From NCBI GenBank assembly GCA_017621055.1, contig JAGATX010000005.1:1-48735 (forward strand): DNA of 48,735 nucleotides, read 5' to 3'. The position numbers and the translations under genes were made by a program. Of the stretch, positions 1 through 48,735 are shown one piece after another; positions within the stretch are counted from its first letter, which is position 1, and each line of letters opens with the position of its first letter. A model generated the notes under the pieces. It saw nothing but the letters and a program-made list of their open reading frames with translations, was not told where the DNA came from and searched no databases. Source of the DNA: Muribaculaceae bacterium (GTDB taxonomy: Bacteria; Bacteroidota; Bacteroidia; Bacteroidales; Muribaculaceae).

Positions 1-148
<148 letters not shown>

Positions 149-218
149 TTATATTAGTAAAATTAATCTTGACAATTAGCCACGATAATGCACAAGCACT
201 ACCGGGGCTTTTAAGTTG

Positions 219-290
<72 letters not shown>

Positions 291-301
291 AAAAAATAAA
301 G

Positions 302-374
302 AGCGGAAGACGAGGCTCAAACTCGCGACCCTCAGCTTGGAAGGCTGATGCTCTATCAACTGAGCTACTTCCGC
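302..374 (-). tRNA. tRNA-Gly(TCC)
   Basis: The reverse complement starts GCGGAAG and ends CTTCCGC plus a T discriminator, a full 7-bp acceptor stem. The anticodon stem TCAGC/GCTGA encloses CTTCCAA, giving anticodon TCC (Gly GGA). The T-loop is TTTGAGC. CCA is not encoded. It is the third tRNA of the tuf operon, 11 nt from tRNA-Thr(GGT). Confidence 0.95.
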
Positions 375-392
375 GTAAGAGAAAAAAGATTG

Positions 393-475
393 TGGGCGAA
401 GATGGATTCGAACCACCGAAGGAATTATCCAGCAGATTTACAGTCTGCCCCATTTGGCCACTCTGGTATTCGCCC
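393..475 (-). tRNA. tRNA-Tyr(GTA)
   Basis: A class II tRNA with a long variable arm: acceptor GGGCGAA/TTCGCCC with an A discriminator, anticodon loop CTGTAAA (GTA, Tyr), and T-loop TTCGAAT. At 83 nt it has the usual tRNA-Tyr length. CCA is not encoded. Confidence 0.95.
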
Positions 476-527
476 GATTATACAGCCTCCGCGACACTGC
501 GGCCGACGAGTGGATGCCGTAATCAAG

Positions 528-601
528 AGCCTCTTGTCGGATTCGAACCAACGACCCCGAGATTACAAATCACGTGCTCTGGCCAACTGAGCTAAAGAGG
601 C
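528..601 (-). tRNA. tRNA-Thr(TGT)
   Basis: Acceptor GCCTCTT/AAGAGGC with a T discriminator, anticodon loop TTTGTAA (anticodon TGT, Thr ACA), and T-arm GTTGG/CCGAC. The anticodon stem has one T-T opposition in the middle. CCA is not encoded. This is the first RNA of the operon; its 5' end is about 45 nt after the predicted transcription start. Confidence 0.94.
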
Positions 602-906
602 GATTTCAATTTTCTCTGCGGCGGGAGTCTTTCGTTTCCCGTTTGCGGTTGCAAAGTTACGCACTCTTTTTGATATGCACAAATATTTCCGCCATTTTTT
701 TGCATCAATTTTTGCTAAAATATCACTTTTTGTTGCTTTTCAGCGCGTTAGCGGGCGCAAGTCTCCTTCATTTGTGTGCCGCTGCGGCGGGTATCGCTCC
801 TTTCCAAGTGTTAATGAATAAAAATATCGGGATTTTGGCGTCGCCGGCAGCGGTGCTATGTGAAATTTATATGCTATCTTTGCCGGAAATAAGCCAAACA
901 ACGATA
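602..906. other. Divergent intergenic region, tRNA operon / barrel gene
   Basis: About 305 bases without a credible gene. The left part carries the tRNA-tuf promoter. The right end has a TATCTTTG -7 motif at 875-882, about 25 bases before the ATG at 907, but no TTTG at the expected -33 distance. Open frames here are short and lack start context or protein-like composition. Confidence 0.6.
652..683 (-). promoter_or_regulatory. Promoter of the tRNA-tuf operon
   Basis: On the minus strand TTTG (680-683) is followed after 20 bases by TAACTTTG (652-659), a full match to the Bacteroidetes -33/-7 promoter. The predicted start near 646 lies about 45 nt ahead of tRNA-Thr(TGT). Confidence 0.85.
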
Positions 907-1545
907 ATGAAACGCATCGCATTCGCTCTCATGCTCGCAATAGCCGTTCTGCTGCCCGAGGCGGCCGCCGGCCAGTTCCGCTATGCCCCGGTGGCGGGAG
1001 TAAATATCAACAATCTCAAATTCAAGCAGGACATAGTGCCCGTGGAGCACGCCATCGGCTTTCAGGCCGGCGTACAGGGCGAGCTTATGTTTCCCGGCAT
1101 AGGTTTCGGCATCGATTTTGCCGTGCTTTATAACATGACCGGTGCGAAAGTGGATCTTGGCAGCCGCCAGATATGGGCAAGTTCGGGGTTCGGTAACGAG
1201 AACGTTGCCATGCATCTCATCCAGATACCTCTGCATCTGCGTTTTAAATGGACGCGGATGAACGGGCTGGAGGATATAATCGCACCGTTTGTCTATGGAG
1301 GCCCCGATTTCAGCATCATGGCGGGCCACAGCGGCTTCAAAGGCAACGACGGCTCCGGGCATCCCTTCAAATATGCGGGCGGCGACCTTGGCCTCACCGC
1401 CGGCGGCGGTTTCGAGCTGTTCAGGCACTGGCAGCTCTCGGTTCAGTACACCTGGGGTATGACCTATCTGGTGAAGACGCGCAAGCTCGACAATTTTTCG
1501 GCGCGCAACCGCCAGCTGTCGGTCCGTCTGGCCTATATGTTCTGA
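907..1545 (+). CDS. Small outer-membrane beta-barrel protein (PorT/OMP_b-brl_2 type)
   Basis: 212 residues with a signal peptide (MKRIAFALMLAIAVLLPEAA, residues 1-22). The rest alternates polar and aromatic/hydrophobic residues as in 8-strand barrels of the OMP_b-brl_2 family, with strands such as HLRFKW, PFVYGGP, LGLTAGGGFEL and QLSVQYTWG, and a final RLAYMF ending in the terminal phenylalanine typical of barrels. The ATG at 907 is preferred over upstream frame extension because the signal peptide begins there and a -7 motif lies just upstream. Its 3' end overlaps that of the convergent HsdR_N-like gene by 13 bases. The specific role is unknown. Confidence 0.85.
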   Translation: MKRIAFALMLAIAVLLPEAAAGQFRYAPVAGVNINNLKFKQDIVPVEHAIGFQAGVQGELMFPGIGFGIDFAVLYNMTGAKVDLGSRQIWASSGFGNENVAMHLIQIPLHLRFKWTRMNGLEDIIAPFVYGGPDFSIMAGHSGFKGNDGSGHPFKYAGGDLGLTAGGGFELFRHWQLSVQYTWGMTYLVKTRKLDNFSARNRQLSVRLAYMF

Positions 1546-2012
1546 AGCATCGTTTCGTAATCCGGTATTTCTTTGAGGAAAGAATATCCGCTGCCGCAAC
1601 CATAGCGGCAGCAGAAATGACGCAGGCCGTTCGATACTATAAGGTATCGGGCGCCGAGAACGCTGTTGTATCGCGCTATCTGATCGAAAACCTTCTGCGT
1701 GAGAGCCACCGACGGCGCCTTGTACTCCACCACGGCAAGAGGGCGCAGCGACCGGTCGAAAATCACGGTGTCGCAACGCCGCTGCGTGCCGTTGAGCCTC
1801 AGGCCTATCTCATTGGCCATGAAAGAGGGGCTGCAGCCTCGGCAGCCTATGAGAAACGCCACAAAATGCTGACGCACACGTTCTTCGGGCGTGAGCGCCA
1901 CCCATCGGCGCCGCAGCTGGTCGAAAACCTCGGCGCCACCGCGCCGGGAGTCGGCGTCGGGGCGCACGATGAGTTGCACCGGCGGCAGATTGAGCGTTAT
2001 TTTATCTTCCAT
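1533..2012 (-). CDS. HsdR N-terminal-like (PD-(D/E)XK fold) protein
   Basis: 159 residues resembling the stand-alone HSDR_N_2 domain, the N-terminal nuclease-like domain of type I restriction subunits. Visible candidate active-site positions are E68, D81 (CDTVIFD) and E96-x-K98 (VVEYKAP), a complete PD-(D/E)XK pattern. No helicase or HsdM/HsdS gene is nearby, so this is not a restriction system. Single-domain proteins of this type are common in Bacteroidales; their function is not established. It lies 76 bases downstream of the Sel1 gene with a hairpin between them, so it may be a separate or attenuated unit. Confidence 0.78.
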   Translation of the reverse strand: MEDKITLNLPPVQLIVRPDADSRRGGAEVFDQLRRRWVALTPEERVRQHFVAFLIGCRGCSPSFMANEIGLRLNGTQRRCDTVIFDRSLRPLAVVEYKAPSVALTQKVFDQIARYNSVLGARYLIVSNGLRHFCCRYGCGSGYSFLKEIPDYETMLQNI

Positions 2013-2023
2013 TGATTTAAATA

Positions 2024-2056
2024 GCCGCGGGAGAGCCTGTATCGGCTTCCCGCGGC
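2024..2056 (-). terminator. Hairpin after the Sel1-repeat gene
   Basis: GCCGCGGGA (2024-2032) pairs with TCCCGCGGC (2048-2056), a perfect 9-bp stem. The following minus-strand bases TATTTAAAT form only a weak U-tract, so partial termination or attenuation ahead of the HsdR_N-like gene is as likely as full termination. Confidence 0.55.
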
Positions 2057-2088
2057 ATTCTATTATAATGTATATTGGATCAAAAGCC

Positions 2089-3627
2089 TCAGATGGCGCG
2101 GATCAGGGCTGCGGGGCTGAGGTCTGTCACAGCCTGGAGAGCCTGTGCCTTTGCCGGGTCTGCTTCGAGACCTCCCAGACCGTTGGCGTAGCAGTCGGCC
2201 AGACGATGAGCGGCCAGGGCACTGAGCATGCCTATCTCGTACGCTTTGTTGTACCAGCGGACGGCCTGTTCGAAGTCCTGCTCCACGCCACGACCTTCAT
2301 AGTACAGCCCGGCGAGGGCGCACATTGCAGGGCCGTATCCGGCCTCTGCGGCGGCGGTGTAGTTCTCGACGGCCTTGACCAGGTCGCGCTCGGTGCCTGT
2401 AGCCGTTTCGAGCATGCGGGCATACTGAAGCTGCGCGGGAGCAAAGCCGGCCTCGGCGGCTGTCTTGACTTCCTTGAATGCCTTGGTATCGCTGTGTTTG
2501 TTATAAGCTGTATCGAGATATGCCAGACCCTGCCAGAGTTTGCCCTCGGCGCTTTGGTTGCGCGCCAGGCGTTTGAACTCGTTGAAAGCTTCGTGCAGCG
2601 AGTCGTTCATCATCAGCTGGCGTCCGCGCAGATATACGGCGAAATCGGTTCCGGCAATGCTGTCGCTGACATATTTGAGGAACTTGCGGTTGGACGACTG
2701 TCGGGCGGCGAGAGCGAAATAGAGCATGGCGTTGTCGTAGTCCACGGGGCAGAGGGTGCCTTCGACATTGGCGCGTGCCACCTCCCACGATGCCCGCGGG
2801 CTGCCGGCGCCGGCGGCACGGCGGTACCACATCAGGGCATTTTCGGGGCTTGCCGTCAGGCCCTTGCCATGGAGATAGCACTGACCGAGGAGATACATGG
2901 CGTTGGCATGGCCACGACGGGCGGCGACAAGCAGCATATCGGCGGCTCGTCCGGGATTGGCGGCCACGCCACGGCCGTCGAGGAGCATGGACGCGGCGAA
3001 GTAGTTGGCGTTGAGGTCACCTTGCCCGGCGGCGATATTGAACCAGCGGTAAGCCTCGCTGAAATTGCGCTTGTTGTAGTAGCACAGCGCCAGACGGTCT
3101 ATATTCTCTACGGAGCCTGCCTGCGCGCAGGTGGTGAGGTAAGGAATGGCCTGATCGGGATAGACGGTAACGCCGCCGCGGGTGCGGCTCATCGATTCGG
3201 CAATGATTGCCGAGCAGAACACGTTGCCGCTGTCTGCCTGAGTGGTGAGATACTGGCGGAGGCCTTCGTTGCCTTGTTTAAGAGAGCGGAGAATGAGTTT
3301 TGTGGAACGAACGGAGTCGACTTCCACGCCGTTGCCGTTGGCATAGCATATGCCGAGGTTGCCGGTAGCGGCGGCATTGCCTTGGTTTGCGGCGCGCAAC
3401 CACCACTGCACTGCCTGATTATAGTCCTGCAGGACGTTTACGCCGTTATAATACCACAGTCCGACTTCGGTCTGAGCATTGGCGTCGCCGTCGAGGGCCT
3501 GACGGTAGATTGCCTGTATGCTGTCGTTGACAAGCGGAGGAGTGGCTGTGCTGTCGGCCGGTGTCTGAGCGTGGGCGGCCACGCCCAAGAGCATTGCCAG
3601 TGCTAATATGATGAATGATTTTTTCAT
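2089..3627 (-). CDS. Exported Sel1-repeat (SLR/TPR-like) protein
   Basis: 512 residues with a signal peptide (MKKSFIILALAMLLGVAAHA) and no lipobox cysteine. The rest is Sel1-like repeats of about 36 residues: units with LGICYANGNGVE, LGQCYLHGKGLT, LAGLYYEGRGVEQDFEQAVRWYNKA and LADCYANG are clear. Sel1 repeats form alpha solenoids that serve as protein-protein scaffolds, here probably periplasmic or at the outer membrane. It is the last gene of the FHA/PP2C signalling run, 21 bases after the phosphatase gene, so co-transcription is likely. Its partner is unknown. Confidence 0.88.
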   Translation of the reverse strand: MKKSFIILALAMLLGVAAHAQTPADSTATPPLVNDSIQAIYRQALDGDANAQTEVGLWYYNGVNVLQDYNQAVQWWLRAANQGNAAATGNLGICYANGNGVEVDSVRSTKLILRSLKQGNEGLRQYLTTQADSGNVFCSAIIAESMSRTRGGVTVYPDQAIPYLTTCAQAGSVENIDRLALCYYNKRNFSEAYRWFNIAAGQGDLNANYFAASMLLDGRGVAANPGRAADMLLVAARRGHANAMYLLGQCYLHGKGLTASPENALMWYRRAAGAGSPRASWEVARANVEGTLCPVDYDNAMLYFALAARQSSNRKFLKYVSDSIAGTDFAVYLRGRQLMMNDSLHEAFNEFKRLARNQSAEGKLWQGLAYLDTAYNKHSDTKAFKEVKTAAEAGFAPAQLQYARMLETATGTERDLVKAVENYTAAAEAGYGPAMCALAGLYYEGRGVEQDFEQAVRWYNKAYEIGMLSALAAHRLADCYANGLGGLEADPAKAQALQAVTDLSPAALIRAI

Positions 3628-3648
3628 TGTCGTTCGGTTAGAGACTGT

Positions 3649-4602
3649 TCAGAAAAAATTAGAGAACCAACCTGTGAGTTTTTCCTTAGCGCCGGGCTTA
3701 TGCTGGGCGGTGACTTCCTCCGCCACGGGTTCGGCGGGCTCGATAATGCGGGTGTCGACACCCTCGGCGGGTTCGGCATCAGGGTCGGCAGCGGCGGCGT
3801 TCTCCTCAAGCTGCTTTGTCATGGTTTCGAAATCCACGCCGCCTACGCTCTGGACGGGCACCAGGAAGGCCGTGTTGTTGTCAGTACTGCCGGCAGTGTG
3901 CTCGGCAAGTATGGCGGCCATTTCGTCGACGGGCTTGCGGGTATCCACCAGCGATGCCAGGTCGGCGTCTGTAATCTCGTGGAGCACGCCGTCGGAGCAC
4001 AGCAGGAACACATCGCCGGGAAGGACATCGGTAATGTTCATAGTGGTGGCCTCGGAGCGTTCGCCCGGATTGGAGCCGCCCATGCAGCGGGTGATGACAT
4101 TGCTCTTGGGGTGGTTGATGGCGTCCTCGGGGCTGATCATGCCGTTGCGCACCATAACGTTCACCAGGGAGTGGTCGTATGTGCGGAATACCACGCCGAC
4201 GCCCGGACGTATCTGGTAAATGCGGCTGTCGCCGATATGCGCCACCATTATGCCTCCTGCATGGGCAACCAGCAGTGTAAGGGTGGTTGCCATGCCCAGC
4301 GATGCGCCGCGATTAACCTTTTCGAGGGCGTCGTATCCGGCATTGAGGGCATATGCCAGGTCTGTGACGGTGAATTCCCGGCTGAGGTCGTAGTGGCCGA
4401 TGAACTCGCCCATGGCCTTTGCCACGGTGGAGCTTGCCACCTCGCCTTTGTCGAGGCCACCCACGCCGTCGCATACTATGAAGCAGCGTTGAGTGCCCGA
4501 CGGATGGTCGGTGTCGGGATACCGGGCGTCCTCCTGGTTCTGGCGCTGGCCTATCTGGTAATAGCCGGCGGCACGTCCGAGTTTTATATCAAGATTTTTC
4601 AT
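3649..4602 (-). CDS. PP2C-family Ser/Thr protein phosphatase
   Basis: 317 residues. All metal-binding motifs of PPM/PP2C phosphatases are visible: E24-D25 (QEDARYPD), D45 in VCDGVGG, HIGDSR around D125, D204 in CSDGV, and D241-N242 in DNNTAFLV. GMATTLTLLV is also typical. The catalytic domain covers about 10-255, followed by an acidic Glu/Ala/Pro-rich tail and a short basic C-terminus. There is no signal peptide or membrane segment, so it is cytoplasmic. It should remove phosphate from Ser/Thr residues. It starts 6 bases after the zinc-ribbon/FHA gene, pairing a phosphatase with a phosphothreonine reader; no kinase is visible in the window. Confidence 0.93.
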   Translation of the reverse strand: MKNLDIKLGRAAGYYQIGQRQNQEDARYPDTDHPSGTQRCFIVCDGVGGLDKGEVASSTVAKAMGEFIGHYDLSREFTVTDLAYALNAGYDALEKVNRGASLGMATTLTLLVAHAGGIMVAHIGDSRIYQIRPGVGVVFRTYDHSLVNVMVRNGMISPEDAINHPKSNVITRCMGGSNPGERSEATTMNITDVLPGDVFLLCSDGVLHEITDADLASLVDTRKPVDEMAAILAEHTAGSTDNNTAFLVPVQSVGGVDFETMTKQLEENAAAADPDAEPAEGVDTRIIEPAEPVAEEVTAQHKPGAKEKLTGWFSNFF

Positions 4603-4608
4603 GCTTGT

Positions 4609-5292
4609 TTACTTTACGGGGTCGAGACGGAGAGAAGTGCGACCGAGCTTGATGATGTCGCCGAAGTTTAGATACGGCTCGTCGTATTTCAGGTCGAGAG
4701 GCTGGTCGTTGAGCATCACCGGATTGGTGCATTTGAGAACCTTGAGCTTGTAGGAATAGCCCTTGAGTTCGTCGCGGCCAACGGTAATTTTTATGCTGCG
4801 TCGGCTGATGCAGTCATCGCCAGATATCGAAATGTCGGAGGGCTGCGAGCTGTCGGGGCGCCCTATGATATTATCGCCCAGCGGCAGGTCGTAGGTCTTG
4901 TTGAAGCTGAACATGGAACCGAGCTGAGTGAGTTTAGCCTTGCCCATCTTTTTGGAGACGATAGTCTCGGTTTTTGTGGGTTGCGAAGCGTCGGGGGCGG
5001 CCGCTGCGGGAGCCACGCCGGGGCCGGCAACGCGTATGCCGCCGAAAGGAGGAGGTACGGGAGCACCGGCTCCGCGCGGGGCTGCGGCGGGTGCGGGCGC
5101 GGCAGGTGCGGCGGCGGGCGCGGCAGGAGCGGCAGGCGCGGCGCCTAACTTGTCCTGTCCGTCAAGCCGGAGCTGATGCTGGAATTTGCAGTGTGGGCAG
5201 GTGATTTTGTACACCCCCGATATGAGCGGACGCTTGGGTGTGATGGGCTGTTTGCAATTGGGACAGGGATAAACGAGTTTTTCGGTAGCCAT
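4609..5292 (-). CDS. Zinc-ribbon / FHA-domain protein
   Basis: 227 residues. N-terminal zinc ribbon with paired CPNC (10-13) and CPHC (33-36) motifs, then an Ala/Pro-rich linker (about 50-105), then a C-terminal FHA domain (about 130-225) with core IIGRPDSSQPSD and ISRRSIKI. FHA domains bind phosphothreonine peptides. In this copy the usual SxxH is SRRS, so the conserved histidine is replaced, which may weaken or change binding. No membrane segment is visible. It lies directly upstream of the PP2C gene and 92 bases downstream of the Pro/Ala-rich membrane protein gene. Confidence 0.88.
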   Translation of the reverse strand: MATEKLVYPCPNCKQPITPKRPLISGVYKITCPHCKFQHQLRLDGQDKLGAAPAAPAAPAAAPAAPAPAAAPRGAGAPVPPPFGGIRVAGPGVAPAAAAPDASQPTKTETIVSKKMGKAKLTQLGSMFSFNKTYDLPLGDNIIGRPDSSQPSDISISGDDCISRRSIKITVGRDELKGYSYKLKVLKCTNPVMLNDQPLDLKYDEPYLNFGDIIKLGRTSLRLDPVK

Positions 5293-5384
5293 GGGGTTGA
5301 AACCTGAGGATAAATAGGTTTATTTTTTTGTGAAGGCGGCCCGCACTCCGGGAAGTAAATCCGGGAGCCGGGCCTGTAAGATAA

Positions 5385-6272
5385 TCAGACGAGGATATCC
5401 TGCGAGGGGTCGATGTCGGTAGAGAAGTCATCGCTGGCGGCCATATATTCGGCCGGGTCTGAGAGCTGTTCCTCGATGTCGTCCACGGTATAACCGCCGG
5501 CATCGGCAATGGGTGTGCCCTCGCTGTCGACAATGAGATCCATGATGCCGTCGTTGTCGACGTCGACCATAGCGTAGTCGGAGCCGCCGTCGGTGAATGT
5601 CGCAACAGTCATCTCGTCGCCGTCGATGTTATATACGGTGCCTATCTCGGCGAAGTCGAAGAGGTTCTCGGGGTCGATGTCGTTGGGATCCACAAGTTCT
5701 TCGGCAAGAATCTCGTCGACCTGCTGGTTGGCTTCCTCGTTGCTGATGGGCTCATAAGCAGTCTGGATCGGTGTGCCGGCGGGCTCCTGGGGCGCGGGGT
5801 TGGCGGCAATGTTGCTCTCCTGACTGCCGGTATCCACAGTAACCGATTCAGGTGCGGGAGCGGGTTCGGGCTCGGGAGCGGGTGCCGGCTCAGGCGCGGG
5901 TGCGGGTGCAGGCGCGGGTGCGGGTGCGGGTGCAGGCGCGGGAGCGGGTGCAGGCTCAGGCGCGGGAGTAGGCTGGGCGATGTGCTCGTCGTTGGGGTCG
6001 GGAGTCTGGGTCTCGGCGAAGGGATCGTTTACGAGTTCGTCTTCTGCAACCTCGTCGTTATTGAAATAGTTGGCGGCGGCGAAACCGGCGGCGCCGGCGG
6101 CAAGACCGGCAGCGGCAGCGGCACCGGCAACCTTTTCGGCAGTGTGGGGGTTCTTTGCTGCGTGGGCGGCGGGGCGCTGCGGACGGGCGTTCATATCGTC
6201 GCGGGCGGGAGCGCCGTTATTGTTCATAGCTTCGGGGTTGAAGGGGGGAGGGGTGAGGGGTTTCGTTTCCAT
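5385..6272 (-). CDS. Pro/Ala-rich membrane protein with DxDxDG motif
   Basis: 295 residues from the ATG at 6270-6272, preferred over the upstream in-frame ATG at 6338 because a full promoter (6309-6339) overlaps the longer version. Order: Pro/Asn-rich N-terminus; Ala/Gly-rich hydrophobic stretch (48-68), a likely membrane helix without signal peptide; acidic segment; a Pro-Ala/Pro-Glu repeat tract (about 95-150) that would extend like a stalk; and a folded C-terminal part with DVDNDG, an EF-hand-type calcium-loop pattern. No family was recognised. It heads the operon with the FHA, PP2C and Sel1 genes, so it may be the membrane component or substrate of that module. Confidence 0.75.
   Translation of the reverse strand: METKPLTPPPFNPEAMNNNGAPARDDMNARPQRPAAHAAKNPHTAEKVAGAAAAAGLAAGAAGFAAANYFNNDEVAEDELVNDPFAETQTPDPNDEHIAQPTPAPEPAPAPAPAPAPAPAPAPAPAPEPAPAPEPEPAPAPESVTVDTGSQESNIAANPAPQEPAGTPIQTAYEPISNEEANQQVDEILAEELVDPNDIDPENLFDFAEIGTVYNIDGDEMTVATFTDGGSDYAMVDVDNDGIMDLIVDSEGTPIADAGGYTVDDIEEQLSDPAEYMAASDDFSTDIDPSQDILV
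5862..5965. repeat. Pro-Ala coding repeat tract
   Basis: An imperfect array of six-base units GGTGCG/GGCGCG/GGTGCA (plus strand) encoding alternating Pro-Ala with occasional Pro-Glu. Such in-frame arrays can change length by slippage without a frameshift. Confidence 0.7.
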
Positions 6273-6308
6273 GACTTGAAGTTTTTTTGTTTGTTTGTTT
6301 TTCTGATG

Positions 6309-6339
6309 CAAATTTAAGGCGGCTTTGTTGCCCGGCAAA
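6309..6339 (-). promoter_or_regulatory. Promoter of the Pro/Ala-FHA-PP2C-Sel1 operon
   Basis: Minus strand TTTG (6336-6339), 19-base spacer, TAAATTTG (6309-6316). The predicted start near 6303 gives a leader of about 31 nt and supports the ATG at 6272. It shows that the signalling cluster consists of at least two transcription units. Confidence 0.8.
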
Positions 6340-6350
6340 ATTTTCAGAGG

Positions 6351-6423
6351 GTTTTTGGACGAAACCCCGGGGTTTTTGGACGAACTTGCATTTTCAGCAA
6401 GCGAAGTGCTTGAAAAACCCCGG
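6351..6423. repeat. Structured intercistronic element with direct and inverted repeats
   Basis: GTTTTTGGACGAA occurs at 6351-6363 and again at 6372-6384 (21-base period). CCGGGGTTTTT (6367-6377) is the inverted complement of AAAAACCCCGG (6413-6423), and the loop holds a small AAGC/GCTT hairpin. It sits between the caspase gene stop and the next promoter, so it could terminate the upstream unit, bind a regulator of the downstream unit, or both. Confidence 0.6.
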
Positions 6424-6452
6424 AAATCAGCCGCCCTGTATCATCGGAAAAA

Positions 6453-7178
6453 TCAGTCGTTCCAGTCGGCGACAACGACGTCGAACATTTCGCGGGGAGC
6501 TATCAGCTGCGGATGCTGCTGCGAGTCACTGCGGCGAACAACATCCACATATATATAATCGAAGAGCTCGCGCACGGTGATGCGGCGGTCATGGTTGCGG
6601 TCGGACGACCCGCGAAGACCCTTGACGAGTGCCTGGGCCAGGAAACCGGCGCCTATCCACGGTGACTCTATGGAATACTCGTCGGCACGGCTCGATACGA
6701 AGAAAGCGGTGCCGGGCATGCTCATGCCCGAATACTCGTTGTTTGCCGACGTGGCAGCGGCGGCGCTGCCGGCATGGCAGGCGTCGATAAAGCAAATTTT
6801 GCTGGAGGCTGCGCTGCCCTCGAGGGCCTCTACGATGGAGGAATACGGCAAGGCGCCGTTGTATGTATACAGGGCGTTGGGCATGCCGTGGCCACTGTAG
6901 AAAAATATTATCATATCGCCGGCCTGCGCGCGGTTGCAGATGGCGTTGAGTTTCTCCATTATGTTCTCGCGTGTGGCATAGCTGCTGGTGAGCATGGTTA
7001 TATCGCGCGTCTGGGTCTGTATCACCTGTTTGAAGCGCTTGGCGTCTTTGGTGGTCTGACTCAGGTTTGTCCGTTCGTCGTCGTAGTTCGACACTGCAGA
7101 TATCAGCACATAAGTGCGTGCCTGGGCACCTATGGCAATTGCCGCGACAAGCAGCAGAAGGGTGAGTATCCGTTTCAT
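6453..7178 (-). CDS. Exported caspase-like (C14) peptidase
   Basis: 241 residues with an N-terminal signal peptide (MKRILTLLLLVAAIAIGAQA) and one caspase-like domain. The catalytic dyad is intact: H97 in FFYSGHGM and C134 in FIDACHAGS. The early strand YVLISAVSNYDD and the later FFVSSRADEYS match metacaspase/caspase-fold proteins. Family members cleave after Arg/Lys or Asp and are often activated by processing. The signal peptide places it in the periplasm or outside the cell, unlike the cytoplasmic FHA and PP2C domains next to it. It lies 49 bases downstream of the membrane FHA gene and is probably transcribed with it and the LytTR gene. Its substrate is unknown. Confidence 0.92.
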   Translation of the reverse strand: MKRILTLLLLVAAIAIGAQARTYVLISAVSNYDDERTNLSQTTKDAKRFKQVIQTQTRDITMLTSSYATRENIMEKLNAICNRAQAGDMIIFFYSGHGMPNALYTYNGALPYSSIVEALEGSAASSKICFIDACHAGSAAAATSANNEYSGMSMPGTAFFVSSRADEYSIESPWIGAGFLAQALVKGLRGSSDRNHDRRITVRELFDYIYVDVVRRSDSQQHPQLIAPREMFDVVVADWND

Positions 7179-7227
7179 GGCCTTGACTTTTTTAGCCTGT
7201 TTTATTTTCCTATATTATTAATGTATA

Positions 7228-7941
7228 TCATATATGGCTTCGGCAGCGCGGGCAACGGCCCTGTGCGATATCGTCGTCGCCGAGTCGGGCATTGCACTGG
7301 GGGTTGGGGCAGCGCAGACGTTTGCGGCGCTCGGCAAAGCGGTCGCGGTCGCCCAGGACGATACCCACCAGAATACTCAGGCCGATAGGCACGCACACCA
7401 TCATCACTCGCGTGGCGTTCATCTCCTTCTGACTGTTGGACTTGGTGAGCTGCAGTTCTTGTTCGGGCGTGGCGCCGGCAGGAATATCCTCTACGAAGAG
7501 CGGCGCTATTGCGAAGGCCAGCACCAGAGCCAGACCCGAGCCGAACATGCGCACCTTGTCCCATATCTTAGATTTCTTCTTGAAAGCGCGCTCATCGGCC
7601 TGAAGAGTTTCCAGCTCGCTCTGCAGGGCCAGAAATTCCTGCTTGAACTTCAGAGGGTCGCTCTGCTGGCCCAGCACATTGCGGGCATAGAAGCGGAAAC
7701 CCGCCGAGTTGTTGGCGCCCAACACCAGGATGGTATCGGGCGTTATGCGTTTTCTGCCAACCTGAACAAGCTGGCCGTCGGGCTGCTGCACAAACAGCGG
7801 ATTGGTATTGGATAGCGACTCCACCACCCAGGCACCGTCGTCGAGGATGGTGATTTTGGCGTGCTCATGGCTTACGGCATAGCTCGTTTCGGGGATGACA
7901 AGGGTTTCGCGGTGCGATTTACCCACAATAAATTCCTGCAT
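7228..7941 (-). CDS. Membrane-anchored FHA protein with C-terminal zinc ribbon
   Basis: 237 residues. N-terminal FHA-like domain (1-95) with GKSHRE and VSHEHAKITIL, which keeps the SxxH core. Then a charged, probably coiled-coil stretch (about 85-118), a first hydrophobic helix (MFGSGLALVLAFAIAPLFVE), a polar loop of about 24 residues, a second helix (MMVCVPIGLSILVGIVLG), and a C-terminal ribbon with CPNPQC and CPRC. Both termini should face the cytoplasm, with a short periplasmic loop. The zinc-ribbon plus FHA combination recurs, in reversed order, in the gene at 4609-5292. It starts 4 bases after the LytTR gene stop, so the two are translated from one transcript. Confidence 0.88.
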   Translation of the reverse strand: MQEFIVGKSHRETLVIPETSYAVSHEHAKITILDDGAWVVESLSNTNPLFVQQPDGQLVQVGRKRITPDTILVLGANNSAGFRFYARNVLGQQSDPLKFKQEFLALQSELETLQADERAFKKKSKIWDKVRMFGSGLALVLAFAIAPLFVEDIPAGATPEQELQLTKSNSQKEMNATRVMMVCVPIGLSILVGIVLGDRDRFAERRKRLRCPNPQCNARLGDDDIAQGRCPRCRSHI

Positions 7942-7945
7942 AGTC

Positions 7946-8356
7946 TTACTTTTCGTCGGCTGTGACTTGAGCGACGCTCTCTGTTTTTTCAGCGCGTCCG
8001 TTGCGTCGGCTCAGTATGTCTTTATATTGTTTTAGAATTGGTTTGGGCGCCTCCAGATTGATGACGTGGCCCTGGCAGTCGGAGAGCTCAAGTTTCTGCG
8101 CTATGACGTTCACACGCGACACATAGCTCTGATTGATAATCAGGCTCCGGCCCAGACGTATCATAGGCGAGGGGCGGTCGGCCGGCCATGCCCGCTTGAG
8201 ATATTCCTCGATTTTGCTCAGTCCTATGCCCACCAGCGGGCCTTTCGAGCCCATATAGAGCACCTGCGTATAGTTGCCGCTCGCCTGAAGGCAAGCAAGC
8301 TTCTGCAGGTCTATGATAAGCATTTCGTCACGGCTGTTAAGGCATAACTTGTACAT
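7946..8356 (-). CDS. Stand-alone LytTR DNA-binding protein
   Basis: 136 residues. A LytTR domain covers about 1-105; the core MIRLGRSLIINQSYVSRVN matches the family signature of an Arg-x-x-Arg/Ser turn followed by a conserved Asn. No receiver domain or membrane segment is present, so activity is not controlled by a standard phospho-acceptor on the same chain. A basic, then acidic tail ends the protein. It is first in the unit with the membrane FHA protein and the caspase, and could be autoregulatory or report the state of the FHA system. Confidence 0.9.
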   Translation of the reverse strand: MYKLCLNSRDEMLIIDLQKLACLQASGNYTQVLYMGSKGPLVGIGLSKIEEYLKRAWPADRPSPMIRLGRSLIINQSYVSRVNVIAQKLELSDCQGHVINLEAPKPILKQYKDILSRRNGRAEKTESVAQVTADEK

Positions 8357-8385
8357 AATCTGAGTGCAATAATTGGTTTAATGTG

Positions 8386-8419
8386 CAAAAATAAGTTTTT
8401 TTTTCGATATTTCAACAAA
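8386..8419 (-). promoter_or_regulatory. Probable promoter of the LytTR-FHA-caspase unit
   Basis: Minus strand TATTTTTG (8386-8393) with TTTG (8416-8419) 22 bases upstream, slightly longer than the usual 19-21. The predicted leader is about 25 nt. Confidence 0.55.
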
Positions 8420-8518
8420 TTTGGATGTTAAAAAACGGATTTGGTGAAAAAAGAGCACGCCTCGGGCAGAAGAAACGCTCCCGCTGTATTCTCGCCGCGC
8501 GACGGAGGCTTTAAAAAA

Positions 8519-8550
8519 TTTGGTTTGTAAACATTTTGTAAGTAATTTTG
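8519..8550 (+). promoter_or_regulatory. Promoter of manA
   Basis: TTTG (8519-8522), 20-base spacer, TAATTTTG (8543-8550). The predicted start near 8556 leaves a leader of about 26 nt before the ATG at 8582. Confidence 0.8.
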
Positions 8551-8581
8551 CATTCTAAAAACCGAAATTACTATAAACGCC

Positions 8582-9538
8582 ATGCCCTTCAGCGAGCCAC
8601 TTCACTTCACACCCTACCTCAAGCCGGTGCTTTGGGGCGGTTCGCGCATCCCCGCCATCAAAGGCATAGCGGGATGCGGCGACGACATCGGCGAAAGCTG
8701 GGAAATTTCGGTATTGCCCGACCATGTGTCGACGGTGGACCGCGGCGAACACCGCGGCGCTACCCTCACCGACCTGGTTGACCAATATGGCGAAGAACTG
8801 CTGGGGGCAGGGAGCATACGTCGCCACGGGCGCCGCTTTCCCCTGCTGATAAAGCTTATCGAAGCACGCCACAACCTCTCGCTGCAGGTACACCCCGGCG
8901 ACGACCTCGCCTCCGAGCGCCACGGCACTCCCGGCAAATCGGAGTTGTGGCACATCATCGATGCCGCGCCGGCATCAAAAATCTATCTCGGCCTACGCCA
9001 GCAACTCGACCCCGAGTCGTTCAGCCGCCGTGTGGCCCAAAACACCATTATGGATGCTGTGGAGCGCTACGATGCGGCACCGGGCGACAATTTCCTCATA
9101 CCGGCCGGGCGCATACACGCCATCGGCGCAGGAGTCCTCCTCGCCGAAATTCAACAGAGCAGTGACCTCACTTACCGCATCTACGACTACGGACGCCGCG
9201 ACGCCGCCGGCAACACCCGGCCACTGCACATAGACGAGGCACGCGACGCCATCGACTACAAGGTGCTCCCCGACTACCGGCTGCACCCCGCCGGCAACAT
9301 CCTCGCCGACTACAACTGCTTCGAGGTGAAACGCATAGAAATAGGCGCCGATACTCCCGTGTCTTTTGTGCCGGGACGCGACAGCTTTACGGTTGTGATG
9401 AATGTGGGCGGCGAGTTTACAGTCGATTATTGCGGCGGCAGCGTGCGCCTCGGCATCGGCGACACCCTTCTTTTCCCCGCCTCGTTGCCGCCATTGGCCT
9501 TCCACGGCTGCGGCACGGCCCTTACTGCCCAGGCCTGA
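8582..9538 (+). CDS. manA: Type I mannose-6-phosphate isomerase
   Basis: 318 residues, the usual size for short Bacteroidetes/Firmicutes-type ManA. It interconverts mannose-6-phosphate and fructose-6-phosphate in the cytoplasm, feeding GDP-mannose synthesis or mannose catabolism. The zinc ligands of the cupin site are visible: Q102 and H104 in LQVHPGD, E121 in SELWHI, and H179 in GRIHAIG. LTYRIYDYGR is the family motif near the substrate site. The N-terminal PYLKPVLWGG is also typical. It is monocistronic on the plus strand with its own consensus promoter. Confidence 0.95.
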   Translation: MPFSEPLHFTPYLKPVLWGGSRIPAIKGIAGCGDDIGESWEISVLPDHVSTVDRGEHRGATLTDLVDQYGEELLGAGSIRRHGRRFPLLIKLIEARHNLSLQVHPGDDLASERHGTPGKSELWHIIDAAPASKIYLGLRQQLDPESFSRRVAQNTIMDAVERYDAAPGDNFLIPAGRIHAIGAGVLLAEIQQSSDLTYRIYDYGRRDAAGNTRPLHIDEARDAIDYKVLPDYRLHPAGNILADYNCFEVKRIEIGADTPVSFVPGRDSFTVVMNVGGEFTVDYCGGSVRLGIGDTLLFPASLPPLAFHGCGTALTAQA

Positions 9539-9691
9539 CTTTCACTTTTTTTGCGGAATGCGGTAATGAAACCGCCGGAACAACGCATGCATGGCTCCCC
9601 GTGCGGGAAAGCGATATATGCAAAAAAACTCGTAATTTACTTAATTTTAGTGAGTTTGGCTTGCAAAACTTAAATGCAGGACTAAGCTCGT

Positions 9692-9728
9692 ATAAAAAAT
9701 GAAAGTGCGCTACTTCACAGTAACGCAC
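9692..9728 (-). terminator. Intrinsic terminator of the predicted small RNA
   Basis: Minus strand GTGCGTTACT-GTGA-AGTAGCGCAC (one G-T pair) followed by TTTCATTTTTT. On the plus strand no T-run follows, so it does not serve manA. Confidence 0.75.
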
Positions 9729-9809
9729 CTCCCTCATAACCAAAATTCAAGTATATTGTGAGTCTAACAAAACGTTAACAAGCTATTGAAAAATATTTCT
9801 TTCTTTTTC
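9692..9809 (-). ncRNA. Predicted small RNA, about 115 nt
   Basis: A minus-strand -7 motif TATCTTTG at 9815-9822 would start transcription near 9809. The unit ends at a strong intrinsic terminator: a 10-bp stem with GTGA tetraloop (9705-9728) followed by TTTCATTTTTT. The amylase gene upstream already has its own terminator at 9950-9987, so this second one implies a separate transcript. No TTTG is seen at the expected -33 distance and no ORF fits inside. No RNA family was recognised. This is a structural inference. Confidence 0.45.
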
Positions 9810-9949
9810 CACTGCAAAGATATATACAATTCGCGAAAATTTGCGTTAAAAATACGCCAACAATTCTTAATTAAGGTTAATTGCAGCGAACATTCCTGCA
9901 AACGACCTTCTGCACTTAACGGTCTTAGGAGATGATGCGCGGATTTCGG

Positions 9950-9987
9950 AAAAAAAATCTGCCGGGAGCAGCCGCCCCCGGCAGATT
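9950..9987 (-). terminator. Intrinsic terminator of the alpha-amylase gene
   Basis: Minus strand AATCTGCCGGG (9977-9987) pairs with CCCGGCAGATT (9956-9966), followed by a run of T. It starts 24 bases after the amylase stop codon. Confidence 0.85.
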
Positions 9988-10010
9988 TCATTGAAGTATC
10001 GAAGGTTGGA

Positions 10011-13000
10011 TTAGAAACGCACTTTGCGTACGGCGCTGCCGCGACGCTCGATGTATATGCCGTGACCGGGGTTCTCCACGCGGATGCCCTGGAGGTTGTA
10101 GTATTCGGGAGCGGCGTCGGCATCAAGCATGGGAGCATCCACACCTGAGGTATACTCGCCCATGTCGGTGATGTTGGCGGGCGAGTTGCCGTTGGGCACG
10201 CCCTTGTAGAGGTGGTTGGCCTGGATGCCGTTGACGTCCACGCTCTGGAGGGCGCCGTTTCCGTTACCGTTGAAAATCATGTTTTCGGCGCCGGTGGGCA
10301 CGGTGTAGCGCCAGATGTTGGGCTCTATCTGCTCCATGGCGATGCCGGGCCAGCTGCAGTCGGCGGCCACCCAGTAATAGATGTTGACGATGCTCCAGTT
10401 TGTCTCGCTGTTGTCGTAGTATACGGTGAGACCCGATGGACGGGCTATCTTGGTGAAGGTGACGTTTCCGGTGGTGGTCTCGGTGTCGCCGGTAGCGCTC
10501 CAGCTGATTGTGCAGCTCTCGCCTACGTTCATGCCGGCGCCGATAGTAACGGTGGTGGTGCCGGTGAAGTCCACGTGGGCGCCGTTGCCGACAGCATACC
10601 ATGCCGAGCGGGTGGCGCTGTTGGCGCGGAGGGTGACGGTGATTTCATCGTCCCAGAAGCTGCCGCCGGCGGGCGATACCGTAACCTTGGGCGAGTTTGT
10701 GGGAGTGAAGCCTTCCAGACGGGTGATGTTTGTTGCGCCGTCGTATTCAAAGAATGCGTCGGCATCGATGTCGGTGATGTCGGCGGTCTGCGCGCCGTTG
10801 TGGCTGCAGATAAAGTTCACCGTCTCCATATCGTCGAAGGTATGGTAGTAGAAAGTCTCGCCGCCAACCTCGCGGGTGTCGGTAAGGGTGCGTCCGGGCC
10901 ATGCTCCGGTGGGCTCCACGTCGGCGCCGGCGCTGTTCTTGCCCCAGCTGTAGAAACTGAAGGTTGTGGCGCACTTCACATATACGGTGATCGAAGCGTT
11001 GGGATCCACTTTCTTGTATGTCACGCTGCCGGTGAGTTCCTGGCCGGCGCTGTCGGAAGCGCCCCAGCTGACAGTGACGGTGCTGCCGTATTCCATGTCG
11101 GCGCCGATGGTGAAGGTCTTGTTCTCGCCGGCGCCCAGTGCAGTGCGTGCACCGTCGCCGATTTTGTACCAGCCCGATACGGCGCTCTCGTTGAGAGTTG
11201 CCGTCACGGTGAGTTCGTCGGTGCGGAAAGCGCCGCCGGCGGGGTTGAACTTCACGGCGGCGGGGCCTACGGCATCGTCGGCGGTGTAGTAGCGGCTGGC
11301 GCCCGGGTCGGTGAAGCGGGGTGTGCCAGTGCCATCGACAGGAGCGCTGGCATAGATGAACTTACCGTCGGTTCCGACCTTACCGCCCGTCCAGTCTTTG
11401 ACGAGCACGCGCAGCTGGCCCTGGGTGTGGGGAGCGTCGACGGTGATAGTGCCGCCGCCCTGATAGGTCTGACCCGTTACCAGGTCGGTGTATGTGCCGG
11501 CGGGAACACCGGTAAAGGTTGCGCCGCCGTTGATAGCCACCAGAGCGTAGCTGTCGCGGTAGGCGCGCTTGAATGCCCAGCCGCCGTTGGCGGTGCAGCC
11601 GTCCATGGTGTACTGGCCTTTGCGCAGGGCCGGTACGGCCGAACGTATCTGGTTGAGGCGGATGATGTGCTGGGCAAGGTCGGCGCCGAGGGTCTGGGCA
11701 ACATTGCCGCTGGCGGTATATGTGCCGAAATCGCTGGCGTTGACATTACCCTCGAGATAGTGGCCGAAATAAGCGCGGCCGCTCTCGCTGACGGGCATCT
11801 CCGTGCCGCCGGCGTCCACTTTCTTGCCGGCCTGGAATTCCACTTCCGTGCCGTAATATATGCAGGGTATGCCGCGGAAGGTGAACATCAGCGAGAGGTT
11901 CTCGGCCCACTGCTGTGTGCCGCCGTTGAAGCGGGTACCGTCGTTGGGACCCGGGCAATAGTCGTGCGAGTCTACATACACCACATTGTAGGTGGCGTCG
12001 TTGTAGTATTTGTCGCCCTGCTTGGCGACGTTCACGGCAGCGGCGGCGTTGTTGAAGTTATAGTGCATCGGGAAGTCGATGATGTTGAAACCCGAAGCGC
12101 GGCTGTAGTCGGGCTCGTGCCAGGCGCCGTTGACCATGAAGGCATTGGTGCTGGTGGGCTGGTCGCTGGGCTCCTCGTTGCACAGGAGCATGTTGCCTAC
12201 GGGCGAGCAACCTTCCATGAGCACCTGCTGATCCCACCAGCCGGCGTCGTCGTTCCACTGCGCCAGCAGGCTCTCGGGGCTCTTCCAGGTGTAGAAGTAG
12301 CTCGACAGGTTGGGCTGGTCGCGGTAGGTGACGTCGCTGAAGCGGGCACAGCACTCACCGAACATATAGAAAGGAGCACCCCCGAGACGGCGGTCCTTGT
12401 ACTGCTCGGCAATGGCATGGAACTGAGGTATGAAGCTCTTGTTGAAGGTCAGGCGCGAGATGTGGCCCGTGGTGTCGATACGGAAACCGTCGACGCCCAT
12501 CTTGATGAACTCGCCGTAGCACTGGACGAGATACTCGCTCACGGCGGGGTTCTCGGTGTTGAGGTCCACGCAGTCGCCGGCTATCTGTCCCCACCAGCGG
12601 TTGGGCAGGTCCCAGTTCCACTCGGTGCCGATGTGGTGCCAGTAGTTATGGGTGTCCAGATTCTTGCCCAGGGTGTTCTTGAGGTAGGGGAAGCGGCGGT
12701 TGTACTGTTCTTTGCCGTCCACGTCGTTGTAGTCGGCGCCGAGTTTGGAGGCGTCAGGAATGATGGAGTATTTAACGCTGGCCTGGTTGCGGATATCGTT
12801 GCTGCGGGTGAACAGGGGCGCGAAGTGTGCCTCGCCGAAGTTGCCGGTGTGGTTTAGCACGATGTCGAGGATGATCTTTATTCCCTTTGCGTGGGCGGCG
12901 TCGATGAGGCTCTGGAAGGTGACGTCGCGATCGGCGCCCCATGCCGTGCGGCTCTCGTAGCGCAGGTCTACCTTGCTGAAGTCCATGGCATGGTAGCCGT

Positions 13001-13319
13001 GGAAGTCGGTGCCCGAGCAGTTCTGGACCACCGGGGTGATCCATATTGCCGTAAAGCCCAGAGCCTTGATGTAGTCAAGACGCTCGATAAGGCCGGCGAA
13101 GTCGCCGCGCCAGTCCGGGTCGTTGTGTTCGATCTGCACATTCTGATGGTCCCAGCCACAGACATTGTTGGTAGGGTCACCGTCGTAGAAGCGCGTGGTC
13201 ATGGCGAAATAGATGGTCTCGTCGCGGAAGTCCTCGCGGGCTCCGACGAAAGCAGCATTCGCACTGATAGCGGTGCATGCAAGCACGGCGCCTGCAAGCA
13301 GGTTTTTCAGTTGCTTCAT
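10011..13319 (-). CDS. Secreted multi-domain alpha-amylase (GH13) with starch-binding modules
   Basis: 1102 residues with a signal peptide (1-22). The GH13 catalytic barrel spans about 30-560: region I DIVLNH (D152-H157), nucleophile D282 in GFRIDTTGH, acid/base E322 in FGECC, and transition-state residues H452-D453 in VDSHDY. After a small beta domain (to about 650) come an Ig-like module (VKFNPAGGAFRTDELTV), a CBM26-like starch-binding module (ITVYVKCATTFSFYSWGK...GAWPG), a second Ig-like module (VTVSPAGGSFWDDEITV) and a second CBM26-like module (LTVYYDNSETNWSIVNIYYW). It ends in a YYNLQGIRVENPGHG tail shared with the protein at 31374-33917. The role is extracellular or surface breakdown of starch. 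No susC/susD lies beside it. Confidence 0.93.
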   Translation of the reverse strand: MKQLKNLLAGAVLACTAISANAAFVGAREDFRDETIYFAMTTRFYDGDPTNNVCGWDHQNVQIEHNDPDWRGDFAGLIERLDYIKALGFTAIWITPVVQNCSGTDFHGYHAMDFSKVDLRYESRTAWGADRDVTFQSLIDAAHAKGIKIILDIVLNHTGNFGEAHFAPLFTRSNDIRNQASVKYSIIPDASKLGADYNDVDGKEQYNRRFPYLKNTLGKNLDTHNYWHHIGTEWNWDLPNRWWGQIAGDCVDLNTENPAVSEYLVQCYGEFIKMGVDGFRIDTTGHISRLTFNKSFIPQFHAIAEQYKDRRLGGAPFYMFGECCARFSDVTYRDQPNLSSYFYTWKSPESLLAQWNDDAGWWDQQVLMEGCSPVGNMLLCNEEPSDQPTSTNAFMVNGAWHEPDYSRASGFNIIDFPMHYNFNNAAAAVNVAKQGDKYYNDATYNVVYVDSHDYCPGPNDGTRFNGGTQQWAENLSLMFTFRGIPCIYYGTEVEFQAGKKVDAGGTEMPVSESGRAYFGHYLEGNVNASDFGTYTASGNVAQTLGADLAQHIIRLNQIRSAVPALRKGQYTMDGCTANGGWAFKRAYRDSYALVAINGGATFTGVPAGTYTDLVTGQTYQGGGTITVDAPHTQGQLRVLVKDWTGGKVGTDGKFIYASAPVDGTGTPRFTDPGASRYYTADDAVGPAAVKFNPAGGAFRTDELTVTATLNESAVSGWYKIGDGARTALGAGENKTFTIGADMEYGSTVTVSWGASDSAGQELTGSVTYKKVDPNASITVYVKCATTFSFYSWGKNSAGADVEPTGAWPGRTLTDTREVGGETFYYHTFDDMETVNFICSHNGAQTADITDIDADAFFEYDGATNITRLEGFTPTNSPKVTVSPAGGSFWDDEITVTLRANSATRSAWYAVGNGAHVDFTGTTTVTIGAGMNVGESCTISWSATGDTETTTGNVTFTKIARPSGLTVYYDNSETNWSIVNIYYWVAADCSWPGIAMEQIEPNIWRYTVPTGAENMIFNGNGNGALQSVDVNGIQANHLYKGVPNGNSPANITDMGEYTSGVDAPMLDADAAPEYYNLQGIRVENPGHGIYIERRGSAVRKVRF

Positions 13320-13381
13320 CTCGTTGTGATAATGATAAAAACTTTAAGTGTTTAGGTAATTAAGTAAGTAGTTTCTCATGT

Positions 13382-13396
13382 GCCCGGCAGCCGGGC
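13382..13396 (-). promoter_or_regulatory. 5'-leader hairpin of the amylase mRNA
   Basis: GCCCGG-CAG-CCGGGC is a perfect 6-bp GC stem with a 3-base loop. If the promoter at 13412-13443 is used, the hairpin begins about 10 nt from the mRNA 5' end, 60 nt ahead of the start codon. No T-run follows, so a stability or regulatory element is more likely than a terminator. Confidence 0.45.
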
Positions 13397-13411
13397 GTGC
13401 TTTATTCTCCG

Positions 13412-13443
13412 CAAAATTAGATAATTTTTTCACAAATTCCCAA
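13412..13443 (-). promoter_or_regulatory. Probable promoter of the amylase gene
   Basis: Minus strand TAATTTTG at 13412-13419 with TTGG (a near match to TTTG) at 13440-13443, spacer 20. The predicted leader is about 87 nt. Confidence 0.55.
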
Positions 13444-13472
13444 TTTTCTCCCCTTAAAATGCAAAATTCTGC

Positions 13473-13517
13473 AAAAAAACTCCGTATTAGCGCGGCTGGC
13501 GCGGCAATACGGAGTTT
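13473..13517 (-). terminator. Intrinsic terminator of the phage-structure cassette
   Basis: Minus strand ACTCCGTATT (13506-13515) pairs with AATACGGAGT (13480-13489), with a GC-rich pairing loop GCCGCGCCAGCCGCGC inside. It is followed by TTTTTTT. It lies about 25 bases after the portal stop codon and closes the cassette. Confidence 0.85.
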
Positions 13518-13539
13518 TCGGGATGGGTGCGAGGGAAGA

Positions 13540-14841
13540 TCAGGCGGCGGTGGCCAGGAGTTTGGCGTTGCGGGCTGTGGTGAAGGAGGTGAAACTCTCG
13601 AAGAGGTCGGCCAGGGCTATGGTGGCGTTCTGCACCTGCGCCGCCAGCATCTCGGCGCCGCGGGCGCTGCCGTCGGTGCGACCCATCAGGGCGTCGCCCA
13701 CGCCGCTGACCTCCTCGAGCAGCCGCATCTGCAGTTGCAGCAGCTGGTAGGCGCCCCCGTTTGTGCCGGCGCCGTTCACCTGCTGGGGCATCACGGCGCC
13801 GCGGCCCGTGACGGGAATAATGCCGTCGGCCTGCGCCCATGTGGCCGCCACGTCGCTCCAGCTCACGTTCTTGGGCAGCTGGTCCACCGGGAAGAGGAGC
13901 ACGCCCTTGGCGGAGCACGCCACTATGTGGTCGAGGGTGACGATGAGGCGGTTGATGAACTTCTGCTGGTCCAGCACATCTTCCACGAAGGAGTGGACCT
14001 CGCCGTCGGTGAGCGGGTAGTATTTTATGGCGAAGGGGTGGCCGGCGTGGCCGTAGGGCGAGTCGTACTCGGCAAGGACGGTGCCGTCAGGCGCGAACAT
14101 GCGGCAGTGCCAGGCAAAGCGCAGGCTGGCGCTACGCGGCGCCGGCCGGCTGTCGAAAGTCCACACCTCGACCACACGCAGCCGGTCGGGACTGTCGGCG
14201 ATGAAGAAATCGTTCATCGCGGCGGCGGTACCTAAGGCCGTGGCGCCGGCATATGCGCGGTCGCCGCTGTTGCTGTCGAACAGGCGCCGCAATTTTTCGA
14301 CGCGTCGGCGCTCGCCCATGCCGAAGCGGTTGATGAGTTCGGGCATGCTCATGTCGTGGAGCATACCCGCCATATCGACGTCCCAGCCGCGCGGGTCACG
14401 GAAATTATTGACAAAAAAGCGACGCGGATCAACATTGTCGACCCACACGCCACGACCGCCCCAGCGGCGCTCGTCGACAATTCGCTGCACGGCGCTCCCC
14501 GAGATGAGGAACTCCTCGAGCAGGCGCGCGTCCAGCTCCGCAAGGGCATTGCGGGCGGCGGCATCGGCTATATCGCCGCCGTACAGGCCCTTCTCGGCGG
14601 CGGCGTTGCGGTATCGTCCTACCACCGATTTCACCAGGCGCCGTATCAGGTTGTTGGTATACGGCCTTTTGCCGGAGCGCTCTATACTCTCGCGCTCGGT
14701 GATGACGGCGCCTTTGCCGTCGGCAACGGGGTCGCACCACTGGTCGCCGTAAGTAAAGCGCTTGTAACGTTCGCGGCGGCTGCGGAAGTCGGCGGCGCCG
14801 CTCCACGCGCCATAGGCGCGCGCAAGTATCGGGTTATTCAT
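13540..14841 (-). CDS. Phage portal protein (P22-like type)
   Basis: 433 residues. Features of tailed-phage portals: N-terminal RSRRERYKRFTYGDQW, a helical segment with NNLIRRLVKSVVGRYR, a middle beta region (YYPLTDGEVHSFVEDVLDQQ), and a long C-terminal helical part (LLQLQMRLLEEVSGVGDALMGR...GAEMLAAQVQNA) corresponding to crown/wing helices. Portals form the 12-fold ring through which DNA enters and leaves capsids. At 433 residues it is shorter than P22 portal (about 720), and the C-terminal barrel may be missing. It is the last gene of a four-gene minus-strand cassette and starts 8 bases after the upstream gene. No terminase is nearby. Confidence 0.8.
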   Translation of the reverse strand: MNNPILARAYGAWSGAADFRSRRERYKRFTYGDQWCDPVADGKGAVITERESIERSGKRPYTNNLIRRLVKSVVGRYRNAAAEKGLYGGDIADAAARNALAELDARLLEEFLISGSAVQRIVDERRWGGRGVWVDNVDPRRFFVNNFRDPRGWDVDMAGMLHDMSMPELINRFGMGERRRVEKLRRLFDSNSGDRAYAGATALGTAAAMNDFFIADSPDRLRVVEVWTFDSRPAPRSASLRFAWHCRMFAPDGTVLAEYDSPYGHAGHPFAIKYYPLTDGEVHSFVEDVLDQQKFINRLIVTLDHIVACSAKGVLLFPVDQLPKNVSWSDVAATWAQADGIIPVTGRGAVMPQQVNGAGTNGGAYQLLQLQMRLLEEVSGVGDALMGRTDGSARGAEMLAAQVQNATIALADLFESFTSFTTARNAKLLATAA

Positions 14842-14849
14842 GGCTGTTG

Positions 14850-15425
14850 TCAGTCGAAGGGTTTGTAATGTTGGTGCAGATAAGGCGCCAGCGTCGCCAT
14901 AGCGCTCTCGTCGAACTCATAGATGTCCTCGCCCGTATCGGCCACTCCGCGGACGGCAATGGTGGCGGGGCGTCCGGCCGGCAGCGTCGGCCAGCAGTGA
15001 ACGGAGCGCCCGTCGCCGCGCATCACGGCCACCGGCCGGGCGTCCGTAGCCGCAGTATAGGGGTTGAGCTGACGCGCCGTCACCTCGTCGAGGCGTTGGG
15101 GCGGCAGAGGCACAGCCTCGGCGCCCCAACCCGGAAAGACCACCGACACACAGCGTCGGCACGCCGCCGGCAGCGTCACCTCCGTGCCGCCGCCCTCGTA
15201 GTTGCCATAGGCTATCATAGCGCCGGCCACAGGCGCCACACACAGCATCTGCAGCGGCGCCGTATCCATCAGCCACAGATACCAGCGGCGCGTAAGGCCG
15301 GCAAGCAGGCTGTCCACGTCCGGGCCGTCGGTCTGCACAAGTTCAACATCGTCGCGGCTATGGCCGAAGCCCAATGTGAGCCGCGCCAGCGCAACCATCT
15401 CTTTCTTTGTATATTGTACTTTCAT
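14850..15425 (-). CDS. Unknown protein in head-tail adaptor position
   Basis: 191 residues, no signal peptide or membrane helix. The N-terminus KVQYTKKEMVALARLTLGFG is helical. The C-terminal half is beta-rich with Pro/Ala-rich loops. No family was recognised. Its position between the capsid candidate and the portal, and its size, would fit a head-completion or adaptor protein, but this rests on context only. A perfect 17-bp inverted repeat (15484-15518) separates it from the upstream capsid gene. Confidence 0.6.
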   Translation of the reverse strand: MKVQYTKKEMVALARLTLGFGHSRDDVELVQTDGPDVDSLLAGLTRRWYLWLMDTAPLQMLCVAPVAGAMIAYGNYEGGGTEVTLPAACRRCVSVVFPGWGAEAVPLPPQRLDEVTARQLNPYTAATDARPVAVMRGDGRSVHCWPTLPAGRPATIAVRGVADTGEDIYEFDESAMATLAPYLHQHYKPFD

Positions 15426-15483
15426 ATATATATTGTACTTCTATTCTGATTTCCGAGTCCGCCCCATCGGTTCCCGGTTTCCA

Positions 15484-15518
15484 GACAACGGGCTCCCCCG
15501 CCGGGGGAGCCCGTTGTC
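15484..15518. repeat. Perfect 17-bp hairpin directly after the capsid gene
   Basis: GACAACGGGCTCCCCCG (15484-15500) and its exact complement (15502-15518) flank one central base. It begins 2 bases after the capsid stop codon. The minus strand then reads TGGAAACC, with no T-run, so it is not a standard intrinsic terminator. It could protect the capsid mRNA 3' end or reduce read-through into the adaptor and portal genes. Confidence 0.8.
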
Positions 15519-15520
15519 AT

Positions 15521-16780
15521 TCAGTTTCTCTTGCCCAGTACCTTGATGTGAGCTCGGGGATAGCGGAGCACCAGGCAGGAAGCCTCGGTGAGCACCACCG
15601 CGTCGGTGTTGCGCTGGCCGCTGCGGCGCAGATCGAGGGTCTCGGCCTGGAACGGCATATGCACGTACTTGGTCATATAGTCGGGATCGACAATGAACCC
15701 GTCGTCGGCATGGCCGCACTGGTCGAACACCTCGGAATGAAGCACATACAGGCTGCCGAAGTTCGAACGTATCTCGCGGAACTCCACGCCCCACTTGGCG
15801 AACGTCTCGCCGGCGCTCAGCGTCTTGTCGTACTGCAGTTTGCTCAGCGCCGACAGCAGACCCGTGCCCGCAATGAGGATTTTGCGCTTGGAGCCGCTGT
15901 TGCCGGTGAAGGCTTCGGAACACAGGTCGATGAGGTCGTCGGCCGTCAGGCTGTCGAGCTTAAGGGTGTGGGTATGGTCGGTCTGGTTCCATATTCCGCC
16001 GGTGAGATATATGCTCTCGTTCTTGTCGGGGTTGAAGAGCACGGCGCGGCACCCGAAGAGGAAATTCTTCTCCATGCCCAGACGCATGTCGATGATGGCG
16101 GCCTCTTCCTGATCAGAGAAGTTCCAGCCCACTTCCTTGCGTGCAATCTTTGCCAGAGTGCTCTGCTCTACCTGCATCTTGAAAATCTGGCAGTTGTTCG
16201 ACGCCTTGCGGGGCAGCGCCGAGAACTGCGCCGTCTGCACATCGAGCTCGGTGGCGGCGCGACCCATGCGCACTATGCGCGTACCCTTGGGAATGGGCGG
16301 CAGGTCGGAGTGACCCGAGTCGTCGCGGGGAGCGTTGACAGGCGATACTTCGATACCGCCGCCCTTGAGTCGCTCGATAACATAGAGTACCAGCGGTTCG
16401 GCGTTGTCGCCCACGGTTATGTCAGGCATAAGGATGGTCTCGCTGCTCTCGAAGATGCTGTCGTCGTCGGTGCGCAGGGTGTAGCTCGTCATGTCGTCGC
16501 CCTTGGGGGTGCCCACGCCTCCGGCAAATGTGGTGGATGTGCGCGTCTCGGTCTGCTTGGTGTCCACGCTGTAGTATTCCACAGTCATGGCGCGGGCCTG
16601 ACGGGAGCCGCCGCAACGGCTCAGCTGGTCGATGGGCGTAGACATGGGGCGAACCTTGACAATACGCTCGTCAATACTGTTCTGAAGCAGTCCGGGAGCT
16701 GCCTGGCTGATGTTTGCGAGGGTGAGGGGTGCGCCGGTCACGTGCTTGCCGCCGGCGCTGCCGTTGGTGATGTTGCTCAT
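15521..16780 (-). CDS. Probable major capsid protein (SU10/DUF5309-like)
   Basis: 419 residues. The N-terminal part (ISQAAPGLLQNSIDERIVKV and PMSTPIDQLSR) followed by a beta-rich extended region resembles DUF5309/SU10-type capsid proteins, where this segment forms the N-arm and E-loop. Other features: NNCQIFKMQVEQSTLAKIARKE, an acidic helix DQEEAAIIDMRLGMEKNFLFG that matches the long spine helix of HK97-fold capsids, and RKILIAGTGLLSALSK. No prohead protease or scaffold domain is visible. The neighbouring portal supports a capsid role. The fold assignment is by pattern, not by alignment. Confidence 0.62.
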   Translation of the reverse strand: MSNITNGSAGGKHVTGAPLTLANISQAAPGLLQNSIDERIVKVRPMSTPIDQLSRCGGSRQARAMTVEYYSVDTKQTETRTSTTFAGGVGTPKGDDMTSYTLRTDDDSIFESSETILMPDITVGDNAEPLVLYVIERLKGGGIEVSPVNAPRDDSGHSDLPPIPKGTRIVRMGRAATELDVQTAQFSALPRKASNNCQIFKMQVEQSTLAKIARKEVGWNFSDQEEAAIIDMRLGMEKNFLFGCRAVLFNPDKNESIYLTGGIWNQTDHTHTLKLDSLTADDLIDLCSEAFTGNSGSKRKILIAGTGLLSALSKLQYDKTLSAGETFAKWGVEFREIRSNFGSLYVLHSEVFDQCGHADDGFIVDPDYMTKYVHMPFQAETLDLRRSGQRNTDAVVLTEASCLVLRYPRAHIKVLGKRN

Positions 16781-16805
16781 TTTTATGTTGGGTTTTTAGT
16801 TAATG

Positions 16806-17024
16806 TTAATCCCAGAAGCTGGGACGGAGATTGGCGAGGAATGAGGGCTCGCCGTCGGTAGTATCGGTGCCGGCAGGCCCGCTGTAGAGGGGCTCGCTGT
16901 CGGGGTCGTCGTTCCGTGATGCCGTCGCCTTAGTCTCTTGCTTTTTCGCTTCCTCATTTGCGGGTGCGGTAACTTCGGCCTGAAGCGCTGCAGCTTGCCC
17001 GTTCGCCGGTTTTTCGTTGTCCAT
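16806..17024 (-). CDS. Small acidic protein heading the phage cassette
   Basis: 72 residues from the ATG at 17022-17024 (MDNEKPANGQ). An in-frame upstream ATG at 17144 is rejected because the -7 motif at 17055-17062 would fall inside it and its extra residues look non-coding. The chain is rich in Ala, Glu, Lys and Asp and probably disordered, ending SFLANLRPSFWD. Small charged proteins ahead of capsid genes are often scaffold or decoration proteins; no homology is visible. It is 25 bases upstream of the capsid gene. Confidence 0.6.
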   Translation of the reverse strand: MDNEKPANGQAAALQAEVTAPANEEAKKQETKATASRNDDPDSEPLYSGPAGTDTTDGEPSFLANLRPSFWD

Positions 17025-17054
17025 ATCGTAAATATTTTCTGTTTTCGAACACTG

Positions 17055-17062
17055 CAAAATTA
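17055..17062 (-). promoter_or_regulatory. -7 promoter motif of the phage cassette
   Basis: Minus strand TAATTTTG, about 31 bases before the ATG at 17024. The nearest TTTG upstream (17089-17092) is 26 bases away, too far for the standard spacing, so the promoter is weak or needs an activator. Confidence 0.45.
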
Positions 17063-17257
17063 CGGGACACCGGAGCGGCACTCCTCGCCAAAAAAACAGT
17101 AGCTTTTCTTTTTGTTTTGTTAACTTTCCATCAAACATTATCACCCCCGATCGTGTTTTAAGAGCGTAAAAGCCTCTGTTACGAACGTTGCAAAGTGCTG
17201 CATAAACTTTTTTTCACATTATTTGTCTAATTTATACAGCATATGCAATTTTTTTTG

Positions 17258-17265
17258 TAACTTTG
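17258..17265 (+). promoter_or_regulatory. -7 promoter motif of the small membrane protein gene
   Basis: TAACTTTG, 17 bases before the ATG at 17282. No TTTG is at the expected -33 distance. Confidence 0.5.
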
Positions 17266-17281
17266 CGCTGCAAAACAATAA

Positions 17282-17593
17282 ATGATGAACGACAACAACA
17301 TCGACAAACACAAAAATGAGAGAGCCGAGGCAAAAGTAACCCCGGCACGCTCGCCCTTGCTGGCATGGGTGGCCGTAGGCCTTACTTTAGCGGCGTGGGC
17401 AACTCTCATATGGCTCGACGGCTATGCTGCAATGGCCGTTGCCGCCGCAGCTGTTGTCGTGGGCTTCCTCGCCGTCTCCGGCCGCTCGACGCCCGTCAAG
17501 AACCTCGCCATCACGGCAATAATAGCCGCCACGGTCCTCCTGGTCGTCCTTGCGGCATTCCTGATCGTCATAAAAATCGGCCTCGGCGAGTGA
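17282..17593 (+). CDS. Small membrane protein, unknown function
   Basis: 103 residues: a polar charged N-terminus (1-24), then three hydrophobic segments (LLAWVAVGLTLAAWATLIWL, AAMAVAAAAVVVGFLAV, and AITAIIAATVLLVVLAAFLIV). There is no cleavable signal peptide. No family was recognised. A second ATG follows immediately, so the start may be one codon later. It is monocistronic, divergent from the phage cassette and convergent with rpsA. Confidence 0.72.
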   Translation: MMNDNNIDKHKNERAEAKVTPARSPLLAWVAVGLTLAAWATLIWLDGYAAMAVAAAAVVVGFLAVSGRSTPVKNLAITAIIAATVLLVVLAAFLIVIKIGLGE

Positions 17594-17596
17594 CTT

Positions 17597-17712
17597 TGAA
17601 ATTTAAAATTTAAAAATTATAATTTATAATTGGGCCGAGACACCCGCCGGGCAGTCTCCCCCCCATTATGTTATGCATTATGCTTAAAAATTCTGCATTC
17701 TGCATTATATAA
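17597..17712. repeat. AT-rich low-complexity repeat block
   Basis: The first part is built of AATTTAAAATTTAAAAATTA-type units, near-palindromic. The second has repeated TGCATTATGC and TCTGCATTCTGCATTAT words. A short C-rich stretch lies between. It contrasts sharply with the GC-rich surroundings and carries no gene. Confidence 0.6.
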
Positions 17713-17752
17713 AAACGAAGCGGGGCGACTGCCGGCATGGCGGTCGCCCCGC
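17709..17752 (-). terminator. Intrinsic terminator of rpsA
   Basis: Minus strand GCGGGGCGAC (17743-17752) pairs with GTCGCCCCGC (17720-17729), and is followed after TTCG by TTTTTATA. It lies about 40 bases after the rpsA stop. Confidence 0.82.
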
Positions 17753-17793
17753 TGTGGGGTTGTTATGTATTGCCGCAGGTGCGGCAGGCATAT

Positions 17794-19575
17794 TTACTTG
17801 GAGAGTTTCTCCTTGAGGGCAGCGAGAGCCTCGAGGTCACCGAGGGTGGTGCGCTCCAGCGGCGTGGCGGCTGCTGCTGCGGGTGCTTCCTCCTGCTTCT
17901 TGACGGTGCGTTTTGCCTTGCGCTCGGCGTTCTTCTCGGCGCGTGCCTCATCTTCGAAGATGCGGCTGTGCGACAGGATGATGCGCTTGCTGTCCTTGTT
18001 GAATTCGATAACCTTGAAGTTGAGCTTCTCGTCTACCTTGGCGGTGGTACCGTCTTCCTTGACAAGGTGTTTGGGAGTTGCGAAGCCCTCTACGCCGTAA
18101 GGCAGAGCAACGACAGCGCCCTTGTCGAGCATCTCGATGATGGTGCCCTCGTGGACGGAACCTACGGTAAACACTGTCTCGAACACATCCCAGGGATTTT
18201 CCTCGAGCTGTTTGTGGCCCAGGGAGAGACGGCGGTTTTCTTTGTCGATCTGAAGTACTTCCACTTCGATGTCGGCACCGATCTGGGTGAACTCGCTGGG
18301 ATGTTTGATTTTCTTGGTCCAGGAAAGGTCGGAGATGTGGATCAGGCCGTCCACGCCTTCTTCGATTTCCACGAATACGCCGAAGTTGGTGAAGTTGCGC
18401 ACCTTGGCGGTGTGGCGGCTGCCTACGGCATACTTGGTTTCGATATCCTCCCAAGGATCTTTCTTAAGCTGCTTGATACCGAGGCTCATCTTGCGCTCGG
18501 CACGGTCGAGGGTGAGGACAACGGCCTCTACCTCGTCGCCTTCCTTGAGGAAGTCCTGAGCCGAACGCAGGTGCTGGCTCCACGACATCTCGCTCACGTG
18601 GATAAGACCTTCCACGCCGGGGGCTACTTCGAGGAATGCGCCGTAATCGGCCATAACCACTACTTTGCCCTTCACTTTGTCGCCTACCTTGAGCTCGGGG
18701 TCGAGGGCATCCCAGGGATGGGGCTGCAGCTGCTTCAGACCGAGGGCTATACGTTTCTTCTCGTTGTCGAAGTCCAGAATTACCACGTTGAGCTTCTGGT
18801 CGAGTTCCACAACCTCGCTGGGGTGCTTCACGCGGCCCCACGACAGGTCGGTGATATGGATGAGGCCGTCCACGCCGCCCAGGTCGATGAATACGCCGTA
18901 GGAGGTGATGTTCTTGACGGTGCCTTCCAGTACCTGGCCTTTTTCGAGCTTGGAGATGATGTCGCGTTTCTGCTGCTCGAGTTCGGCCTCGATGAGTGCC
19001 TTGTGCGAAACTACCACGTTCTTGAATTCCTCGTTGATCTTTACAACTTTGAATTCCATGGTCTTGCCCACAAACACATCGTAATCGCGGATGGGCTTGA
19101 CGTCGATCTGGCTGCCGGGCAGGAATGCCTCGATGCCGAAGACGTCGACGATCATGCCGCCTTTGGTGCGGCATTTGATGTAGCCCTTGATGATTTCGTT
19201 GTTTTCCAGGGCGGCATTGATGCGCTCCCAGCTGCGCGATGCGCGTGCTTTCTTGTGCGAAAGGATGAGCTGGCCCTTGCGGTCTTCCTGATTTTCGATG
19301 AATACCTCTACTTTGTCGCCGACCTTGATATCGGGGTTGTAGCGGAACTCGCTCATAGGAATGATACCGTCCGATTTGTAGTCGATGTTAACCACTGCCT
19401 CGCGCTTGTTAAGGGCGATGATGGTACCTTCGATTACTTCTTTGTCTTTGATCGAGTTGAGGGATTCCTCGTAAGCGTTGGTGAGCTCCTGACGGCTCTT
19501 CTCGCCGGTGGTTTCGCCGTTTTCGTAGGCATCCCAGTCGAAATCCTCGACCGGTGAATTTTTCAATTCTGTCAT
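17794..19575 (-). CDS. rpsA: 30S ribosomal protein S1
   Basis: 593 residues with six S1 RNA-binding repeats, as in full-length S1. Examples of the repeat core: GIIPMSEF, GMIVDVFGIEAFLPGSQ, GVFIDLGGVDGLIHITDLSW, GAFLEVAPGVEGLIHVSEMSW, GVFVEIEEGVDGLIHISDLSW, and GAVVALPYGVEGFATPKHL. The N-terminal acidic region would dock on the ribosome and the C-terminal tail is Ala/Lys-rich. S1 helps recruit mRNA to the 30S subunit, which matters in Bacteroidota because most genes lack a strong Shine-Dalgarno sequence. It is monocistronic with a consensus promoter and terminator. Confidence 0.97.
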   Translation of the reverse strand: MTELKNSPVEDFDWDAYENGETTGEKSRQELTNAYEESLNSIKDKEVIEGTIIALNKREAVVNIDYKSDGIIPMSEFRYNPDIKVGDKVEVFIENQEDRKGQLILSHKKARASRSWERINAALENNEIIKGYIKCRTKGGMIVDVFGIEAFLPGSQIDVKPIRDYDVFVGKTMEFKVVKINEEFKNVVVSHKALIEAELEQQKRDIISKLEKGQVLEGTVKNITSYGVFIDLGGVDGLIHITDLSWGRVKHPSEVVELDQKLNVVILDFDNEKKRIALGLKQLQPHPWDALDPELKVGDKVKGKVVVMADYGAFLEVAPGVEGLIHVSEMSWSQHLRSAQDFLKEGDEVEAVVLTLDRAERKMSLGIKQLKKDPWEDIETKYAVGSRHTAKVRNFTNFGVFVEIEEGVDGLIHISDLSWTKKIKHPSEFTQIGADIEVEVLQIDKENRRLSLGHKQLEENPWDVFETVFTVGSVHEGTIIEMLDKGAVVALPYGVEGFATPKHLVKEDGTTAKVDEKLNFKVIEFNKDSKRIILSHSRIFEDEARAEKNAERKAKRTVKKQEEAPAAAAATPLERTTLGDLEALAALKEKLSK

Positions 19576-19642
19576 TTAAATAGTTAGTAATAATGTTGAT
19601 TAAAAAAATTGCCGCCCGCGGGGTTGCGCGCGTTAAGCGCCG

Positions 19643-19674
19643 CAAAGATAGCTAATTTTTTGATATCCCGCAAA
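19643..19674 (-). promoter_or_regulatory. Promoter of rpsA
   Basis: Minus strand TTTG (19671-19674), 20-base spacer, TATCTTTG (19643-19650). The predicted leader is about 62 nt and GC-rich. Confidence 0.85.
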
Positions 19675-19701
19675 TTTTATTGACGCAACTCCCGATTTTT
19701 T

Positions 19702-19732
19702 TTTGCCGTATGCAAGTTATTTTGTACCTTTG
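19702..19732 (+). promoter_or_regulatory. Promoter of the DUF4254-GT9-ruvB-uvrC operon
   Basis: TTTG (19702-19705), 19-base spacer, TACCTTTG (19725-19732). The predicted start is about 19 nt before the ATG at 19756. It is divergent from the rpsA promoter, with about 27 bases between the two -33 boxes. Confidence 0.85.
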
Positions 19733-19755
19733 TCAAAATTCTACCACGTATTTTT

Positions 19756-20364
19756 ATGAAATTCGCCGAAAAAAGCTACAGCATATTCGAACAGTCGGTA
19801 GCCGACTATCACATCGACGACAATGTCGACGCTCCCACGCGCCAACCATACGAAGAGGGTTCCATCGAAAACACGCTCTATGCAAAAAACCGCATCGACG
19901 CCGTGCAGTGGCACCTCGAGGACATTATCCGCGACCCCGACATAGACCCCGTGGCAGCTCTCGCCCTCAAACGCCGCATCGACGCCTCAAACCAGGAACG
20001 CACCGACATGGTGGAGGAGCTCGACACCTATTTCCGCACCCTGTACAGCGAAGTGACACCCGCACCGGACGCCACGATAAACACCGAGAGCCCCGCATGG
20101 GCCCTCGACCGCCTGTCCATCCTCGCTCTGAAAATATACCACATGGAGGCCGAGGCCGACCGCGCCGACGCATCGCCAGAGCACCGCGCGCGCTGCGCCG
20201 CCAAGCTCGCTGTCCTTAAAGAGCAGCGCGCCGACCTCACCGCCGCAATCGACTCGCTCCTCGACGACATTGGCGCCGGCCGAAAATACATGAAGGTTTA
20301 CCGCCAGATGAAGATGTACAACGACGCCGACACCAACCCGGTGCTCTATGCCGCTAAAAAATAA
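19756..20364 (+). CDS. DUF4254 family protein
   Basis: 202 residues, all-helical and charged, no signal peptide. It matches my memory of the DUF4254 family, which is common in Bacteroidetes next to family 9 glycosyltransferases: IEAxLxxKNxIDxxQWHLED-like segment (NRIDAVQWHLEDIIRDP), then ERTDMVEELD and a second half with LDRLSILALKIYHMEAE. The function is unknown. Its 3' end overlaps the glycosyltransferase gene by 17 bases, which implies translational coupling and suggests a role in surface polysaccharide assembly. Confidence 0.85.
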   Translation: MKFAEKSYSIFEQSVADYHIDDNVDAPTRQPYEEGSIENTLYAKNRIDAVQWHLEDIIRDPDIDPVAALALKRRIDASNQERTDMVEELDTYFRTLYSEVTPAPDATINTESPAWALDRLSILALKIYHMEAEADRADASPEHRARCAAKLAVLKEQRADLTAAIDSLLDDIGAGRKYMKVYRQMKMYNDADTNPVLYAAKK

Positions 20365-21445
20365 AAGCCTGTCCGCCGACAGAACCATCATCCTCGCCCG
20401 CTTTTCGGCCCTGGGCGATGTGGCCATGACTATTCCGGTGGTTTACAGCGCATGCCGCTGCTATCCCGACGTGAACTTTGTGTTCGTCACCCGCCCGTCG
20501 ATGGTTTCGATGTTTGTGGGAGCGCCCGCAAACCTGACGGTAACGGGCGTGGATGTCAAAAGCGAGTACGCCGGTATCGGTGGCCTGCGGCGCCTCGCCG
20601 GCATGCTGCGCAAAGAATACCGTCCCGACGCTTTCGGTGACCTCCACAACGTGCTGCGCACAAAGATAATAGGCCTGTTCATGCGCATGGCCGGAATTCC
20701 TGTGTCCCGCATATTCAAGCCCCGCGCCAAACGCCGCGCCCTAACCCGCCCCGTCAACAAAGTCATGTTGCCGCTCACCTCGCAGCGCGCCCGCTACCGC
20801 GAAGTGTTCTACAAACTCGGCCTGCCGCTCAACGAGCGCTTCGACGGCCTCTACGGAGGCCCCGGAAAAGCCGACACCGCAGCCTTCGCCGCCATAACCA
20901 CTCCAAAGAGCGACGGCGAGCGCTGGATAGGCATCGCCCCCTTCGCCGCTCATGCCGGGAAAATTTATCCCCCGGAAAAAATGGAGCAGGTGCTGGGCCG
21001 CCTGCAGGCCGACGCCGACAGCGGCGAGTGCCCCCTCCGCGTGTTCCTTTTCGGCGGCGGCGAGAAAGAAACGGAAATTCTGGAGCGATGGGCCGGAAAA
21101 TACAAGTGCGCTGTGTCGCTCGCCGGTAAAAAATACGGCTTCGGCGCAGAACTGGCGCTCATGAACCATCTGGACTGCATGGTGAGCATGGACAGCGCGA
21201 ACATGCACCTGGCCGCCATCGCCGGTACGCCCACGCTCAGCGTGTGGGGCGCCACCCACCCCTACTGCGGCTTCAAGGCCTGGCGGCAGACCGACGACAT
21301 GATGGTGCAGCTGCCGCTGAGCTGCCGACCCTGCTCGGTATTCGGCGACAAGGCGTGCCCGCGTGGCGATTATCTGTGTCTCAACGCCATACGCCCCGAT
21401 ATGGTGTACGAAAAAATCTGCAAGACTATCCGCAATGGCAAATGA
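20348..21445 (+). CDS. Glycosyltransferase family 9 (heptosyltransferase-like)
   Basis: 365 residues with the GT-B fold of GT9 enzymes. The N-terminal [19 protein letters not shown] is the acceptor-side signature, and the C-terminal half has [20 protein letters not shown] and [28 protein letters not shown], the nucleotide-sugar site. Family members add heptose or related sugars to the lipopolysaccharide core at the cytoplasmic membrane; the exact sugar cannot be read from sequence. The start overlaps DUF4254, and its end overlaps ruvB by 11 bases. Confidence 0.9.
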
Positions 21446-22478
21446 CGATTTCGACATACGTTCGTCGTCGGCACCACGAGGCGCCGAAGCCGAATTCGAG
21501 AAGGCTCTGCGCCCCGGCTCCTTCGAGAGTTTCAACGGCCAGGAGAAAATAATCGACAACCTCCGCGTGTTCGTCGCCGCCGCCCGCATGCGCTCCGAGG
21601 CCCTCGACCACATCCTGCTCTTCGGCCCTCCCGGTCTCGGAAAAACCACCCTCGCCGGCATCGTGGCAAACGAGCTCGGAGTGGGTATAAAGATAACCTC
21701 CGGACCCGTGCTCGACAAACCCGGCGACCTCGCCGGCATCCTCACGTCCCTCCAGGAGAACGACGTCCTGTTCATCGACGAAATACACCGCCTCAGCCCC
21801 GTGGTCGAGGAGTATCTCTACTCGGCAATGGAGGATTACCGCATCGACATCATGATCGACAAAGGACCGGGCGCACGCTCGGTGCAGCTCTCACTCTCGC
21901 CGTTCACCCTCGTCGGCGCCACAACCCGCTCGGGACTGCTCACCTCGCCGCTGCGCGCGCGTTTCGGCATCAAGTGCCATCTCGAATACTATAACCACCC
22001 GGTCCTCCGCCGCATCGTAGAGCGCTCGGCGGCGCTGATGCACGTGGCAATCACCGACGAGGCAGCCCTCGAGATAGCTCTCCGCAGCCGCGGCACCCCC
22101 CGTATCGCAAACGCCCTGCTGCGCCGCGTGCGCGACTTCGCCCAGGTGAAAGGCTCCGGCAGCATCGACCTCCCCATCGCCCGCTATGCTCTCGAGGCCC
22201 TAAACATCGACCGCTACGGCCTCGACGAAATCGACAACAAAATCCTCACCACCATAATCCGCAAGTTCAAAGGCGGACCCGTAGGCCTCAGCACAATAGC
22301 TACTGCCTTAGGCGAAGACCCCGGCACAATCGAGGAAGTCTACGAACCTTACCTCATTCAGGAGGGTTTTATAAAGCGCACCCCCCGCGGCCGCGAAGTC
22401 ACCGACCTCGCCTACGAGCACCTCGGCGAACACCGTCCCGACACCGCCGCCAGCCTCTTCGACATCAATGAGCCTTGA
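21435..22478 (+). CDS. ruvB: Holliday junction branch migration helicase RuvB
   Basis: 347 residues from the ATG at 21435 ([10 protein letters not shown]). An earlier in-frame ATG at 21363 is rejected since it lies deep inside the GT9 gene and family alignment begins near the chosen start. Walker [10 protein letters not shown] (about 64-72), Walker [10 protein letters not shown], sensor GATTRSG, and the C-terminal winged helix with RTPRGREVT are all present. RuvB hexamers drive branch migration with RuvA. RuvA and RuvC are not in this window. Confidence 0.97.
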
Positions 22479-24306
22479 ACACCTCAAAAAATCCGACGCC
22501 CTCAAGGAGAAAATAGCCATTCTCCCCGATACCCCCGGCGTGTATATGTACTTCGACGCCGCCGGAACGGTGATTTACGTCGGCAAAGCCAAGAACCTCA
22601 AGCGCCGCGTTTCGTCCTACTTCAACCGGCGCCACGACAACGTGCGAACGGCTCTGCTCGTGCGTAACATCGTGGATATGAAGTACATTGTGGTGCCCAC
22701 CGAACAGGATGCCCTCAATCTGGAGAACTCCATGATAAAGGAGTACCAGCCCCGCTACAATGTGCTGCTCAAAGACGACAAAAGCTACCCCTGGATTGCC
22801 GTGACAAACGAGATGTATCCCCGCGTTTTCCTCACCCGCAACCGCGTGAAGGACGGCTCGCGGTACTACGGCCCTTACACAAACACCGGCGTGGCGCGCA
22901 CTGTGCTCGAACTCATAGCCAAGCTCTATCCCGTGCGCACCTGCCGTCTGCCCATCACCCCGGAATACATTGCCAAGGGAAAAGGCCGACTCTGCCTCCA
23001 GTACCACATCAAGAAATGCCGAGGATGCTGCACCGGAGAAATAGACCGCGATACCTACGCCGCTTATATCGACCGTATTCGCCTCATTCTCCGGGGCGAA
23101 ACCGGCGAACTCCTCGAATATCTGCGCTCCGAAATGGAGAACCTCGCCGCAGAGCTCCGTTTCGAAGAGGCTCAGGAACTCAAGGAAAAATACCGGCTTC
23201 TCGAGAACTACCGCTCCCGCAGTGTAATCGTCAGCCAGACAATCAACGATGTGGATGTTTTCGGCATCGACGACGACGGCTCCGCCGACGTCTACATCAA
23301 CTATATGCACGTGCGGCGCGGCGCTGTGGTGGGCAGCGTAACCCTCCGATACCGCCGCTCCCTCGACGAAAGCCGCCCGCAGCTCCTCGAATATGCCATG
23401 GACGAGGTGCGCCGCTCGCTCGGCGCCGTCTACGACGAAGTCATCGTGGCCGAGCCCCCGGCTATGGACATGCCCGGCATCACTTTCACCATACCCCAGC
23501 GCGGCGACAAGGCTAAACTCCTCGAAGTATCCGTGCGGAACGCACGCCAGAACCGCATCGACGACCTCAAGCACATGGAACGCCACGACCCGGAAGCACG
23601 TACAGAGAAGCTCCTCGAGCGAATGAAAGCCGACTTCCAGCTCGCCGAGCTGCCCGTCCACATCGAGTGCTTCGATAACTCCAACATCCAGGGAACCAAC
23701 CCGGTGGCCTCGTGCGTGGTGTTCCGCAACGGCAGGCCCGCCAAGCGCGATTACCGCCATTTCAATATCAAGACAGTCGAAGGGCCGGACGATTTCGCCT
23801 CCATGCGCGAGGTCATCACCCGCCGATACTCCCGCCTGATGCAGGAAGGCGAGGAACTGCCCCAGCTGATAATCGTCGACGGCGGTAAAGGGCAGCTCAG
23901 CTCAGCCGTCGAAGCCCTCGATGAGATTGGCCTCAAAGGCAAGATAGCCATTGTCGGCATTGCCAAGCGTCTTGAGGAAATATATTTCCCCGGCGACAGC
24001 GTGCCGCTGTACATCGACAAGAATTCCGAGACGCTGCGCGTGGTACAGCATCTGCGCGACGAGGCTCACCGCTTCGGTATCACCCATCACCGCAACCGAC
24101 GCAGCAAAAACGCCATCGGCAGCGAGCTCGACAACATCAAAGGCATCGGCCCGAAGACCGTAGAAGCCCTCCTCGGGCACTTCCGCAGCGTAAAGCGCCT
24201 GCGCGAGGCCTCGATCGACGATATCGCCGCCATTACCGGACCCGCAAAAGCTAAAATAATTGCCGAGGCCCTCAAAAGCCCCGACAATCCAGCTGATAAT
24301 CAATAA
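22468..24306 (+). CDS. uvrC: UvrABC excision nuclease subunit C
   Basis: 612 residues, full length. N-terminal GIY-YIG nuclease ([30 protein letters not shown] in outline, about 20-95), UVR motif (about 205-240, [18 protein letters not shown]), RNase H-like C-terminal nuclease with [16 protein letters not shown] and [11 protein letters not shown], and a terminal helix-hairpin-helix pair ([13 protein letters not shown]). It makes both incisions in nucleotide excision repair. It overlaps ruvB by 11 bases, so two DNA-repair genes are coupled at the end of this operon. Confidence 0.97.
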
Positions 24307-24335
24307 AAAAAGCTTGCCGGGCGGCAAGCTTTTTT
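24305..24335. terminator. Bidirectional terminator between uvrC and fructokinase
   Basis: AAAAAAGCTTGCC and GGCAAGCTTTTTT form an almost perfect stem with a short GGGC-type loop. The A-run and T-run on either side allow termination of both convergent transcripts. Confidence 0.9.
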
Positions 24336-24376
24336 CGCTGCTGCAAAGCAGCACATATGGGAAAACTCTGCTTCTG

Positions 24377-25264
24377 TCAGTCGGTGAGGTCGGCGGGAAG
24401 CTCGGGCATGGCGCCCTTGCGCGTGCACACAAAGGCCGACACACGCACGGCGCGAGAATGGGCGTCGGCAACGCTATAGCCTCGAAGCAGCGACGCTATG
24501 AATGCCGCCGTGAAGCTGTCGCCCGCGCCAACGGTATCAGCGACCTCAACCTTGGGCGTGGGCTGGAACGACACATTGCCGGGGGTGAACACATAGCTGC
24601 CATTGATGCCGCAGGTAAGGATGAGCATCTTCAGGTTGTACTTACCCAACAGTATCCAGCACTTGTCCTGAAGGTCGATGCCGGGATAGCCGAACATACG
24701 GCTCACCGTCACCAGCTCCTCATCGTTGATTTTGAGTATATTGCACCGCTTCATCGAGTTGCACAGTATCTCCTTGGTGTAGAAACCCTGACGCAGGTTG
24801 ACGTCGAAAACCACCAGGTTGTCGTTGCTTTCGGGCATGGCGTCGAGAAAGCGGTTTATCGTCGTGCGCGACACCACATTGCGCTGCGCCAGCGAACCGA
24901 AGCACACGGCGCGCGTGCGCCCGGCAAGCTCCTCGAGCAGTGCCGTATAGGGGATGTTGTCCCACGCTACATTCTCCTTGATTTCATATTGCGGCACGCC
25001 GGCGGGGTCGATTTCAACCTGCACTGTGCCGGTGGGATAAGGCACCTCGGCAATGAGCTGATTGAGGCCCTTGGAGGTGAAATTCTCGACTATCTCCTTG
25101 CCGAGGGCGTCGGCGCCGATGGCGCTGACCACGCAGCTGGGAAGACCGAACTGGCTCACATGGTATGCGAAGTTGGCGGGTGCGCCGCCTATCTTTTTGC
25201 CCTCGGGAAGAACGTCCCACAGGGCCTCGCCCATTCCCACTACTACTTCATTGTTGGATTTCAT
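24377..25264 (-). CDS. PfkB-family fructokinase
   Basis: 295 residues, a typical ribokinase/PfkB-fold sugar kinase. N-terminal GEALWDVLPEGKKIGGAPANFAYH carries the sugar-binding glycines typical of fructokinases, and the C-terminal DTVGAGDSFTAAF includes the catalytic base D249 and anion hole. FDVNLRQ is the other family motif. It phosphorylates cytoplasmic fructose with ATP to fructose-6-phosphate. It is 3 bases downstream of the permease gene, in the same order as the fructan locus of Bacteroides thetaiotaomicron (fructokinase, permease, GH32), which supports fructose as substrate. Confidence 0.93.
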   Translation of the reverse strand: MKSNNEVVVGMGEALWDVLPEGKKIGGAPANFAYHVSQFGLPSCVVSAIGADALGKEIVENFTSKGLNQLIAEVPYPTGTVQVEIDPAGVPQYEIKENVAWDNIPYTALLEELAGRTRAVCFGSLAQRNVVSRTTINRFLDAMPESNDNLVVFDVNLRQGFYTKEILCNSMKRCNILKINDEELVTVSRMFGYPGIDLQDKCWILLGKYNLKMLILTCGINGSYVFTPGNVSFQPTPKVEVADTVGAGDSFTAAFIASLLRGYSVADAHSRAVRVSAFVCTRKGAMPELPADLTD

Positions 25265-25267
25265 GGC

Positions 25268-26452
25268 TTATACTTTTTTGATTTTTAATGCATAATAGAT
25301 AAGGTATACCACCCCGGCGGTCATCACTGCCACGGCGCCGGCCTGCCCTACGGCGTCGGCGGCATAACCCATGGCAAGAGGGAAGATGGTACCTCCGAAA
25401 AGACCCATGATCATAAGGCCCGACACTTCATTGCGCTCATTGGGCGTGTACATCAGAGCCTGAGAGAAAACGATGGAGAATATGTTGGAGTTGCCGAAGC
25501 CTATCAGCCCTATGCCAACGTACAGCGGCATAAGTTCATGGCATACGAACAATATCGCCATGCCGCCGAGCATCATGGCAACCGAGATGCTGAAAAAGAG
25601 ACGCGACGACACCATGCGCAGCACAAAGGCGCCCGTAAAGCATCCGATGGTGCGGAAGATGAAGTAAAGGCCGGTGGCGAACGACGCCTCCTCGAGCGGC
25701 AGGCCTACGCGCTCCATTATTATCTTCGGCGCCGTGGTGTTGGTGCCCACGTCGATGCCCACGTGGCACATTATGCCTAAGAAACACAGGAAGATGAACG
25801 GCCGGCCAAGAAGACGCAGGCATTCAACCACGCCGGTTGCGCGGTCGGGTTTCTCCTCGTCGATGGGCGTGGCGGCAAGCAGAGATATCGACAGAAAGCT
25901 CACCACGGCGTAGATGACGAAGAGTGCGCGCCAGCCAAGACCGAAGGTCGGGAACACAGTGGTGGCGCCCCACGCCGCCAGGATGGGCGCCAGAAACGAT
26001 GCTATGGCCTTGACAAACTGCCCGAAGGTAAGGGTCGATGCCAGCTTGTCGCCGCTGATGAGGTTGGTGACCAGAGGATTGAGCGACGTCTGCATGATGG
26101 CATTGCCTATGCCCAACAGAGAGAACGATATCAGCATCACTGCATAGCTGTCGCCGAAAACGGGGATGAACAGCGACGCCGCAGTGACGATAAGGCTTAT
26201 GAGCACCGTGCGCTTGCGCCCTATCTTGTTCATCAGCATGCCCGTAGGCACCGAGAAGATCAGGAACCAGAAGAATACCAGCGAAGGAAAGAGGTTTGCC
26301 TGGCTGTCGGTCAGCGACAGGTCTTTCTGCACATAGTTCGATGCCGTGCCTACCAGATCTACAAATCCCATCGCGAAGAAGCACAGCATCACGGGGATGA
26401 TTTGCAGAAGGAACGACTTGCGGTTGTTCACAAGTGTCTGTGTCATTGCCAT
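25268..26452 (-). CDS. MFS sugar permease (fructose/fucose-type)
   Basis: 394 residues with about 12 hydrophobic segments. The region between helices 2 and 3 (GMLMNKIGRKRTVLIS) is the conserved MFS loop. The family look is that of the FHS/FucP-like proton symporters (LVGTASNYVQKDLSLTDSQA, and later ICHVGIDVGTN-like CHVGIDVGTNTTAPKI). It sits in the inner membrane and most likely imports fructose released in the periplasm. It is 4 bases from the GH32 gene and 3 from fructokinase, a tight operon. Confidence 0.9.
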   Translation of the reverse strand: MAMTQTLVNNRKSFLLQIIPVMLCFFAMGFVDLVGTASNYVQKDLSLTDSQANLFPSLVFFWFLIFSVPTGMLMNKIGRKRTVLISLIVTAASLFIPVFGDSYAVMLISFSLLGIGNAIMQTSLNPLVTNLISGDKLASTLTFGQFVKAIASFLAPILAAWGATTVFPTFGLGWRALFVIYAVVSFLSISLLAATPIDEEKPDRATGVVECLRLLGRPFIFLCFLGIMCHVGIDVGTNTTAPKIIMERVGLPLEEASFATGLYFIFRTIGCFTGAFVLRMVSSRLFFSISVAMMLGGMAILFVCHELMPLYVGIGLIGFGNSNIFSIVFSQALMYTPNERNEVSGLMIMGLFGGTIFPLAMGYAADAVGQAGAVAVMTAGVVYLIYYALKIKKV

Positions 26453-26456
26453 ATTT

Positions 26457-28286
26457 TTATTGTCTTATAGAGTAAATTTTCAGGTTCTCCACCCGCGCCC
26501 GACCGCCGTCGGCGCTGAGGCTCAGCGTGGTATATGGGTTCTCGGGGAATACTATGTTTGTCATCACAAAGCGGCCGTCATCGCCGAAGACTTCGATGCT
26601 TGAGCGGTCCACGAAGATGCGCAGCGATATCCTGCCATCGGTCTCGAAGGTGGGGGCGACGGTGACTGCCGGAAACTCCTCGCTGAAGGTCACGTTGCCG
26701 CTCTCCCTGCGGTCGAAGCTCAGGGTGTGGGACGATACATCGTAGGTCATGGCCACTTTTTCTCCGGCAGCGTTGGATAGGAGGATGTCCACCACGCGCG
26801 CCGACCGGCTGTCGATATCGAATACTATCTCACAGGCGCCATCGTTGGTGCGCGGCAGGCTGTAGGTCTTTGCACGGCTGCCGATACCGGTGCCGCGAAC
26901 AGATGCCACCACATCGCCGCGCAGAGCCGTCAGCTCGGGCGACGGAGCCGACTGAAGATAGAGCTGGCCGTCGGGACCGCGGAAGAGAGCGGCCTCGCGG
27001 GGAAGCGTGTTGGCGCTCCGGTACTGCATGGTGGGCACTTCAGCGGCATACTGCCAGTTGCTCATCCAGCCTATGAGCGTGCGGCGTCCCGAGGGGGCGT
27101 CGCTCCAGCTCACAGTGGCATAGTGGTCCTTGCCGTAGTCCATCCACTTCGTGGGCACTGCCCCCGTGCTGTCGGTGTCGGCCGTGAAGATGCGCCCGTC
27201 GAAGTCTCCGACAAAATACTGCGTGGCGCTGCCGCCGAAGGGACCCCCCGGATTGATGTTGCACACCAGCACCCATTTCTGTTCGTCGGTACCTTCCACG
27301 GAGAGAGGGAACAGGTCGGGACATTCCCATACGCCGTCCTGGCAGCCGACGCCCTTGCCGAAGGAGCTCTGCAGCTCCCACGTCTTCATATCGGGCGAGG
27401 TGAACACCAGCATCTCGCGGTCCAGGGCATGTGCGAGGAGCATGACCCACCGGCCGTTGGCCTCGTCCCAAAACATATTGGGGTCGCGGGCCTCCGACTC
27501 GAGGGTAAGCACAGGGTTGCCCGGAAAGAAATTGAAAGTTGTGCCGCCGTCGGTGCTCCACACCAGACTCTGCACCTGGCTCACGCCCGCCGACGTATAC
27601 ATTCCCAGCACGGCTTCCGGACCGAAGCCCGCCGTATTCGCCGTGTCGAGGGCGCAACTGCCGCTGAAAACGAGTCCCAGACCCGTAGGCTCAAGAGCAA
27701 CCGGCTGAGGTGTCCAGTGCACCAGATCGGTGGAGCTGCTGTGGCCCCACGACAGGTTTTCCCACTTGGAACCATATGGATTGTACTGATAATAGAGGTG
27801 CCACACACCGTCGCGGTAGAACATTCCGTTGGGGTCGTTCATCCAGCCGTACTGGGGTGTGTGGTGGTAGAGTGGCCGGTAGCGCTCGCGGTTGGAGGTG
27901 TCGAACGTGTCGGCAAGGGCGATGTTGCGCCAGCAAACATCATCCTTGGCCTCGCGGACCGACGAGCGGCCCTGCGTGGTGACTATGTTGAGCACCACCT
28001 CGTGGCCGGCATAGGGCGTAAGGTCGAAGGGCACGGTGTAGTCAACCTTGCTCTTTGCCAGGCGCACGCGCAGCGTGCGGTCCAGTTGTCCGTCCACAAG
28101 GATATTGACGTTGGCATCGTCGTTGCTCTCCTGCACCGGGAGAATGAGGTAACGGCCCTCGCCGTCGACACGCACAAGGGTGTTGTTCACTCCCAGATGT
28201 TCCACGGCGATGCCGCCCGGAGTCGTGGCGGCAGAAGCAGCCGCGCTTATTGTCAGAGCTATGATGCCCGCTTGTATTCTTTTCAT
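26457..28286 (-). CDS. Periplasmic GH32 fructanase with N-terminal DUF4980-like domain
   Basis: 609 residues. A cleavable signal peptide (1-19) has no lipobox cysteine, so the protein is periplasmic. Residues about 25-130 form a beta-rich domain of the DUF4980 type seen ahead of GH32 in Bacteroides. The five-blade propeller carries all three catalytic sites: nucleophile D151 in WMNDPNG, transition-state stabiliser D268 in ARDPN, and acid/base E321 in WECPD. A C-terminal beta-sandwich holds RIFVDRSSIEVFGDDGR. It releases fructose from fructo-oligosaccharides, levan or inulin; linkage cannot be told from sequence. It starts the minus-strand GH32-permease-kinase operon. Confidence 0.95.
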   Translation of the reverse strand: MKRIQAGIIALTISAAASAATTPGGIAVEHLGVNNTLVRVDGEGRYLILPVQESNDDANVNILVDGQLDRTLRVRLAKSKVDYTVPFDLTPYAGHEVVLNIVTTQGRSSVREAKDDVCWRNIALADTFDTSNRERYRPLYHHTPQYGWMNDPNGMFYRDGVWHLYYQYNPYGSKWENLSWGHSSSTDLVHWTPQPVALEPTGLGLVFSGSCALDTANTAGFGPEAVLGMYTSAGVSQVQSLVWSTDGGTTFNFFPGNPVLTLESEARDPNMFWDEANGRWVMLLAHALDREMLVFTSPDMKTWELQSSFGKGVGCQDGVWECPDLFPLSVEGTDEQKWVLVCNINPGGPFGGSATQYFVGDFDGRIFTADTDSTGAVPTKWMDYGKDHYATVSWSDAPSGRRTLIGWMSNWQYAAEVPTMQYRSANTLPREAALFRGPDGQLYLQSAPSPELTALRGDVVASVRGTGIGSRAKTYSLPRTNDGACEIVFDIDSRSARVVDILLSNAAGEKVAMTYDVSSHTLSFDRRESGNVTFSEEFPAVTVAPTFETDGRISLRIFVDRSSIEVFGDDGRFVMTNIVFPENPYTTLSLSADGGRARVENLKIYSIRQ

Positions 28287-28590
28287 TTCTATTTATATCG
28301 TTGATTTTATTCCATGGTCAAAAAAACCGCAAACAATCTTTCTTACCCCGTGATTTTCACCCGTTGGCAAACTTCCTTTTTTACCTGATATTACCTAATA
28401 CCGTCAAATCAAATTCATGCCGGCGCTCATTGCCGGTTTGGATATTGCAAAACTATCCATATGCATTGATATATAATATAAATAATCGTGCATACACTAT
28501 CAATTTTATATTTTCACCCGATTTTTAATACATTATGTACCTTTTTTCATAGTAATATCACTATCTTTGCACAACCTTGACCAAAAAACC
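28287..28590. promoter_or_regulatory. Divergent regulatory region, GH32 / hybrid sensor
   Basis: 304 AT-rich bases. A minus-strand TAGTTTTG (28448-28455) could start the GH32 operon with a leader of about 155 nt; TATCTTTG (28562-28569) serves the sensor gene on the plus strand. The 11-base word ATTTTCACCCG occurs in direct repeat at 28353-28363 and 28510-28520, one copy on each promoter's side. No gene fits in this stretch. Confidence 0.6.
28562..28569 (+). promoter_or_regulatory. -7 promoter motif of the hybrid sensor gene
   Basis: TATCTTTG, about 21 bases before the ATG at 28591. No clear TTTG at -33. The motif overlaps a possible in-frame TTG start at 28567, which argues for the ATG at 28591. 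Confidence 0.55.
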
Positions 28591-31314
28591 ATGTATAGAA
28601 CAGCAACATATATCCTCTTAGCCCTGATGCTGGTGCTGCAAAGCTGCTCCGACAACAAAGTATATAAAATCGGAGTATCCCAGTGCAGCCAGGATGACTG
28701 GCGCGAAAAAATGAACGACGAAATCAACCGCGAGATAATGTTCCATCAGGACGCCGTGGTTGAGATACGCTCCGCCGACGACAACAACGACAAACAGATT
28801 GCCGACATCCGCTATTTTGTCGACAACGACTTCGACATCATCCTCGTTGCGCCCAACGAGGCCGCTGCCCTCACTCCCGTTATAGAGGAAGTGTACGCCG
28901 CCGGTATGCCCGTGGTGATTTTCGACCGCGACATCAACTCCAACGCATACACCGCCCACATCGGCGTCGACAACGAGGCTCTGGGGCGCTCCGCCGCCGG
29001 CTATGCGCGCCACCTGCTCGGCAGCGGCGCCAACGCAATAGAAATCTACGGCCTGCCCGGCTCCACCCCCGCCGAAGACCGCCACGCAGGCTTTGTCCGC
29101 GCCTTCGAGGCCGACGGCGGAAATCTCGTGGCTTCCGTTGTCGGCAATTGGAACGGCAACGATGCCAATGCTGCCGTGGACAGCCTCCTCGTGCTATACG
29201 ACGACATAGACCTCATATACGCACACAACGACCGCATGGCCATCGGCGCCGCCGACGTCGCGCGCCGGCGCGGCCGCGACTCCATTGTGATAATAGGTAT
29301 CGACGCAGCGCCCTCCATAGGCATACGCGCCGTGGCCGACTCCGTGATCGACGCCACCTTCCTCTACCCCACCGAGGGTAACCGCTTGATACAGACAGCC
29401 CTCGCCATTCTCAAAGGCGAACCTTTCGACCGCGAAATCATGCTGCCGCTGTCATCGGCCGTGGACCTTACCAACGCCGACATCCTCCTGCTCCAGGACG
29501 AGACACTCCGCGACGAAACACACAAAATGGAACTCCTCAAAGCCGAGATCGACGATTACTGGGCGCAGCATTCCTCGCAGACTTCGCTGTTCTATGCATC
29601 GATAGCCATCATAATGCTGCTGTTCGGCGTAGGTTTCCTTCTGCTGCGCGCTTTCTGGCAACGAAGCCGCTATCAGAAAGAACTTCTGGAGCAGAACCGG
29701 CTCCTCGAAGACGAACGTGACAAGCAGAAACAGCTCAACGAGCAACTCCAGGAAGCAACCCAATCCAAACTTGTATTCTTCACCAACGTATCGCACGACC
29801 TGCGCACGCCCCTCACGCTCATAGCCGAGCCGGTGGCGCAGCTCGCCGCCGCCAACAACCTCACGCCCCAGCAGCACGCCCTCATCCGCATAGCCGATAA
29901 GAACACGCGCATTCTCCAGCGTCTCATAAACCAGATTCTGGACTTCCGCAAGTTCGAAAACGGCAAACTCGCACTGAAACCCTCCGAGATAGACTTCAGC
30001 AAAGCCGTGCGCGACTGGATGGAATCGTTCTACGCCGTCGCCGCAAAGCGCGACATCAAGCTCACCCTCACTGCCGACAGTGCACCGCTCCCTATCGCTG
30101 TCGACGTCGAAAAAATGGAGCGTGTGTTCTTCAACCTGCTGTCCAACGCTTTCAAATACACGCCGGACAACGGCAGCATCGACGTTTCCTATTTCACCGA
30201 CGGCAAGACCCTCACTTTCAAGGTCACCGACACCGGCGAGGGGATAGCCGAACGTGACCTCGGCAACATCTTCGACCGCTTTTTCCAGGTGGACCGCGTG
30301 CACCCGCAAGGTTCCGGCATAGGGCTCTCACTCACAAAAGCCTTTGTGGAACTTCACGGCGGCACGATAACGGTGGAGAGCGCCCTGAACAAAGGCTCGG
30401 TGTTCACCGTAATCCTACCCATGGTCCACGTAGCCGAACACACCGAGCAGACCGCCCCGGTGATGACCGGCGCCGACGTGGCCGACGAACTCGACGACGT
30501 GGACACGCCGCCGCAGCCCGACTGCGCCAAACCCCTGGTGCTCATCGCCGACGACAACCCCGACATCCGCAAACTCGTGGGGCAGCTTCTCGGCGACGAT
30601 TACAATGTGATAACCGCCAAAAACGGCCGCGAAGGTGTGGCAAAAGCCGCCCGATACGTCCCCGACCTGGTGATTTCCGACATGATGATGCCGGTGATGG
30701 ACGGCCTGGAGTGCTGCCGGCGCATAAAAGACGAGATTTCCACCTCCCACATCCCCGTGCTCATGCTCACCGCCTGCTCAATGGACGAACAGCGCGTGCA
30801 GAGCTATCAGAGCGGCGCCGACGGATACCTCTCCAAACCTTTCAACAGCGCCGTCCTCATCTCCAAGTGCGCCTCGCTGATTGAAAACCGCAAGAAAATC
30901 AAGGAACTGTGGCAGTCGCCTATGGCAGCCCTCGCTCCTGCCGAAAACACGCCCCGTGCCGACCGCCACGCACCGGGCTGCGACATCGACGACGAATTCT
31001 ATGCCCGCTTCCTGACCATTTTCAAGGCCGATATCGGCAACTCCGACCTCAGCGTCGACAGTCTCGCCGCTAAAATGGGTCTCGAACGCTCCCAGTTCTA
31101 CCGCAAGATCAAGGCTCTGACAAACTATGCCCCGGTGGAACTCATGCGCCGCCTACGTCTCAGACACGCGCGCACCCTGCTCACCACTACCGGCCGAAGC
31201 ATCAGCGAGATAGCCTACGAATGTGGCTTTTCTACACCCGCCTACTTCACCAAATGCTACCGCGAAGCATACGGCGAAACGCCCTCGGAACTCCGCGCAA
31301 AACTCAAAAAGTAA
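28591..31314 (+). CDS. Hybrid two-component sensor/regulator of the fructan locus (fructose-type HTCS)
   Basis: 907 residues from ATG 28591. N-terminal signal with lipobox-like LQSC, then a periplasmic sugar-binding domain of the LacI/RbsB type (about 25-305: YKIGVSQCSQDDW, VVIFDRDINS, HNDRMAIGA), one membrane helix (333-355), coiled coil, HisKA with H402 (NVSHDLRTPL), HATPase (about 510-630; FFNLLSNAFKYTP, GSGIGLSL), receiver (LIADDNPDIRKL, phospho-Asp in VISDMMMPVMDG, SKPFN), and a C-terminal AraC HTH (ISEIAYECGFSTPAYFTKCYREAYGETPSELR in outline). Most HTCS have two-propeller sensors; a periplasmic-binding-protein sensor is the hallmark of the fructose-sensing BT1754 type, which matches the neighbouring GH32, permease and kinase. 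Confidence 0.95.
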   Translation: MYRTATYILLALMLVLQSCSDNKVYKIGVSQCSQDDWREKMNDEINREIMFHQDAVVEIRSADDNNDKQIADIRYFVDNDFDIILVAPNEAAALTPVIEEVYAAGMPVVIFDRDINSNAYTAHIGVDNEALGRSAAGYARHLLGSGANAIEIYGLPGSTPAEDRHAGFVRAFEADGGNLVASVVGNWNGNDANAAVDSLLVLYDDIDLIYAHNDRMAIGAADVARRRGRDSIVIIGIDAAPSIGIRAVADSVIDATFLYPTEGNRLIQTALAILKGEPFDREIMLPLSSAVDLTNADILLLQDETLRDETHKMELLKAEIDDYWAQHSSQTSLFYASIAIIMLLFGVGFLLLRAFWQRSRYQKELLEQNRLLEDERDKQKQLNEQLQEATQSKLVFFTNVSHDLRTPLTLIAEPVAQLAAANNLTPQQHALIRIADKNTRILQRLINQILDFRKFENGKLALKPSEIDFSKAVRDWMESFYAVAAKRDIKLTLTADSAPLPIAVDVEKMERVFFNLLSNAFKYTPDNGSIDVSYFTDGKTLTFKVTDTGEGIAERDLGNIFDRFFQVDRVHPQGSGIGLSLTKAFVELHGGTITVESALNKGSVFTVILPMVHVAEHTEQTAPVMTGADVADELDDVDTPPQPDCAKPLVLIADDNPDIRKLVGQLLGDDYNVITAKNGREGVAKAARYVPDLVISDMMMPVMDGLECCRRIKDEISTSHIPVLMLTACSMDEQRVQSYQSGADGYLSKPFNSAVLISKCASLIENRKKIKELWQSPMAALAPAENTPRADRHAPGCDIDDEFYARFLTIFKADIGNSDLSVDSLAAKMGLERSQFYRKIKALTNYAPVELMRRLRLRHARTLLTTTGRSISEIAYECGFSTPAYFTKCYREAYGETPSELRAKLKK

Positions 31315-31355
31315 AGGAAATCCCGGACGGCCACGAGTGCCATCCGGGATTTCCT
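31315..31355. terminator. Hairpin between convergent sensor gene and secreted-protein gene
   Basis: AGGAAATCCCGGA (31315-31327) pairs with TCCGGGATTTCCT (31343-31355), a perfect 13-bp stem directly after the sensor stop codon. No long T-run on either strand, but the position fits a shared terminator. Confidence 0.7.
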
Positions 31356-31373
31356 GTTGGAATCGGAGATCTA

Positions 31374-33917
31374 TCAGAGTCTCACCTTGAATACGTTGGT
31401 GCCCTGACGGACGATATATACACCGTGGCCGGGATTTTCAACCCGTATGCCTTGGAGATTATAATACTCACGTTCGGCATCGTCGGCGGTCTCTACGGCG
31501 TCCACGCCCGTGGGTGTGCTCGCCAGTGCCTCGAGCTTGATGTTGTCGAAGTACATATTATAGTGGTTTGCCGGGCTGATTGCATGGATTGCCGGAGCAA
31601 AGAAGTTGCCGGCGGCGCGGCTCTCGGCAGCGGGAATATCGATTTCGGCGGTCAGCGTGATCCACGTTGTAGACTTGAAGCTGCTGCGCTCCATCACCTT
31701 GAGGGTCATGGCAGAGGCTGTGCGCTCACGGCCGAGCCAAATTTCGAAAGCTTCGGTGTCATACTCGGTCTTTACATCCACCGAGATTTTCACGCGTGTG
31801 CTCTCGCCGAAATTCACAAGCGGGAGTATCAGCCAGTCGTCGGCCTGCGACGAGGGGTGATAGGTGTACTTGAAGCCGGAGCCAATCGCATACGACCATG
31901 CACCCTGGATGTTACCGTAATTTTCCACACTGCCGTCGATATCCTCTATCACGCACTGGTCGAAGGTCTCCTGTGAGGCAACCAAGGTGAACGGCAGCTC
32001 GCCGGTGACTATCGACGCCGCCGTGACTTCCTCGCTGACGCTCTCGCTCTTCAACCTGCCCATTACAGCGGTATAGCTGATGGTGTGATTGCCGGTCTCG
32101 AGAGTCAGAGCAACAGCCACATCGTTGCCGGGGGCGCAGTCGGTCCTGGTTTCCACAACCTCGCCGTCGAGGTTTATTTCAAGGCTCAGGGGTGCTGTAA
32201 TGGCGTTGCCTTCCACATCGAGGCGAGGCATAGCAACGGTGGCCGTATAGGCCAGCGCATCCATGGCGCTCTCCTTGATTTCAGGAGCGGCGGGAGCCAC
32301 AGCATTGTCGGCCTCGATAACTATGTCCTTGATCGAGAAATAGTACATGTCTCTGGCACTGATGGCGTGGATGCCGAGGCACTGTACCGACGGCGCACCC
32401 GCGGGCAGCGCGACGCTCGCCGATAACTCCACGTAACCATCCGCAGCCTTGAAATTCTCTTTCTTAAGCACGGGAATTGTCATGGCTGCCACCGTGCGTG
32501 CCGTGCCGAGCATTAACTCAAAACCTTCTTCGTAGCCGCCGGTCTTTACCTTGAACGAAACCATAACTTTGCGGACGTCGCCGAAATCCACAAACGGAAG
32601 TATCAGCCAGTCGTCGGCAGCGTAGTCGCTGCTAAATTTATATTGGAATGCACCTTCCGAGAACGTCCATTCGCCGTTGCCGTTATCTCCGTCGCCATTT
32701 ACATCGACAACCTCGCACCGGGCAAAGTTGTCGGCTGTGGCCTCGAAAGTGAAGGGCAGCGTGGCCGGAGGTGCAGCGACCTCCACAACCGTGGTGACCT
32801 GTTCGCTCGGCGAATCGGCCTGCGTCCAGACTGTGAAGCCTATGGTATGCCGACCCTCCGTCAGGGGGCACGATACTTGCTGCTCTTCTCCCGGTTGACA
32901 CTGAAAATCTGCTCCGGGTACCTCGCCGTCTACGCTGATTACGATCGTCAGCTCGTCGGTAATGGCTCGACCGTCAACATATTCAGTGGGCATCTTCAAT
33001 TTTGCATACATAGTAGTGCCGATAACGTTGCATTCCACTATTTCCGGAGCCTTGGGAACAAAACTTTTTGCCACTGAAGTCACTGTTTCGGTAACTTCCT
33101 CGCCGACGGCACCGTTCTGAACTGCCCGGAAGCCGATGACATGCTCGCCGACAGGAACCTTATATTTGACCTTCCACATAGCCCCACTTTCGACATTCTC
33201 TATCGTGTTTAAGACATTACCGTCCACAAGCATCTCGAGGTTCATGGGGCCGCTCAAAGCATTGCCTTGATTGTCTGTCGTAGGCGCAAACACATCGGCT
33301 GAATAGTCCTGAAAATCGATAGAGCTTTGCATTATCATGGGTGCATTGGGCACGGCGGCGACCGGTTCGGCTGCACTCTCGATCTTGATGTCCTTAAGAT
33401 AAATCCAGCCGCGGAAAGCGGGGCTGGTGACATGGAAACCGAGATACCACATATCGTCGCCGTCATCGGGAACTCTGATCACCGCCGAGAGCTCGCCGAA
33501 CGAAGTCTGCTTGAAGTTGCTCTTGGTGAGCACCACCTGAGTCATTGCGGCCACGGTGGGTTCGTGACCCAGACGCACCTCGAAGTCCTCCAGATCACTG
33601 TATGTCTCGATCTGGAACGAAATCTTAACCTTTAAGTCATAGCCGAAAGTCACCGCCGGCATTATCAGCCAGTCGTCGGCCTGATTGTCAACGCTATATT
33701 TGTACTTGAACGCGAACTTGGGATTGCCGTAGTATGACCATCCCCCGGCGATATCGCCTGCTCCGTCGGTTTCGGCATCGTGGTTTTCGTCGAGCACCGT
33801 ACACTCGGCGAAGGTCTCCTCCGACGGCGTAAGGCTGAACGGCAGGGTATAAACCGCCGCCGTGGCGGCCGCCATGCCCAGCACGGCGACTACCAATAGT
33901 AATGTGATTCTCTTCAT
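31374..33917 (-). CDS. Large secreted protein with three jelly-roll modules and Ig-like linkers
   Basis: 847 residues, signal peptide 1-20. Three modules of about 160 residues start with LPF(S/T) and contain ADDWLIMP, ADDWLILP and ADDWLILP: (i) about 25-190, (ii) about 385-535, (iii) about 635-790. Between them lie Ig/FN3-like segments with a VxxxTHxIxF/Y-type strand (GEHVIGFRAVQ, GRHTIGFTVW, GNHTISYTAV). The pattern resembles choice-of-anchor/cleaved-adhesin beta-sandwich proteins. The C-terminus is YYNLQGIRVENPGHG plus a basic end, the same tail as in the amylase. No catalytic motif seen; a surface adhesin or glycan-binding protein is plausible. It is 33 bases downstream of the next secreted-protein gene. 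Confidence 0.72.
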   Translation of the reverse strand: MKRITLLLVVAVLGMAAATAAVYTLPFSLTPSEETFAECTVLDENHDAETDGAGDIAGGWSYYGNPKFAFKYKYSVDNQADDWLIMPAVTFGYDLKVKISFQIETYSDLEDFEVRLGHEPTVAAMTQVVLTKSNFKQTSFGELSAVIRVPDDGDDMWYLGFHVTSPAFRGWIYLKDIKIESAAEPVAAVPNAPMIMQSSIDFQDYSADVFAPTTDNQGNALSGPMNLEMLVDGNVLNTIENVESGAMWKVKYKVPVGEHVIGFRAVQNGAVGEEVTETVTSVAKSFVPKAPEIVECNVIGTTMYAKLKMPTEYVDGRAITDELTIVISVDGEVPGADFQCQPGEEQQVSCPLTEGRHTIGFTVWTQADSPSEQVTTVVEVAAPPATLPFTFEATADNFARCEVVDVNGDGDNGNGEWTFSEGAFQYKFSSDYAADDWLILPFVDFGDVRKVMVSFKVKTGGYEEGFELMLGTARTVAAMTIPVLKKENFKAADGYVELSASVALPAGAPSVQCLGIHAISARDMYYFSIKDIVIEADNAVAPAAPEIKESAMDALAYTATVAMPRLDVEGNAITAPLSLEINLDGEVVETRTDCAPGNDVAVALTLETGNHTISYTAVMGRLKSESVSEEVTAASIVTGELPFTLVASQETFDQCVIEDIDGSVENYGNIQGAWSYAIGSGFKYTYHPSSQADDWLILPLVNFGESTRVKISVDVKTEYDTEAFEIWLGRERTASAMTLKVMERSSFKSTTWITLTAEIDIPAAESRAAGNFFAPAIHAISPANHYNMYFDNIKLEALASTPTGVDAVETADDAEREYYNLQGIRVENPGHGVYIVRQGTNVFKVRL

Positions 33918-33950
33918 ATGTGGAAATGATATGGTTTTCCTGACGGGCTC

Positions 33951-35165
33951 TTAAAGCACCACTTTTGCCACTGTGGCGCCGGCCTTGACAACGTACATGC
34001 CGCTGCCAAGCTCAATGGGCCGCGTGTACACGCCGCTGTAAACGGGCCGGCCCGACAGGGTGAACACCTCGACAGGGGCATCCGAGGCACCTTCACACAC
34101 AATCTTGCCGTCGCGCACATATATGCGGGCGGCATCGGCACCCCCGGTTATATTCTCCACGCCGGAAAACTGGCCGATGACGTGGCGCGGCGTCGAATAG
34201 GCATAATCGACAAAGCGTACGGTGGTCACACGGCGGTTCTCGTCGTAATCCATCTTGACGGGACGGATCTCGTAGGCATACACAAAGTCGTTCTCGGTGT
34301 CGCCCGCGGTGTTGATTGTAGCGGTGTTGCCGTCTACGGCAATGATCTCGGCACCATAGTCCACCACGTCGCCGGCGGCGAGATCCACACTGAGCTTGAA
34401 GCCGTCGATCCAGTAAGAGCTGTAGCCGCTGCCGTAGAACATCACGCGCGTGCGGCTGCGGTCGATGCCGCGTATCTCATCGAGCTGCTCAGGGTCGCTG
34501 AAATCCTCCAGGCGCGGGAACGTCATGGTCTCCGAAACATCGGTCCATGTTCGCGTGGAGAGGTTGCTGTAATGGAAATCGCAGTTATACACCGGCTTGT
34601 AGTCGATGTTGGCGGGGTCGAACCAGTTGGTGTTCCACGCCCACATGGCAAAGCCGCCGCTCACGCTGATGGCCTCGGCGGCAAGACGCGCCTCCATCTT
34701 GAGGGCGCCGCCGCTCACGCCGCTGAGGTCGTAGTCGGGCGATACCATGTACGAGCCGCCGAAAATATCGGCATTGTCGCTGCCCGCAAAGTAGAAGAAA
34801 GCGTCGATGCCCATGGCGCCGTTCATGTACATGGGATATTTCACCCACCAGCCCGGACATTCCGGTACGTAATCCCAGATGGCGCCGCGGTTTTCGGCCT
34901 TGGTCATGGTGCCCGTGGACTCTATGCCGGCGAAATCGCTCTGGGCCAGCACAAAGTTCTCGGCGGCGGTGGCCTTGTGCTTCCGGTAGACTATCACCTG
35001 GAAGTGATCGCAGGGATTTTCGGTGCCGTCATAATCCCAGGTTATGGTAACGTTTCCGTCGTTTACGGTTTCACCGGTAACTGTGGCGGCCGGGAGCCAT
35101 GCCACTGCGCCGGCAGGCGCCATCGTGGCGGCGGCAACTGTAAGTGCAAGTAAAAATTTTTTCAT
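33951..35165 (-). CDS. Secreted beta-sandwich protein with C-terminal sorting-like tail
   Basis: 404 residues from the ATG at 35163-35165, where a signal peptide starts (MKKFLLALTVAAATMAPAGA). An in-frame upstream extension to 35258 is rejected for lack of coding character. Early segments (VTITWDYDGTENPCDHFQVIVYRKH) look FN3-like. The middle is aromatic-rich (GWWVKYPMYMNGAMGIDAFFYFAG, in outline) and ends in a lectin-like jelly roll (RTRVMFYGSGYSSYWIDGFKL). The C-terminus, VFTLSGRPVYSG...GMYVVKAGATVAKVVL, fits a T9SS type A-like tail. No family was recognised. It probably heads a two-gene unit with the 847-residue protein. Confidence 0.68.
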   Translation of the reverse strand: MKKFLLALTVAAATMAPAGAVAWLPAATVTGETVNDGNVTITWDYDGTENPCDHFQVIVYRKHKATAAENFVLAQSDFAGIESTGTMTKAENRGAIWDYVPECPGWWVKYPMYMNGAMGIDAFFYFAGSDNADIFGGSYMVSPDYDLSGVSGGALKMEARLAAEAISVSGGFAMWAWNTNWFDPANIDYKPVYNCDFHYSNLSTRTWTDVSETMTFPRLEDFSDPEQLDEIRGIDRSRTRVMFYGSGYSSYWIDGFKLSVDLAAGDVVDYGAEIIAVDGNTATINTAGDTENDFVYAYEIRPVKMDYDENRRVTTVRFVDYAYSTPRHVIGQFSGVENITGGADAARIYVRDGKIVCEGASDAPVEVFTLSGRPVYSGVYTRPIELGSGMYVVKAGATVAKVVL

Positions 35166-35255
35166 TAAGTGATACTGATTGATTAATAAATAGGAATGAT
35201 ATGCTGCCGACAGATTAATTCTGTCAAATATCTGGCTGTTATCTTTTAGATTTCG

Positions 35256-35263
35256 CAAAAATA
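35256..35263 (-). promoter_or_regulatory. -7 promoter motif of the two secreted-protein genes
   Basis: Minus strand TATTTTTG with no clear TTTG upstream. The predicted leader is about 85 nt. A terminator for the preceding gene (35339-35366) lies just upstream, so a separate transcription unit is likely. Confidence 0.45.
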
Positions 35264-35338
35264 GTCATTGGCAGCGAATATAAATATGAATTTTAGTTAT
35301 CTTGTGCTAATTAATGCTAAACGCGGCCCGGATGACGC

Positions 35339-35366
35339 CAAAAAAGGGCGACCCGCAGGCCGCCCC
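35339..35366 (-). terminator. Intrinsic terminator of the SusC-led operon
   Basis: Minus strand GGGCGG (35359-35364) pairs with TCGCCC (35345-35350), loop CCTGCGGG, followed by TTTTTT. It lies about 25 bases after the stop of the gene at 35389 and closes the susC-susD-DUF4960-GH32 operon. Confidence 0.75.
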
Positions 35367-35388
35367 CATATATAAAATCAGGACTTCT

Positions 35389-36315
35389 TTACCTTACCAC
35401 ATATTTTCGGCCGTTGGCAATATAGATGCCGGCGGGGAGGGTGCCGAGTGCCTCGTCGAGGCTGACACACGACTTAACGAGCATTCCCTGGAAGTTGTAG
35501 ACGTTCACCGGTGCGTTGGCGGCGTCGAGATCCACAACGTTGATGCTGGTGGAGGTATTGTCGGCACGGAGGGCTATAGCAGTGATGTTGAAGGGGTTGC
35601 TCCCCTCTTTGTTACCCTGTATCAGGAGAGCGTTGACATCGGCAAGGGCTGTCTTGACATCGATACCCTGAAGGTCTACGACAGCCTTGGTGGCGGTGTG
35701 CTCAACCATAGGCCTGGTCTCGCTGTTGGTGGCGCCCCATACGGCCGACGGGGTGTCGAACGCTGTCATCACCTGCATGAAATAGCTGCCGTCGCTCTCG
35801 CCGGAGAGGTATATGTCCATGTATCGCTGGCCGTCATAGTTGTCGAAAGCCGTTTTGAACAGATCCATCGTGGTCCAGGTGTCGATCCAGAAGTAACCGG
35901 CCCAGATAGCACCCTCCGGCATGGTGAAATCGTCTTTGCATACGCTCACGCCCGACACCGTGAATGAGGCGCCGCAGATCTCCACGCCGTACTGGCGCAA
36001 GGCTGCCAGCATGTCGGTTGTGATGTATGCCTTGAAGTCGGGCGTGTTGTCGCCCAGGAAGGTCTTTATGCTGCCGGGCAGCCACCTGCCGTCGGCCTTG
36101 ATTTCTATCACATCGGTGGTCTTGGTGAAGGTTATGTACAGATAGTCGCCCACTTCGACGCCGTCGGCGAAGTTCTCGGCGCCGATGGTAAGGGTGTTTT
36201 CCCATGTGACGTCCACGGGGTCGCCGCTGTAGAGGGTCTTTACTGTTGTAACGTCGGCCGAGGCTGTTGCCCACGCGGCCACTGCAGCCATGGCTGCCAT
36301 AAATAATTTTCTCAT
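35389..36315 (-). CDS. Secreted protein with two probable carbohydrate-binding-like domains
   Basis: 308 residues, signal peptide 1-20. Two similar beta-rich halves: about 22-125 (VTWENTLTIGAENFADGVEVGDYLYITF, IEIKADGRWLPG) and about 130-240 (AIWAGYFWIDTWTTMDLF, RYMDIYLSGESDGSYFMQVM). The spacing of Trp, Tyr and acidic residues recalls jelly-roll modules attached to glycan-active enzymes in Bacteroidales. The C-terminal VYNFQGMLV...GIYIANGRKYVVR is a sorting-like tail. It is not a lipoprotein. As the last gene of the SusC-led operon, 37 bases after the surface GH32, a fructan-binding role is inferred, not shown. Confidence 0.68.
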   Translation of the reverse strand: MRKLFMAAMAAVAAWATASADVTTVKTLYSGDPVDVTWENTLTIGAENFADGVEVGDYLYITFTKTTDVIEIKADGRWLPGSIKTFLGDNTPDFKAYITTDMLAALRQYGVEICGASFTVSGVSVCKDDFTMPEGAIWAGYFWIDTWTTMDLFKTAFDNYDGQRYMDIYLSGESDGSYFMQVMTAFDTPSAVWGATNSETRPMVEHTATKAVVDLQGIDVKTALADVNALLIQGNKEGSNPFNITAIALRADNTSTSINVVDLDAANAPVNVYNFQGMLVKSCVSLDEALGTLPAGIYIANGRKYVVR

Positions 36316-36352
36316 CTCTTTTCTGTATTTTTTCGGTTATGCGATATTTTGA

Positions 36353-37882
36353 TCAATGTCGGGTAACGCGCAGGTCCGATACGGCTATGCTGCCGTCGTA
36401 GCAGTTGATCGACCAGCAGTTGCGGGCCGTGCCGTAGACGCGCGTGGTATATGCCACCGTTTCGTTGATATACATGGTCATCACCGAGTTATCGGTAACG
36501 ATAGTGATGTTGTACACCCCGTCGGTCGGTGTGTTGAAGTTGTAGCTGTCGGTGTTGGGCACAAAACCGCTGCCGCCCTCCTCCTCGTAGTTTATTTTGC
36601 GCACTGTCTCGCTCTCGGGGTTCACCACTATGGAGTAGAATTTCTCGGAGTCGCTGCCGCGGGCGAACGATACTCCGAATTTATCCCACGGCGACGAGGC
36701 GATGAGCTGGAAGGAGATGCGGTTTTCGGTGCCGAGGCGCTGCATGAGCTTGTATTCATTGCCGCTGAGAGTGAAATCCTCTTCTTCCTTATAGTCGGAG
36801 AGCAGCTCGGCTATGGCGGGCACCTCACCCATGGTGAGGGTGCCGTCGGCACTCTGTATCAGGCGGTGGGCAACCAGATTGCCGGCCCAGTCGGCGTTGC
36901 CGGTGTTGTCGCTGCCGGCGCGGGTGGCGCACCAACCCCATATATATCGGTTGGTCCCGTCGCTGGCTGTCTTGCCGGCATAGAAGCCGCGCGAATCCAG
37001 GAAGCCCTCGTGATTGTCGGGCCATATGCCGGCGTCGCCCGCCGTGCAAGCCTTGAGTTCATCGAGGGTACGTCCCTTGAAGTACTGCACGCGGCGGATG
37101 GCGTCGTGCTGCTCCGAGTATACGAGATACCACCAGTCGCCCATGCGGAACAGGTCCGGGCACTCGTAGAAGCGGTCCCACATCATGGTCATGAACACAC
37201 CGGCCGACGCCCAGTCGAGCAGATTGTCCGATGTATATTCGGCCAGCACACCCTTGCCATTGAGGCGCGTGGATACCAGCATGTGGAATTTGCCGTCCTC
37301 GCCCTCGTAGACAAAAGGATCGCGGAAGTCAGTGCTGCTGTAGGTATCCTCGCCCCATATCAGCAGTTCGTGGTTCTTGGTCCACGTGCGGAAATCGGTG
37401 GAGGTGGCAAGCATGACGGCCTCATTGATACCGCCGGTGCCCGACGGATTGGCCGAATGGGCCGTATAGAACGTATAGTAGGTACCGTCGTGGTAGATGG
37501 TGCTGCCCGTGCCCAGGGCGGCGTCGAGCTCGGAGGCGCTCCCTGTGGGTATCAGCTCGCCCAGCGACTCATAGGATGCCGCGTCGGTGGTGCGCACGCC
37601 CCATATGGGGTGGTAGGTCAGCGCCTGGTTGGGGCGGTAATCCTGAAGATACATTATCTTGAAGTCGCCGGCAACGGGGTCGTAGAACGGCATGGGGTCG
37701 CCCACGTAGCCCACGTAGGGCTTGTAGTATATCTTCTGGCTCATACCCTCGTCGGTGTCGAGGTAGAGTTCGCTCTGTGCCAGGTTCCTGTCGGTGAGCA
37801 CAGGGTCGTCGGAGCTGCATGCTGCCGTGCCGAGCACTATCGCCGCAACAACCGGTAGTGTTATTATCATATTGGTTTTCAT
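36353..37882 (-). CDS. Surface GH32-family lipoprotein (endo-fructanase slot)
   Basis: 509 residues. Lipobox GTAAC with C22 followed by SSDD, the type of acidic signal that exports lipoproteins to the Bacteroidota cell surface. GH32 propeller with D62 in VGDPMPF (unusual; the common form is MNDPNG), D188 in DFRDPFVY, and E240 in YECPDLF. A C-terminal beta-sandwich follows (about 385-509). In the levan locus of B. thetaiotaomicron the surface GH32 lipoprotein is the endo-acting enzyme, and this gene holds the same place. The atypical nucleophile loop may reflect a different binding cleft or linkage preference. It is 11 bases from the DUF4960-like gene. Confidence 0.88.
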   Translation of the reverse strand: MKTNMIITLPVVAAIVLGTAACSSDDPVLTDRNLAQSELYLDTDEGMSQKIYYKPYVGYVGDPMPFYDPVAGDFKIMYLQDYRPNQALTYHPIWGVRTTDAASYESLGELIPTGSASELDAALGTGSTIYHDGTYYTFYTAHSANPSGTGGINEAVMLATSTDFRTWTKNHELLIWGEDTYSSTDFRDPFVYEGEDGKFHMLVSTRLNGKGVLAEYTSDNLLDWASAGVFMTMMWDRFYECPDLFRMGDWWYLVYSEQHDAIRRVQYFKGRTLDELKACTAGDAGIWPDNHEGFLDSRGFYAGKTASDGTNRYIWGWCATRAGSDNTGNADWAGNLVAHRLIQSADGTLTMGEVPAIAELLSDYKEEEDFTLSGNEYKLMQRLGTENRISFQLIASSPWDKFGVSFARGSDSEKFYSIVVNPESETVRKINYEEEGGSGFVPNTDSYNFNTPTDGVYNITIVTDNSVMTMYINETVAYTTRVYGTARNCWSINCYDGSIAVSDLRVTRH

Positions 37883-37893
37883 GTTCTTGACTA

Positions 37894-39264
37894 TTATTCG
37901 CAGAGATAGTTGATGGCATTCTTGGTCATGGTGACCATGTTCTCACGGTAGGGGTTTGTGGCGCCGTTGCGGTCGTACCACTCGTAGGCCGGTGTGCCTA
38001 TCGTTATCACGCGGCCGCTGCTGAAGCCTTTGAGGGCCTCGTAAGGCTCGAATTCGGCGATTGTCACGCGGTTGATGTCGTAGTCGTTGCCGGAGGCGAG
38101 GGCTTTTGCGCCGGTGCGCTCCTCCCAGCCGGCCATGGAGCCGTAGGGGTCCCAGTCCACACCCCACTGGAGCGTGCGGTTGCTGTTGGAGCAGCCTGCC
38201 GACAGAAGAAGGATGCGTCCGTCGGCCTCGACTGGCATGCCCTCATAGAGAGGATGGCTCTCGTGACCCTTGATATTGAAGCCAAGATTGTCGGTGAGCG
38301 TCTCGTAGCTGTCGCCGCCGTACATGTTGTTGGGGCTCTGCTGGTCGCGCGCTATGCGCCATACGTCGTTGATGTATCGGGCGCCGTCGCGGCTCGCCAG
38401 GATATTGCCGCCATGCAGCCAGTAGCTGTTGAACTGGTCGCGGGAGTCCCACAGCTGGCTGGGCCAGTCGGTCCAGTCGAAGTGGCACCATATCATCTTG
38501 AAATCGTCGAGACGCACACGCCCGTCGATGATATCCTGAATGGATACGTAGCGGGTGTTGGGCACATTCTCCAGCATCCAGCGGCAGGCAGCCTTGGTTT
38601 CGTCGCCCAGGCCCTCGAGGGTGGCTGTATTGCCGATAAATGCCTTGGGCTCCTGCGACATATCGTCCTGAACGACGGTGACGGTGTACTCCACGCGTGC
38701 CGTGCGCAGCGTGGCCGTGAAGATCACCGGCTCGCTGAAGTCTATCACGCTGCCGCTTGCGGGAGTCACCTCGGCGCCCTCGTTGACGGTGTAGACAGCC
38801 TGCATGGCCGTTATGTCGGCGTTCTTGGGAACAAAGCACTGGATTGTGCGGGCCACATTGTCGATGGTCGCTGTATATTTGCCGTCAAGAACAAAGGTGA
38901 GGAACTCCACGTTGTCGTGTTTCACACTCATGGTGTAGGTGTCGGTGACGTCGCCGTTCACCACGCGTATGGCGCGGGGAACAGTGCCGTCGAAGCGCGT
39001 GCCGGCCGGATAGTCGCAGGTGGCGCCCGCGCTCAGGGTGATGGCGTCGACAGTGAGGTCGGTGAGGTCTACATCGGTGGAGACGTTGACGGCTACAGTA
39101 TGTCCGTCGTTGTCGACCACGCCGGCAAAACCGGCGACAGTGATGGACTCTATGCGGGTGTCGCCGTCGAGACGGAGGTCCGACCGGTTGTCGTCGCATG
39201 CCCACAGCAGCAGCGCTGCCGCGAAGACCATCAGGGTGTATATGGCGTTTACTGTTGTTTTCAT
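37894..39264 (-). CDS. DUF4960-like surface lipoprotein (fructan-binding candidate)
   Basis: 456 residues, lipobox LLLWAC with C23 then DDN. About 35-210 form Ig-like/DUF5018-like beta repeats (IESITVAGFAGVVDNDGHTV, VEFLTFVLDGKYTATID). The C-terminal half, about 225-455, is an alpha/beta domain with WCHFDWTDWPSQLWD and YWLHGGNILAS, resembling DUF4960 (ThuA/GATase-like). No catalytic set was identified. The position between susD and the surface GH32 is that of the levan surface glycan-binding protein BT1761 in B. thetaiotaomicron, so polysaccharide capture is the best guess. Confidence 0.8.
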   Translation of the reverse strand: MKTTVNAIYTLMVFAAALLLWACDDNRSDLRLDGDTRIESITVAGFAGVVDNDGHTVAVNVSTDVDLTDLTVDAITLSAGATCDYPAGTRFDGTVPRAIRVVNGDVTDTYTMSVKHDNVEFLTFVLDGKYTATIDNVARTIQCFVPKNADITAMQAVYTVNEGAEVTPASGSVIDFSEPVIFTATLRTARVEYTVTVVQDDMSQEPKAFIGNTATLEGLGDETKAACRWMLENVPNTRYVSIQDIIDGRVRLDDFKMIWCHFDWTDWPSQLWDSRDQFNSYWLHGGNILASRDGARYINDVWRIARDQQSPNNMYGGDSYETLTDNLGFNIKGHESHPLYEGMPVEADGRILLLSAGCSNSNRTLQWGVDWDPYGSMAGWEERTGAKALASGNDYDINRVTIAEFEPYEALKGFSSGRVITIGTPAYEWYDRNGATNPYRENMVTMTKNAINYLCE

Positions 39265-39283
39265 TGTGTTGCGTGTGTGTTGT

Positions 39284-41014
39284 TTACCAGTTGCCTATGT
39301 TCTGCTTGTAGTGGCCGTTGGAGGCGCTCAGCTGTGAGAACGGAATGGGCAGATACTCGTTTTTGTTGGGTGTGAAGTTGGCCGTGGCGTAGATGGCGCA
39401 GTTGTCGGCCTCGTCGGCATAGTACTTGTTGAGCACCTGTGCGGCCTCACCCCAGCGCACCAGGTCGAAGAAGCGGTCGCTCTCCATGGCCAGCTCCACA
39501 CGACGTTCGTGCTTCACTATCTTGAGGGCCTGGTCCTGACTGTAGCTGCCGTTGTAGGTGTGGATGTTTATGCGGGCGCCGCAAATGGTGCCGTAGTCCG
39601 ATATCAGTGCCGTGCTCTGCGAGGCGCGCGTGCGCAGCCGATTGACAATGGCTATTGCCTCGGGGATGCTCTGATTGAGCTGCACAAGGGCCTCGGCGCG
39701 AAGAAGAAGGATATCGGCGTAGCGGAGCACTATGCGGTTCATGGGAGAACCCCACCAGCTACCCTTCACAAGATACTCGCCCTCGGGGTCGACGTTCTGC
39801 TTGAGGGTCACATAGTAGCCGTACAGACCGTTGCTGCGGCTCCAGGTGGCACTCTTGTCCATGATGAAATCGCGGTTGAACATATAGGGAGTGCCCGGCA
39901 TGCCAACGGTGAGGAACAGGCGCGGGTCGGCGTAGTCGGCGGCCATGTCATAGTCGCGGCTGTTGTAGCTGTCGAGCAGCGGAAGGCCGTTTTCGTCGGT
40001 GCGGAAGGCGTTCACAAGGTTCTGGCTCGGTTTATAGAAGTCGCAGCCGCCGTCGGTAACGCCCGGTATGTTGGGAACTATCAGGCCGTACGACCAGTTG
40101 CAGTTACCGTAGTTGGTGCCGTCGTTGAATGAATACTGCATGGCCCATATCGACTCGGGGCCGTTCTCGTAGATAGGTTCCGGACGGAAATTATTGTGGA
40201 AGTCGGGAGCGAGGTCCACGGCGGAGGCCGTGTAGATCGATGTCTCGGTGTACTCTATCACCTTGAGAAGATCCTCGCGGGCGATGCTCGTCACCTGGTT
40301 GGTGGCGGGGTCGTCCTGGCGGTAGGCCTTGTACATGTAGGTCTTGGCAAGGAAAGCGGCGGCGGCGGCGCGGGTGGGACGCCCTACTTCGGCCTGGATT
40401 GCCGGCAGGTGGTCGTAGGCGAATTTGAAGTCGTCGATGATGATCTGCCAGCCCTCGTCGTTGGTGTAGAGGGTGTTCTCGAGGTTATTGTAGTCGGCCG
40501 GCGACATGTTTTCGTCGATGGCGAAGGGTATGTTCTTGTACAGGCGCTTGAGCAGAAAGTGGCCATAGCCACGCAGAAAACGCATTTCGGCTATTCGCTG
40601 CTCACGCTGAGGATAGCTTGCGGCGTCCATCTGCACAAGCACCGCCAGGGCCGTGTTGCTGCGCGATATCACCTGATAAAGGCGGTTCCACATGTCCGAT
40701 ATGTTCCAAGCCGTGGTCATGATGCCCTGCGAGATCTCCAGAGCGTGGAACACGTCGCCGTCCTCGGTGCCGTTGCCGCCCTTATAGGCGTCGTCCGACC
40801 GGACGTCGTAGTTCCACATCGAGAACGACGAGTTGATGTCCTCGATCGATATCCAGCCAGCATAGGCCGATATCACCAGATTGTCGACATACTGCGGATT
40901 GAGCACCTGGTCGTTGTCCAGCGTTCCCTGCGGTTTCTGCGAGTCCAGAAAATCATTGCAGCCGCTGGCGAGGGCACCCATGAGTATGGCAGCTATATAT
41001 ATTATTTTCTTCAT
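39284..41014 (-). CDS. susD: SusD-family glycan-binding lipoprotein
   Basis: 576 residues. Lipobox ALASGC with C19 followed by NDFLD, the standard SusD start. TPR helices with RIAEMRFLRGYGHFLLKRLY and AAAAAFLAKTYMYKAY, and the C-terminal signature VELAMESDRFFDLVRWGEA are all family hallmarks. It sits on the cell surface and forms the lid of the SusC channel. 12 bases downstream of susC. In this locus its ligand is expected to be a fructan. Confidence 0.96.
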   Translation of the reverse strand: MKKIIYIAAILMGALASGCNDFLDSQKPQGTLDNDQVLNPQYVDNLVISAYAGWISIEDINSSFSMWNYDVRSDDAYKGGNGTEDGDVFHALEISQGIMTTAWNISDMWNRLYQVISRSNTALAVLVQMDAASYPQREQRIAEMRFLRGYGHFLLKRLYKNIPFAIDENMSPADYNNLENTLYTNDEGWQIIIDDFKFAYDHLPAIQAEVGRPTRAAAAAFLAKTYMYKAYRQDDPATNQVTSIAREDLLKVIEYTETSIYTASAVDLAPDFHNNFRPEPIYENGPESIWAMQYSFNDGTNYGNCNWSYGLIVPNIPGVTDGGCDFYKPSQNLVNAFRTDENGLPLLDSYNSRDYDMAADYADPRLFLTVGMPGTPYMFNRDFIMDKSATWSRSNGLYGYYVTLKQNVDPEGEYLVKGSWWGSPMNRIVLRYADILLLRAEALVQLNQSIPEAIAIVNRLRTRASQSTALISDYGTICGARINIHTYNGSYSQDQALKIVKHERRVELAMESDRFFDLVRWGEAAQVLNKYYADEADNCAIYATANFTPNKNEYLPIPFSQLSASNGHYKQNIGNW

Positions 41015-41026
41015 ATTGCTTGCTTG

Positions 41027-44000
41027 TTAGAATGTGGCGTTGAGGCCGAAAGTGACATTGGTGGCGATGGGATAGCCGTAGTTGGGGTTCTCGGGGTCTA
41101 CTCCCGTGAAGTTGCTGCTCTTGATGGTGAGCAGGTTCTGGGCGCTGACGTAGAAACGCAGGCGCTGCAGGTGCATCTTGTCCGTTATCTTAGCCGGCAG
41201 CTTATAGCCGAACTGGATATTGCGCAGCTTCAGGTAGGAGCCGTCCTCCACATAGAAGGTGGACACGCGCTTCTCGTTGTTGATGTCCGAGCGGCTCAGC
41301 GCCGGGATTTCCGAATTGGGGTTCTGGGGCGTCCAGGCGCTCAGCAGCCGTTCGCCTTTGTTGAGGAAGCCTATGTTGAGGCCGCTCCACAGGTCCGTTT
41401 CCTTCTTGAGGTCGGAGATCACGTCCTGTCCCTGCGCGCCCTGCCAGAACATAGAGAAATCGAAGTCGCGGTACTGAAGGTAGACGTTGATACCGTAGGT
41501 GAACGCCGGTGTCGGGTCGTAGATCCACTGCTGGTCGCGCTCGTCGATATATCCGTTTCCGTCGAGGTCGCGCCAGCGTATGCGGCCCGGGGCGGCGCCC
41601 TCCTGAACGGCATGGTTGTCCACTTCCGCCTGATTGCGGAATATGCCGTCGGCAACATAGCCGGCCTGAGCTCCGTAAGTGTGGTCTACCACGCTGAACA
41701 CTCCATTGCCGCCGAATGTGCCGTTTGCGGCGACGGTGGCCGGCAACGCCGTTATTTTGTTGCGGTAGGCCGAGATGTTGCCCGTTATCTCATAGTGGAA
41801 GCCATAGTGGGTGTCGTGGCGCCAGCCAAGGTTGAGTTCCACGCCCCGGTTGTTCATCTCGCCGGCATTGATCCACTGCGAGGAGCCCTCGCCCATGGCG
41901 GCGATGCCTATCATCTCCACAAGAATGTCGGAGGTCTTCTTGTAGTAGAAATCGATGGAGCCGAAGAAGCGGGTGGCGAACATAGACCAGTCCAGACCTA
42001 CGTTGTACTGCGTGGTGGTCTCCCATCTGATGTCGGGGTTGCCTATCTGGTTGCGTTTGAAACCGGACTGGAGGATGGAGCCGCCGTTGGTGCCGGCAAT
42101 ATCGTAGGAAGTGCCGTAGCTCTGGCCGCCGCTCTCGTTCACGCCGTAGTTGGGGACATAGACGAAGTAGCGGGCGAGATTGCTGATTTCCTGGTTGCCG
42201 GTCTGGCCCCACGACAGGCGCAGCTTAAGGTCGTTGAGCCATGTGGCGCCACGCAGGAACTTCTCGTTGTTCATACGCCAGCCCAGCGACACCGACGGGA
42301 AGGTGGCATAGCGGTTGTTGGCGCCGAAACGCGACGAGCCGTCGTAGCGCAGGGTTACGCCCGCCAGATAGCGGTTGTCGAACGAATAGTTGGCCTTGCC
42401 GAAGAACGACACCAGCGAGAAACCGTCGCCGGAGCCGTAGGCCTGAGCCTTGCCCACGCCTGCGTCCGGCCACATGAAGTCGGGATTGAGCACCGAGAAG
42501 TTCATCTTGTAGCCCGAGAACCAGTTGGCTGTCTCGCGGTTGAGTTCCATGCCCACAAGGGCGTCGAGGTGGTTCTTCCCGAAGTCTATGTTGTAGTTTG
42601 CCACAAGGTTCCACATCCAGCGGGTCCAGTGCTCCTGCTTGGCCTCCACGGCGTTGGTGGAGTTGGCCACATTGCCCTCGGTGATGGGATAGGTGAAGAA
42701 GCGCTGCTGCTTCTGCGAGTAATCCAGGCCGAAGGTGGTGCGCACGTTGAAGCCTTTGAAGAGATTGAGGTTGACATAGGCGTCGCCGAACATGCGCCAG
42801 TAAACATAGCGGTTGTCCTTGTTGCGGATCAGGCGCGCATAGGGGTTCTCGCGGTCGGGATAGCCGCCCACGGGGCCGGCGAACTCGCCGGTGGTGGTAT
42901 AGACCGGCAGCGACGGGTTGGCCTGAAGAACATTCTGCAGGAATCCGCCGGGGCTCTGTACCTCGTCGGTGCGGTTGAGCGTGAAATGCTCGCCGATGGT
43001 CAGAACATTGCCAAGTGGCTTGTACTCCGTGTTGATACGTGCCGAAAATCGCTCGAAATCCGTATATTTAATCACGCCTACATTCTTGTAGTAACCCAAC
43101 GAGAAGAACGAGCTGAGTTTTTCGGTGCTTCCGCTGACCGACAGGTTGTAGTTCTGCACCAGGCCCGTGCGTGTGGTCTCGTCGAACCAGTCGGTATCGG
43201 CGGCCGGCGTGATGCCCTTGCTGTCGAGATAGCGGTTCATCGTCATGGAGTGAAGCACGGGGTAACCGTCGGCATCGTAGCCCCAGTTGTAGCGGTAGCC
43301 CAGACCGTTGGTGTTGGGGTCCTCGCCGCCGTTGACATATGCCTGCCACATGGCGCGGCCGTAGCCGTCGGCATTGAGCACCTTCATGCGGTGAGTGTAG
43401 AACTGCGCGGCCACCGATGCGTCGAGATTGATTTTCAGATCGTTGCCCTTCTTGGTGGTGATGATTATCACACCGTTGGCGGCTCGCGAGCCGTAGATCG
43501 ACGCCGAGGCCGCATCCTTGAGGATCTGTATCGTCTCTATATCGTTGGGATTGAGCTCGTGCATACCGCCCTTGGTGGGCACGCCGTCGATTATATATAA
43601 AGGATCATTATTGTTGAGAGTGCCTATGCCGCGGATGCGCACCGTCGCCGAACCGCTCGGACCACCGTCGGCACTGATGTTCATGCCCGGCACGCGACCC
43701 TGCAGCGCCTTGATGGGGTTGTTCTCGTTCTGCTTGGCAATCTCGTTGACGTCCACCGCAGTGATGGCGCCCGTGACGTCCACCTTGCGCTGGGTGCTGT
43801 AGCCCGTAACGACTACCTCGTTGAGCAGCTCGCTGTCCTCTTCCAGAGCTATGGTCATGCGAGGCTCGGCGGCGACAGTCTTGGTCTGATAGCCGATGTA
43901 CGACACTATAAGATTGGCTCCCTCCGGAACGGTTATCTCGAAGTTGCCGTCGATGTCGGTGGCGACGCCGCCGGGACCCTCGATGCCGCATACCACGCTC

Positions 44001-44122
44001 GCACCTATCAGTGGGTCGTCGTCTGCGGCAGAAACAACAGTTCCGTGCACAGTGATGTTCTGCGCTTGCCCTATGAGCGCCGCTATCAGCAGCATCATGG
44101 TACTTAGAATTGTCCTTTTCAT
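41027..44122 (-). CDS. susC: SusC-family TonB-dependent transporter
   Basis: 1031 residues, signal peptide 1-20. Carboxypeptidase-D-like domain (about 23-100: VHGTVVSAADDDPLIGASVV, LIVSYIGYQT), TonB box region, plug domain (about 110-230: ALQGRVPGMNISADGG, RIRGIGTLNNNDPLYIIDG, DAASASIYGSRAANGVIIITT in outline), and a 22-strand barrel ending VTFGLNATF with the terminal Phe. It imports oligosaccharides across the outer membrane with energy from TonB-ExbBD. It is the first gene of the operon through 35389. Confidence 0.97.
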   Translation of the reverse strand: MKRTILSTMMLLIAALIGQAQNITVHGTVVSAADDDPLIGASVVCGIEGPGGVATDIDGNFEITVPEGANLIVSYIGYQTKTVAAEPRMTIALEEDSELLNEVVVTGYSTQRKVDVTGAITAVDVNEIAKQNENNPIKALQGRVPGMNISADGGPSGSATVRIRGIGTLNNNDPLYIIDGVPTKGGMHELNPNDIETIQILKDAASASIYGSRAANGVIIITTKKGNDLKINLDASVAAQFYTHRMKVLNADGYGRAMWQAYVNGGEDPNTNGLGYRYNWGYDADGYPVLHSMTMNRYLDSKGITPAADTDWFDETTRTGLVQNYNLSVSGSTEKLSSFFSLGYYKNVGVIKYTDFERFSARINTEYKPLGNVLTIGEHFTLNRTDEVQSPGGFLQNVLQANPSLPVYTTTGEFAGPVGGYPDRENPYARLIRNKDNRYVYWRMFGDAYVNLNLFKGFNVRTTFGLDYSQKQQRFFTYPITEGNVANSTNAVEAKQEHWTRWMWNLVANYNIDFGKNHLDALVGMELNRETANWFSGYKMNFSVLNPDFMWPDAGVGKAQAYGSGDGFSLVSFFGKANYSFDNRYLAGVTLRYDGSSRFGANNRYATFPSVSLGWRMNNEKFLRGATWLNDLKLRLSWGQTGNQEISNLARYFVYVPNYGVNESGGQSYGTSYDIAGTNGGSILQSGFKRNQIGNPDIRWETTTQYNVGLDWSMFATRFFGSIDFYYKKTSDILVEMIGIAAMGEGSSQWINAGEMNNRGVELNLGWRHDTHYGFHYEITGNISAYRNKITALPATVAANGTFGGNGVFSVVDHTYGAQAGYVADGIFRNQAEVDNHAVQEGAAPGRIRWRDLDGNGYIDERDQQWIYDPTPAFTYGINVYLQYRDFDFSMFWQGAQGQDVISDLKKETDLWSGLNIGFLNKGERLLSAWTPQNPNSEIPALSRSDINNEKRVSTFYVEDGSYLKLRNIQFGYKLPAKITDKMHLQRLRFYVSAQNLLTIKSSNFTGVDPENPNYGYPIATNVTFGLNATF

Positions 44123-44153
44123 TTTAATGGTTGTTTAGGAATTTTTTCTGCTG

Positions 44154-44181
44154 CAAATTTAGTGACCCAGGGCCGCTCAAA
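44154..44181 (-). promoter_or_regulatory. Probable promoter of the susC operon
   Basis: Minus strand TAAATTTG (44154-44161), about 32 bases before the ATG. TTTG (44178-44181) is only 16 bases upstream instead of 19-21, as expected for a weak promoter that depends on an activator such as the hybrid sensor/regulator. Confidence 0.5.
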
Positions 44182-44280
44182 TCATAATTTTTGTTGTTTA
44201 CAGTATAAAAATCCGTGGCATACACAGTTTTTTATACTCTTTGCAACAAAAATACACCCCGCACCCATTCCGCCACCACC

Positions 44281-44330
44281 CAAAAAACAGCGCCGCGGGC
44301 GGCAGAATCACTCTGCATTGCCCGCGGCGC
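44281..44330 (-). terminator. Intrinsic terminator of the serpin gene
   Basis: GCGCCGCGGGC (44290-44300) pairs perfectly with GCCCGCGGCGC (44320-44330), followed on the minus strand by CTGTTTTTT. It separates the serpin unit from the susC promoter. Confidence 0.85.
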
Positions 44331-44421
44331 ATTCCAATTTACTAATCTCTGTTTCGTTCTATGGAGTCATAACCTTAAAACTCCATAATTTTTAACTTGG
44401 CATCACAGCCGGGTAATCCGT

Positions 44422-45681
44422 TCAAAGGTCGCGGATGCAGCCCCACAGGATTGCCGCGCCCGTGCTCTTCTCGTTAATCATGAACAGGAACGGCTGATCA
44501 AAGCGATATACCGGGTCAGGATACCATTGGCCACCATGACTTGCTCCAATTGTATACGTAGCCGACGATGCCTCAGCACCTTCTTCGAAAAAGCGCACTG
44601 CCGACTGCTGGAAGACGTGGTTTTCGGCAAGTGCCGGCTCTGTGAATATCTTTGTCTGCCGCAATTCGTCAAGTCCGGCAATGCCTAAATCGGCAAACAT
44701 CGGATTAAGCCGAAGCTCACCGCCCTTGAAATCAACCCGGGGAAGATAAAGTTCTGTATTATTTGCGAGCGGCAAAAATGACGAATTAAAGAGGCCTTCG
44801 GCAATTATATCGTCAATGGTAAAACCCTCCCGGGGAAGGACGAAAGAAACAATATATTTGCCGTCACCCAACAGCATGCTCACACTCTTCCAGTTGCTGA
44901 AATGTCCAAAATCTGAGCCATTGTTTTCATATAATGGTTCGTGCATATACATCATGTCAACATTGCTGTCGCCATGCTCACCATGGAAAACCGCCGGTTT
45001 CGTGTCCTCGCGGTCGAACGGCACCGACCATGCACCGTTGATATACGAGGCACTGACAAGAACATAAAGGAGCTGTTGTATCTGATTCGCGTCAGATATT
45101 ATCCGCGGTATCATTCCGCCGGTGCGCTCGTTGACCCATGCGTTGATCTCCTCGGCTACACCACCGGCATTGCCCGTGAAATCACCGGCACAGGTTTCGC
45201 CATCATAACTCTCCGATAAAATACCGGCGAATTGAGGCGAGATCGTATAGCTGTCGCGGTACCAGCAGCCGTTGGCTATGGTCATTGTCACCGAGGGGTC
45301 GAGCGTCGGAAGCACGTCCATATACCGGCGGCTGAGGGTATTGAGCGCCTCGAGGTTGTCGCTACCTAACGCGGTAAGTATCCGGCCGCGAAGTTCGTCG
45401 TCCACAATATTGGCCATCAGCGACAACATCATCGATGCGCCTAAAGGAGATACGGCGATGTTCTTGCCCGGATTCGCTGCTACTGCCGACTGGAAGAAGC
45501 GTATATTGAACTCCTCGAGACCCGCGTTGGCGCGGCTCTCGGCCTCGCTCAGTTCGAGGTCGGTGAACGCAGGTTCGGGGATTTCCTCCTCCGGAGCGCC
45601 TCCCGGCTCGTCGCTGCTGCACGCCGCCAGCATAACGGCCATGAGAGCAGCAAATGCTATAAGAAGACTCTTGATTTTCAT
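44422..45681 (-). CDS. Serpin-family protease inhibitor lipoprotein
   Basis: 419 residues. Lipobox MLAAC with C21 followed by SSDEPGG, so a lipoprotein probably exposed at the surface. The serpin fold spans about 48-419: N-terminal helix, VSPLGASMMLSLMAN, NGCWYRD, INAWVNERTGGMIPRII, YINGAWSVPFD, and C-terminal FDQPFLFMINEKSTGAAILWG. The reactive-loop hinge VRFFEEGAEASSATYT keeps the small residues needed for loop insertion, so it should be inhibitory. The scissile bond lies in the following IGASHGGQWYP segment but cannot be fixed from sequence. Serpins trap serine or cysteine proteases irreversibly. Last of a probable three-gene unit. Confidence 0.93.
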   Translation of the reverse strand: MKIKSLLIAFAALMAVMLAACSSDEPGGAPEEEIPEPAFTDLELSEAESRANAGLEEFNIRFFQSAVAANPGKNIAVSPLGASMMLSLMANIVDDELRGRILTALGSDNLEALNTLSRRYMDVLPTLDPSVTMTIANGCWYRDSYTISPQFAGILSESYDGETCAGDFTGNAGGVAEEINAWVNERTGGMIPRIISDANQIQQLLYVLVSASYINGAWSVPFDREDTKPAVFHGEHGDSNVDMMYMHEPLYENNGSDFGHFSNWKSVSMLLGDGKYIVSFVLPREGFTIDDIIAEGLFNSSFLPLANNTELYLPRVDFKGGELRLNPMFADLGIAGLDELRQTKIFTEPALAENHVFQQSAVRFFEEGAEASSATYTIGASHGGQWYPDPVYRFDQPFLFMINEKSTGAAILWGCIRDL

Positions 45682-45782
45682 AGCTGTTTGTTTTTAGAGT
45701 TAATATTTATTTCTGAACGCTGAAGTAACGAACATTCTGATCATAGGTGCCACGAACGTCAGTGGTACTTATCATATCCGAA

Positions 45783-46256
45783 TTAGATGGTTACGCCGCC
45801 GTCCCCGCTGCTGACTTTTGAGGCTGCGTAGCTCTTTGCAGCGTCGAGGTAGAAGGAGAATGCGGGATTACCGGCGGCTGTCTCCTCGTCGAAGCTGCCC
45901 TGCTCGGTAAAGCCGATTATAGGCTCGGCGGCGACGGGCGCGGCGATGAGGGCGAAGCCCTTGTTGTCGGCGTAGTTCACGGCGTAGATCAGCGTATCGG
46001 CCGAGCCGCTGCGCGAACCGGGAGTGGTGAGAGCCACCACACCGTCTACGAATACCTGCTCGCCGAAGCGCGACTCACCCTGACGGCCCTCGGCGAGAGC
46101 CAGGGCGATAGCCTCGGCATCAGCCACACTGCGCGAGGCAGACACGCCCTCGGGTGCCGGTGCGGGTGCCGGCAGGGGCTCGTCGCTGCTGCACCCTGTC
46201 AGCAGGCTCCCTGCCAAGAGCGCGCAACTCAGAAAGCATAAAGTTGTCTTTTTCAT
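45783..46256 (-). CDS. Spi (I69-type) protease-inhibitor lipoprotein
   Basis: 157 residues. Lipobox SLLTGC with C22 followed by SSDEP. After a Pro/Ala linker, the domain (about 40-145) with RSVADAEAIALALAEGRQGE, LIYAVNYADNKGFALIAA and PIIGFTEQGSFDEET resembles the Spi/streptopain-propeptide inhibitor domain, which blocks C10 cysteine proteases. The usual partner, a C10 protease gene, is not in this window, and no protease domain follows, so it is a stand-alone inhibitor. It is 101 bases upstream of the serpin gene and shares its SSDEP surface signal. Confidence 0.85.
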   Translation of the reverse strand: MKKTTLCFLSCALLAGSLLTGCSSDEPLPAPAPAPEGVSASRSVADAEAIALALAEGRQGESRFGEQVFVDGVVALTTPGSRSGSADTLIYAVNYADNKGFALIAAPVAAEPIIGFTEQGSFDEETAAGNPAFSFYLDAAKSYAASKVSSGDGGVTI

Positions 46257-46277
46257 AAGTTCGTTTGGTTTTTGTAA

Positions 46278-46297
46278 CTACCGCATTGGTGCGGTAG
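46278..46297. repeat. Perfect hairpin in the leader of the Spi gene
   Basis: CTACCGCA-TTGG-TGCGGTAG, 8-bp stem with 4-base loop, 22 bases upstream of the Spi start codon. The minus strand continues TTACAAAA, so it is not a normal terminator. It may process or stabilise the intercistronic RNA. Confidence 0.6.
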
Positions 46298-46354
46298 CAA
46301 GGTTAATAATTAGGTTAATTTATTTTCCTTGCGGAGTATCCGGATTAGTTAAAG

Positions 46355-46723
46355 TCAGTTCTCGATATATATTATATAGGAGTTTCCTGTTTCGGCAGTT
46401 GCCACAATGGCACAATCCTCAATAAACATTGTGAACGGTAATGTCAGGACCGCTGTTGACTCGCAATCGAAGTCGGCAATTACATAGTATTCCGATTGGT
46501 TCATCACAGTATACGTTACCGCACCCTGAGGATATGCGAAAGTCAGAAGTAGCGCCTCTTCGTCCATCGCCACCACAATATCATCGGTCGGCGCGCCCGG
46601 TTCAAAAGGTCGTGTCTGCGGATTGGCCCGTTTCAGCTTATAAGGGGTGTTGACGTGGGGGAGTGCCGAAGCGGCAATCACACTGAAAAGCATTAAGAGG
46701 AGAATTGAAACTTTTGTTTTCAT
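46355..46723 (-). CDS. Small exported protein (DUF3244-like)
   Basis: 122 residues, signal peptide 1-20 (MKTKVSILLLMLFSVIAASA). The mature part is a single small beta-sandwich; DDIVVAMDEEALLLTFAYPQGAVTYTV is similar to the DUF3244 family of short secreted Bacteroides proteins. No cysteine or lipobox is at the N-terminus, so a periplasmic or secreted protein is expected. It has its own full promoter and is first of the unit with Spi and serpin, 98 bases upstream of Spi. Confidence 0.7.
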   Translation of the reverse strand: MKTKVSILLLMLFSVIAASALPHVNTPYKLKRANPQTRPFEPGAPTDDIVVAMDEEALLLTFAYPQGAVTYTVMNQSEYYVIADFDCESTAVLTLPFTMFIEDCAIVATAETGNSYIIYIEN

Positions 46724-46752
46724 TAGGTTTTAATTCCGTTAATTTTTGCCGA

Positions 46753-46784
46753 CAAAGTTAAGGCAAAGTTAACAGATTTCCAAA
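46753..46784 (-). promoter_or_regulatory. Promoter of the DUF3244-Spi-serpin unit
   Basis: Minus strand TTTG (46781-46784), 20-base spacer, TAACTTTG (46753-46760). A second TAACTTTG copy lies at 46764-46771 inside the spacer, an unusual doubling. The predicted leader is about 25 nt. Confidence 0.82.
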
Positions 46785-46789
46785 AAATG

Positions 46790-46853
46790 TTGGTCACAAA
46801 AGCACCTCTAATCCCCTGATACTCAGTAGGGGTTGAAAATATTTTGGTCACAA
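46790..46853. repeat. Paired TTGGTCACAA repeats upstream of the inhibitor promoter
   Basis: TTGGTCACAA occurs at 46790-46799 and 46844-46853, in direct orientation, 54 bases apart. A CCCCT/AGGGG hairpin (46813-46832) lies between. The nearer copy is 5 bases upstream of the -33 box, a position typical for activator sites. They could be operators for the adjacent HTH regulator. Confidence 0.55.
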
Positions 46854-46883
46854 GCCGAAACCGTCCGTGAAAACAGGCCGTTT

Positions 46884-48524
46884 TCAGCCCCAAAAGAATG
46901 CTGAAATCTCATCCTTGCGTTCCGATGCCGACTGCTTGATCTTAGCTCTGGCCCGCGACCGTCGTACTGTTACGGCGTGGGGGGTCAGCCTCACTACGGT
47001 GGCTATTGTCGACACGTTCATCCCCCATTTTGTCAGCACAAGGATTTTGATATCTCCGGCATTGATACCTATTTGTTCGAGTTCGCTGACAACACCTGAG
47101 AGTTGGCGGTCGATATCCTTTTCAATATCATTATAAATAGATGTGGAAAATACCTGTCGCACCGCCGAGTCGAAACGCGAAGCGTCGGCAGTGTTCCGGG
47201 TTGTGCTTCCGTTACTGTATTCTTTCACAAGAGAGTTCAGTAACAATACAGACTTATCGCTCTGCGGCTTAGCAGCGTCGCTGATTTTCTGACGCAGGCT
47301 CAGTATCATGGCCTCATGCCGGCTGATTATGGCATCATCCTCCTTGATTTTCAGCTGATGCCGCGCCGTCAGCCTGATCATCAATACCAATAGTAAGAAT
47401 ATCAGCGTTATGGTAGTGCAAACTCCAACTGCAAGTACGGTTCTGCTGCGCTGTTCGCGAACCGTGGCCTCCTCCCGCTCGAGCAAAGCCTGATAGTTCA
47501 TGACCACCGCGCCGTTTTCCATATTCTGCAGCGACGCGGTTATATCCACACAGTTTTCGAGATGCAGCAATGCCGAGTCAATATTCCCTCTGTATCTGTC
47601 TACAGCATATGCCATGGCCTGATAGTTCAGGTTTTGTTCCAATGGCTCTAAATCCCGGGTCAACGAACAATACAACGACATTATGCTGTCGCACTCTCGG
47701 TAACGGCCTGTCGCCGCCATAGTTACCGCCGCTGCTTGCAATAAATCATACGGTGGTGAGGTGTATGCGGCACTGTCGATTTGCGAAAGATAACCCATAG
47801 CCCTGTCGATGTGCTGCGCTCGTGAACAGGCATCGGCCATCGCGGCATAATAGTACTGCCCGTTTCCACCATAAAACTCCGCATCCGCCGAAAAAACACT
47901 GTCAAGGTAGTTGATGGCCCTCTCGGGCTGTCCGGAAGCCGATAAATACTGGGCACGTGTTATCCGCTGATATTGTGCCTGCTCAGCAAGACACGCCCGC
48001 TCAAAAGCTACAATTGACGAATCGGAAAACTCAATAGCCTGCGGAAAATTGAGAAATTCGCCCGATATATCGGCCATTTGTCTGTAAATGCGCGCACGCC
48101 ATACCTGATCGCGAACTTCATTGGCGAGCAGCAACGCTTCGGCTGAGCAAACCACTGCCTCTCCGAAATTTCGCCTGCCTGCAAGGTTTTGAGCCTTTGC
48201 AAACAGACACTTTGTCGTCCGCCGGCTATCGCGGTGAGGCTCGGACGTATAATAGCCAATCGCGAAATCAAGCAGACTGTCATCCGGCTTATCTTCGCCG
48301 AGAATTGCACCCGCCAGGGCGTCTACGTAGCCGTAGAGGGCTTTCTGGGCGGCGGGGAGGGCGGACGGGTCGGCGATGGAGTCGCAGACGGCGAGGGCGG
48401 CGGCGGGGTCGCTCTCCACCAGGGCGGCGGCGCGGTCGAGGCGGCGCTGCACGGCGCTGTCGCCGCACGCGGCGAGCGTCACGGCGACAAGTATAACGAT
48501 AATATGTGCTACCCGGGCAAGCAT
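46884..48524 (-). CDS. TPR-membrane-HTH transcriptional regulator (DUF6377-like architecture)
   Basis: 546 residues from the ATG at 48522-48524 (MLARVAH). The longer form from 48542 would begin inside the promoter. The N-terminus is lipoprotein-like (VTLAACGDSA). Residues about 25-330 are TPR helices, probably periplasmic; a single membrane helix follows (VLAVGVCTTITLIFLLLVLMIRL), then a coiled coil (about 375-420) and a C-terminal helix-turn-helix (about 480-540, KILVLTKWGMNVSTIATVVRLTPHAVTVRRSRARAK in outline), LuxR/GerE-like. This one-component layout passes an envelope signal directly to DNA. The adjacent protease-inhibitor unit, with its paired upstream repeats, is the likely target. Confidence 0.82.
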   Translation of the reverse strand: MLARVAHIIVILVAVTLAACGDSAVQRRLDRAAALVESDPAAALAVCDSIADPSALPAAQKALYGYVDALAGAILGEDKPDDSLLDFAIGYYTSEPHRDSRRTTKCLFAKAQNLAGRRNFGEAVVCSAEALLLANEVRDQVWRARIYRQMADISGEFLNFPQAIEFSDSSIVAFERACLAEQAQYQRITRAQYLSASGQPERAINYLDSVFSADAEFYGGNGQYYYAAMADACSRAQHIDRAMGYLSQIDSAAYTSPPYDLLQAAAVTMAATGRYRECDSIMSLYCSLTRDLEPLEQNLNYQAMAYAVDRYRGNIDSALLHLENCVDITASLQNMENGAVVMNYQALLEREEATVREQRSRTVLAVGVCTTITLIFLLLVLMIRLTARHQLKIKEDDAIISRHEAMILSLRQKISDAAKPQSDKSVLLLNSLVKEYSNGSTTRNTADASRFDSAVRQVFSTSIYNDIEKDIDRQLSGVVSELEQIGINAGDIKILVLTKWGMNVSTIATVVRLTPHAVTVRRSRARAKIKQSASERKDEISAFFWG

Positions 48525-48529
48525 AGCCC

Positions 48530-48562
48530 CAAAGTTACGCATAATTATGCCATACTTCCAAA
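48530..48562 (-). promoter_or_regulatory. Promoter of the TPR-HTH regulator gene
   Basis: Minus strand TTTG (48559-48562), 21-base spacer, TAACTTTG (48530-48537). The ATG at 48524 begins 6 bases after the -7 box, at the expected transcription start, so the mRNA is probably leaderless. Confidence 0.8.
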
Positions 48563-48735
48563 TAAAATTATGTCTTTATGCCTTTTTGTCTAAAGGAAAG
48601 ATTCCAATAAGAAGTGCAACGGTTATTCTCCTCACTCCTCCTCAGGGGAAGGCCGCGCGCCGAGGGGGCTGAGCAAGCCCCCGTTGAGCGCATCAGCGAC
48701 AGAGGTAATCTTTCGTCAGATTCAGTCTGCGACAC
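48563..48735. other. Right-edge region, unassigned
   Basis: No gene is supported here. A GGGGGCT-GAGCA-AGCCCCC hairpin (48664-48682) is present with no T-run. AAAGATT (48597-48603) and AATCTTT (48699-48705) are inverted. The stretch may be the edge of a neighbouring unit. Confidence 0.4.

Follow-up and report, generated by a model that had tools for sequence, protein, structure and literature searches.

A seven-gene block in a Muribaculaceae genome appears to encode parts of a signalling system that recurs in gut Bacteroidales and is apparently undescribed. The window, the whole stretch of DNA that was analysed, comprises 48,735 nucleotides (contig JAGATX010000005.1). The block spans positions 2089..8419, where open reading frames and Pfam matches bear out an earlier note's description of seven adjacent minus-strand genes. 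Since the same gene set is found again in other species, the block is more than a chance assembly. We consider it somewhat probable that it is a hub on which receptor kinases converge in a phosphothreonine circuit, with an exported caspase and a LytTR regulator as outputs. The features of the block, all on the minus strand, are as follows.

8386..8419, minus: Bacteroidota-type promoter match (TTTG-N-TAnnTTTG, pattern match), before the LytTR gene
7946..8356, minus: stand-alone LytTR DNA-binding regulator, first gene of the block (Pfam and family alignment)
7228..7941, minus: FHA-TM protein, with an FHA domain (Pfam FHA, 1.7e-05), two hydrophobic segments (by eye) and a C-terminal four-Cys zinc ribbon
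6453..7178, minus: exported caspase (peptidase C14; Pfam, 6.9e-18), with a signal-peptide-like N-terminus and His97/Cys134
6309..6339, minus: second Bacteroidota-type promoter match (pattern match), before the Pro/Ala gene
5385..6272, minus: Pro/Ala protein, with an N-terminal Thr motif (METKPL), a Gly/Ala-rich membrane segment, a variable linker and a C-terminal DxDxDG region (alignment); the gene most likely starts at 6272
4609..5292, minus: zinc ribbon-FHA protein, with a zinc ribbon, a linker carrying a conserved Thr, and an FHA domain (Pfam FHA, 7.8e-05)
3649..4602, minus: PP2C Ser/Thr phosphatase (Pfam PP2C_2, 1.2e-11)
2089..3627, minus: Sel1-repeat protein, probably exported (Pfam Sel1, 5.6e-48)

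The active-site residues of the two enzymes are conserved, in line with the intact sites that had been noted from the window alone. The His-Cys dyad of the caspase (His97 and Cys134) is invariant in all 11 aligned sequences, window copy included. An N-terminal hydrophobic segment is present in 81/81 family members from 80 related loci (see below), and metacaspase and legumain chains are among the PDB relatives of the protein. In the phosphatase, the Asp residues typical of the metal site are invariant in 13/13 aligned sequences. The caspase and the PP2C_2 domain each have a single match in their own genome, located in the block. Of the 295 genomes in an order-wide sample, 87 have a caspase match at E<=1e-15 and 10 at E<=1e-40. 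The LytTR copy in the window is below the Pfam cut-off (E = 0.027) and was identified as a stand-alone regulator through its aligned relatives: 29 of 30 aligned members match PF04397 at E<=0.01 (best 1.1e-13), the window copy being the sole exception. The Sel1 protein had been taken for a scaffold; its N-terminus resembles a signal peptide by eye, so the protein is probably exported, not cytosolic.

Both FHA domains score above the Pfam cut-off. The FHA-site Gly, Ser, His and Asn, together with the four cysteines, are conserved in the alignment of the FHA-TM family. Lys replaces the usual FHA Arg in the window protein, as in 23 of the 65 aligned sequences. In the zinc ribbon-FHA protein of the window, Ser takes the place of the usual His (Ser in 22/67 aligned), and a linker Thr precedes the FHA domain in 52/67 members of this family. 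The Pro/Ala protein matches no Pfam family above cut-off. Its DxDxDG loop, recognised earlier, is a C-terminal LVDVDxDGxxD-like element conserved in a 20-row alignment. An N-in/C-out topology is predicted, with more positive charge before the membrane segment than after it in 70/70 sequences. Motifs resembling acidic-T-x-hydrophobic are found at the cytosolic tip of this protein, as placed by the predicted topology, and before the FHA domain of the zinc ribbon-FHA protein.

The recurrence of the gene set was examined in 80 loci, the best 80 of at least 389 caspase relatives, mostly from Bacteroidales records; they are thus selected by likeness to the window, and near-identical loci (e.g. L113, L114, L116 and L121) were kept among them. 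The LytTR, two FHA, Pro/Ala and PP2C families recur around these ∼80 related caspases, and all six core families occur together in 25 of the 32 loci that extend 7.5 kb or more in both directions. The families are thus found together in related genomes, the point on which the earlier note had staked its reading. Sel1 proteins are present in 27/80 loci; the Sel1 and Pro/Ala profiles describe repeat or low-complexity families and may over-count (170 and 106 hits, respectively, in 90 loci). Recurrent unlabelled neighbours include FGE-sulfatase-type, LRR and small secreted proteins (by eye; one was run through Pfam).

The block had been described as lacking a writer kinase. A kinase is encoded within the stretch around the caspase in 62 of the 80 loci, and in 29 of the 32 well-covered ones. 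For the window itself, 12 Pkinase matches above cut-off lie on other contigs of the same genome, versus one PP2C and one caspase; a membrane segment was read in nine of the 12. In translations read by eye, the Lys, HLDIKPxN and DFG motifs of catalytically intact kinases are visible. Within the genus, the median number of kinase matches is 6 in genomes with the system caspase (n = 11) and 2 in those without (n = 30; p = 3.6e-5), counts that include gene fragments and other kinase families; the difference persists when the own genome is removed (p = 9e-5) and when genomes at least 90% complete are compared (10 vs 19; p = 7e-4). Pfam searches of 104 kinase tails, which remained after removal of short, 3'-truncated and motif-less ones, revealed a diverse set, with lectin-like folds beside TonB_C, OmpA, FKBP, MORN, Sel1 and LRR domains. 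Unlinked kinases gathered to compare the linker motif (see below) with genomes that lack the system form a small set (13 and 23 recognised) of mixed families, some with an FHA-like C-terminal stretch, so no motif count is given for them.

An acidic-T-x-hydrophobic motif, specific to Thr, is enriched in kinase linkers. The pattern [DE]x(0-1)Tx[VIL][VILD] occurs in 26 of 103 linkers (94 from relatives and 9 from the own genome) versus 4.3 ± 2.1 in shuffles; it was written after the linkers had been inspected, so the enrichment is descriptive. Its Ser version is found in 2/103 linkers, and the motif itself in 9/93 ectodomain stretches (shuffles 6.4 ± 2.4). In relatives, a general rule of a hydrophobic residue at T+3 shows no enrichment (86 hits vs 86.2 in shuffles). 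The common forms are present in at most one of the nine own-genome kinases, whose form differs: T[RK]P-hydrophobic appears nine times, in 6/9 linkers (shuffles 0.13), and is rare elsewhere (3/96). The Pro/Ala tip of the same genome reads METKPL. Kinase and Pro/Ala motifs of the same locus agree modestly (p = 0.0096; Ser control p = 0.18), and common descent confounds the comparison.

The Bacteroidota-type promoter pattern matches 8 times in the window, compared to 0.30 expected. With starts chosen mechanically and a single-base shuffle, a match was found upstream of 31/98 genes hit by the Pro/Ala profile in relatives (0.2 expected), while the counts were 0/81 for the caspase, 0/67 for the zinc ribbon-FHA protein, 0/59 for PP2C and 1/63 for the FHA-TM protein. 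Co-regulation of the block genes is predicted from this arrangement.

These features suggest how the proposed hub may work. Membrane-spanning Hanks-type kinases with diverse, mostly periplasmic C-terminal domains would sense ligands; they may be encoded in the block or, as in the own genome, elsewhere, so that many kinases would feed one hub. We infer that they phosphorylate Thr in the acidic-T-x-hydrophobic motifs of their own linkers and in the similar motifs at the cytosolic Pro/Ala tip and ahead of the FHA domain in the zinc ribbon-FHA protein. Both FHA proteins would dock on and read these phosphothreonine marks, which PP2C would erase. From there the signal could reach gene expression via LytTR and, on the other side of the inner membrane, the exported periplasmic caspase, putatively under the control of the Pro/Ala protein. 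Several observations speak against this reading: the Lys and Ser substitutions at the window FHA sites, the divergent motif form of the own-genome kinases, the lack of enrichment of the T+3 rule, the modest motif agreement per locus, the mixed make-up of the kinase counts, the three same-genus loci with a reduced gene set (see below), the missing signs of DGRs in the own genome (see below) and the small number of order-wide genomes with a strong caspase match.

Two other accounts concern the integrity of the block. According to the earlier note, it would hold a reader and an eraser of phosphothreonine without any writer. The window block does lack a kinase, as does the stretch covered in 5 of 9 assessable same-genus loci, window included (two more end at contig ends); at the genome scale this account is refuted by the 12 kinase-domain matches on other contigs, and we regard it as barely credible. 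Alternatively, LytTR-FHA-caspase and Pro/Ala-FHA-PP2C-kinase could be two partly independent units placed side by side by convenience, in line with the two promoter matches and with three same-genus loci (L040, L045 and L048) where only LytTR, FHA and caspase genes are nearby. Such a division is unlikely, given that in many related loci the caspase has the Pro/Ala gene on one side and the second FHA gene on the other and that the six families stay together in most well-covered ones.

The biological role of the hub is less certain. The kinases might sense the state of the cell wall or surface, with caspase and Sel1 protein in periplasmic quality control and no part in conflict; we find such envelope homeostasis possible, if doubtful. 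The envelope-type domains beside lectin-like folds in the kinase tails agree with it, as does a GC content of the block (0.586) resembling that of the remaining window (0.571). Targeting of two linked kinases by diversity-generating retroelements (DGRs, see below) suits variable ligands more than a fixed envelope signal, and patchy presence (11/41 same-genus genomes), with no shared flank proteins among the 11 loci (mechanical ORFs in the DNA around them), fits an accessory system. Control of a secretion machine is improbable to a high degree: the locus has the same three activities as the kinase/phosphatase/FHA trio of T6SS, and the FHA-TM protein weakly resembles a TagH-type model (E = 0.0028; 17.5 bits, cut-off 120), but inspection by eye of the genes that recur around the 80 caspases revealed no secretion or T6SS structural genes. 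More tentatively than envelope homeostasis, we suggest that the phosphothreonine hub may serve an immunity circuit built on receptor kinases in gut Bacteroidales, in which variable, lectin-like or other kinase tails, rewritten by DGRs in some species, would signal through a shared phosphothreonine docking code into one FHA/PP2C hub, leading to caspase release and LytTR reprogramming. If kinase tails are indeed recognition domains, hypermutated in some species, a single circuit would join adaptive recognition to bacterial receptor kinases and a caspase.

The tail of a linked kinase is a DGR target in two relatives, L091 and L112, each with a reverse transcriptase (RT), a template repeat and an adenine-biased variable repeat; mismatches between the repeats fall on template adenines in 24/25 and 21/23 cases, respectively. 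RT searches covered all 80 loci internally and 50 of the 80 genomes in full. The own genome has no RVT_1 match, and its kinase tails have no adenine bias. In another genome (G034), seven dispersed kinases carry variable Lcl_C tails; a lone RVT_1 hit, located in a phage-like stretch (by eye), has no meaningful similarity to the tails, and synonymous sites also vary, so a DGR origin is not claimed. G349, G345 and G370 (L168-L170) also have RT matches, whose targeting of system kinases was not established; L169 is prophage-like.

The coupling of phospho-signalling to an exported caspase, flagged earlier as unfamiliar, is recurrent, and the matches listed in our literature search, whose scope excluded most subscription papers, hold no description of such a locus. 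PP2C also acts around the GarA/OdhI switch of actinobacteria. That FHA switch, as far as the portion of PMC12321487 consulted goes, shares Hanks kinases and a Thr motif before the FHA domain; here, in contrast, a zinc ribbon starts the FHA protein, a second FHA protein is membrane-bound, and caspase, LytTR and Pro/Ala proteins are added. Cyanobacterial Ser/Thr kinases have DGR variable regions, and caspase-type peptidases occur in a similar context, according to the sections of PMC7517822 available; there the kinases and orthocaspases are themselves the variable proteins, and the main text has no mention of 'FHA'. In the present system the kinase is a receptor in the membrane and the caspase is exported as a distinct protein; the block also includes FHA, PP2C and LytTR. 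DGR antigen sensors and ternary/STAND conflict systems (available parts of PMC10907252, PMC7159879 and PMC8195603) share CLec sensor domains, caspase-type effectors and occasional kinase or FHA domains, and an actinobacterial kinase-PP2C-vWA neighbourhood is described (PMC7159879, in part). Unlike these, the seven block proteins and three neighbours have no Pfam match to MoxR, vWA or STAND families, the proposed signal is phosphothreonine, and the caspase is exported. The KKP module combines Ser/Thr kinases and a phosphatase for phage defence; it is prophage-encoded, and the opening of the abstract names no caspase, LytTR or receptor part (PMC11341870). Single PADLOC models match the caspase (5.9e-13) and PP2C (PDC-M21C, 3.7e-09), with no full system assembled; mad6 and PD-T4-6 match three kinases (E down to 2e-50), as kinase-domain models match kinases generally.

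The block is also present in two records titled Bacteroides caecigallinarum strains (L114 and L116), so the role of Ser/Thr receptor kinases in gut Bacteroidales is directly testable, with one hub that offers a defined kinase set, candidate sites of phosphorylation and a protease as candidate output.

Seven adjacent genes occupy positions 2089–8356 on the minus strand, the full set described in the earlier note, and five of their products score above the Pfam cut-off:

minus strand, LytTR protein: weak Pfam match in the window copy, PF04397-type support in 29 of 30 family members
minus strand, FHA-TM, an FHA protein with hydrophobic segments and a zinc ribbon: above cut-off
minus strand, caspase with predicted export: above cut-off
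minus strand, Pro/Ala membrane protein (N-terminal Thr motif or tip, membrane segment, C-terminal DxDxDG region): no match to any Pfam family
minus strand, zinc ribbon-FHA protein: above cut-off
minus strand, PP2C phosphatase: above cut-off
minus strand, Sel1 protein, probably exported: above cut-off

The caspase is akin to bacterial caspase, metacaspase and legumain-type peptidases, and its dyad, previously read as intact, is invariant among 11 aligned sequences. The supposed Sel1 scaffold keeps its family assignment but is probably an exported protein. A stand-alone HSDR_N-type protein (1533–2012; HSDR_N_2, E=4.4e-31) adjoins the block, and four tRNA genes lie toward the left end of the window (218–601).

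The block recurs in related genomes. Of 41 same-genus genomes, 13 carry a caspase match at E≤1e-5; LytTR and FHA-TM genes adjoin the caspase gene in 11, including the source genome of the window, and the remaining two carry unrelated caspases. Within the available stretches, PP2C is present at five and a kinase at four of these 11 loci, two of which end at contig ends, and no protein among the 92 flank ORFs is common to any two loci. Among the best 80 of 389 related loci, nearly all from records named Bacteroidales and many interrupted by contig ends, we found the Pro/Ala protein in 69, zinc ribbon-FHA in 67, FHA-TM in 64, a kinase in 62, PP2C in 59, LytTR in 54 and Sel1 in 27. At the 32 loci with at least 7.5 kb on each side, the six core families are all present in 25, supporting conserved co-occurrence in Bacteroidales, and a Ser/Thr kinase is linked in 29. 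In an order-wide sample counting caspase matches rather than blocks, 87 of 295 genomes matched at E≤1e-15 and only 10 at E≤1e-40. Two recurrent clusters of secreted proteins lie beside the block, in 20 (one member FGE-sulfatase by Pfam) and 19 (LRR-like by eye) of the 80 loci.

The source genome, a 2.03 Mb assembly of 34 contigs at 93.5% completeness, contains 12 Pkinase matches that pass the cut-off, all of them on contigs other than that of the window; candidates for the writer kinase that had been considered absent thus lie elsewhere in the same genome. Five matches are truncated by contig ends, and one, a 247-aa open frame, appears to be a short non-receptor paralogue. Nine kinases were read as having a membrane segment C-terminal to the kinase domain; most extend into a C-terminal domain (Lcl_C, PPC or TonB_C by Pfam), while one (L019) instead ends in several hydrophobic segments. 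Since several kinases sit at contig ends (contigs C16, C4, C17, C27 and C32 at their ends, C3 at its start), the assembly may lack part of the actual repertoire. The only PP2C and C14 caspase found in this genome are those of the block. The FHA search returned FHA-TM alone and did not pick up the block's other FHA gene; further FHA genes are therefore possible. Across the 41 same-genus genomes, where gene fragments and kinases of other families also enter the counts and the species are not independent data points, the median number of kinase matches is 6 with the system caspase (n=11) versus 2 without (n=30; p=3.6e-5; p=9e-5 omitting the source genome; p=7e-4 for the 10 versus 19 genomes at least 90% complete). 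A different kinase family with an FHA-like end stretch was seen by eye at five same-genus loci (L198, L202, L203, L205, L209). In our judgement this is a kinase-FHA-PP2C circuit of a familiar type; what is new is how it is arranged, with a receptor repertoire, a pair of FHA readers, output through LytTR and a caspase that is exported.

Similar threonine motifs occur in the kinases and their putative partners. Of 103 kinase linkers, 94 of them from relatives and nine from the source genome, 26 contain [DE]x(0-1)Tx[VIL][VILD], compared with 4.3±2.1 in shuffles (maximum 12 of 500), versus two for the Ser version (shuffles 5.4); ectodomain stretches have it in 9 of 93 (shuffles 6.4). A looser form is found in 70 linkers (35.5±4.6), its Ser counterpart in 26 (39.0), and a bare T+3-hydrophobic rule showed no enrichment in relatives' linkers. 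Similar motifs are present at Pro/Ala N-termini (e.g. NEDTVYD, NETTRLI, EDTIYD), and 52 of 67 aligned sequences have a Thr of similar context ahead of the second FHA domain; in actinobacterial GarA, a phosphorylated ETTS motif precedes the FHA domain (PMC12321487). Kinase and Pro/Ala Thr motifs of the same locus are more alike than permuted pairs (13.45 versus 12.14, p=0.0096; Ser, p=0.18), a comparison confounded by descent. The source genome has the variant T[RK]P-hydrophobic, with nine occurrences in six of nine linkers (shuffles 0.13, maximum 2 of 1000), although these copies are not independent because the kinases are paralogues; the form is rare elsewhere (3/96), and the Pro/Ala tip of this genome is METKPL. 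At one locus (genome G022, L210 1481–3469) the unit DDST[KQ]L is repeated four times in tandem in the kinase linker, which may thereby offer several docking sites in an array.

The kinase tails are diverse (Pfam on 104 tails: Lcl_C 9, MORN 8, FGE-sulfatase 7, Sel1 3, FKBP 3, others fewer). In two relatives, L112 (10731–15190) and L091 (3–4048), a diversity-generating retroelement (DGR) has as its variable repeat the Lcl_C tail of a receptor kinase close to the caspase block. After the linked kinase of L112 (10731–12869) come an Avd-like gene and a reverse transcriptase (RT) gene with the template, and 21 of 23 differences between the repeats, in 193 places, fall at template adenines. In L091 (kinase, Avd-like genes, RT, zinc ribbon-FHA, Pro/Ala, caspase, PP2C), 24 of 25 do so. 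RT relatives were found in five of 50 system genomes searched, with a system kinase as demonstrated target only at these two loci; none at E≤1e-20 was found in 27 searched genomes of the same genus and family. Seven dispersed receptor kinases in another genome (G034, L191–L196) carry Lcl_C tails that are related to one another and vary strongly at the tip, with no linked DGR found. A role in conflict or immunity is suggested by the DGR-targeted receptors, the patchy presence and changing location of the system, and the contexts published for DGRs, caspases and kinases from other phyla (including PMC7517822). The circuit may instead have an envelope role.

Positive charge is greater before than after the membrane segment in 70 of 70 Pro/Ala proteins, predicting an N-in/C-out orientation, and 81 of 81 caspases have a hydrophobic N-terminal segment. 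The Thr tip would therefore be cytosolic, and the DxDxDG region would lie on the same side of the membrane as the caspase; the Pro/Ala protein may control this protease. With a Bacteroidota-type promoter pattern, the window has eight matches (0.30 expected), two of them in the block:

8386–8419: promoter match before the LytTR gene
6309–6339: promoter match before the Pro/Ala gene

In relatives, no upstream matches were found for the caspase (0/81), zinc ribbon-FHA (0/67) or PP2C (0/59) genes; they precede FHA-TM in 1/63, LytTR in 4/52 and Pro/Ala in 31/98.
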